From: Clostridia bacterium
Lineage (GTDB): Bacteria > Bacillota > Clostridia > DSM-8532 > SZUA-474
NCBI GenBank assembly: GCA_003251775.1
Contig: QKEK01000191.1
Span: forward strand, 1 to 42,675
Direction: 5' to 3'
DNA: 42,675 nucleotides
Shown: positions 1 through 42,675 of the stretch, in pieces
Layout of the letters: every line of letters begins with the position of its first letter
Numbering within the stretch: the stretch's first letter is position 1
Notes under the pieces: generated by a model
Seen by the model: the letters and a program-made list of their open reading frames with translations, nothing else
Told to the model about the DNA's origin: nothing
Database searches by the model: none
Program-made: the position numbers and the translations under genes

Positions 1-1
1 G

Positions 2-442
2 ATTAATAATATTAACACTACAGATCCAGATGGAACTGTGACTTCAATTTCAGACGTTCCTTCTAATCATTGGGCATATAACTCTGTTACACATGCCATT
101 GCTCAAGGCTATATGACATATAAAGACTCATCATTTTTTTATCCTGATGCTATGGTAACACGTCAAGAGGTAGCACTTGAAATTTTTGAATGCTATAACA
201 AATATAGTGCCAATGATGTTAATCTAAGCGTATTAGAACGCTTTAACGACTGTGATGACATTGGAAATGGCTACGCTGATGTTATTAGAAATGACTACCG
301 CACTGCTTTAGCATATTTTGTATCAGCTGGAGTGCTTAATGGAACTGAGGACGGTATGCTTTTACCACAGGCAGAAGTAACCCGTGCTGAATTTGGTGTG
401 TTTCTTGCCAGAGTAATGAAAGGACTTGACCAATCAATCTAA
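2..442 (+). CDS. S-layer homology (SLH) domain protein, C-terminal part (gene continues upstream of window)
   Basis: Frame stays open to the window edge upstream of the listed GTG at 38; two SLH-like motifs (FYPDAMVTRQEVA, LLPQAEVTRAEFG). Confidence 0.75.
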   Translation: MNNINTTDPDGTVTSISDVPSNHWAYNSVTHAIAQGYMTYKDSSFFYPDAMVTRQEVALEIFECYNKYSANDVNLSVLERFNDCDDIGNGYADVIRNDYRTALAYFVSAGVLNGTEDGMLLPQAEVTRAEFGVFLARVMKGLDQSI

Positions 443-481
443 AATGCATGACTATAAAAACTGGATATCGGAGGTGCTACA

Positions 482-2380
482 ATGAAAAAAATATTATCTT
501 ATTTGCTAATATTAAGCCTTGTTATTGTATTATTCCCTTCAACTGCACTATCTGCTGACAAAACCCTGACACTTACTGAGAACTGGCGTCTTACAAGTGA
601 TCTTGACCTAAATGTAAGTGATGGTGATATGTTAGCCATTGAAGGCTCAAATACCTATAACATAAATGAGATGGGGGGTATTCTGAAAAATACTGGTTCA
701 GGAACGGTATACCTAAAAAACACCCTAATTTATGCTCAGGGTGATGCTCCCGCAGATAATACACTAGCTGCACTTTCAAAGGCGTCACGAGTAATAGTAA
801 TCTCAAATCCAATAAAGGATGCAACAAGCTTGTCACTCCCAACAATTAATGGTTATACCATAAGTATAAAAACCTCAAGCAATACCTCAGTTATTCCAAC
901 TGATGGAACCATTGTACCTCCGTCCGATGAAACAACCGTAAGTATTGTATTAACTCTTACTGATAATAGTGGCAACAAGGCTGATACAAGGAGCCTTTCT
1001 GTAACTGTTCCGGCTAAAACCCCTCCTCCTGCTTCTACACCAACTCCTACACCTACACCCACTCCTACACCCACTCCTACACCCACTCCTACTCCCACTC
1101 CTACGCCCACTCCTACACCCACTCCTGCATCTACATATACTCCCGTCTCTACTCCTACACCTACTCCAAAACTAACACCAACTCCTACGCCCGTACCTAC
1201 TAAGACCCTCCTTCAAGCAGATGGAGCAGTAGAGATAAATTATACTCAATCAGACCGTGAGGTTAACCTTACACTATCTGACAGTAAAATTAAGGAGATT
1301 GTTAACAAAGCCGTGGATAAGGCAATACTCGACCTAACAAGTGTCACCGAAGCAACTGCGACAACCCTTCCTAAAGCAGTACTTACTGAAGCTGCAAATG
1401 CAGAGCTGGATGTTGAAATCCGCATGCCCAAAGGGTCATTTGCTATAAGCAAAAAAGCGGCAGAATCTGTATTTTCGCAGGTATCAGGTGATGATGTTCG
1501 CTTTAAGCTTGAGTTAGCTAACGAATCCTCCCTGACCTCAGCACAAATAGATGTAGTCAAGGATAATCCCGTTTATGATATTTCCATAACAACAGGTGAT
1601 AAATACATAAGCAATTTTGATGGAAGCATTACAATATCGCTTCCTTATACTCTAAAAGATGGAGAAGACCCAACTGGCGTAACCGTATGGTATCTAAACA
1701 ATGAAGGAGAGCTTCAGAAAATGCTCTGCACCTATGACAAAGCTACAGGGATGGCAACTTTTTCAACAACTCATCTATCCTATTATGTAGTGGGCTGGTC
1801 AAAAACAGAGGTCTGGCAGAATCCATTTACCGATGTACAGTCTACTGATTGGTATTACGAATCAGTAGCTTTTACCCAACAAAATGGTCTTATAAGCGGT
1901 ACTACAGCTTCAACCTTTAGCCCGCTTCTTCCAATGACTAGGTCTATGCTGGTTTCCATTTTATACAGATTAGAAGGTAGCCCTTCTAATGCAGATGCAA
2001 CAAAGTCATGTAGCTACACTGATGTAAAACAAGGCGAATGGTATACAGACGCTATTATTTGGGCTGATGCCAAGGGCATAGTCAAGGGCTACGGTAATGG
2101 TAAGTTTGGTACTAATGACGAAGTAACCCGTGAACAGGTGGCTGTCGCCTTCTACAGATATGCTAATTTCAAGAATTATGATTTAACAACAGAAGCAGAC
2201 CTGACAGCGTATACTGATGCTTCAAAAGTCAGTAGCTGGGCAAATACCGCTATGGTATGGGCTACCTCTAATAACCTAATAAGTGGTCATACAGCTACAA
2301 CTCTTGAACCATCAAAAACAGCTATACGTGCTGAAATTGCTGTTATACTTAAGAAATTCAAAGAAGACATAACGAAATAA
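482..2380 (+). CDS. Secreted protein with Thr-Pro repeat linker and C-terminal SLH domains
   Basis: Signal peptide [25 protein letters not shown]; (PT)n linker; SLH motifs [33 protein letters not shown]. Confidence 0.9.
1036..1130 (+). repeat. In-frame microsatellite encoding (Pro-Thr)n
   Basis: Tandem ACTCCTACACCC-type hexamer/12-mer units. Confidence 0.9.
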
Positions 2381-2382
2381 GA

Positions 2383-2443
2383 CAACAAGGTTCTTATGCT
2401 ATCAATACAGTCAAATAAAGCTGACAACATAAGAACCTTGTTG
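2383..2443 (+). terminator. Hairpin with 16-bp perfect arms after the SLH gene
   Basis: CAACAAGGTTCTTATG (2383-2398) / CATAAGAACCTTGTTG (2428-2443). Confidence 0.6.
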
Positions 2444-2547
2444 CTTTCACAATAAATAGGGGATGCAACAAAGCATCCCCACAACCTCTCACATCAAGAC
2501 GTATCTATCCTTATATAGTTGTTCTTCTCAAGAAATAATTTTTCTGC

Positions 2548-4110
2548 CTATTGAATTATATCTACACTATCCTCAAAATGCCCCAAAGGAGACAAATCTA
2601 TATTTTTCATACCAAATAAATCTAATGTCTTCAAGGAATTCAGTGATGCTAGTGGCGATATATCCTTTACATTAGTGCCACAAATTTGCAAATACTCAAG
2701 CTTTGATAAGTCTTCAAGTGGTGTCAAATCCTCAAAGAGATTGCAGTTAATCCTAAGAAAGGTTAGGGATTCCATATCCTTTAGTGGTGTCAAATCCGAA
2801 ATATGGTTGTAGGCAACACTAAGTTTCTGTAAATGAAGCTTTTCAATACCCCAAAGATCGGATATCTGTTGATATACAAGTGTTAATTCACTAAGATTAG
2901 GTAGTAAAGAAAGGTCTTCCAGAGAATCTACTGTACCACGTCTTAAATATTCTCCATTATATGCGAGAATGCTCTCAGCATAATTGTGCTGTAAGTCCTC
3001 ATAAACGATATACTCTTGCAAATCACCAATAATCTCAAGATAGTATACTTGGGACAACTCCTCCTTGCTTAAGTGTTCATTATTAGTTTTTCCTAATTCT
3101 TTTCGTACAGCCTGCTCGATTCTGTTATTCTTGAAAGTGATTTCTTCAATAGCTTGCTCAATTTGAATTGCTTTTAAGAATTCCTCCTCTTTGGCATAAG
3201 CATTTGATGGTATCGCAGTTTTGGGCTTATAAAACATTGCTTGTGTACTAAACAAGGTTATAGCAGCAACTATAATTACGCTAACCACAGCAAAATACCC
3301 TTTAAAGAAAGGAGTAATTTTTTTGCTAGTCATCTGCCTTTTGATTTCCTGTACATTTCTATATCTATCTTTAGGAGAGAACTCAGTACATTTATCAGCT
3401 ATTTTCTTTAATTTCAAAGGTAACTCACAAGTTTTGGATTTATCAAAGCTTCCAGTCATCAAATAGATTAGCAAGATTCCAAAAGCATAAATGTCGGTTT
3501 GCTGACTAGTTTGCTGATAACCAAACTGCTCTGGTGCGGCAGTCTGAAGTGTTCCCATATAAACAGTATCCTTGCTTGCCTCAAAATCATATCTTCTGGA
3601 TATATCAAAATCAATAACCCCAATTTTCCCATCTGGTCTCATAATTAGATTTTGTGGCTTAATATCTCGGTGAATGATTGGCGGACTCTGACTATGCAAA
3701 TACTCTAGCAGGTCACAAAGCTGGTTAGCCACAGTAAGGACGTCCGACCTTTGAACAGGTCCTTTTCCTAGTACAAGTGCTTCCAATGTCATGCCTTCAA
3801 AGTACTCCCTTATCATGTAAGTGTACCTATCATCCATATGCCACTTATATGCTTTAGGTATTGCCCAATGGCTTAATGAATATAGTAACTCCCATTCCAT
3901 TTTGCTCTGAGCAAGGTGTGTAATGGACACCTGCTTTAGAATATATTGTTTGTTTGACAGAATCTCCGAGACTACGTATACACATTTTGTATCTGAAAAG
4001 CTTAAACATGCTTTAACCTCGAAAAAGTCCAAGATAAATGAAGGTAACATTTCGTTACTATGTAGCTGATCCATATAGTAGGTAGCAAAATCCTTTTCAA
4101 CAGGCTGCAA
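2548..4110 (-). CDS. Membrane Ser/Thr protein kinase (Hanks-type) with C-terminal leucine-rich repeats
   Basis: HRDIKPQN catalytic loop, DFD in place of DFG, APE motif, TM segment FAVVSVIIVAAITLF, then LRRs (LTPLKDMESLTFLRI, LTPLEDLSKLEYLQI); TTG start. Confidence 0.85.
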   Translation of the reverse strand: MQPVEKDFATYYMDQLHSNEMLPSFILDFFEVKACLSFSDTKCVYVVSEILSNKQYILKQVSITHLAQSKMEWELLYSLSHWAIPKAYKWHMDDRYTYMIREYFEGMTLEALVLGKGPVQRSDVLTVANQLCDLLEYLHSQSPPIIHRDIKPQNLIMRPDGKIGVIDFDISRRYDFEASKDTVYMGTLQTAAPEQFGYQQTSQQTDIYAFGILLIYLMTGSFDKSKTCELPLKLKKIADKCTEFSPKDRYRNVQEIKRQMTSKKITPFFKGYFAVVSVIIVAAITLFSTQAMFYKPKTAIPSNAYAKEEEFLKAIQIEQAIEEITFKNNRIEQAVRKELGKTNNEHLSKEELSQVYYLEIIGDLQEYIVYEDLQHNYAESILAYNGEYLRRGTVDSLEDLSLLPNLSELTLVYQQISDLWGIEKLHLQKLSVAYNHISDLTPLKDMESLTFLRINCNLFEDLTPLEDLSKLEYLQICGTNVKDISPLASLNSLKTLDLFGMKNIDLSPLGHFEDSVDIIQ

Positions 4111-4209
4111 ATTACATCATCCTTAATTTTCATCTATTTTACACCTATTATACTATTATGCTTTTGTAGTATCAAGTCATTTATGTTGCATATTTGAACG
4201 ACTTATTGG

Positions 4210-4390
4210 TTTATGTAGCAAGGCTTCACATAAGTGCTTAAAAGCTTTATTAGAAAAGTTGAAGTCTGAATAGTTACGGTTTATGTGACAAGTATTCACA
4301 TAAAAGCTTAAAAGCAACAGTGAAAATATGTATAAATTATTGTCTGAATAGTTACGCATATTTACACGATATTATATAAATGCTTAAAAG
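4210..4390. repeat. Three imperfect tandem repeats (~70-78 bp), the first two each holding a 9-7-9 inverted repeat
   Basis: TTTATGTGA-caagtat-TCACATAAA at 4280-4304, a near copy at 4210-4234, a degenerate third ~4357; shared GCTTAAAAGC and GTCTGAATAG. Confidence 0.75.
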
Positions 4391-4404
4391 CTATGGAAAA
4401 GAAC

Positions 4405-5283
4405 CTACAGGTTCTTCTTACATAGATTGCAATTTGAGCAAAAGCTAATTCTTTTATCAAATACCTTTTTAATTGTATCCAATAGCTCAACATTTTTGAA
4501 TAGGTCAACATTGTGTATGATTATTTTTGTTGGTGCTAATGAAACAAGTGTACTAATTAACAAATCATCAAGATTAATTCTTTTTTCCTGCATTTCTAAC
4601 TCAAATTCTCTTACGCACTCCTTTGTAATATCCTTCCCATCCCCCGAATGCAGATGATACATACCTTCTGAATTCACTATTATATTAATAACCTCATATG
4701 CTGGCTCCTGCATTTCAATAAAGTATTTTAATAGCCTCAAAAATTCATTGTACTCTCTTTCAGTTAAGTACTGATCAACAGCTTTTTCTGCTACATACTC
4801 AAGATCCTCAATATACTCCTTAAGTCTAAAATTTATAAATCCATTTAAGATAAGACTATCCTCACTTTCAAAATACTCTACCAGCTTCTTGGCTATTTTG
4901 TTTTTTCTCTTTGTAAGCCCATTTTGCTTTATCTTATCTCCTTGCTCAACAATACAAAATGCCTTATTGATAATATCTTTTTTTTCTTTGTTTGTGAAAT
5001 AGCAGTAATTACTATTAATTACTCTTTCTAGTATTTTACTCTCATAGTTTTTTATAATAAATTCAGCAATCGCATTACACATGCGTAGTCTGAAGGATTT
5101 TTGAATTTTAATGTTAGTAAAATTGTTATTTCTTAATTTACAGACTATTGCTGTGCTATTGTTCTGTGGTATTTCATCTATATAGTAAGCCTTTTTTAGG
5201 GTTGTATATCCGTTGAATTCATTTTGAAGGAATGTTACCATTTCTTGAGCCTTGTTCTCTACACCGATACAAAATTCCTGCAT
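4405..5283 (-). CDS. ytxC: YtxC-like putative sporulation protein
   Basis: Resembles YtxC family (LILNGFINFRLKEYIEDLE, AVDQYLTEREYNEFLRLLKYFIEMQEP, APTKIIIHN). Confidence 0.7.
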   Translation of the reverse strand: MQEFCIGVENKAQEMVTFLQNEFNGYTTLKKAYYIDEIPQNNSTAIVCKLRNNNFTNIKIQKSFRLRMCNAIAEFIIKNYESKILERVINSNYCYFTNKEKKDIINKAFCIVEQGDKIKQNGLTKRKNKIAKKLVEYFESEDSLILNGFINFRLKEYIEDLEYVAEKAVDQYLTEREYNEFLRLLKYFIEMQEPAYEVINIIVNSEGMYHLHSGDGKDITKECVREFELEMQEKRINLDDLLISTLVSLAPTKIIIHNVDLFKNVELLDTIKKVFDKRISFCSNCNLCKKNL

Positions 5284-5418
5284 TTGCTCACTCCTTTCAA
5301 ATAGTATTATATGTGTAATTAAAATGTTGTATGCAGTTACTCAAGTAAGTAAATTCTGTTAATGTGATAATTAATAATCTCTTTTTATACTTACTATATC
5401 TGTTTTACACATATTAAC

Positions 5419-5723
5419 TCCACCATGCATGGGGCACAAATAACCACTGCAAGCGGTATCCAAGCCATTTTGTCTTGGCGATTAAAAAAGCTTTTCTAAA
5501 TTCTTTATCAAATAGGAAGCTTTTTTAACGCTTACATACCTAAATTAATAGCAATTAAATAGCTTATAAAGACAACAGTGCTACTAACCGCTATAAGCAA
5601 TTGTATAGTATTATATGATTTTTTGAGATATATGGTGAAAGGAGATGTAATAATTTAAAAATTGCCAGGACGAAATGTCTTGGAAAGCGTTTACTAAGAC
5701 TATTTGTGCCATGGCATGGTGGA
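5419..5723. mobile_element. MITE-like element, 305 bp, ~65-bp imperfect terminal inverted repeats
   Basis: 5419-5483 TCCACCATGCATGGGGCACAAATA...CCAAGCCATTTTGTCTTGGCGATT is inverted at 5660-5723 AATTGCCAGGACGAAATGTCTTGG...TATTTGTGCCATGGCATGGTGGA; no ORF inside. Confidence 0.75.
5475..5538 (+). repeat. Structured hairpin element, copy A (inside the MITE-like element)
   Basis: TTGGCGATTAAAAAAGCTT...TATCAAAT...AAGCTTTTTTAACGCTTACATA. Confidence 0.75.
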
Positions 5724-5784
5724 TATATGATATGATATAAACGGCATTTTTGCAGTTCTTTAAATAATCTTTATATATTCATAA

Positions 5785-7761
5785 TTATAGCTTTCCAGTA
5801 CTTAAATCACCTATAATATCATCAATATCAATTTCAGGTATATTAGTAATAATACAATCCAAAAACCAATCCATTGATAAAATTTGGTCTCTAGTGGCGT
5901 ACTCTCCTCTTTCAACCCTTAATTTCTTATCCTTGTCGTATATAGGTCCAGTAAAAACATTATACGCTTTACTAATTATTGCATTTTTAACCAACTCTAT
6001 CATTTTCTGAGTTTCAGAAGGTACTAAACTAGCGGAATAAAAGAAATCAATTATACCAGAATCCATTCCCCACCAGTAATTGATAACCTCTTTTTTATTC
6101 GAAAACATTGAATCAGTACTAGTTTTAATCTGCCCTGCCATAATACCTCTTATTATTTTTTCATAAAAAATGCCCCAATTCCAAACAGGTGATGCTAAAT
6201 ACTTTTCTGGTTCATATTCTCCCGTTATTGAATTTTTCTTTATAGTGTAAACGCCGTATTCCTGAGTAAAATTCTTATTTGCTAATGTCTTATGATGAGA
6301 GAGTATATCAGCACCCTTTTTAGACAAGGCTATGCTTTTTTCTTTTGAAATGTCTGAATCATCCCATTGCAAGGTCCATTCAACCATGATACGCACATCG
6401 GGGTTTACGGTTTTTGCACCCAGAGCAAACGCATTAATGCCGCTAATAACTTCTGGTATTGGAAAAGTAGCCAAATATCCAAGCTTATCTGTTTTAGTCA
6501 TAATCCCAGCTATAATACCCGATAAGAATCTTGTCTCATGTATTCTGCCGTAGTATGTATTAACATACTTAAAGGAGTGATTACCAGAACAATTATAAAA
6601 CCGTATTGATGGGTATTCTGTCGCAATTTTTAACGTAGCCTTAATCATTGCAGGATTGGTTGCAAAGATAACCTTATTCCCACTTTCAGCAAGTTTTTTA
6701 AGCTTCTCATAGTCATTTACCTTTTCAATAACCCCATCCACATACTGAGTCTTAACCTGCTTACCTAAAACGTTCTCTAGGTGAATTCTACCCATATCAT
6801 GTGCGTAAGTCCATGAAGAAAGCTTTGGATTTTTTGAGTATGCAAAGCCAACCTTTAGCTTATCATGCTTTATTATGTTTGTTATTTTCCCAAATATTCC
6901 AGAGACGTCCTCTTTATCGTCTGGTTCAGTCTGAACCTCAACCATACTATCACTTTCAAAATAAGTTAGCTCCGACATGAATCTCTTAAGAATAGGAGAA
7001 AGCTTTTCAGAGTCAATTTCCTTATCAACACCATAGACCTTTATATATTCAAGAAAAGCGTCTCCTGTGGTAATTGGAAGCTTGTCTCCTCCTAGCAATA
7101 CGTACGCCTTTTTGAAATTCAGATATACAGCACTTACGAAATACTTAAATCTTTCCCTATTATCACCCAAGAACATGCTAGAATTGGGCTTATAATCCTT
7201 AATTAGTTCCCAAAGAGTATTAAAGCAACCTTCCTTTGTAAACCAGATAGCATTAATCCCTGTCTTTTTATTAAAATCGATAAATTCATAGTATATTCTA
7301 ATATCCTTATTATCTTCATCATATTTTGGAACTAATCTAGTAACCTGTGCTGGGAAAGAGTATACATCTAGAAATTTAAGCACACTCACCCTCTTATTGC
7401 CTTCAACCACGTAATACCAATTTAGATACTCATATACCTTTATTGGCTCTCTTAAGCCTTCATGTTCTTGAATATACCAAACATTTTCCCATTTATATGC
7501 AAACTCAGTTGTCTCGCTAAGAATAGGCATAAAATTTCTTGCAAAAGAAATGCTTCTCATATATGTATATGTACCCTTTATTTTCGCTAAGGGAACCTCA
7601 ATTATATCTAAATCCTCCTCAGAAATTATATCAACATTTTTGACTATCCCCTCTAGAAAAGGAAGATACCCATTACGCCCCTGTGAGATGTACTTTGAGT
7701 ACTCCTTCATACCTTTTTTTCTTGCTATTAAATATTGACTAGATCCATTTTCCTGTTTCAT
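5785..7761 (-). CDS. Soluble BMP-family (basic membrane protein/PBP1-like) domain protein with N-terminal ParB/Srx-like domain
   Basis: N-terminal PIKVYEYLNWYYVVEGNKRVSVLKFL (ParB-like GNKR motif); C-terminal KVGFAYSKNPKLSSWTYAHDMGR...RFLSGIIAGIMTKTDKLGYLATFPIPEV typical of BMP domains; no signal peptide or lipobox. Confidence 0.75.
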   Translation of the reverse strand: MKQENGSSQYLIARKKGMKEYSKYISQGRNGYLPFLEGIVKNVDIISEEDLDIIEVPLAKIKGTYTYMRSISFARNFMPILSETTEFAYKWENVWYIQEHEGLREPIKVYEYLNWYYVVEGNKRVSVLKFLDVYSFPAQVTRLVPKYDEDNKDIRIYYEFIDFNKKTGINAIWFTKEGCFNTLWELIKDYKPNSSMFLGDNRERFKYFVSAVYLNFKKAYVLLGGDKLPITTGDAFLEYIKVYGVDKEIDSEKLSPILKRFMSELTYFESDSMVEVQTEPDDKEDVSGIFGKITNIIKHDKLKVGFAYSKNPKLSSWTYAHDMGRIHLENVLGKQVKTQYVDGVIEKVNDYEKLKKLAESGNKVIFATNPAMIKATLKIATEYPSIRFYNCSGNHSFKYVNTYYGRIHETRFLSGIIAGIMTKTDKLGYLATFPIPEVISGINAFALGAKTVNPDVRIMVEWTLQWDDSDISKEKSIALSKKGADILSHHKTLANKNFTQEYGVYTIKKNSITGEYEPEKYLASPVWNWGIFYEKIIRGIMAGQIKTSTDSMFSNKKEVINYWWGMDSGIIDFFYSASLVPSETQKMIELVKNAIISKAYNVFTGPIYDKDKKLRVERGEYATRDQILSMDWFLDCIITNIPEIDIDDIIGDLSTGKL

Positions 7762-8218
7762 TTTCTACAAGCCTTTCGATACCTAAAGAATTAATCCTTT
7801 TAAGTAATTTATCTAAGTTAAGCAAAGCATTTATTAAAATCTTATTGTCTATAATTCCGTTTTCAAGTGCCTCTGCTAATTCATCTAAATCAAGTATAAC
7901 TACCTTTCCATCTGGCATAATTTTTACATCTACTAAAAGATCAAAAACTCTGTATACATTCTCCTGCTTATCGTATATAACATTTATTACATCACAATAC
8001 CAATAGAGCAGTTGACCATTTTCATCCATAAATCTACTTATCTTATAGCCTTCTTTAAAAAAGGTGTATGAAATACCTTTGTAAAAATCCTTTCGAGGCT
8101 TTATGGGAACCCATTTTGTAATCCATAAACGATCATCTATATATACTAGCTCATCTCCTGAAATATCTATTGTCTCGTCAGGCACATACCTGATTCTGTA
8201 AAATTTAGGTTCTTTCAT
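7739..8218 (-). CDS. DUF402 domain protein (nucleoside di/triphosphate phosphatase-like)
   Basis: VFDLLVDVKIMPDGKVVILDLDELAEALENGIID typical of DUF402; overlaps the downstream ORF by 23 nt. Confidence 0.75.
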   Translation of the reverse strand: MKEPKFYRIRYVPDETIDISGDELVYIDDRLWITKWVPIKPRKDFYKGISYTFFKEGYKISRFMDENGQLLYWYCDVINVIYDKQENVYRVFDLLVDVKIMPDGKVVILDLDELAEALENGIIDNKILINALLNLDKLLKRINSLGIERLVENETGKWI

Positions 8219-8299
8219 TCTCTCCTCCAGAGGGTGTGTTATTTAATGTTTTCGCATAGTTTCATATTTACACATAACCATAATTTAAGAAGGGCAATA

Positions 8300-8389
8300 T
8301 TTGCGTTATTGGCGATTAAAAAAGCTTTTTAAAACACGTTATCAAATCGGAAGAATTTTAAGCGCTTACATATTTAAAACAACGCAAAA
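8300..8389 (+). repeat. Structured hairpin element, copy B
   Basis: TTTGCGTTATTGGCGATTAAAAAAGC...TATCAAAT...CGCTTACATATTTAAAACAACGCAAA. Confidence 0.75.
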
Positions 8390-8540
8390 TAGTGTAAAAT
8401 ATACAACAACGCAATTTATTTTATTTAAGCATGACTCTTATACACTGATATAAGAATTATGCTACAAAGGTACTGTTTGTTTCTGATAATTATATCATAT
8501 TCATATATACCCCACAATAATATCGATAAATAAAAAAATA

Positions 8541-8606
8541 AGAACCCTATGTTGTCATGGCTATCATAGATATCGGACAGTTTAAGAACATTGTTCATTT
8601 ACACAA
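8541..8606 (+). repeat. Degenerate copy of the AAGAACCTTGTTG hairpin repeat family
   Basis: GGCTATCATAGATATCGGACAGTTTAAGAACATTGTT aligns with 40055-40090 and 2398-2443. Confidence 0.5.
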
Positions 8607-8622
8607 TAAAGACTATATGTAA

Positions 8623-8642
8623 CAGGAGAACCCTAGGGTTCT
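8623..8642. other. Perfect 20-bp palindrome
   Basis: GGAGAACCCTAGGGTTCTCC. Confidence 0.6.
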
Positions 8643-8928
8643 CCCATTATATATAAATAGCGAGTTAAAATAGGAGGAAATAAGAAAAAAACCCGCTAAA
8701 GCTATGAATAGTAATATGCAATTAATACCTCTCAAAGTGCCGTATATATATATATTATTCATACCTCTGCTATGTGTTCCACATGAAATTTTATTAATAA
8801 TGAATATTTTATAAAAATTAATAACAAATCAAAAAGCTTATATAATCCTTGATGTTCCTTTCTCCCATATGTTATCATTTACATAGTAACGATTATTTTT
8901 ATAAAACTTTTAAATAAGGGGTGCCTGT

Positions 8929-9672
8929 TTGAGTATTAATATTCCTAATTTGCCAAGCGTTATAACAAATAGGGTTCTGCTTGATACCAGAGTTGCTATT
9001 AAATGTAGTCAAACCTTAAAATTATATGAAATAGAGATAATACCCGTGCCAAAGCACGACTTCTTAACGGCCCCTGTTGCGTCCCACCCTGATATACTTC
9101 TTCACCATTTAGGAAATGAGGAAATAATCATTTCGCCAAATCTTCACCCAGAGCTAAGAAACAAGCTATCTAGCATAGGCTACACTCTTGTTGAGGGTAT
9201 GAGTGTATTATCTAGTAAGTATCCCAATAACATAGCATATAATGTTGCTCGAGTAGGCGGTAAAGCATTCCATAACCTTAAGTATACTGACCCTACCCTA
9301 ATGTATTATTTAAAAAGAAACAACATTAAATGTATACATGTTCCTCAGGGATACTCAAAATGCTCAATATGTATTATTAATAAAGATGCAATCATAACCT
9401 CTGACAAAAAAATAGCAGAAGTTGCCAGAGAAAATCAAATAGATGTGCTCTTGTTGCCCCCTCAAAAGGATATTCTATTACACGGCTTAGATTATGGCTT
9501 TATCGGAGGTGCTACTGGATTGATTTCTTCTAATCTTCTTGCTATTTCAGGAAACATTTCGCATTTGTCCTCTTTTGTGGAAATACAGAGCTTTGCAAAT
9601 AAACATGGCGTGAAAGTGTTGAACCTATTTGACGAGCCTGTAGTCGATTGTGGTAGCATTATTGCTATTTAG
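8929..9672 (+). CDS. DUF6873-like (GME-fold) hypothetical protein
   Basis: Long ORF with TTG start preceded by AAGGGGTG; ends GGSTGLISSNLLAISGNISHLSS-type motif seen in this clostridial family. Confidence 0.6.
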   Translation: MSINIPNLPSVITNRVLLDTRVAIKCSQTLKLYEIEIIPVPKHDFLTAPVASHPDILLHHLGNEEIIISPNLHPELRNKLSSIGYTLVEGMSVLSSKYPNNIAYNVARVGGKAFHNLKYTDPTLMYYLKRNNIKCIHVPQGYSKCSICIINKDAIITSDKKIAEVARENQIDVLLLPPQKDILLHGLDYGFIGGATGLISSNLLAISGNISHLSSFVEIQSFANKHGVKVLNLFDEPVVDCGSIIAI

Positions 9673-9705
9673 AGTATATTGGGTTGTTGTATATTTATAC
9701 TCTAT

Positions 9706-9978
9706 TTACAAAATTTTTTCATAATTATTTTTATTTATTAATGGAATAATTTTATACATTTCTCTTATAGGAGTTTTATTCTTATTTGAAATATCTATAA
9801 CTAACTCCTTACTATCTTCGGGAAATTTAAGGCAATATCCACATCCCTCTTTTGCAAGCTTGCAGGGTAGACCTGTTACCTCAAAAACATACCCCATCTT
9901 CTCTAACCTTCTGCATATATTATAGACATAATTACCTGAATCGTATATAGCTAGACAATACCCCATTATTAACTCCAA
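9706..9978 (-). CDS. DUF3343-like (putative Se/S carrier-like) small protein
   Basis: CLAIYDSGNYVYNICRRLEKMGYVFEVTGLPCKLAKEGCGYCLKF. Confidence 0.5.
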   Translation of the reverse strand: MELIMGYCLAIYDSGNYVYNICRRLEKMGYVFEVTGLPCKLAKEGCGYCLKFPEDSKELVIDISNKNKTPIREMYKIIPLINKNNYEKIL

Positions 9979-10094
9979 TGTTATTTTACATTCCTATTCT
10001 ATTCTATTCTAAGAGTTATTCAGTTGTTCTATAAAATAATTAATATTTATCCATTGACAAATGGATATATTAATTGTAAAATTTACTTTGTTAT

Positions 10095-10171
10095 GTTTCC
10101 GTAGCTCAGTAGGATAGAGCGTTCGCCTCCTAAGCGAAAGGCCGTGGGTTCGACTCCCGCCGGGAACGCCA
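10095..10171 (+). tRNA. tRNA-Arg (anticodon CCT), CCA encoded
   Basis: GTTTCCG...CGGGAAC acceptor pairing; anticodon loop CTCCTAA; GGTTCGACTCC T-loop. Confidence 0.95.
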
Positions 10172-10212
10172 AATAGAGAGGGTAAAAACCACATCCTCTC
10201 TATTTTTTTAAT
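10171..10212 (+). terminator. Rho-independent terminator after tRNA-Arg
   Basis: AAATAGAGAGG...CCTCTCTATTTTTTT. Confidence 0.8.
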
Positions 10213-10227
10213 CTGCATAAATTAAAG

Positions 10228-10264
10228 GGGCTGTCGCACTAAACAATTATTGCGACAGCCCTTT
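10228..10264 (-). terminator. Terminator for the AbrB-like gene
   Basis: GGGCTGTCGCA ... TGCGACAGCCC stem. Confidence 0.7.
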
Positions 10265-10286
10265 ATAACAATTAAATACAATACTA

Positions 10287-10547
10287 TTATAAGCTCTTTA
10301 ATGCATTAAAGCACTTTTCACACATATTCTTTCCTTTGCGTTCTGAAACATTTTCTTCGCTTGAACAAAATGTACACTTTGGTACGTATTTATCAAGTAT
10401 AATGCTCCCATCTTCTCCTACAAACATTTCCAAATCATCTTTGATATTAATATTTAAATCTTTTCTTAGTTTCGCCGGAATTACAATTCTTCCTAAATTG
10501 TCTAATTTTCTCACAATACCTGTAGCTTTCATTTTTCTCTCCTCCAA
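10287..10547 (-). CDS. AbrB-family transcriptional regulator with C-terminal CxxC motifs
   Basis: MKATGIVRKLDNLGRIVIPAKLRKDLNI; CTFCSSEE...CEKC. Confidence 0.9.
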   Translation of the reverse strand: MEERKMKATGIVRKLDNLGRIVIPAKLRKDLNINIKDDLEMFVGEDGSIILDKYVPKCTFCSSEENVSERKGKNMCEKCFNALKSL

Positions 10548-10666
10548 CTATAACTTTAAATAAATTATACCATATATATTACTAATTATCAATATCACTA
10601 TCTTTCTTTATGTTTAGATATTTTTTGAGTTTATTAATTTTTTTTAAAATAATCAAACTTATTGTG

Positions 10667-11233
10667 CTATTTAATTTGATAATCGCCCTTAACCAACAAC
10701 CAAACAGAGCTATCCACAGCAAATACACCTCTACCATCATCTCTTGAGGAAATCAAATGATGGTTTAATAATATTGAAGCTCCGTCATCTAAATCCTTAC
10801 CAGAGGTCACGTCACAAAGATTCCCATTTATTCCCTTTATCGACTTAACTGTACCTGAACGTACAATAACCTCTGCTCCATTTCCTGTAATCAATTTTTT
10901 GCCCTGCTTAAGATTTAGAGGAAGAAAGCCTTGTTCGCTTTGAGTTTGGCTAGTGACCTTATTTTGTAAATCTAATATAACATTAGTCAGCTCTGCAACC
11001 TCTGCCTTAAGCTCTGCAACCTCTTGGCTGTCAATAGATGCTACTGGATTATTTGTATATGTATTACCTTGTATAATCTTATTTATTTGAGCATCGACAT
11101 AGCTCTTTGTTACCAAAGGGTCTCCATCGCTCCCGGGTTCTAATGTTCCTGCCTGAACAAATTGTACCGTAATGAAACCCATAACAATAAAAACAACAAT
11201 TATTACTTGCGATATATGAACCTTTTTTTTCAT
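10667..11233 (-). CDS. Secreted/anchored hypothetical protein
   Basis: N-terminal hydrophobic segment VIIVVFIVMGFITVQFVQAG, coiled coil, conserved C-terminus LLNHHLISSRDDGRGVFAVDSSVWLLVKG; start at 11233 or 11245. Confidence 0.65.
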   Translation of the reverse strand: MKKKVHISQVIIVVFIVMGFITVQFVQAGTLEPGSDGDPLVTKSYVDAQINKIIQGNTYTNNPVASIDSQEVAELKAEVAELTNVILDLQNKVTSQTQSEQGFLPLNLKQGKKLITGNGAEVIVRSGTVKSIKGINGNLCDVTSGKDLDDGASILLNHHLISSRDDGRGVFAVDSSVWLLVKGDYQIK

Positions 11234-11240
11234 CTTTGTA

Positions 11241-11336
11241 TCCATTCCTCTCTTCAGGCATAAATCTGGGTTGAAAGAAAATCATATTTTATACCTTCTC
11301 TATGTAAGTCATTTAATAGGTAATTTTCTTTCAACC
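11241..11336. repeat. ~97-bp palindromic repeat, copy 1 (tandem)
   Basis: GTTGAAAGAAAATCATA...TAGGTAATTTTCTTTCAACC; tandem period 99 bp. Confidence 0.9.
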
Positions 11337-11339
11337 TTA

Positions 11340-11437
11340 TCCATTCCTTTCTTCAGGCACAAATCTATGTTGAAAGAAAATCATATATTTATACCGTCTC
11401 TGCTTAAATCATTTTAATAGGTAATTTTCTTTCAACC
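11340..11437. repeat. ~97-bp palindromic repeat, copy 2 (tandem)
   Basis: Near-identical to 11241-11336 and 37396-37490. Confidence 0.9.
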
Positions 11438-11471
11438 CTTATGTCCTCCACTTTACATTACTCCATTTCAC

Positions 11472-11873
11472 TCAATTAATCAAGCCAAAGCTTGTGCTTA
11501 TAGCACTATTTACCCTGTTCATTAAATGGTGATCCAGATGCCCTGCTTTTTCCCTAAGTCTGCATTTGTCTATTGTTCTAACTTGCTCTAACAATATTAC
11601 TGAATTTTTATTCAAGCCATACTCACAACCATCTATTTCTATATGAGTAGGTAACTTTGCCTTATTTATTTGCGAGGTTATTGCAGAAACTATAATGGTA
11701 GGACTATATTTATTTCCAATATCGTTTTGTAAAACCAAAACAGGTCTTACGCCTCCTTGCTCCGAACCCAATACAGGGCTAAGGTCTGCATAATAAATGT
11801 CTCCTCTTCGTATTTCCAAGTGCTCCAACTCCCTAACACTTATTACATACCTCACAGCTTGACCAACCACCAA
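11472..11873 (-). CDS. mazF: MazF/PemK-type endoribonuclease toxin
   Basis: [48 protein letters not shown]; true start probably within the first ~17 codons. Confidence 0.9.
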
Positions 11874-11990
11874 AATTCTCTCTTTAAGCTTTTTTATAAC
11901 TTTATTTATAATATATATAATTTCATTATATCGTCTAATCTATTCATAGGTCAAATTAAATAATTATTACGTGCTTTGGTATACACAGGA

Positions 11991-13229
11991 TTAAATTGCA
12001 CCCTTTGTGCAATTTCTTCCATTTTTCTTTGCTTTGTATAATGCTAAATCAGCTTGCTTTACCACCTCCCCAGGAGTTCGGTACCTTTCATTTCTTTGTG
12101 CAACCCCAATACTAATGGTAACTCGTACTCTTTTATTTCCTCTATTTGCTGACAATTTATTTTTTGGTTTCTTAGTTGTTCGTTCCTTACCTCTTATTAT
12201 TATTGCCCGCTTTTCAACCTTAACTCTTAGCTCCTCTAAAAAAAGAAAAGCCTCTTTCGTGGTTTTGCCTGAAAAAATGATAGCGAACTCTTCTCCTCCA
12301 TATCTAAAAGCTTTTCCTCTACCACCAACTTCTGAGATAACTGAAGCTATCATCCTTAGAACCTGATCTCCTACATCATGACCATAGGTGTCATTAAATT
12401 TTTTAAAATGGTCTACGTCCAACATAGCAATAGAGTAGCTTCTTCCTAATTTCATCATTTCCTGGTCTAATGCTCTTCGTGAGGGTATTTCTGTAAGCTG
12501 ATCAAGAAATGCCATTGAGTAGGATGCCTCTGCAACTGCAAGAGCTAAGATTGTGTATATTGAACAAAAAAGAAGGTTAATTCTATCTATTCGACCAGTA
12601 TTAAAAATGCTTAATATTATAAAGAGAGTCAAAAGAACAGCCACCATAGTTATATCTATGTAACTCTTGTCTATCATGTATTTTAATAATAATAGTATAA
12701 TGGTACCAACAATAATGACTATGCTTATTGTTGGTATAGCAATGGCGTTAATATGATTATTATTTTGTGTAGCATAAAAATCAATTTTTGATACAGCTGA
12801 ACTCTCATTCTTTAAGTCTATATAGACAAGCAATATTTGAGATAAGATTAAGAAGGCTTTTAACAAACCCCAAACCGTAGTAATGCCTCGTTCCTTTAGA
12901 AATGTAAAAATAGCTATGCTTATTGGTAGCAATATACTTATCCAGTAAATCAAAATATCTAACCTGTTAAATACCCTTGTAGGGCTTTGCAAAGCTATTG
13001 TTAAGGATATTTGACAAGCAACAAGTAATAAGGTACAGAAAAAAACCCTACTATGATGAAACCATATACTGAAGAGAATACTTATTCCAGCTACAACATA
13101 AGCTAACACCATAAATATTTGTATACTCTCATTCGATAGCTCCATAATATTTATAGACAGAATACAGGTTAACATCAATATTACGAACGGAAGAGTACTA
13201 AATATAAATAGCTTTGTTTTTTTCTTCAT
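11991..13229 (-). CDS. Membrane GGDEF diguanylate cyclase
   Basis: Multiple TM helices; FRYGGEEFAIIF. Confidence 0.9.
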   Translation of the reverse strand: MKKKTKLFIFSTLPFVILMLTCILSINIMELSNESIQIFMVLAYVVAGISILFSIWFHHSRVFFCTLLLVACQISLTIALQSPTRVFNRLDILIYWISILLPISIAIFTFLKERGITTVWGLLKAFLILSQILLVYIDLKNESSAVSKIDFYATQNNNHINAIAIPTISIVIIVGTIILLLLKYMIDKSYIDITMVAVLLTLFIILSIFNTGRIDRINLLFCSIYTILALAVAEASYSMAFLDQLTEIPSRRALDQEMMKLGRSYSIAMLDVDHFKKFNDTYGHDVGDQVLRMIASVISEVGGRGKAFRYGGEEFAIIFSGKTTKEAFLFLEELRVKVEKRAIIIRGKERTTKKPKNKLSANRGNKRVRVTISIGVAQRNERYRTPGEVVKQADLALYKAKKNGRNCTKGAI

Positions 13230-13370
13230 ATTCTCTCCTTAAAACAGGAATACTCTAGTTATTGATTTAGACTCAGCAATAAATGTTAATGCTAACAAAA
13301 AAGGTAACCTTCGTATACTACTTCGTGTTACCTGCTAAAACTACCTTCTATTGTTCTATACGTGTATGGC

Positions 13371-13676
13371 TTATAATCTTTCATTTCTTTTCTCTGACAA
13401 TTTATACATGATATGCTCAGAAACCTTATTTGCTTCTACCTTATACTCGCCTTTTTCATACCTATCTGTCAAGTCGTTTACAATGCTCTCTCTAACGTCT
13501 GGAACATCTTTTAACGCCTTCAAAACAGTCTGAAAATCCTTTGCATGATCAGAAATCATCAGGCTATCCTTTTTTTTCTGCACCTGACTTGCACTTCCTG
13601 TCTTACCAACACCATTGGTTTTATTATACACTCCAGATACCGGACGAACATTTCCCCAAATTTTCACGTTTACCAC
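13371..13676 (-). CDS. flgM: Anti-sigma-28 factor FlgM
   Basis: ISDHAKDFQTVLKALKDVPDVRESIVNDLTDRYEKGEYKV; synteny comFC-yvyF-flgM; GTG start. Confidence 0.85.
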   Translation of the reverse strand: MVNVKIWGNVRPVSGVYNKTNGVGKTGSASQVQKKKDSLMISDHAKDFQTVLKALKDVPDVRESIVNDLTDRYEKGEYKVEANKVSEHIMYKLSEKRNERL

Positions 13677-13833
13677 TCCAATTCATCTACTACACCAATT
13701 CTATTTACAGTCTATCTCCAACAATTCTGATTATAGCCCATAATAGACCAAAATCAGCAAATCTACATTCTTCTTTATCATTTGTGGCAATTAAAGTTCA
13801 ATACACAAGAAGCAACTTCTTCTTACATTATTT

Positions 13834-13860
13834 ATATCGACTAATGTACTTTTCTCTTTA
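13834..13860 (-). promoter_or_regulatory. Candidate sigma-D (sigma-28) promoter for flgM
   Basis: Minus strand TAAA-N15-GTCGATAT (consensus TAAA-N15-GCCGATAT). Confidence 0.6.
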
Positions 13861-13905
13861 ATAGTTTTTAATAAATTTATTAAAAATATGCTCTTATATA
13901 TTAAA

Positions 13906-13957
13906 TCCACCATACCTGTGGTACAAAGAACCATTGTAAGCCGTTTCCAAGCCATTT
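13906..13957. repeat. Solo terminal repeat of the MITE-like element, between yvyF and flgM
   Basis: 43/52 identity by eye to 5419-5470, preceded by ATATTAAaTCCACC as at 5412. Confidence 0.75.
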
Positions 13958-14389
13958 CTACTTTTTGTTCATAAATCTCATTCCTGCACCAGGAGCCTTA
14001 TTTTCCTTATTAGCATTATCAAGGGAGTCCTTTATGGATTTACCCGCAGAAGCTAGACCTTTTGCTAGATCACGCTCACAGTCATCACAATATCGACCTG
14101 TTTTAATTGATTTTCCGCACGCCTCACATTTAAGTATTAGATTAGCGTCACCCTCACTTCCTATAATCTCTAGCCTTCCCTCTTTAAGGTATCTCGTTAT
14201 TTTAGCAGTACTCACCCCGAGAACAGAGGATATCTCTGATATTGTTGCACCAGGGTTATTATATATATATTCTTTAATGGTTTTAAACTCTTCCTCTTCA
14301 GAATTTTTGCATTGATTGCACAGCTTAGGTCCAAAAGACGAATAAGTAAACATTTTACCACACTTTTTACAGTTTGTTATTTCTGCCAT
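13958..14389 (-). CDS. yvyF: YvyF-like flagellar operon protein (zinc ribbon + HTH)
   Basis: CKKCGKMFTYSSFGPKLCNQCK; HTH ATISEISSVLGVSTAKITRYLKEGRLEI; synteny. Confidence 0.85.
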   Translation of the reverse strand: MAEITNCKKCGKMFTYSSFGPKLCNQCKNSEEEEFKTIKEYIYNNPGATISEISSVLGVSTAKITRYLKEGRLEIIGSEGDANLILKCEACGKSIKTGRYCDDCERDLAKGLASAGKSIKDSLDNANKENKAPGAGMRFMNKK

Positions 14390-14448
14390 AGAAACTCCCC
14401 CATCTTATATTTATTTATGATTATATAAGTTTTATACTGTATTATTGA

Positions 14449-15141
14449 TTATTCACGAATGCCTCTTCTATTGGTTGCTAATACCGCACACATTATTTTT
14501 TCTGCCGAAGCAGCTCTTAGTAGCTTTCCACACTGATTCAGCGTAGCACCAGTTGTTAGCACATCGTCAAGCAACAGCACCCTTTTTCCCATTATCTTAT
14601 CAGCCCTCTTAAGAGTAAATGCCCCCTCTACATTAGCAAAACGAACAGCCCTGTTAAGTGTGCTCTGTGGTAAAGTGTCCCTTTCCTTTACTAATACGTT
14701 TTTTGCCAAAGGTACTTTTAAGCATCTGGAAACAACTACTGCTAATAACATAGACTGATTGTATCCTCTTGCCAACTGTTTTATTCTATGAAGTGGCACA
14801 TACAATATTATATCAAATCCTTCACCATTTGTCACCTTAACAATTCTATCGGCAAGTAAATGTCCAAATGCTCTGAATAATTCTGGTTTATTCTTAAATT
14901 TGAAGCTTTTAATTGCTTTTTCTGCAAGTCCTCTATACTGGAATAAACTAATCAAACCATCGCAATAGCTGTTCTCACAGACAGGAATTACGCTTTGCTC
15001 GGAAAATCTTACTTCCTCAATACATGCATTACAAATAAAATCTTTATCTTTAACACTAGAAGATAATATTTGCCCACAAAAGACACATTTAATTGGAAAT
15101 AGTAGTTCAATGAGTAACTCAATATTCCTATTACCAAGCAT
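14449..15141 (-). CDS. comFC: ComFC-like phosphoribosyltransferase
   Basis: LLFPIKCVFCGQ...RGYNQSMLLA...VLLLDDVLTTGATLNQCGKLL. Confidence 0.9.
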   Translation of the reverse strand: MLGNRNIELLIELLFPIKCVFCGQILSSSVKDKDFICNACIEEVRFSEQSVIPVCENSYCDGLISLFQYRGLAEKAIKSFKFKNKPELFRAFGHLLADRIVKVTNGEGFDIILYVPLHRIKQLARGYNQSMLLAVVVSRCLKVPLAKNVLVKERDTLPQSTLNRAVRFANVEGAFTLKRADKIMGKRVLLLDDVLTTGATLNQCGKLLRAASAEKIMCAVLATNRRGIRE

Positions 15142-15310
15142 AAATCCACCACCCTATAGTTAATTCTATCATATTTCCCATATGTGGTAAACATAGTGTG
15201 GGTATAAGCTTTATGTATTGTTATAAATAAATATTTTAATTAGAATAATTTACCTCTGGACTAGTTTACATAATCCTGTTATGATATGTAACTGTAACAA
15301 AAAAATATTA

Positions 15311-15449
15311 TTGCCGAATCTTCTTAAAAGAAGTACGGGGGATCTATTAAATCGTTTAAGAAACAAAAGGCTTGTTCCTTAACGATATGGGGTGAAGCCT
15401 TTTTGGCAGGGTACCTCTACCCTAACCCGACAACTAACCTCGGAGGCAA
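15311..15449 (+). ncRNA. ydaO/yuaA (c-di-AMP) riboswitch
   Basis: TTGCC...ACGGGGGATCTATTAAA...GGGGTGAAGCCTTTTTGGCAGGG...CCCTAACCCGACAACTAACCTCGGAGGCAA matches the class signature; outer stem TTGCC/GGCAA. Confidence 0.9.
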
Positions 15450-15462
15450 AAGGAGGATATTT

Positions 15463-16269
15463 ATGAAACTTACTAAAAAGAGTATAGGATTATTAGCTGG
15501 TTTATGCTTTACACTATTTGTGAGCATAACAGTGAACGCTGCAACCTATAGGGTAACTCCTGGGGATTCACTATATGAAATAGCCAAGGTATTTAATACC
15601 TCAACAAGCACTATAATGAAGGATAATAATCTTAGTGGTTCAATGATATACCCAGGACAAGCCTTGTATGTGCCAGGCAAGGAGCATACCGTTATTAAGG
15701 GAGACACCTTATACCTAATAGGTAAAAAGTATAATGTGTCTGTAAGCACATTAAGAAGAGCTAACAACGAGTGGGATGATTATTTATTTATCGGTCAAAG
15801 GCTGAGTATTCCTACACCAGCACAATCAAGTACTTTAAATAATTTCACTACTGTACAGATGCCTTCTACTGCCCCTCAAAGTACTGGGACAGCAAAGGTT
15901 TCGTACTCAAGCTCTGAGCTTGACCTGCTAGCTCGCTTAATCACCGCTGAGGCACAAAGTGAGCCCTACGATGCACAGGTAGCTGTTGGAGGTGTTATTG
16001 TTAACCGAATTTTGGATTCACGCTTTCCAAGCACAATAAGCTCTGTAATATACGAAAAGTCATATGGTTATTATCAATTCACTCCAGTAGAAAACGGATG
16101 GATTAATAAGCCCGCTACCAGTACAGCAAGGAAGGCTGCACTTGAAGCAATAAACGGTAGAGATCCTTCAAATGGTTCAGTATTTTATTTTGATGATAGT
16201 ACCACAAATAAATGGCTATGGTCAAAGCCAATTAGAGCTAGGATTGGCAAGATGGTTTATGTTTATTAA
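15463..16269 (+). CDS. LysM-SleB-type cell wall hydrolase
   Basis: Two LysM domains (YRVTPGDSLYEIAKVFNTS, HTVIKGDTLYLIGKKYNVS), C-terminal SleB-like domain; start moved to ATG 15463 after AGGAGG. Confidence 0.9.
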   Translation: MKLTKKSIGLLAGLCFTLFVSITVNAATYRVTPGDSLYEIAKVFNTSTSTIMKDNNLSGSMIYPGQALYVPGKEHTVIKGDTLYLIGKKYNVSVSTLRRANNEWDDYLFIGQRLSIPTPAQSSTLNNFTTVQMPSTAPQSTGTAKVSYSSSELDLLARLITAEAQSEPYDAQVAVGGVIVNRILDSRFPSTISSVIYEKSYGYYQFTPVENGWINKPATSTARKAALEAINGRDPSNGSVFYFDDSTTNKWLWSKPIRARIGKMVYVY

Positions 16270-16296
16270 AAGCTTTAGTGATAATAAGTTAAGCAA

Positions 16297-16333
16297 AAAG
16301 GGGACACTGATTTATGTAGTCCCCTTTCCTTAT
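16297..16333. terminator. Bidirectional terminator
   Basis: AAAGGGGAC...GTCCCCTTT between convergent genes. Confidence 0.75.
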
Positions 16334-16773
16334 TTATGCTTTACTGTGTACTTTAATCTTATCTTACTTACAACCCTGAAAATTGCAGAAGCTAACATTA
16401 TACCAAAAGCTATTGCTAATGCACTGGATAGGGTCTCAATCCCCTTGCTTGCCGCATTACTAAGCTTGTTTTCTACTACATATTGAATTGTTGTGTAAGC
16501 AGCTATACCTGGGACTAGTGGGGTGCTTCCTGATACAGAAAAAATAGTTGCTGGTATTTTTAGTATTCTAGCTGTGCCTTCACTAAAAACACCTACAATT
16601 AATGCACCAATAAAGGTTGCAAAGGTTATTTTCCCCGTAATTTTTTCAGTCAAATAATAAGTTGTATATCCTAGCGTTCCACATATTCCAACCCAAACTA
16701 AGCTACTTCTCTTTACATTAAATAAAACTGCTGGGAATACACTTCCCAAAAAAGCCATAATTATCGCTTTCAC
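16330..16773 (-). CDS. Threonine/serine exporter family protein, small subunit (DUF3815/ThrE_2-like)
   Basis: GSTPLVPGIAAYTTIQYVVENK. Confidence 0.8.
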   Translation of the reverse strand: MKAIIMAFLGSVFPAVLFNVKRSSLVWVGICGTLGYTTYYLTEKITGKITFATFIGALIVGVFSEGTARILKIPATIFSVSGSTPLVPGIAAYTTIQYVVENKLSNAASKGIETLSSALAIAFGIMLASAIFRVVSKIRLKYTVKHK

Positions 16774-16896
16774 ATCATTACACCTACCTATTTCTTATTC
16801 AAAACAATTCAATATTTATAATTTAGCGATGTTTGCTCAATATACTTAATGTACTCAATAAATATAGTATTTACATGCTGAAATTTCACAGTACAT

Positions 16897-17646
16897 TTAT
16901 CTTAGGCTTAGCGAAAGAACAACACCGACACCTGCCCCCACTGCTGTGGCTACATACAAGGCTTCACTAAGTCTGAATACACTTGAAGCAATATCTCCAT
17001 GTAAGGCATCCTTTATGGCATTAGTAATGGCTACACCAGGCAATAATATCATAATAGAGCCAATAATTATTTTGTAAATATCTGCGTGTGGGAAATACCT
17101 GTTTACAACTAGACTTAAGCCTGCTGCGAGCATACCAGATATGAAGGTATCAAAAAACTGAAAGAAGCCTATTTTGCTTACGGTCTCTTTCAATAGATAT
17201 ATCATTGCACCTATAGCAAACGCAAAGCCACCCTCGATATATGTCCCCTTAAAAAGTATAGTATATGCAAATGAAATTATCGCAGCCGACGCTAGCCTTA
17301 GCAAAAAGCTATGTCTTGGAGAATTACTTATTTCATCAAGCTCTAATTTAGCGTCTCTATGGCTTAAAGGCTCTTTTTCTATACGACGTGAAAAAGAATT
17401 AATCAGCTCTACCTTGTATAGGTTTACCATTCTCTCTTTAATTCTTCTTACAATAGAGATATCCTCATCATTAGCCCCAAAGGCTGTTATAAACATACCT
17501 GTTGGCAAAACAAAGGCTTCACACGCAACTCCGTAGCTTTTACAAATTCTCACTATTGTATCCTCAACCCTATAAATCTCCGCTCCATTTCTAAGCAGTA
17601 TTTCTCCAGCCCTTATTGCTATGTCCAGAACCTCTCTGTTTTTCAT
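16897..17646 (-). CDS. Threonine/serine exporter family protein, large subunit (DUF1212/ThrE-like)
   Basis: AGEILLRNGAEIYRVEDTIVRICKSYG...LLPGVAITNAIKDALHGD. Confidence 0.85.
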   Translation of the reverse strand: MKNREVLDIAIRAGEILLRNGAEIYRVEDTIVRICKSYGVACEAFVLPTGMFITAFGANDEDISIVRRIKERMVNLYKVELINSFSRRIEKEPLSHRDAKLELDEISNSPRHSFLLRLASAAIISFAYTILFKGTYIEGGFAFAIGAMIYLLKETVSKIGFFQFFDTFISGMLAAGLSLVVNRYFPHADIYKIIIGSIMILLPGVAITNAIKDALHGDIASSVFRLSEALYVATAVGAGVGVVLSLSLR

Positions 17647-17651
17647 AAGCC

Positions 17652-18665
17652 TTATCCTCCAATTAGCTTTGAGATATTCTTAATCCATATGGATATTGTT
17701 CCATCTGGGTTATTAACAAATTCCAATATGTCACTATTTTTATATTGCTCAATTGGTATGTTTATTTCTATTCCTGAGTCAGTCTTTATCAGCTGTTTCT
17801 CATATTTCTTGATAGCCTGTTTGCTTTTAAGCTGTACAGTCTCCTCCAATAAGCCATACTGATCAACCTTTTCCTTAAATTCCTGCAAAATCTCCAAATC
17901 CTTTTCAAATACCTTGTCAGCAACCTTGTTTATACTAATTTCTCCCTCATCAATATATTGCTCATACATGGCTTTTTTAAACTCTACCTTTTTTTCTAAA
18001 TCATCTTCAAAATATTTTTTGTTGAGTTGCTCAACAGTTTTATTTACCACGCTTATTTTAGTTTTTGCAGAAAACTCCCATGAGCATTCAAGAAATATTC
18101 CCGATAAATAAAATGCCTTCTTACCATTTATCTCAAATTTTTTTTCAATAAGCTTAAGAGACATATCCTTAAAATCAAGCACTATAGCCTCATCTAGCTT
18201 CTGAGTCTCTGAAGGCAGTATGGTTCTTTGTTTGATAATTTTATTAACTGTACTATTCTCTTCCTTGTCAACAAAATGTATATAAGACTGCTTGTAATTC
18301 ATCTTCAATATAGCAAGTGACATATTTGAATTTACTTTGAAAAGAGCATAAAGCACATCCGCACTTGGTATTTCAACATTTTTCATCATTATATTATACA
18401 ACTCACCAGATAAATATTTAGTGGTTTGTATAAAACTATCGCCTGACATATTAATTAATTCCTGATAAACCGAAGAGGTGGTGTTGGTAAAACCACATTG
18501 CTTTAAATCATCGCTAGTCAATATTCTAAATATATGTCCTTGAATGAATTCCTTTACCTCATTATTTAACTCCATACACAAATCTGAAAGTACTGGTATA
18601 GAAGAACTGGTGTCTAAAATATGTATAACAGCCTGTTCAATTTTTATATCTTCTTTATTTAACAT
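17652..18665 (-). CDS. Nucleoid-associated protein (NdpA/YejK, NA37-like)
   Basis: NSNMSLAILKMNYKQSYIHFV; LPSETQKLDEAIVLDFKDMSLKLIEKKFEINGKKAFYLS. Confidence 0.65.
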   Translation of the reverse strand: MLNKEDIKIEQAVIHILDTSSSIPVLSDLCMELNNEVKEFIQGHIFRILTSDDLKQCGFTNTTSSVYQELINMSGDSFIQTTKYLSGELYNIMMKNVEIPSADVLYALFKVNSNMSLAILKMNYKQSYIHFVDKEENSTVNKIIKQRTILPSETQKLDEAIVLDFKDMSLKLIEKKFEINGKKAFYLSGIFLECSWEFSAKTKISVVNKTVEQLNKKYFEDDLEKKVEFKKAMYEQYIDEGEISINKVADKVFEKDLEILQEFKEKVDQYGLLEETVQLKSKQAIKKYEKQLIKTDSGIEINIPIEQYKNSDILEFVNNPDGTISIWIKNISKLIGG

Positions 18666-18835
18666 TTATATACCTCATTCATTAGATTATTTTGATGCTA
18701 TTACACCCAATTTTTATTCATGTATTATTATATATTACGTATTATTCAAAAGCCATATAAAAAATAATCTGCTTTTAACTAATTGCGTTATTAAAACTAT
18801 TTCACGCCAACTCCTTTAAATCTTTTCAAAAAGCA

Positions 18836-18896
18836 TTTAAGCACTCAAGTGGAGACTTACTGCGTAAACCAATAAGTCTCCACTTGAGTGCTTAAA
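18836..18896. other. Perfect 24-bp inverted repeat with 13-nt loop
   Basis: TTTAAGCACTCAAGTGGAGACTTA / TAAGTCTCCACTTGAGTGCTTAAA. Confidence 0.9.
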
Positions 18897-18922
18897 AACT
18901 AGGGACAAGAAGCTACAATTTT

Positions 18923-19276
18923 TTATTTACATTCATTATGGTGATGGTGCTCGTGACATACAGAGCCAGTTGATTTTAGTTTACCCTGTAAATATGCACC
19001 AACAACCTCTTGAGCATCTCCTGAAGCACCCGTTATGACCTCGATCACTTTTTCATTGAATATTTCAATCGCACCTCCGCCCATTCCACCAGAAATTATA
19101 ACCTTTACTCCCATATCATTTAAAAAATTTGGCAGAAAGCCTGGTCTGTGGCCAGGATTAGGAATTGACTCCATTTTAGTAATCTGATTATTTTCAACCT
19201 CAAATATGTTAAAATTCTCACAATGCCCAAAATGCTCAGTTACCATTCTTCCTTCGCTTGCAACTGCAATTTTCAT
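18923..19276 (-). CDS. NifX/NifB-type dinitrogenase iron-molybdenum cofactor family protein
   Basis: MKIAVASEGRMVTEHFGHCENFNIFEV...GGMGGGAIEIF; His-rich tail. Confidence 0.85.
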   Translation of the reverse strand: MKIAVASEGRMVTEHFGHCENFNIFEVENNQITKMESIPNPGHRPGFLPNFLNDMGVKVIISGGMGGGAIEIFNEKVIEVITGASGDAQEVVGAYLQGKLKSTGSVCHEHHHHNECK

Positions 19277-19710
19277 AGTACATTACCTCCATTTATATTT
19301 TTGAATTCCTTATATAGTGCTGAATAAACCTCTGGAATCTTCTTTTCTGCATTTAATGGTTTTAGGGTTTTATCCGTCCATGCATGTAAGGTTTCTCCAG
19401 TCGCTATGGGTTTGTTATTAGAAGCATTGAAAACCTGATAAGAAAAGCTTATACGTACACAGGACAAAGTCTTTATTCTTGTTTCAACCACTATTTCGTC
19501 CTCATATTTTGCAGGTGATATAAACCTGCAGTTCATTTCATACAAAGGGAGCAAAACCCCCTTAGCCTCAATGCTTGTATTAGAAACACCAGCCTTTTTT
19601 AAAAAATCAGTTCGTCCCGCTTCAAACCATATAGGATAATTCGAGTGGTGAACAATTCCCATTTGGTCAGTCTCAGCATACCTTGCCGTAAAAACTGTAC
19701 TAGTTCGCAT
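19273..19710 (-). CDS. Acyl-CoA thioesterase (YbgC/4HBT-like)
   Basis: ARYAETDQMGIVHHSNYPIWFEAGRTDFLKKAG; ATG 19710 preceded by AGGGGG. Confidence 0.85.
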   Translation of the reverse strand: MRTSTVFTARYAETDQMGIVHHSNYPIWFEAGRTDFLKKAGVSNTSIEAKGVLLPLYEMNCRFISPAKYEDEIVVETRIKTLSCVRISFSYQVFNASNNKPIATGETLHAWTDKTLKPLNAEKKIPEVYSALYKEFKNINGGNVL

Positions 19711-19730
19711 TACTATACCCCCTTCTGTAC

Positions 19731-20597
19731 TCACTCAATTTCTTGCTCCTCCTTCAATAAATCCCCAAGCGATTCAACCATACCATTCATCCACTCCCCT
19801 TCACAAAGCTCAATCATGCCTTTATCACAGGCAGCGGCTATTTTAGGGTCAATTGGTAATTTAGCAAGCACCTCAAGCCCGTATTCCTTTGCAACCACTT
19901 CAACATTACTTTCACCAAAAAGCTTAATCTCTTTATCACAATCAGGACACCTAATATATCCCATGTTTTCTACAAGCCCAAGTATGGGTATATTCATCAT
20001 TTTTGCCATCCTTACGGCCTTGGCTACAATCATTGATACTAGCTCTTGTGGAGAGGTTACCACGATAATTCCATCCACAGCTAATGATTGAAATACCGTT
20101 AACGGAACATCACCAGTTCCCGGTGGCATATCTATGAACATAAAGTCAATATTTCCCCATATAACGTCTGTCCAGAATTGCTTCACAGTATTTGCAATGA
20201 TAGGTCCTCTCCAAACAACTGGGTCAGTGTCTTTTTCTAAAAGCAAATTAACAGACATTATATTTATTCCCATCTTACTTTTGACAGGGAAATATCCAAT
20301 TTCACTCCCCTGCACCTTTTGCTTCAAGCCAAATACCTTTGGGATTGAAGGCCCTGTAATATCTGCATCCAAAATCGCTGTATTGTATCCATTCCTCGCC
20401 ATCAAAACTGCTAGCATTGAGGTAACAAGTGATTTCCCTACACCACCCTTACCGCTTACTACTGCTATTACCTTTTTTATTTGACTCAAATCATGAGGAC
20501 TCTCAGAGAAATCGTTCTTTGCTGTTTCCCTTTCATTGCATTCTTCACTGCATTCGCCACACTTTTTGTTACAACTCTCACTCATTTTTATGTTCAT
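19731..20597 (-). CDS. Mrp/NBP35-family Fe-S carrier ATPase
   Basis: AVVSGKGGVGKSLVTSMLAVLMA...DADITGPSIPKVFG...MPPGTGDVPLT. Confidence 0.9.
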   Translation of the reverse strand: MNIKMSESCNKKCGECSEECNERETAKNDFSESPHDLSQIKKVIAVVSGKGGVGKSLVTSMLAVLMARNGYNTAILDADITGPSIPKVFGLKQKVQGSEIGYFPVKSKMGINIMSVNLLLEKDTDPVVWRGPIIANTVKQFWTDVIWGNIDFMFIDMPPGTGDVPLTVFQSLAVDGIIVVTSPQELVSMIVAKAVRMAKMMNIPILGLVENMGYIRCPDCDKEIKLFGESNVEVVAKEYGLEVLAKLPIDPKIAAACDKGMIELCEGEWMNGMVESLGDLLKEEQEIE

Positions 20598-20648
20598 TCC
20601 TTTCCTTCATACATATCCTTCATATATAGGCTTAGTACATATACACGT

Positions 20649-21509
20649 CTAGCTCAAACACTTCAAGGTTTTTTTATAAACATCCTTTATCGCTTCAGTA
20701 GTAGCACAGTCAATCGTTACAATACTTTCACCCTTATTTAACACTGTTACAATATTAGAATCAAAAGGTATCTTCCCTACAAGCGTTAAATTCTGTTCAC
20801 TACAAAGCTTTTCTATTTTGTGTGAATTTTTGAGATTTGTATCATACTTATTTATACAAACTACCGTTTTAACATTAAATCTTTTTGCTGTTTTAATAAT
20901 TCTCTGCATATCACTTATCCCTGAGAGTGATGGCTCTGTAACCACAAGTACTAGGTCAACTCCGCTAATTGAAGCAATGACAGGACAACCGATACCAGGT
21001 GAACCATCAATTATAGCAATATCAGAAGCCTTCTCTGTTATACACATTTGCTTCTTAACCTCTGTAACTAATTTACCAGAATTGCCACTACCCATTCTTA
21101 ATTGTGCAGTTGAAAAAACGCTTTCATTTTTATATAGCATTAATTCTCCAGCAACATTAGGATGAATACTTACAGCTCCCATAGGACAAATGGCCTCGCA
21201 AACACCACATCCCTCACAAGAGAATGCCTCCACCTTCAAAATAGAATCAACTTCCTTTATAGCCCCAAATCTGCAATTGAGCTTGCAAAGCTTACAGGAA
21301 GTACATTTCTCAATATCTATAATAGCCTTTCCCATCCCAAAAAAGTCTCTTTTCTCAGGCAGGTTTTTTTGTACCATTATCAAGTGCAGGTTTGGTGCAT
21401 CCACGTCACAGTCAGCAAATACTTTAGCATTACTAAGCCTAACAAAGGCACTTGCTACAGTTGTTTTACCAGTGCCACCTTTACCACTTAATATTAATAG
21501 CTGTTTCAA
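20649..21509 (-). CDS. MinD-superfamily P-loop ATPase with inserted 2[4Fe-4S] ferredoxin domain
   Basis: LSGKGGTGKTTVA; CTSCKLCKLNC and CEGCGVCEAICP. Confidence 0.9.
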   Translation of the reverse strand: MKQLLILSGKGGTGKTTVASAFVRLSNAKVFADCDVDAPNLHLIMVQKNLPEKRDFFGMGKAIIDIEKCTSCKLCKLNCRFGAIKEVDSILKVEAFSCEGCGVCEAICPMGAVSIHPNVAGELMLYKNESVFSTAQLRMGSGNSGKLVTEVKKQMCITEKASDIAIIDGSPGIGCPVIASISGVDLVLVVTEPSLSGISDMQRIIKTAKRFNVKTVVCINKYDTNLKNSHKIEKLCSEQNLTLVGKIPFDSNIVTVLNKGESIVTIDCATTEAIKDVYKKTLKCLS

Positions 21510-22345
21510 GGCCTCACCTCCTGATATACTTTGGCAAGCAACTCTTCAAACAGCAATTTATACTCTCTCTTTTCTCTTACTGCAATAATTGCGTTAGAAT
21601 TGAGTTCTCCCAGCTCTTTATCAAAAGGAATTTTTGCTAAAACAGGAATATGCTTTTTACTGCAAAAAAGCTCTGAAGGGTTATCATCGTCAGTATATTT
21701 GTTCAGTACAGCTGCAAATGGCTTATCAAACAATCCTACTAGTTCATAAACCATAGCAAGATTGTGGGCTCCAAATATAGTTGATTCAGCAACAAGTATG
21801 CAAAAATCCGCATCCTTAATGCTTTCCATCACAACACATGCACTTCCAGGCGGGCAGTCTATTATAAAAGTATCTTCCTCGGAAATAGAGTCAAGCATCC
21901 TTCTAATAATGGGTACTCCAGAAGCCTCCCCAGTATTAAGAATTCCTGTTATAACCTTAACATTATGCGAGATACCTGTCTCTATCCTGCCAATTACTCT
22001 ATCCCTTTCAAGCATAGCCTTTTGAGGGCAAAGAAGAATACACCCTCCACAGGAATGGCATACCTCATCGAATACCTTTATTTTTTCACCTATATACGCC
22101 AAAGCATTAAACCTGCAAAAATCTATACATTTCCTGCATCCATTACACTTACTAGGATTAAGCTCTGGTGTCTTCACTACAACATTTTGAGTATACAGAC
22201 CCTCTGGCTTGAAAAACAAATGCCCATTTGGCTCCTCAACATCACAATCTATGTATACTGCATTTTTTGATGCAGCTGCCATATTAACAGCTACTAGGGT
22301 TTTTCCAGCACCACCCTTTCCACTTAATACAGCAATTTTCATCAA
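21506..22345 (-). CDS. MinD-superfamily P-loop ATPase with inserted 2[4Fe-4S] ferredoxin domain
   Basis: LSGKGGAGKTLVA; CNGCRKCIDFC and CHSCGGCILLCP. Confidence 0.9.
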   Translation of the reverse strand: MMKIAVLSGKGGAGKTLVAVNMAAASKNAVYIDCDVEEPNGHLFFKPEGLYTQNVVVKTPELNPSKCNGCRKCIDFCRFNALAYIGEKIKVFDEVCHSCGGCILLCPQKAMLERDRVIGRIETGISHNVKVITGILNTGEASGVPIIRRMLDSISEEDTFIIDCPPGSACVVMESIKDADFCILVAESTIFGAHNLAMVYELVGLFDKPFAAVLNKYTDDDNPSELFCSKKHIPVLAKIPFDKELGELNSNAIIAVREKREYKLLFEELLAKVYQEVRP

Positions 22346-22707
22346 AGATGTCCTCCATGAAAACCAGCATGAATCTCGTTAAGCAAAGACAATGTACCTT
22401 CATTAAAGGCTTTTATATTATCAGCTATTATATCATTTACTGTCTTATATAGCTTAATATTAGCTGCTTTCAAAACTGCTGCTGCATTCTCTCCACAACG
22501 AGGTGTAATAATTGCATTGGCTCCTGAATCTACAATTATCTGTGCTGCTTTAATCCCAGCACCTCCCTGGCTTCCTGCCGCACTATTTTCTAAAAAAACA
22601 CTTGAATTAGTCTCAGTATCATAAATTAAAAAGAAGGGTGTGCGTCCAAATGATATACACACCCTTGATTCCATAGCTTTATCCTCCACAGGTATTGCAA
22701 TCTTCAT
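22342..22707 (-). CDS. NifX-type dinitrogenase iron-molybdenum cofactor family protein
   Basis: MKIAIPVEDKAMESRVCISFGRTPFFLIYD; start at 22707 after a GGGGAGGATAGAAGAG RBS region. Confidence 0.85.
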   Translation of the reverse strand: MKIAIPVEDKAMESRVCISFGRTPFFLIYDTETNSSVFLENSAAGSQGGAGIKAAQIIVDSGANAIITPRCGENAAAVLKAANIKLYKTVNDIIADNIKAFNEGTLSLLNEIHAGFHGGHL

Positions 22708-22750
22708 CTCTTCTATCCTCCCCTTATAAATTTTAACTACAGACATTGCC

Positions 22751-23122
22751 TCAATCAAGCCCATCTGAGCATTCATTCCCTACGCTATGCCTTTGACAGC
22801 CACCACAACCACAGTAAGGTTCAAGTCCATTGCAAACCTCATAGTCACCACCCTCAATCTTGATGACCTTACTATTCACCAAGGACTCAGCAAGCTTTTT
22901 CCTTGCATCATTATATATTCGTTGAACTGTTGTACGGGCAATCTTCATTTGCTCCGCTGCTTCCTCTTGAGTAAACCCTTGTAAATCTATTAGCCTAATT
23001 GTTTCATATTCCTCAATATTCATAACAACCACCTGTTCTTTAACATACGCTACTTTTAATGGTCCAAACAGGCTGTTTTCAGGCAAACAACAAACCTTTC
23101 TCCATTTTCGTGGTCTAGGCAA
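22751..23122 (-). CDS. DUF134 family predicted DNA-binding protein
   Basis: [60 protein letters not shown] start at 23122 after AAAGGAGG. Confidence 0.85.
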
Positions 23123-23137
23123 AAAAAAACCTCCTTT

Positions 23138-23187
23138 TTGACATATGTTCATAATGTTCATTATAGCACGTTATGAACATATGTCAA
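23138..23187 (-). promoter_or_regulatory. Consensus sigma-A promoter embedded in a 17-bp perfect inverted repeat (operator)
   Basis: Minus strand TTGACA-N16-TATAAT; arms TTGACATATGTTCATAA / TTATGAACATATGTCAA. Confidence 0.85.
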
Positions 23188-23310
23188 TAACTAATTTTTT
23201 GAGTTATTGCAAAAGCTCTCGTTATAAGGTATTTTATAATTTAACACTACTTCTACGAATGAAAAATCCAAATCTTCGATGGAAATATTTTTGTACATTA
23301 CAATCCTTAC

Positions 23311-24558
23311 CTACAGTTTAAGTAAATATTCTATATACTCTTCTAGGGTCATATTGCTATCATACATAATTTGTGCATGCTTCTCCCCTATAAACCTTAA
23401 ATGCCAGGGCTCATAATCCTTTCCTGTAATATCATATTTGCCCTCTGGATATCTGACAATAAACCCAAATCTATAGCAATTATCCTTTATCCACTTGCCC
23501 TGTATGGTTTCATCAAAGCCCTGAGTTAAAGAATTGTCAGCAGAAACGTCAACAGCCAGACCACTTTGATGCTCGCTAGTTCCTGGTAATGCGACAGTCC
23601 TTTGTGCCACAGCGTCTGCCTCTTCACCATATTTATAACGAAGCCTGTTTACCTTTGATGTATATAGGCTTTTCTGGTAATTATAGCTCCTGTAACAGCT
23701 AAGGATTTTTAGCCTTGATTTAGTTTCTTTATATAATGCACTCATCATATTCTGTAAGGCTTCAGCGGCATCCTTATCTAGACTCATCTGAGTAGAAGGT
23801 ACTTTGACTAAGGTTGTGGGTACATAGCTTTTAGGGAGTTGATTATTGTTGTTAACTAGCAACAAGTTTTCTGGTTTTGTATTCTTTAGGTCTTCAGAGT
23901 CTGAAAAGAGGAATCCCTTTATCTTATATGCAGGGATGCTTTTTATAACCTCCGAATTATAGCTATATAAAATCACTTTATCTATTGGATTAGTTATTTT
24001 AAAGGCTTCAATAGCACCACAAACTTCTATTTCATTTCCTGTAATATTCCAAACTATATCAAGACCTTCTATAAATGTAGATATAAATAAGGATGAAACA
24101 AAAAGACTCTGGTCAACAAAACCGATTGGTGTTTCCATAGCACATCTGACTCCATTTATTGAAACGATATCTTGATTAAGATAAATTTTAATACTTTGCT
24201 CTAATTCATTTAGTATTTCCTCTTTCTGATGCAACTCCTCTTGTTGGTTATCTATCTGCAAATTATCTGTCTTTAAATAACTTTCTTTAAAAGCTAGTAC
24301 TATACTCTTTTCATCGCTATTCCATAATATGTTAATGTCTAGGTTTTCAGCAACAGTCCTTAGCGGCAACATGGGGTATCCATTTCTGCAAAAAAGCTGC
24401 ATTTCCGCTGATACTATTTCACCATTTATTTTTAGTGTTATTTTTTCATTAATTTTTAGTCCTGTTTCACTGTCTTGACCTTCAGCCCATACCTTGTTAC
24501 ATAGTGGTGAAAACAAAAAAAACACCAAAAGAATATACGCTAACCCTTTTCTCATCAA
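23311..24558 (-). CDS. VanY-type D-Ala-D-Ala carboxypeptidase with N-terminal copper-amine-oxidase-like domain
   Basis: YPMLPLRTVAENLDINILWNSDEKSI; SEHQSGLAVDVS...EPWHLRFIG. Confidence 0.9.
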   Translation of the reverse strand: MMRKGLAYILLVFFLFSPLCNKVWAEGQDSETGLKINEKITLKINGEIVSAEMQLFCRNGYPMLPLRTVAENLDINILWNSDEKSIVLAFKESYLKTDNLQIDNQQEELHQKEEILNELEQSIKIYLNQDIVSINGVRCAMETPIGFVDQSLFVSSLFISTFIEGLDIVWNITGNEIEVCGAIEAFKITNPIDKVILYSYNSEVIKSIPAYKIKGFLFSDSEDLKNTKPENLLLVNNNNQLPKSYVPTTLVKVPSTQMSLDKDAAEALQNMMSALYKETKSRLKILSCYRSYNYQKSLYTSKVNRLRYKYGEEADAVAQRTVALPGTSEHQSGLAVDVSADNSLTQGFDETIQGKWIKDNCYRFGFIVRYPEGKYDITGKDYEPWHLRFIGEKHAQIMYDSNMTLEEYIEYLLKL

Positions 24559-24837
24559 TTTGCACCTTCAAATACGTTTTTATTATTATAAGTCCTCTAA
24601 TAGTATAATCCAAAAATAAGCCTCATTCAAGAAATTACATATAATTTTTTATTTCTACAAAATAAACAACAATTTTTTATTGACGTAAATTATTATTTTA
24701 ATTACACTAAGGTTGGGGTATAAATAGAGTATTAGCAAATTTATTTCTTTGAGGTTTTCGTCATTGAATAATTAAACGCTATTTTGGAGTTAAGACAAAT
24801 ATGTAAGCATATAACTGTACAGGTTATGGGGGCAAGC

Positions 24838-26769
24838 ATGAGAATATCTAAGGTTCATATTAAGTCAAGCTGGATAAAAGTAATTATTACAACGATCATA
24901 ATATTTATTTTTCTGTTCGTTTTTTTGATATTCAGAGAATATATACAATTTACTCAAAACATAAGCTTTTTTGAAGATAAATTTCTAAACGAAAGGGAGT
25001 CTGTTTTACAGCGTGAAATCTATAATAGAATAGATGAGATTACTTATGAGCTTTCTGCTCTTGAAGCTAATGCTATAATGGAGCTTAAGGATAAAATCGG
25101 CCATATTGAAAACGTATTAATAAATTCTGTAAAAAATACTCAAGAAAAATCTATTGGGCAAATGTCGGAAAATATGGTACATATAGTTTTAGACCACGCA
25201 CACCTTGATCCAGAATACTTATATTTTATGATAGATATGGAGGGCAATGTCATTTTATCAGGAACAGATTCAAATATAAACGGAATTAATCTGTACGACA
25301 TAAAAGATAAAGAAGGAAAATTTTTTATAAGAGAAATGATAGAAGATGTAAAAGATGACGGAGAGGCCATCGTATCATATTACTGGCCTAAGGTAAAAGA
25401 TGGTGAGCCACTCTATAAGACGTCATATTGTAAATATATAAATAAAATAGATGCAATAATAGGTACAGGCGTTTATTTTGATGACCTTAATAAGCTTCTA
25501 CAAGACCGAATATTTGAAAAGCTACAAGCGTATTATGAGGGTAAACAGGATTACGTTTTTGTTACAGGCTATGATGGTGTCGCCAGAACATCTGGTAATA
25601 AAGAATTAGTCGGGAAAGATTTAACTCAATTTAAGGATGTTGACGGAAAAATTATTCATGAAAAATTTATGGATATTGTAAACTCTACTGGTGAAGGGTT
25701 TCTAACTTATACCTTTTTTGAAAGAAATAGCGATATGAAAAGTAAGAAAATTTCCTTTATTAAATCAATACCTGAATGGAAGGTATATATTGGAATAGGA
25801 CTGTACCTAAATGATTTTAATGAAAGTATAGAGATTTTTAAAAACAAATATAAGAATGATATGTTAAAACAAATTGTTACTTTATTAGTATTTTTTGTTT
25901 TGTTGTCTGGAATTCTCATCTACTTCATAACTAATACCATAGATATGATAAAAATACATTTCAAACAAGAAGAAATGCTGTATGAAAAATTCTCAGATTT
26001 GACTCTAGAGGGAATCGTAATCATAGATATCAATAATATAATTCAATTTGCTAACCCCGTTGCTAAAAAATTATTACAAATTGCTAAAGAGGATTTTGGA
26101 AAGCTAAAAATTGACTCACTCATAGTTGAAGATAATGAAAAAACACTAGCTAAGGGACTATATGGGCTACATACTACAATTGAAAAATACGACGAACAAA
26201 TCTTTTATATGGAAAAGGACTATAAGGTTATATTCTTCAAGGATATATCAGAAAAGCTTGCATATGAAGAGCAATTAAAATTCATAGCAGATACAGATCA
26301 ATTAACTGCCATACCTAATAGAAGAAGGTTTATTAACGATTATGAAGCATTAGTTTCTGCAAAAAAACATCATAGCACATCTTTTTGCATGTCTATGATT
26401 GATCTGGATAGGTTTAAAGCCATTAATGATCTTTTTGGTCATAACATGGGAGACAATGTATTAAAGACCTTTGCTAGTGAGTTCAAGACGCATATAAGCG
26501 AAGATGACACCCTTTATAGGTATGGAGGAGAGGAATTTATGGCAATATTTGTAAATATAGATATGGAATCATGCAAAAATTTACTTAATAAAATCAATGA
26601 AAGCTTAAGTAATTATGACTGGAAAACAGAATGCTTGAAGGTTACCTTCACCGCTGGGCTCATAGAAGTAAAAGGTGACAATATACAAAATCTTGACGCA
26701 TACTTAAAGAGGCTTGATGAGCTTTTGTATCAAGGAAAACAAAATGGCAGAAATCAGGTAGTATGTTAG
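24838..26769 (+). CDS. Cache-PAS-GGDEF diguanylate cyclase
   Basis: TM at both ends of the Cache region; YRYGGEEFMAIF; start placed at ATG 24838 rather than TTG 24784. Confidence 0.85.
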   Translation: MRISKVHIKSSWIKVIITTIIIFIFLFVFLIFREYIQFTQNISFFEDKFLNERESVLQREIYNRIDEITYELSALEANAIMELKDKIGHIENVLINSVKNTQEKSIGQMSENMVHIVLDHAHLDPEYLYFMIDMEGNVILSGTDSNINGINLYDIKDKEGKFFIREMIEDVKDDGEAIVSYYWPKVKDGEPLYKTSYCKYINKIDAIIGTGVYFDDLNKLLQDRIFEKLQAYYEGKQDYVFVTGYDGVARTSGNKELVGKDLTQFKDVDGKIIHEKFMDIVNSTGEGFLTYTFFERNSDMKSKKISFIKSIPEWKVYIGIGLYLNDFNESIEIFKNKYKNDMLKQIVTLLVFFVLLSGILIYFITNTIDMIKIHFKQEEMLYEKFSDLTLEGIVIIDINNIIQFANPVAKKLLQIAKEDFGKLKIDSLIVEDNEKTLAKGLYGLHTTIEKYDEQIFYMEKDYKVIFFKDISEKLAYEEQLKFIADTDQLTAIPNRRRFINDYEALVSAKKHHSTSFCMSMIDLDRFKAINDLFGHNMGDNVLKTFASEFKTHISEDDTLYRYGGEEFMAIFVNIDMESCKNLLNKINESLSNYDWKTECLKVTFTAGLIEVKGDNIQNLDAYLKRLDELLYQGKQNGRNQVVC

Positions 26770-26793
26770 TATCATAGCTAATAAGCAGTAATT

Positions 26794-28503
26794 TTATGGT
26801 CTATAAATACTATTTTCTTTTATATGTCTTTTTAATTGGTTTGCAAATTCGTATTTATCTACTTTTTCTTTTGAATACAGGTAGAAGAACACATACTCAT
26901 ACTTATTTTGTGGTTCTGCTTCATTTGATAAACTGTTTAAAATATTACTATACTTTGTATAGCTATCCTTATCATCTTTGAATTGTATGTATGTAGTGTC
27001 GGCATCTATTTTAGTAGAAAAATTACTTTTCACTGGAATGAAAATATAGCTAAATTGAATACTATTTTCTTCTGACACTCTTTTTAACACATTCAGTACT
27101 TTTTCTACCTCTTGAGCTCCATAATAATCTTCTCTATTTATTTTATAAAAAGTGCCTTCATCTACTATTATAGACTTTGACATTTCAGTTAATTCATTGT
27201 TAGATATAATAGGTATGAAAAAATCTGCTACTGATTTAGCAAAATCCTTGCCAAAAAGAAAAACAAACTCTTCATGTGATTTCCAAACAGGTTTATATCT
27301 TTTACTTCTGTTAAAAAACTCTTCAATTATATTATTGCCATAACAATTTTTTATAAAAGCTATTATATCCATATCAGATAGAAGTCTATATATTTCATGG
27401 TCTATTCTTTTGCCTTCCTCACTCAAAGACTCTATACTAAACAAAGCTTCAATTAATTCATCACTTGTATTAAATTCACTTTTTTCTGAATTCTTATGAA
27501 TATATTCATGGGCTGCTACTAAGATACACTTTAGCATTAAGTAAGCTTCATATTGAACTATAGGATGAGATATTATCCATTTGGCTTGTGCATTTTTTGC
27601 TTTTATAACATTATCCAAAACACTTAAAGCACTTTTTTTAAAAGCAGGAAATAAAACGTCGTCTACAGAAACCACAGTTAACGACTTAAGTAATCTTATA
27701 TTATCAACCTGAGTATTTTCATATCCTGACATTTTTGAGTCTCTAACTATATAGTCTAATTTATCGACATCTACTGTTTTCGAATTTAAAAGTCGTATCA
27801 TACAATTCTTTATTCCACACCTTATAACCCTATCATTATTATCCACATTAGGGTTAATGGCGTAAACACACCCTAAAATAGCTCTAATAATTAAAATAAG
27901 ATCGGGTTTATTACTAAAACTACTAAAAAATTTTTCGCTGTTTTTTAACACAAGTATTGAACTTACAACCTCGTGTGCTGATGGGGGCTTGCAGGTTTTA
28001 CTACTTTCTGAAACAATAATGTATTTATAGTCATTTATAAATTGTTCTACTTCTTTTTCAGAAACTAATTTATTTGATTTTAATTCAGAAAATAATAACT
28101 TGTTAAGCTTGCATTTATCATTACGTATTTTGTCTTTATAGTTAAACAAATCTTCATACGTATGAGAGAACGGAGCATGTCCAACATCATGAAGTAAACA
28201 AGCAGATAAAAAACTACTTTTTAAATTTAAAAGCTCTTCTTGGGTATAATACATATTAAAATCTTCCCCTAAAGTTATAATAGCATTATTAATAAACCCT
28301 TCAAATGCTAATTTACCCAAATGAAACGTACCTATAGAGTGTATAAACCTATCATGTCTGGCAGATGGATACAATGCTCTAAAACTTATCTGCTCAATCC
28401 ATTTAAGCCTTTGAAACTCTGCTGTATCAATAATATTCCAATATTCGTATTCTAATTGAATATATCCGTGAACTAAATCTTTGATACTTTTAACTTTCCC
28501 CAT
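26794..28503 (-). CDS. HD-domain phosphohydrolase (SAMHD1/dNTPase-like)
   Basis: ARHDRFIHSIGTFHLG; SACLLHDVGHAPFSHTYED; VDKLDYIVRDSKMSG. Confidence 0.85.
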   Translation of the reverse strand: MGKVKSIKDLVHGYIQLEYEYWNIIDTAEFQRLKWIEQISFRALYPSARHDRFIHSIGTFHLGKLAFEGFINNAIITLGEDFNMYYTQEELLNLKSSFLSACLLHDVGHAPFSHTYEDLFNYKDKIRNDKCKLNKLLFSELKSNKLVSEKEVEQFINDYKYIIVSESSKTCKPPSAHEVVSSILVLKNSEKFFSSFSNKPDLILIIRAILGCVYAINPNVDNNDRVIRCGIKNCMIRLLNSKTVDVDKLDYIVRDSKMSGYENTQVDNIRLLKSLTVVSVDDVLFPAFKKSALSVLDNVIKAKNAQAKWIISHPIVQYEAYLMLKCILVAAHEYIHKNSEKSEFNTSDELIEALFSIESLSEEGKRIDHEIYRLLSDMDIIAFIKNCYGNNIIEEFFNRSKRYKPVWKSHEEFVFLFGKDFAKSVADFFIPIISNNELTEMSKSIIVDEGTFYKINREDYYGAQEVEKVLNVLKRVSEENSIQFSYIFIPVKSNFSTKIDADTTYIQFKDDKDSYTKYSNILNSLSNEAEPQNKYEYVFFYLYSKEKVDKYEFANQLKRHIKENSIYRP

Positions 28504-28517
28504 AAATAAATTGTTTG

Positions 28518-28880
28518 CTAAACCATATTAAAAACCATTTCAGACGATTTATGTATCGCCTCAACTACGCATTTTGGCAATCCAATCCTGAAATATCTTA
28601 GCAACCTTTCTTTTAAGCCTTCAAGCTCTCCCTCATCTTGAGAGACTGCTAGTTCAAGTCTATTACCCTTAGCTTTAAAAAAGTATGGATAATTATCTAC
28701 TGTAGAATATATGTCTTCAAAATCTACTTTTGAAAAGGTATCATACTTTTCCAATAGCTCTTTATAAAGAAAATCATCAACTTTAATTATTACATCAAAA
28801 TCTACAAAAGATTTCTTTCGTTCTAATGCTTCAATTAAAACATTTCCTATAATGTACTCTGCTGATATTCTTCTACACAT
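28518..28880 (-). CDS. Small protein of unknown function, operon partner of the HD protein
   Basis: ORF 28518..28901; probable start at internal Met (MCRRISAEYIIGN); 14-nt gap to the HD gene. Confidence 0.6.
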   Translation of the reverse strand: MCRRISAEYIIGNVLIEALERKKSFVDFDVIIKVDDFLYKELLEKYDTFSKVDFEDIYSTVDNYPYFFKAKGNRLELAVSQDEGELEGLKERLLRYFRIGLPKCVVEAIHKSSEMVFNMV

Positions 28881-29108
28881 TGTAAATCCACTCCAATTCA
28901 ACTGGCTTAAATATTATATCGACATATTAACAGCCATTATTTATTATATTTTCATACAAATAATTTCTGCCTATATGATTATATAGTATATATATTATTA
29001 GACTCACATATTAGTTACTTTAAATAGCATTCTTTAAATATATAAGCAAAACTAAAGAATAAACATATTTCATTCTACCATTTTATAAGTTACTAAGTCA
29101 ACACATCA

Positions 29109-29140
29109 AAAAAAATGACCCCAAAAAAGGAGTCATTCTT
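29109..29140 (-). terminator. Terminator after tRNA-Pro
   Basis: Minus strand AATGACTCC TTTTTT GGGGTCATTTTTTTT. Confidence 0.8.
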
Positions 29141-29145
29141 ATAAT

Positions 29146-29221
29146 TGGTCGGGGCGAAAGGACTCGAACCTTCGGCCCCATGGTCCCAAACCATGTGCGC
29201 TACCACCTGCGCTACGCCCCG
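29146..29221 (-). tRNA. tRNA-Pro (anticodon TGG), CCA encoded
   Basis: CGGGGCG...CGCCCCGACCA; anticodon loop TTTGGGA; GGTTCGAGTCC. Confidence 0.95.
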
Positions 29222-29460
29222 AAATCACACGTAGCTTCATACGTGCAGGATTCATTCTACTACATTGTAGGATTATATTCAATAGCCATTATTCGTGATT
29301 ATTTTAATTTAAACATTAATTTCTTAATTTTTCTTTAAATATCTTACATTTACTTCTGTTTTCAAACTACTTGTTTCAATATGTTTTTATCTTCAAATCA
29401 ATATATAACACTTGAGATTAGTATTTGTTTACTAAGTATGTATCATGATTTTGCCCTGTA

Positions 29461-29544
29461 TTTTGCGTTGTTTTGAATAAATAAGCTCAAAATCTGCACT
29501 CACTTATTGAGTAAAATTTTGCATAAATATGTAACAACGCAAAA
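29461..29544. repeat. 84-bp element with TTTTGCGTTGTT / AACAACGCAAAA ends
   Basis: 12-bp perfect terminal inverted repeat; right part repeated at 34878-34906. Confidence 0.7.
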
Positions 29545-29594
29545 AGCTTATATAAGTCTCCTTTTTTGCTTACATGTATTTTAATAGAGACTTT

Positions 29595-30752
<1,158 letters not shown>

Positions 30753-30844
30753 CTACAAGCCCTTATCTTCTGTCTTACATACTTGGGATCATAGCACCTA
30801 AATTATTAGGCTAATACCAATAAATAATACCTTACTGCATAAAA

Positions 30845-32896
30845 TCAGTCAAGCCTATCAATTAAATTAATTGGACTGAGAGAATGGGTTATTACCTCCT
30901 CTATTTCTGGCTTACCCAGATAAAAGCCCTGAACACAATCACAGGCTTTACTCCTTAAATAGTCAAGCTGCGATTCATATTCAACACCTTCTGCAATAAC
31001 ACATAGCCTCAATTGATGAACAAGTGATATTATAGCTCCGACTATATTTTTATTTTCCTCACTAGTTAAAATATCATGTATGAATGACTTATCTATTTTC
31101 AACGTATCTATGGGTAGTCTTTTTAAATATGATAAAGAAGAGTACCCTATTCCAAAATCATCCAACGCTATCCTTATACCCAATGCCTTCAATTCCTTTA
31201 GCTTTGCTATAGATCCTTCCAAATCATCAATTAATACAGATTCAGTTATCTCAATTTCTAGGCACTCGGGCATTAATTCTGCCTCATTTAAAGCATTTCT
31301 TACAATTTCTAAAAAATTTGCGTCCTTTATTTGTATCGCAGAAATATTAACAGATATGTACCCCTTAAAATCTAATCGTTGCTGAAGCCTCTTGTACGTT
31401 TTACAAGCATTCTTTAGTATCCAGTCCCCTAAAGGTATTATTAAGCCGGTTTCCTCTGCAAGGGGAATAAACTGTACTGGACTTATATTCTTTTCATCCT
31501 TTGTCTTCCATCTTACTAATGCCTCAAATCCACGTATTTTACTCTCTTTAAGACAAATCTGTGGTTGAAAAACCAAATAAAATTCATTGTTCTCTATAGC
31601 ATTTCTAAGTTGATTTTCAAGCTCAAGCTTAAATACTACCTCATCCCTCATTTCCTTCTTGAAAAACTGAACATTGTCCTTCCCTGTATCTTTTGCCTTA
31701 TACATAGAGGTATCAGCACATTTCAGCAATTCAATAGCTTCTGTTCCATCCTCAGGATATATGGCAATACCTATACTGGCTGTTATCTTAACCTTTACAT
31801 TTTCTAATTGATATTCCTTTGAAAAGTGATTTCTTATACTATTTATATAAACAAATAAGTCTTGATTACTAATCTGTCTCTGAACAATTAATGCAAACTC
31901 ATCTCCACCCATCCTACCTATCATATCAGCTTCATTAACAATTTCCTTAAGCCTTTCCGAAACTGCTTGAATAAGCAAATCTCCTACATGGTGTCCAAGA
32001 GAATCGTTTATTTTTTTAAAATTATCCAAATCTATAAATACTACTGCGAAAGGATTTGAGGTTATTTCAGATATTGTTATCATTAGCTCTATTCTTTCAA
32101 TAATCATCTTCCTATTGGGTAATTCTGTAAGACCGTCGTAAAAGGCAAGATAATTTAGCTTTTCTTCATGCTGCATAATTTTTTCATTATATGCCCTTAA
32201 CTGTTCATTCTGCTCGCGTATCTCTTCCTCAGTTGCTGATATTTCCTCATAAAGCTTTGTGATTTCTTCTTTTTTACTAATTTCATTATTATATAAGCTA
32301 ATTATCTTTTTAATCCTAGATACATTTATTTGACTAACAATACGAGATACAGCAAATAAATAGAGTAGGAGAATAAACTGTGTGACATAAAATAGCCTAC
32401 TAAGCTTAAAATCTATTTCTAAGTTCTTGCTCCATATATAAATGCCTACTATAACTGTAACTATACCAGTCATACTTAAGGTAATTCTATGGATTAAAAT
32501 AACCCCAATTATTAATTGTAGGGTTGCTACTAACCATATAGCAGGACCTATCTTTTCATAATATCTTACGGCTACAAAAATAAAAGATATCGTGTTTAAA
32601 AAAGCAATTACATGGGACTTAGCCAATACACTTATTGGAGCAAGTATATTTATACTAAAAAGAATTATTAGCACAACAAAAATTATGCTATCAAATAATA
32701 TATCCATGGGGTGATCGCGAAAGTATAAGAGTCTTAAAACAATATTAGTAATTGCTCCAAGCAATAACAAGAAATTTGCATATATTGTTATTAAAACATT
32801 CTCATACTGAGTTATCTTCTTGATATCATTAGATTCATTCATTTCTCTGATAATTTTTGGTATCGATAGTGACCTAATAAAAATATTTTTCATCAC
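30845..32896 (-). CDS. Membrane GGDEF-EAL protein
   Basis: GRMGGDEFALIV; RGFEALVRW; DDFGIGYSSLSYL. Confidence 0.92.
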   Translation of the reverse strand: MMKNIFIRSLSIPKIIREMNESNDIKKITQYENVLITIYANFLLLLGAITNIVLRLLYFRDHPMDILFDSIIFVVLIILFSINILAPISVLAKSHVIAFLNTISFIFVAVRYYEKIGPAIWLVATLQLIIGVILIHRITLSMTGIVTVIVGIYIWSKNLEIDFKLSRLFYVTQFILLLYLFAVSRIVSQINVSRIKKIISLYNNEISKKEEITKLYEEISATEEEIREQNEQLRAYNEKIMQHEEKLNYLAFYDGLTELPNRKMIIERIELMITISEITSNPFAVVFIDLDNFKKINDSLGHHVGDLLIQAVSERLKEIVNEADMIGRMGGDEFALIVQRQISNQDLFVYINSIRNHFSKEYQLENVKVKITASIGIAIYPEDGTEAIELLKCADTSMYKAKDTGKDNVQFFKKEMRDEVVFKLELENQLRNAIENNEFYLVFQPQICLKESKIRGFEALVRWKTKDEKNISPVQFIPLAEETGLIIPLGDWILKNACKTYKRLQQRLDFKGYISVNISAIQIKDANFLEIVRNALNEAELMPECLEIEITESVLIDDLEGSIAKLKELKALGIRIALDDFGIGYSSLSYLKRLPIDTLKIDKSFIHDILTSEENKNIVGAIISLVHQLRLCVIAEGVEYESQLDYLRSKACDCVQGFYLGKPEIEEVITHSLSPINLIDRLD

Positions 32897-32964
32897 TTTT
32901 CTCCAACTAGCAAATGTAAATTATTTATATCTACCAACATATGAAGAAAAGTAATCAAAATTAT

Positions 32965-34767
32965 TTACTCGTCTATGATGTTAAGTTCTATACCTGCTTG
33001 CTCAGCCATTTGCTTTGCTATATTAACAATGTCCAAGCTATCCCCATTGTTCTCATGACCTGTTCTGCTATTATGCGTATTTCCATTTTGAGGAGTTACA
33101 CTAGTCCCGCCTTTACTAGTAGCCCTTGTACTACTATCAAAAATTTGTTTTTCTACTTCCTCGCTATCTATACATTTAACAGATAAGTCTCTACCCAAGA
33201 CTTTAACTGCGGCACCCTTAATAACCTCAAGGTTATCAGCCTTTGAAACCACCATTTTATTAAATGTCCTGCCCTCGTTTTCAAAGACTATACCCAAAAC
33301 AGTATCATTAAGCCAAATAGCTGACGTAGCTTGAATTGCTGTGTAAACCATCATTCTCCCAGAGCTCTTAATCTCATTTATAACCCTACTCCAGCCTTCC
33401 TCTCTTTGTATTTTTACGCTTTGTGTTTTCTTTGTCTTACCTTCATTTCCACTAATATTTTCAGCATTCTTATGAATTTGTTGCTTTGTCTGGTCTTTAC
33501 CTTGATTTGAGTTGTCATTACTAAGTCTGCTAATATTATCAGTATTTGTTTTTAGTTTGTCTGAATTATCATGTGTTTGTGCTCCTGCTGGAAAGGAATT
33601 TCTATCTATTAACACTCCTTCTGATATTTTTTTCTCAAGTAAATTCAATTTTGATATAACATCCTCATCAGGTATATCAAAGCACCTTTCGCACAGCTTT
33701 ATTAATACAACCTCCAAAGTAATTCTCGGATAAGTAGACCACTTAATCTCAGCCTGAGCAGCAGATATTTCTCTGATAGCATATATTATTTCTTCCTGAA
33801 TAAGCCTTTTACTTTGAGCCTTCATTTTAGCAATGTCATCTTTTGATACAGTAAGCACAGCCTCTGGATTCTGTGCCATTTTTACTATTAAAAGATTTCT
33901 GAAATACGCTGTCAGCTCTGCTGCAAACTGTGAAACATCCTTCCCCTCTGCAATTAGCTTTTCAACTCCTGTAAGTACTCCATCTATATTCTTTTCTATA
34001 ATTGCATCAACAGTCTCCTTAATGAATTCTGCAGTAACTAGTCCTATCGTATCCAGCACATTCTGATAACTTAGCTCAGTAATACCAGCGGCTATAGCTT
34101 GGTCAAATATACTTATAGCATCTCTAAGTGCACCCTCTGCAAGCTTAGCGATTAAAAGTAGTGCCTCTTCTTCTGACTTGACATCAGCTGCCTCAGATAT
34201 TTGCCTTAATCTATTAACAATACTCTCCAGTGAAATTCTTCTGAAATCAAATCTTTGACATCTAGATAGTATAGTTGCTGGTAGCTTATGAGGCTCTGTT
34301 GTCGCTAGAATAAAAACAACATGTGAAGGAGGCTCTTCTAAGGTTTTTAGAAGTGCATTGAAGGCTCCAATAGAAAGCATGTGCACCTCATCTATTATAT
34401 ATACCTTAAACCTTGCCCTTGCAGGCATATAAACCACTTCATCTCGAATATCACGAATATTATCTACGCTATTATTTGAAGCTGCATCTATCTCAATAAC
34501 GTCTAAAATAGTACCCTCAAGAATACCTTTGCATATTTCGCATACATTGCAGGGATCACCATTATCAGGGTTAAGACAGTTTATGGCTCTTGAAAAGATT
34601 TTAGCCATGGTAGTTTTGCCAGTACCCCTAGTACCACAGAAAAGGTAAGCATGTGCTACTCTGTCCTTTTTTATTGTATTTTTTAAGGTTTCCACTACAT
34701 GCTTTTGTTCGACTACATCCTCAAACCGTAATGGTCTCCACTTTCTATATAAGGCTATATATGACAT
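32965..34767 (-). CDS. dnaX: DNA polymerase III subunits gamma/tau
   Basis: YRKWRPLRFEDVVEQKHVVETL; FCGTRGTGKTTMAKIFSRAINC; YIIDEVHMLS. Confidence 0.97.
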   Translation of the reverse strand: MSYIALYRKWRPLRFEDVVEQKHVVETLKNTIKKDRVAHAYLFCGTRGTGKTTMAKIFSRAINCLNPDNGDPCNVCEICKGILEGTILDVIEIDAASNNSVDNIRDIRDEVVYMPARARFKVYIIDEVHMLSIGAFNALLKTLEEPPSHVVFILATTEPHKLPATILSRCQRFDFRRISLESIVNRLRQISEAADVKSEEEALLLIAKLAEGALRDAISIFDQAIAAGITELSYQNVLDTIGLVTAEFIKETVDAIIEKNIDGVLTGVEKLIAEGKDVSQFAAELTAYFRNLLIVKMAQNPEAVLTVSKDDIAKMKAQSKRLIQEEIIYAIREISAAQAEIKWSTYPRITLEVVLIKLCERCFDIPDEDVISKLNLLEKKISEGVLIDRNSFPAGAQTHDNSDKLKTNTDNISRLSNDNSNQGKDQTKQQIHKNAENISGNEGKTKKTQSVKIQREEGWSRVINEIKSSGRMMVYTAIQATSAIWLNDTVLGIVFENEGRTFNKMVVSKADNLEVIKGAAVKVLGRDLSVKCIDSEEVEKQIFDSSTRATSKGGTSVTPQNGNTHNSRTGHENNGDSLDIVNIAKQMAEQAGIELNIIDE

Positions 34768-34877
34768 TTAATGCTCCCACCCATAACATTCAATATTGGC
34801 TACACTACATATTATTTCAAATTGTAATTGTATTATAACATAGCGTATGATAGTGTCAAGCTAGTTTAAAGCAAGCT

Positions 34878-34906
34878 ATTTGCGTTGTTACATATTTATG
34901 CAAAAT
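34878..34906 (-). repeat. Half copy of the AACAACGCAAA element downstream of pcrA
   Basis: Reverse complement ATTTTGCATAAATATGTAACAACGCAAAT matches 29516-29543 for 28 bp. Confidence 0.75.
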
Positions 34907-34916
34907 CTAAACCTCC

Positions 34917-37325
34917 TCAAAGCTTTTTCATGGCAGCTCCCACAAAGCCCTCAGCAAGACGCTTTATCCCTCCTGTCTCAAAAACGATTTCGAGTAGATA
35001 ATCGTTTGCATCAGGCTTTCTTGCTACAATTACGCCCTTACCAAATTTCTTGTGAATAATTTTATCTCCAACATTAAATTGAGCAGAGCTAGCAATAGCT
35101 TGTCCTGTGGTATTTGATTCAAGTTTGTCTTCCCTATTAAGCAATCTATTAAACTGTATTACATTGTTTGTGCTATCGTTTAATGCATTGTTACGAAAAG
35201 CGTCTGCATATTTTTTAACCTTACCTCTCTCACCTACCTCTATATTTGTCATCTTGTTGAAGCTTGTGTTAGTGCTACCAGAACTACTAATAGCAGAACT
35301 GCTAAACGGCAGACTTTCTTCATTATCCCTTGTTTGAGAATTTCTTGTAGCTGTATATCTGTTTCCATAACCAGATATCAGCTCCTCAGGAATCTCACGT
35401 ATAAACCTCGATGGTCTCTGATAATTAGTCTTACCAAAAATCATCCTTGCCTGTGCACTTGTAATAAAAAGCTTTTCCTTTGCTCTTGTAATCCCAACAT
35501 AGCAAAGGCGTCTTGACTCTTCAAGCTCCTGTTCACTTTCCATTGATCGGAAGCCTGGGAATACTCCCTCCTCCATACCCGTCATAAAAACAATAGGAAA
35601 CTCAAGCCCTTTTGCACTATGCAATGTCATTAGCATAACATTGTTTCCCTCACTATCCACCTCATCAATATCAGCAACTAGAGAAATATGTGCAAGAAAG
35701 CCCTCTAATGTCTTTTCTTCAATATAAGCATCATCTTCCTCATTAAGGCTTTGTACTGGTGCTTCTCTGTTAATGAATTCTATGACTACAGAAAGGAATT
35801 CCTCAATATTCTCGATTCTGGTTCTTGCCTCAACAGAATCCTCTTGTTCAAGCTCCTTTTTCAAGCCACTTTGATCAATGACCATCTCAACAAACTCGGG
35901 TAGTGCTTTGACATCCTTAAAGGCTGCAAGCTTACCAATTAGCGTAGTAAACCTTTCTAGCTTACCAGAAGCCGTTTTTAGCTCAGGAAGCTCCTCAGCC
36001 CTTCGTAAAACGGCGTACATGCTTACATCCTGTTCATACGCCAAAATCTCCAATTTTTCTACAGTTGTTTTTCCAATTCCCCTTCTTGGTACATTAATTA
36101 TACGCTTTAAGCTAATATTATCATGTGGATTTTGTAAAACTCTTAGATAAGCTATAATATCCTTAATCTCTTTACGGTCGTAGAATTTGTGCCCTCCTAC
36201 AATTTTATACGGTATACCCTTCTTCATAAAGCTATCTTCTATAACACGGGATTGTGCATTCATTCTGTAAAGGACTGCAAAATCCTTAAAGTTTTTATCC
36301 CCTTTACTCATACTATCAATAATACCCGAAATAAATCTTGCTTCATCGTGCTCATTCTCTGCCTCGTACCAAACCAGCTGTTCGCCCTTATCATTATTTG
36401 TCCATAAAGCCTTTTCTTTTCTCTCTATATTGTTCTGAATTACGCTATTTGCCGCATTTAATATGTTCTTTGTTGATCTGTAATTCTGCTCTAGCTTTAT
36501 AAGAACTGCTTGGGGGAATTCCTTTTCAAAATCAAGAATATTTCGTATATTTGCCCCTCTCCACTCGTATATGGATTGATCTGAATCTCCCACCACGCAA
36601 AGATTTTTGTGACCACCTGCAAGCAAGGTTATAAGGAAATACTGTGCTGTATTAGTGTCTTGGTATTCATCTACCATAATGTATTTAAATTTGTTCTGGT
36701 AATATTCCAGTACATCTGTATTCTCTGACAGTAGCTTTATTGTAAGCATAATAATATCATCAAAATCTAATGCATTATTCTGCTTAAGCCTTTTTTGATA
36801 AAGCTCATATATTTTTGCTATCTGACTCAATCTAAAATCAAATTCATTGATTTTTAAAAAGCTTTCTGCATCGGTTAATTCATCCTTAGCTCTCCCTATC
36901 GTGTGCAATACTTGCTTTGGAGGATGGTTCTTTTCATTTAGATTTAGCTGCTTTATACAATCCTTTATTAATGTCTGTTGATCAGAGGGATCAAATATTA
37001 CGAAATTAGTATCATAATCTAGCCTATCAATATATCTCCTTAATATTCTTACGCAACATGAATGGAATGTGCTAATCCACATTCCATTTGCAGAATCTCC
37101 AATTATGTTTTCTACCCTTTCTCTCATTTCACGGGCAGCCTTATTAGTAAAGGTTATTGCAAGTAAATTTGAAGGATAAACCCCTTTATTTTCAATTATG
37201 TAAGCAATTCGGCGTGTTAGCACACTCGTCTTGCCTGAGCCAGCTCCTGCTAATACCAGGAGTGGGCCGTCAGTATGCTTAACAGCCAGCTGCTGTTCCT
37301 TATTTAGTCCCTTTAGTAAATCCAT
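34917..37325 (-). CDS. pcrA: ATP-dependent DNA helicase PcrA/UvrD
   Basis: LAGAGSGKTSVLTRRIAYI; VVGDSDQSIYEWRGA; LMTLHSAKGLEFPIVF. Confidence 0.97.
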   Translation of the reverse strand: MDLLKGLNKEQQLAVKHTDGPLLVLAGAGSGKTSVLTRRIAYIIENKGVYPSNLLAITFTNKAAREMRERVENIIGDSANGMWISTFHSCCVRILRRYIDRLDYDTNFVIFDPSDQQTLIKDCIKQLNLNEKNHPPKQVLHTIGRAKDELTDAESFLKINEFDFRLSQIAKIYELYQKRLKQNNALDFDDIIMLTIKLLSENTDVLEYYQNKFKYIMVDEYQDTNTAQYFLITLLAGGHKNLCVVGDSDQSIYEWRGANIRNILDFEKEFPQAVLIKLEQNYRSTKNILNAANSVIQNNIERKEKALWTNNDKGEQLVWYEAENEHDEARFISGIIDSMSKGDKNFKDFAVLYRMNAQSRVIEDSFMKKGIPYKIVGGHKFYDRKEIKDIIAYLRVLQNPHDNISLKRIINVPRRGIGKTTVEKLEILAYEQDVSMYAVLRRAEELPELKTASGKLERFTTLIGKLAAFKDVKALPEFVEMVIDQSGLKKELEQEDSVEARTRIENIEEFLSVVIEFINREAPVQSLNEEDDAYIEEKTLEGFLAHISLVADIDEVDSEGNNVMLMTLHSAKGLEFPIVFMTGMEEGVFPGFRSMESEQELEESRRLCYVGITRAKEKLFITSAQARMIFGKTNYQRPSRFIREIPEELISGYGNRYTATRNSQTRDNEESLPFSSSAISSSGSTNTSFNKMTNIEVGERGKVKKYADAFRNNALNDSTNNVIQFNRLLNREDKLESNTTGQAIASSAQFNVGDKIIHKKFGKGVIVARKPDANDYLLEIVFETGGIKRLAEGFVGAAMKKL

Positions 37326-37395
37326 AATAATTAACTCCCTGCTAGAATTGTTTTATTTATATAATACTATATATCATGTTATGGTTGTTATGTAC

Positions 37396-37490
37396 ATCCC
37401 TTTCTACGGGAACAAATCTAGGTTAAAAGAAAATCATATATTTATACCTTGTCTATTTAAATCATTTTAATAGGTAATTTTCTTTCAACC
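37396..37490. repeat. ~97-bp palindromic repeat, copy 3
   Basis: Same sequence and orientation as 11241-11336 and 11340-11437. Confidence 0.9.
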
Positions 37491-37584
37491 TTTACACTTA
37501 TATTATATACAATATTATTTATAAATTCAAACACTAGTTCTAGCAGAATCAAATTGTGTTGTCAAAAACTACTTAACAAGAAGC

Positions 37585-37672
37585 TTTTTGCGTTGTTTTT
37601 TTAATTAATATGTAAGCGTTTAACGAACTTCAAATTTGATAGAAATTCTAATGAAGTTCGTTAAATCGCCAA
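37585..37672 (-). repeat. Structured hairpin element, copy C
   Basis: Minus strand TTGGCGATTTAACGAACTTCA...TATCAAAT...TGAAGTTCGTTAAACGCTTACATATTAATTAAAAAAACAACGCAAAAA. Confidence 0.8.
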
Positions 37673-37675
37673 GAC

Positions 37676-37696
37676 GACGCTATCTCTGATAGCGTC
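37676..37696 (-). other. Hairpin immediately 5' of copy C
   Basis: GACGCTATC-aga-GATAGCGTC on the minus strand. Confidence 0.7.
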
Positions 37697-37711
37697 GACA
37701 AATGAGGGTTC

Positions 37712-39262
37712 TTATTTTACTATTAATATTTTCTGCCCTTTGTTTAAGGGCACCTCTGGGTTAATCCCATTTAATTCTGAAATATTGCTGATTGTTGTAT
37801 TATATTTTTTTGCTACATCCCAGACTTCTTCCTTTTCATTTGAATAATATAAGGTAACTCCCTTCTTTGCTTTCTCAGGTATAAGATCTGTTTCCTCAGC
37901 TCCAGTGACAACCTCTACGTTTTCCTTTTTTAAGCTCATAACATTCATATCAAGCTTTACAAAAACCTTAACCTCATCATCTGAAGCCATTTCCCAGTTT
38001 GCCTCTGCAATTTTTAGATCCACATTGCATCTCATATTTTCTACAGGTTTTTCTAGCTTCATATTACTTGAAAAGGGTATCTCAGACCTATTCATATTAA
38101 TTTTACCCGGAGAATTTTCACTTATGTATAGCACCTTACAATCTATATACCCTTCCATCTGTAAGTTATCAGCCTCTATGTTAGTCTGACTAAGCACAGG
38201 AGAAAATAGCACATTGCAAATTTCATCTGGTAATGGCTGGGGCTCATTTACCTTGATAATCTCATTAACAGGTTGAGTTGTTTTTTTATTCTCAGTTATA
38301 TTTTCATACTGAACATTATTCTTACTTACATTAATCACCTTATTTATGCTGTACATATCTTTAGTATAGCAAATTTCCTTTTCCCTATAGGTTTTGACAA
38401 TTACATTTATACTCATGCCTATGTCAAATACTGTCAACTCTCCATCATCGTCTTCACTAGGAGTAACCTTCCAGTTGCTAAGTGCCATATTTACCCTGCA
38501 TATGTCCTCTGTTGAAACACCTATTAGTTCTATCTCCTCATTAATCTCTACCTTGGTCCGAATGTATTGCACTGTATCTAGAAGATCCTCACCAAGATAA
38601 AAAATGCCAACCTCTGCAATTGCACTCAAATAGACGGTATCAGTCCCCACCTTGCATTCAGGGGAATAAAGGTTAACGTCACTCCTTATTATTTCCTTTA
38701 TAAACGGCTTATCATCTGATAGAGAAATCCTTTCTTCTATAGACAACGTGTTTTTATAGCTTCCAGACAGAGTAAGCATATTGCATTTTCCTGATTTAGT
38801 CTGAAGCTCGTCATTTGTGTCTTCTATGCCAGCAATACTGTAATCATTCTCAGCATAAACATTAACTAGAATTCCTGTGATACATTTAAGGCTGATTTTT
38901 CGTCCATTTAGAAGCTCATAATCTAAACGCTCCATATTTGCCTCAGCCCATACCGAGCTTTGGCTGTTGTTTTCAGGGCTCTGTACCTCCTGAACAAAAT
39001 CGGCTTGCCCTTCCATACTTTGGATTCCTTTTTCATCCTCTGCAAGGTATAAAAGAGAGTATTTAATAGTACCATTAACAGATACCACATCACCTTTTGG
39101 TGTTGCTTCATTTACTAGAACGGTTGCATCTGCAACAATTACCTCTCCAATGTCAGGCTTTGAATCAGGCACAATAATATTATTTTCTAAAACCGTTTCC
39201 ATATGCTGTTGTGCCAACAGCACATTTGTTCTTACATTATTTGTTTCACATTCTATTGACAT
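37712..39262 (-). CDS. SPOCS (DUF3794)-LysM protein
   Basis: Repeated DUF3794-like segments and C-terminal LysM VWDVAKKYNTTISNISELNGI. Confidence 0.85.
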   Translation of the reverse strand: MSIECETNNVRTNVLLAQQHMETVLENNIIVPDSKPDIGEVIVADATVLVNEATPKGDVVSVNGTIKYSLLYLAEDEKGIQSMEGQADFVQEVQSPENNSQSSVWAEANMERLDYELLNGRKISLKCITGILVNVYAENDYSIAGIEDTNDELQTKSGKCNMLTLSGSYKNTLSIEERISLSDDKPFIKEIIRSDVNLYSPECKVGTDTVYLSAIAEVGIFYLGEDLLDTVQYIRTKVEINEEIELIGVSTEDICRVNMALSNWKVTPSEDDDGELTVFDIGMSINVIVKTYREKEICYTKDMYSINKVINVSKNNVQYENITENKKTTQPVNEIIKVNEPQPLPDEICNVLFSPVLSQTNIEADNLQMEGYIDCKVLYISENSPGKINMNRSEIPFSSNMKLEKPVENMRCNVDLKIAEANWEMASDDEVKVFVKLDMNVMSLKKENVEVVTGAEETDLIPEKAKKGVTLYYSNEKEEVWDVAKKYNTTISNISELNGINPEVPLNKGQKILIVK

Positions 39263-39475
39263 CTATTATTAGCCTCCCGTCATCTTGACATATTTATATG
39301 CCAGCGAACTTTTCCCACTATCTAATAAATATTATGCCTGTCAATAAAATATTACTTTTTGTTTATAAATTATAATAAATAATTCATATTCGTACGTATT
39401 TTAAAATAATCAAATTGTTTTTTCATCACTTTTTAATTTTAAGCACAGTGGTATCATAATTAATTTTACTGAAAC

Positions 39476-39503
39476 AAATAACGACAGCTTTACTGTCGTT
39501 ATC
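39476..39503 (-). terminator. Terminator after veg
   Basis: ATAACGACAG-taaag-CTGTCGTTAT on the minus strand followed by TTGTTT. Confidence 0.75.
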
Positions 39504-39515
39504 TCTCCTCCACTT

Positions 39516-39782
39516 TTATATAGCTGTCTCTTTTGTTTCATCTCTGCAAAGCTTAATTTCAACCACATTTGTTAGGATATCCGTATAGCTGTATGATACT
39601 CTTCGAGTTGTGTCAAAATCATTTTCAAACTTTACTGTAAATATACTGGGATAGCTTTTTTCAAGAATCCCTTCCTTTACAAAAGATTTTTTACGTCCCC
39701 GATTTGCTTTAAGTTGAATTTTTCTACCAATGAAGCCTTCAATATCTCTTCTTATCTTAAACAAATCACTTTTTTCTTCCAT
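39516..39782 (-). CDS. veg: Veg family protein
   Basis: IRRDIEGFIGRKIQLKANRGRKKSFVKEGILEKSYPSIFTVKF. Confidence 0.92.
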   Translation of the reverse strand: MEEKSDLFKIRRDIEGFIGRKIQLKANRGRKKSFVKEGILEKSYPSIFTVKFENDFDTTRRVSYSYTDILTNVVEIKLCRDETKETAI

Positions 39783-39820
39783 ACAACATCACCTCTTTTT
39801 TTTGCCGGCCCGCGGGAAAT

Positions 39821-39849
39821 ATTATATCACAATTACATAACAATGTCAA
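39821..39849 (-). promoter_or_regulatory. Perfect consensus sigma-A promoter for veg
   Basis: Minus strand TTGACA-N17-TATAAT. Confidence 0.9.
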
Positions 39850-40049
39850 ATAAAAGGCAAATATTATAATGTAAACACTCTTACTTGTCAAGTACTTATA
39901 TCATAAAAAACGTCAATAAAATCTGCCTATCATTTTAAAATTTTCTTGTTTTCTTCTGTTTTCTGAAAATTACTACACCCGGCTCTACATACTATTATGT
40001 TCAAATTTCAACAAAATAAACCTTAAATAATAAAAAATTAATGCAAAAA

Positions 40050-40095
40050 CACTATCATAGAAAGCGGATAGCTTAAGAACCTTGTTGTTTGCACG
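40050..40095 (+). repeat. Partial copy of the AAGAACCTTGTTG hairpin repeat family
   Basis: CTATCATAGAAAGCGGATAGCTTAAGAACCTTGTTG; left arm missing. Confidence 0.5.
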
Positions 40096-40273
40096 TTAAG
40101 AAAGGAATATAAAAGTCTAAATCTAGAAAATGATTACAGCTTAAATTGATTATTAATTTGAAAGGTCTTGTTAATTAACAATCTCAAGGATATAATATAT
40201 ACGTAACCATGAGAAATTTCTGCTAAAAACGCAAAGTAGCGTATAATTATATGAACTTGAAAGGAAGAGAATA

Positions 40274-41944
40274 ATGCTTACTGATATCCAAATAGCTCAA
40301 GCAGCTAAAATGCTACCCATAACTGAAATAGCTAAAAAGCTGGGTATTCCCAAAGAGGATCTCGAACTATATGGTGATTTTAAGGCTAAAATTAAAGATA
40401 GCTACTGGGATAAAATTAATAGTAATAAAGACGGAAAGCTGATTCTTGTAACAGCTATTAATCCTACTCCTGCTGGAGAAGGAAAAACAACAACAACGGT
40501 TGGTTTGGGTCAGGCAATGGAGAAGCTAGGAAGAAAAGCTGTTGTTGCTCTAAGAGAACCCTCTTTAGGCCCAGTAATGGGTGTAAAAGGAGGTGCTGCT
40601 GGGGGAGGATATGCTCAGGTAGTCCCAATGGAGGACATCAACCTGCATTTTACAGGTGATATGCACGCAATCACAGCCGCCAATAATCTTTTATCTGCGG
40701 CTATTGATAATCACATCCATCAAGGAAACACTCTTGGCATTGACCCAAGACAGATAATATGGAAAAGGGCAATGGATATGAATGATCGTGCTCTTAGAAG
40801 CATTGTAGTTGGTTTAGGTGGCTCGGCAAACGGTATGCCGAGAGAGGATGGCTTTCAGATAACTGTTGCTTCTGAGGTCATGGCTATTCTTTGTCTGTCA
40901 ACGGATATCATTGATTTAAAAGAGAGACTCGGTAATATAATAATAGGCTATACCTATAGTAAGACTCCAGTTACAGCAAAAGATTTAGAGGTTGATGGTG
41001 CAATGACCCTTTTGCTTAAGGATGCCATTAAGCCAAATCTAGTTCAAACATTGGAAAACACTCCTGCACTAATGCATGGTGGTCCATTTGCCAATATTGC
41101 ACACGGTTGCAATAGTGTAAGTGCAACTAAGCTAGCATTAAAAGTAGCTGACTATGTAATTACAGAGGCTGGCTTCGGTGCTGATTTAGGTGCAGAAAAG
41201 TTTATGAATATCAAGTGCAGATATGCCGGGCTTACCCCTGATGCAGTTGTCTTGGTGGCTACTATCAGAGCATTAAAGTATAACGGCGGTGTTCCAAAAA
41301 ACACATTGGGTGAGGAAAATCTATCAGCTTTGAAAAAGGGCATAGTTAACCTAGAAAAGCACATAGAAAATATTCGTAAGTTTGGAGTACCTGTTCTGGT
41401 TGCAATAAACCATTTTGATTCAGATACAGACGCAGAGGTCGAATTTATTAAGCAAAAATGTAATGAGCTACATACTCCATGTGCCTTTTCCCAAGTCTTT
41501 GCCAAGGGCGGAGAGGGCGGTCTAGAGCTGGCTGAAAAGCTAATAGCCCTGATAGAATCTACACAGACTGAGTTTAAAGTGTTATATGACATAAATCTTA
41601 GTATAAAAGAAAAAATTTCTATAATTAACAAAGAAATCTATGGAGGTAATAACGTTCACTACTCGCCAAAGGCAGAAAAGTCGATCGCCTCAATAGAGTC
41701 ATTAGGTATGGATAAATTACCTATATGTATGGCAAAAACACAATACTCCCTTTCAGACAATCCTAGTCTTCTAGGTAGACCTGAAAATTTTGATATAACA
41801 GTTAAAGACTTAAAGCTTTCTGCTGGAGCTGGGTTCATTGTTGTACTAACTGGAGATATTATGACCATGCCAGGTCTTCCAAAGGTACCATCAGCAAATA
41901 AGATTGATATTTCCCATGAAGGTGTTATAACAGGCTTATTTTAA
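40274..41944 (+). CDS. fhs: Formate--tetrahydrofolate ligase
   Basis: [60 protein letters not shown]. Confidence 0.98.
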
Positions 41945-41968
41945 AGAGTGACATACTATAAACACTGA

Positions 41969-42024
41969 CAACAAGGATACCAAGCTTGTGTACGCTATTA
42001 AAAAACAGCTTATATACCTTGTTG
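41969..42024 (+). repeat. CAACAAGG...CCTTGTTG hairpin repeat copy after fhs
   Basis: GACAACAAGGATACC...CAGCTTATATACCTTGTTGCTTACATAATAAA. Confidence 0.6.
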
Positions 42025-42040
42025 CTTACATAATAAAAAG

Positions 42041-42091
42041 GAGATGGGTTGCTACATTTATAAGCATCCTTTATCTGTTTCCCATCTCCCA
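42041..42091. terminator. Hairpin between convergent fhs and stress-protein gene
   Basis: GGAGATGGG ... CCCATCTCC. Confidence 0.6.
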
Positions 42092-42122
42092 TTGATTTTG
42101 CGAGGTAATCCTGCTATAAACG

Positions 42123-42635
42123 CTAGAAGGCTTGTACTTCACTTGCACCACTATCTCTCAATATCGATGTAACTCTATTCACATTTTCGTCTTTTGTTTT
42201 CATACTAAAAAGAACCTTGCCCTCCTTGACATGACGCTCATACTCCCTACTCTTTTCCTCTGGTATTCCTAAATCCACTAGTCCTCCTACTATCCCGCCA
42301 GTTACAGCACCAGAAATAATACCAGCTAATGGACCAGCTGCTGCAACAATTCCTAACCCCGGTACTGTGACTAACCCAAAGCCTAGTACTAGCCCTGCAA
42401 CGCTACCTAATACACTTCCAGTAATAGTACCATCAGAAATATTGTCATTTACAATATTTGCACCAGAATCATTATCTCTTCCCATTGTAAAACCAGTATT
42501 TCTGTCTCCATACCGCTCCTCATTCTTAGCCATAATGGAAATATCACTTGTCCTAAGTCCTTGGTCCTTAATCTGCCTTGCTGCACCCTCAGCATAATCT
42601 ACACTATCAAATATTGCCGTTACCATTTTTGACAT
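42123..42635 (-). CDS. YflT/GSP17M-like general stress protein with glycine-zipper region
   Basis: TAIFDSVDYAEGAARQIKDQGLRTSDISIMAKNE; glycine-rich central segment GSVLGSVAGLVLGFG. Confidence 0.7.
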   Translation of the reverse strand: MSKMVTAIFDSVDYAEGAARQIKDQGLRTSDISIMAKNEERYGDRNTGFTMGRDNDSGANIVNDNISDGTITGSVLGSVAGLVLGFGLVTVPGLGIVAAAGPLAGIISGAVTGGIVGGLVDLGIPEEKSREYERHVKEGKVLFSMKTKDENVNRVTSILRDSGASEVQAF

Positions 42636-42675
42636 GCTAGAAGCCTCCTTCAGAATTTTTACCTTTATCTGCTTA

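Follow-up and report, generated by a model that had tools for sequence, protein, structure and literature searches.

The window, the whole 42,675-nucleotide stretch of Clostridia bacterium DNA that was analysed, contains three hairpin copies (A, B and C) of a dispersed element, and the stems, loops and flanks quoted for them in a preliminary description are all present in the sequence where they had been placed. Copy A is a complete element of 125 bp, TTAACTCC...CGCTTACATA, at 5414..5538 of the plus strand (covariance-model match of 136 bits, E 1.4e-31), with the minus strand as its gene-sense strand. It follows a left flanking target tetranucleotide, CATA (5410..5413, plus strand), and begins with a putative built-in Shine-Dalgarno and spacer, GGTGGAGTTAA (5414..5424, minus strand). 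Further along the plus strand are the 5' arm of stem P1, TGCAAGCG (5448..5455; its partner is at 5529-5536, with one C-A mismatch), the P2 hairpin CCAAGCC...GTCTTGG (5460..5478), the left arm of P3, TTAAAAAAGCTT (type 2; 5482..5493), the P3 loop motif TATCAAAT (5506..5513), the P3 right arm AAGCTTTTTTAA (5517..5528) and the right end CGCTTACATA (5529..5538), which comprises the P1 3' arm and a terminal CATA. Read on the minus strand, this right end is TATGTAAGCG, a start-stop (ATG TAA). At the opposite end, the flanking CATA supplies on the minus strand an ATG (5412-5410) that directly follows the ribosome-binding site of copy A and opens a frame of 13 codons only. Copies B (8309..8372, plus strand) and C (37609..37672, minus strand) are truncated at the 5' side and retain the right half only. 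The stem of B is imperfect, as had been remarked, and the P3 of C is of type 1 (TTTAACGAACTTC/GAAGTTCGTTAAA, stem 37652-37665/37619-37632, minus strand). Two degenerate left halves complete the set, one at 5644..5729 (minus strand, opposite in orientation to copy A; 37.7 bits) and one at approximately 13900..13962 (plus strand; 34 bits over 13900-14004). Elsewhere in the window, a c-di-AMP riboswitch (RF00379; 15302-15462) lies upstream of a LysM/cell-wall hydrolase gene.

The hairpin as first delimited is real, but when the flanks of exact-motif copies were read it proved to be the 3' (right) half of a larger dispersed DNA repeat, the 125-bp unit that is complete in copy A and truncated in B and C. 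The 5' part, TTAACTCCNCCATGCATTTGGCACAAATAACNNCTGTAAGCGGTTTCCAAGACATTTCGTCTTGGCGATT, is conserved equally with the hairpin, and a 22-base piece of it alone finds 109 matches in the genome at up to 3 mismatches (control, 0). The loop-plus-flank core TATCAAAT-N-CGCTTACATA occurs in 34 exact copies in the genome and in none in the reversed control, so the hairpin copies are not due to chance. A covariance-model search, which the preliminary description had recommended for finding further copies, bears out the dispersed nature of the element with 132 copies or fragments in the 3.42-Mb draft genome (326 contigs). The same model finds no match in 40 relatives or in a further 32 genomes from the order. 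A GTDB collection of 85,462 species, which may omit the source genome itself, lacks the exact core; across 388 genomes of the class, the element occurs in the source genome only, plus one isolated match with 1 mismatch elsewhere. Plasmid and phage records contain no match to the element, and spread by viruses was rejected, the sole IMG/VR match lying within an unrelated long open reading frame without the rest of the element. A comparison to Rfam, also proposed at the outset, returned nothing above gathering score. The sample is one draft metagenome-type assembly, partly comprising two haplotypes (strain mixing), in which gene starts are deduced from open frames plus protein families; its nearest relatives by formate-tetrahydrofolate ligase are uncultured Clostridia MAGs, at no more than 78%.

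The sequence AACAACGCAAAA, reported downstream of B and C, is indeed shared by them, but it is part of a distinct second dispersed repeat, AAGCTTTTTGCGTTGTTACATATTTATGCAAAATTATACTC...AACAACGCAAAATAGCGTATAAATATACAACAACGC. This repeat has about 120 core matches in the genome (including loci L145-L174) and occurs in the window at 8378-8447, 29456-29540 (minus strand), 34882-34901 and 37585-37604 (minus strand). The left part of this second repeat resembles the main element's right end in closing with GTTACATA, and the repeat serves the main element as an insertion target. A perfect hairpin, GACGCTATCAGAGATAGCGTC, at 37673-37700 (minus strand) directly abuts truncated copy C, and similar sequence at 8560-8574 and in locus L100 suggests a possible third family of repeats. 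At another locus, L065, two inverted left halves of the main element make a long palindrome.

The boundaries of the element are exact. Non-tandem flanks (76 left, 65 right) give a sharp YATA|TTAA logo, with nothing past 4 nt on either side, and TTAA itself is the right flank in 21 of 65. The element's own ends are TTAA on the left and CATA on the right, and head-to-tail units, joined by the exact junction CATA|TTAACTCC, are common. No terminal inverted repeats are found, the ends being asymmetric (TTAACTCC vs TATGTAAG). A filled and empty pair of sites is available within the second repeat, where locus L152 carries an uninterrupted GTTACATA|TTTATGC and locus L023 has an element at the same place; this pair fits the absence of a target-site duplication, and loci L033 and L030 resemble it. 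The left and right YATA of individual copies agree slightly above permutation (p 0.004), a weak correlation from which a short target duplication is possible. At the level of sequence, copy number, insertion site, tandem arrays and position at real gene starts are established.

The element folds as a three-way junction, in which P1 (TGTAAGCG/CGCTTACA) is the closing stem, P2 is formed by CAAGAC/GTCTTG, and P3 is the stem recognised initially. In an alignment of 50 copies, seven P3 pairs show two-sided changes, and the structure as a whole has 107 double-change cells vs 42 in shuffles. The covariation score is 0.239 vs 0.119 for shuffled data, a value not reached in any of 500 shuffles, and slid partners score much lower; P1 and P2 covary little. 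P3 comes in four discrete palindromes, represented by 20, 15, 8 and 7 of the 50 copies, with rarer double changes within one type at loci L037 and L063. On a poorly resolved left-module tree built from 71 columns, at least 19 switches of P3 type are needed, compared with 25.5 for shuffled labels. One locus, present as two 94%-identical haplotypes (contigs C6 and C245), differs between them in the P3 type of one and the same element. Loci L010/L002 vs L073 (on these contigs) and L014 vs L072 are such haplotypes of the same loci within one assembly, their elements sharing a site but not a P3 stem, a difference seen in full and partial tandem units alike, which suggests stem conversion between copies. 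P3 stems are thus swapped as blocks between copies, and because the four types are exchanged in this way, independent compensatory events are few. The covariation is nevertheless real and the constraint to stay palindromic plain, so that the original argument for selection on the hairpin is upheld. The strand on which the structure acts is a different matter: wobble pairs in P2 and P3 favour the strand read initially and those in P1 the opposite, while folding energies favour the gene-sense strand, and since these signals conflict we draw no conclusion from them.

For the adjacent genes, the relevant strand is opposite to that of the preliminary description, which also overlooked the left half, the site of insertion and, on the other strand, the ribosome-binding site. 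Where both neighbours run in the same direction, 17 cases have this opposite strand as the sense strand vs 5 for the other. Read in the gene sense, the element opens with TATGTAAGCG and closes with GGNGGAGTTAAT, a Shine-Dalgarno, often followed by ATG. Among the 79 intact copies without another unit following, 20 abut an ATG with an open frame of 60 codons or more, and the remaining 59 are away from gene starts. By comparison, gene starts account for 2 of 84 available TTAATATR-like noncoding window sites at up to 1 mismatch and for 11 of 536 at up to 2, making them approximately tenfold over-represented among the copies (Fisher p 1e-5). The excess could reflect selection after insertion, insertion preference, or both; we infer that insertion, beyond retention, favours gene starts. 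Several of the starts are supported by protein families that begin near the ATG, namely Spore_III_AA, AA_kinase (in a protein with an ArgB-like N-terminus), S4_2, NTP_transferase and Glycos_transf_2, and further by Response_reg, UPF0004 (behind a truncated element), TetR_N and HTH_AraC. The proteins encoded downstream come from many unrelated families and have no common function.

Two further features distinguish the start copies. Sequence before the far end of the element contains a native Shine-Dalgarno (at least 4 bases of AAAGGAGGTGA) in 16 of 20 start copies vs 10 of 49 others (p 6e-6), and the displaced sites at start copies have lower duplex energy to the anti-Shine-Dalgarno (p 4e-5). 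For instance, locus L013 reads AAAGGAGGTTAG|TATGTAAGCG...GGGGGGTTAAT|ATGAGTAAGCC, with the far-end junction AAAGGAGGTTAGTATG|TAAGCG; L070, L075, L019 and L024 are additional examples. The old Shine-Dalgarno in such cases now precedes TATG-TAA, a start-stop. In addition, the variable base of the element's own Shine-Dalgarno is a purine in 20 of 21 start copies vs 37 of 77 elsewhere (p 4e-5), as would be expected if that Shine-Dalgarno is used. Both the displacement of native sites and the purine bias at starts are established by the genome sequence. The element's Shine-Dalgarno is predicted to be about as accessible as native ones (0.56 vs 0.46 unpaired). It probably serves in translation of the downstream gene.

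We therefore regard the element, with a probability of roughly 0.8, as a mobile repeat, non-autonomous and some 125 bp long, that is tolerated at start codons through its own translation start. Its point of insertion is where YATA meets TTAA. Read on the opposite strand, the YATA target is TATR, often a T plus a start codon (TATG), and the element's left end reads GGNGGAGTTAA on the gene-sense strand. After insertion the order would be the old Shine-Dalgarno, TATG-TAAGCG (at the element's right end, a start with a stop immediately after it), the element, GGNGGAGTTAA and finally TATG with the original reading frame. The host gene would retain its coding sequence and start codon, its ribosome-binding site being swapped for that of the element. 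A stronger version, which we consider less likely than not, has start codons targeted as such: the ribosome-binding-site/ATG context would be recognised, the native start displaced into AUG-UAA and initiation taken over, so that through the element's spread dozens of unrelated genes would come to have the same leader.

How the element moves is a separate question. The earlier suggestion of a hairpin recognised by a transposase is plausible and is our preferred mechanism of spread: an IS200/IS605-like HUH transposase might move the element as single-stranded DNA by acting on its subterminal hairpins, with CATA both as its left flank and as its last tetranucleotide, although we put this at somewhat below even odds. 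No cognate transposase and no autonomous copy of the element were found; the genome does contain Y1 genes, none of which is flanked by element ends in the fetched stretches. The most serious rival, although an improbable one, dispenses with a dedicated transposase: insertion would be driven by the short homology that the element's junction CATATTAACTCC has with ribosome-binding-site/start-codon regions, through microhomology or gene conversion. A right flank that prefers TTAA, alongside YATA on the left, would follow, and the exchange of P3 types among copies points the same way. So do loci L019, L021 and L025, in which the element end matches the displaced site before the far end over 13-18 nt; in these three, later conversion or homology-driven insertion may have contributed. 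Most copies, however, share only about 8 nt with their target, and dozens of sites have an exact boundary.

Less probable still is movement of a REP-like element by the RAYT (TnpAREP) gene of this genome rather than by an IS200/IS605 transposase. Proteins of this kind are believed to move REPs, themselves dispersed hairpins (PMC8266576, PMC6006769), and one RAYT-type Y1 gene is present in the genome. It encodes a 259-aa Y1 (HUH) protein resembling RAYT/TnpAREP (L102:1474-2253, contig C302) and has no element nearby. Canonical REPs lie mostly within 1 kb of RAYT-type genes (PMC6006769), but no copy of our element is within about 1.5 kb of this one; moreover, the GT[AG]G tag is absent from the foot of the hairpin and the element is several times the length of a REP.

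We give little credence to a cis-regulatory RNA, that is, a riboswitch-like leader of a regulon whose three-way junction would respond to a signal by controlling access to the ribosome-binding site. The conserved junction, the covarying P3, and the position in 5' leaders with a Shine-Dalgarno at the 3' end all resemble such a leader. The genes downstream are functionally unrelated, however, about three quarters of intact copies are away from starts, copies occur in tandem, truncated, or within another repeat, and near-identical copies occupy unrelated loci; the Shine-Dalgarno is unsequestered in the predicted fold, and the element is without an Rfam match and absent from relatives. The more general suggestion of a small structured RNA is not supported on similar grounds, namely no Rfam match, no shared gene function, and copies inside another repeat and before unrelated genes. 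Most disfavoured is a classical MITE, mobilised by a DDE transposase and duplicating its target, with which the size, copy number, AT-rich target and weak YATA correlation agree but the lack of terminal inverted repeats (TTAACTCC vs TATGTAAG) and of a clear duplication does not.

A gene is usually harmed when a mobile element enters it. The non-autonomous repeat favoured here apparently brings the two halves of a translation start with it, one end having a Shine-Dalgarno and the other TATG followed by a stop, so that insertion at a start codon would leave the gene translatable. A parasite would thereby have a simple means of settling safely at a gene's most sensitive point, and a single genome offers some 20 natural leader swaps. 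Two questions become testable as a result: what enzyme mobilises structured repeats that lack a transposase in Clostridia, and whether leader insertion rewires the translation of many genes together.

Dispersed structured repeats are already known, including BOX, RUP, SPRITE, REP and ERIC (PMC3049150). Pneumococcal BOX, as well as RUP and SPRITE, resemble the element in being short, intergenic, modular and present in more than 100 copies, structured if transcribed, lineage-specific and without a transposase of their own, and some contribute start codons (PMC3049150). As compared by description, BOX and RUP differ in having terminal inverted repeats and target duplications, BOX also in its boxA-B-C modules, and for BOX/RUP insertion at start codons with replacement of the ribosome-binding site is not described (PMC3049150). 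REP/REPIN sequences and their RAYTs (PMC8266576, PMC6006769) likewise involve dispersed intergenic hairpins, with a RAYT-like gene in the genome, but our element has no GTAG tag, is 125 bp rather than 20-65 bp and is not beside the RAYT gene. The Rickettsia palindromic elements are mobile palindromic repeats whose insertion is also compatible with host-gene function; these, however, are translated in frame inside genes (summarised in PMC10969869), whereas the present element stays in the leader and apparently supplies a start signal. The TAACTGA repeats of Beggiatoaceae similarly lie immediately upstream of the start codons of many unrelated genes, but they are 7-bp direct repeats (PMC4679880) without Shine-Dalgarno character and not a 125-bp inserted element. 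In the open-access literature, we found no report of an element that inserts at start codons and takes over the ribosome-binding site, nor of one that simply supplies such a site. Membership in IS200/IS605 is not claimed, given that target specificity extends also to 4 nt on the right, where the model expects it on the left only, that no convincing guide tetranucleotide could be recognised by eye, and that no transposase is linked. Nevertheless, the element shares with non-autonomous IS200/IS605 derivatives the absence of inverted repeats, the presence of subterminal hairpins (here P2 and P3) and natural tandem junctions (PMC6006769, PMC8266576). It also has a fixed tetranucleotide 5' of the left end (YATA) and a right-terminal tetranucleotide (CATA), the former resembling the latter as in that family.
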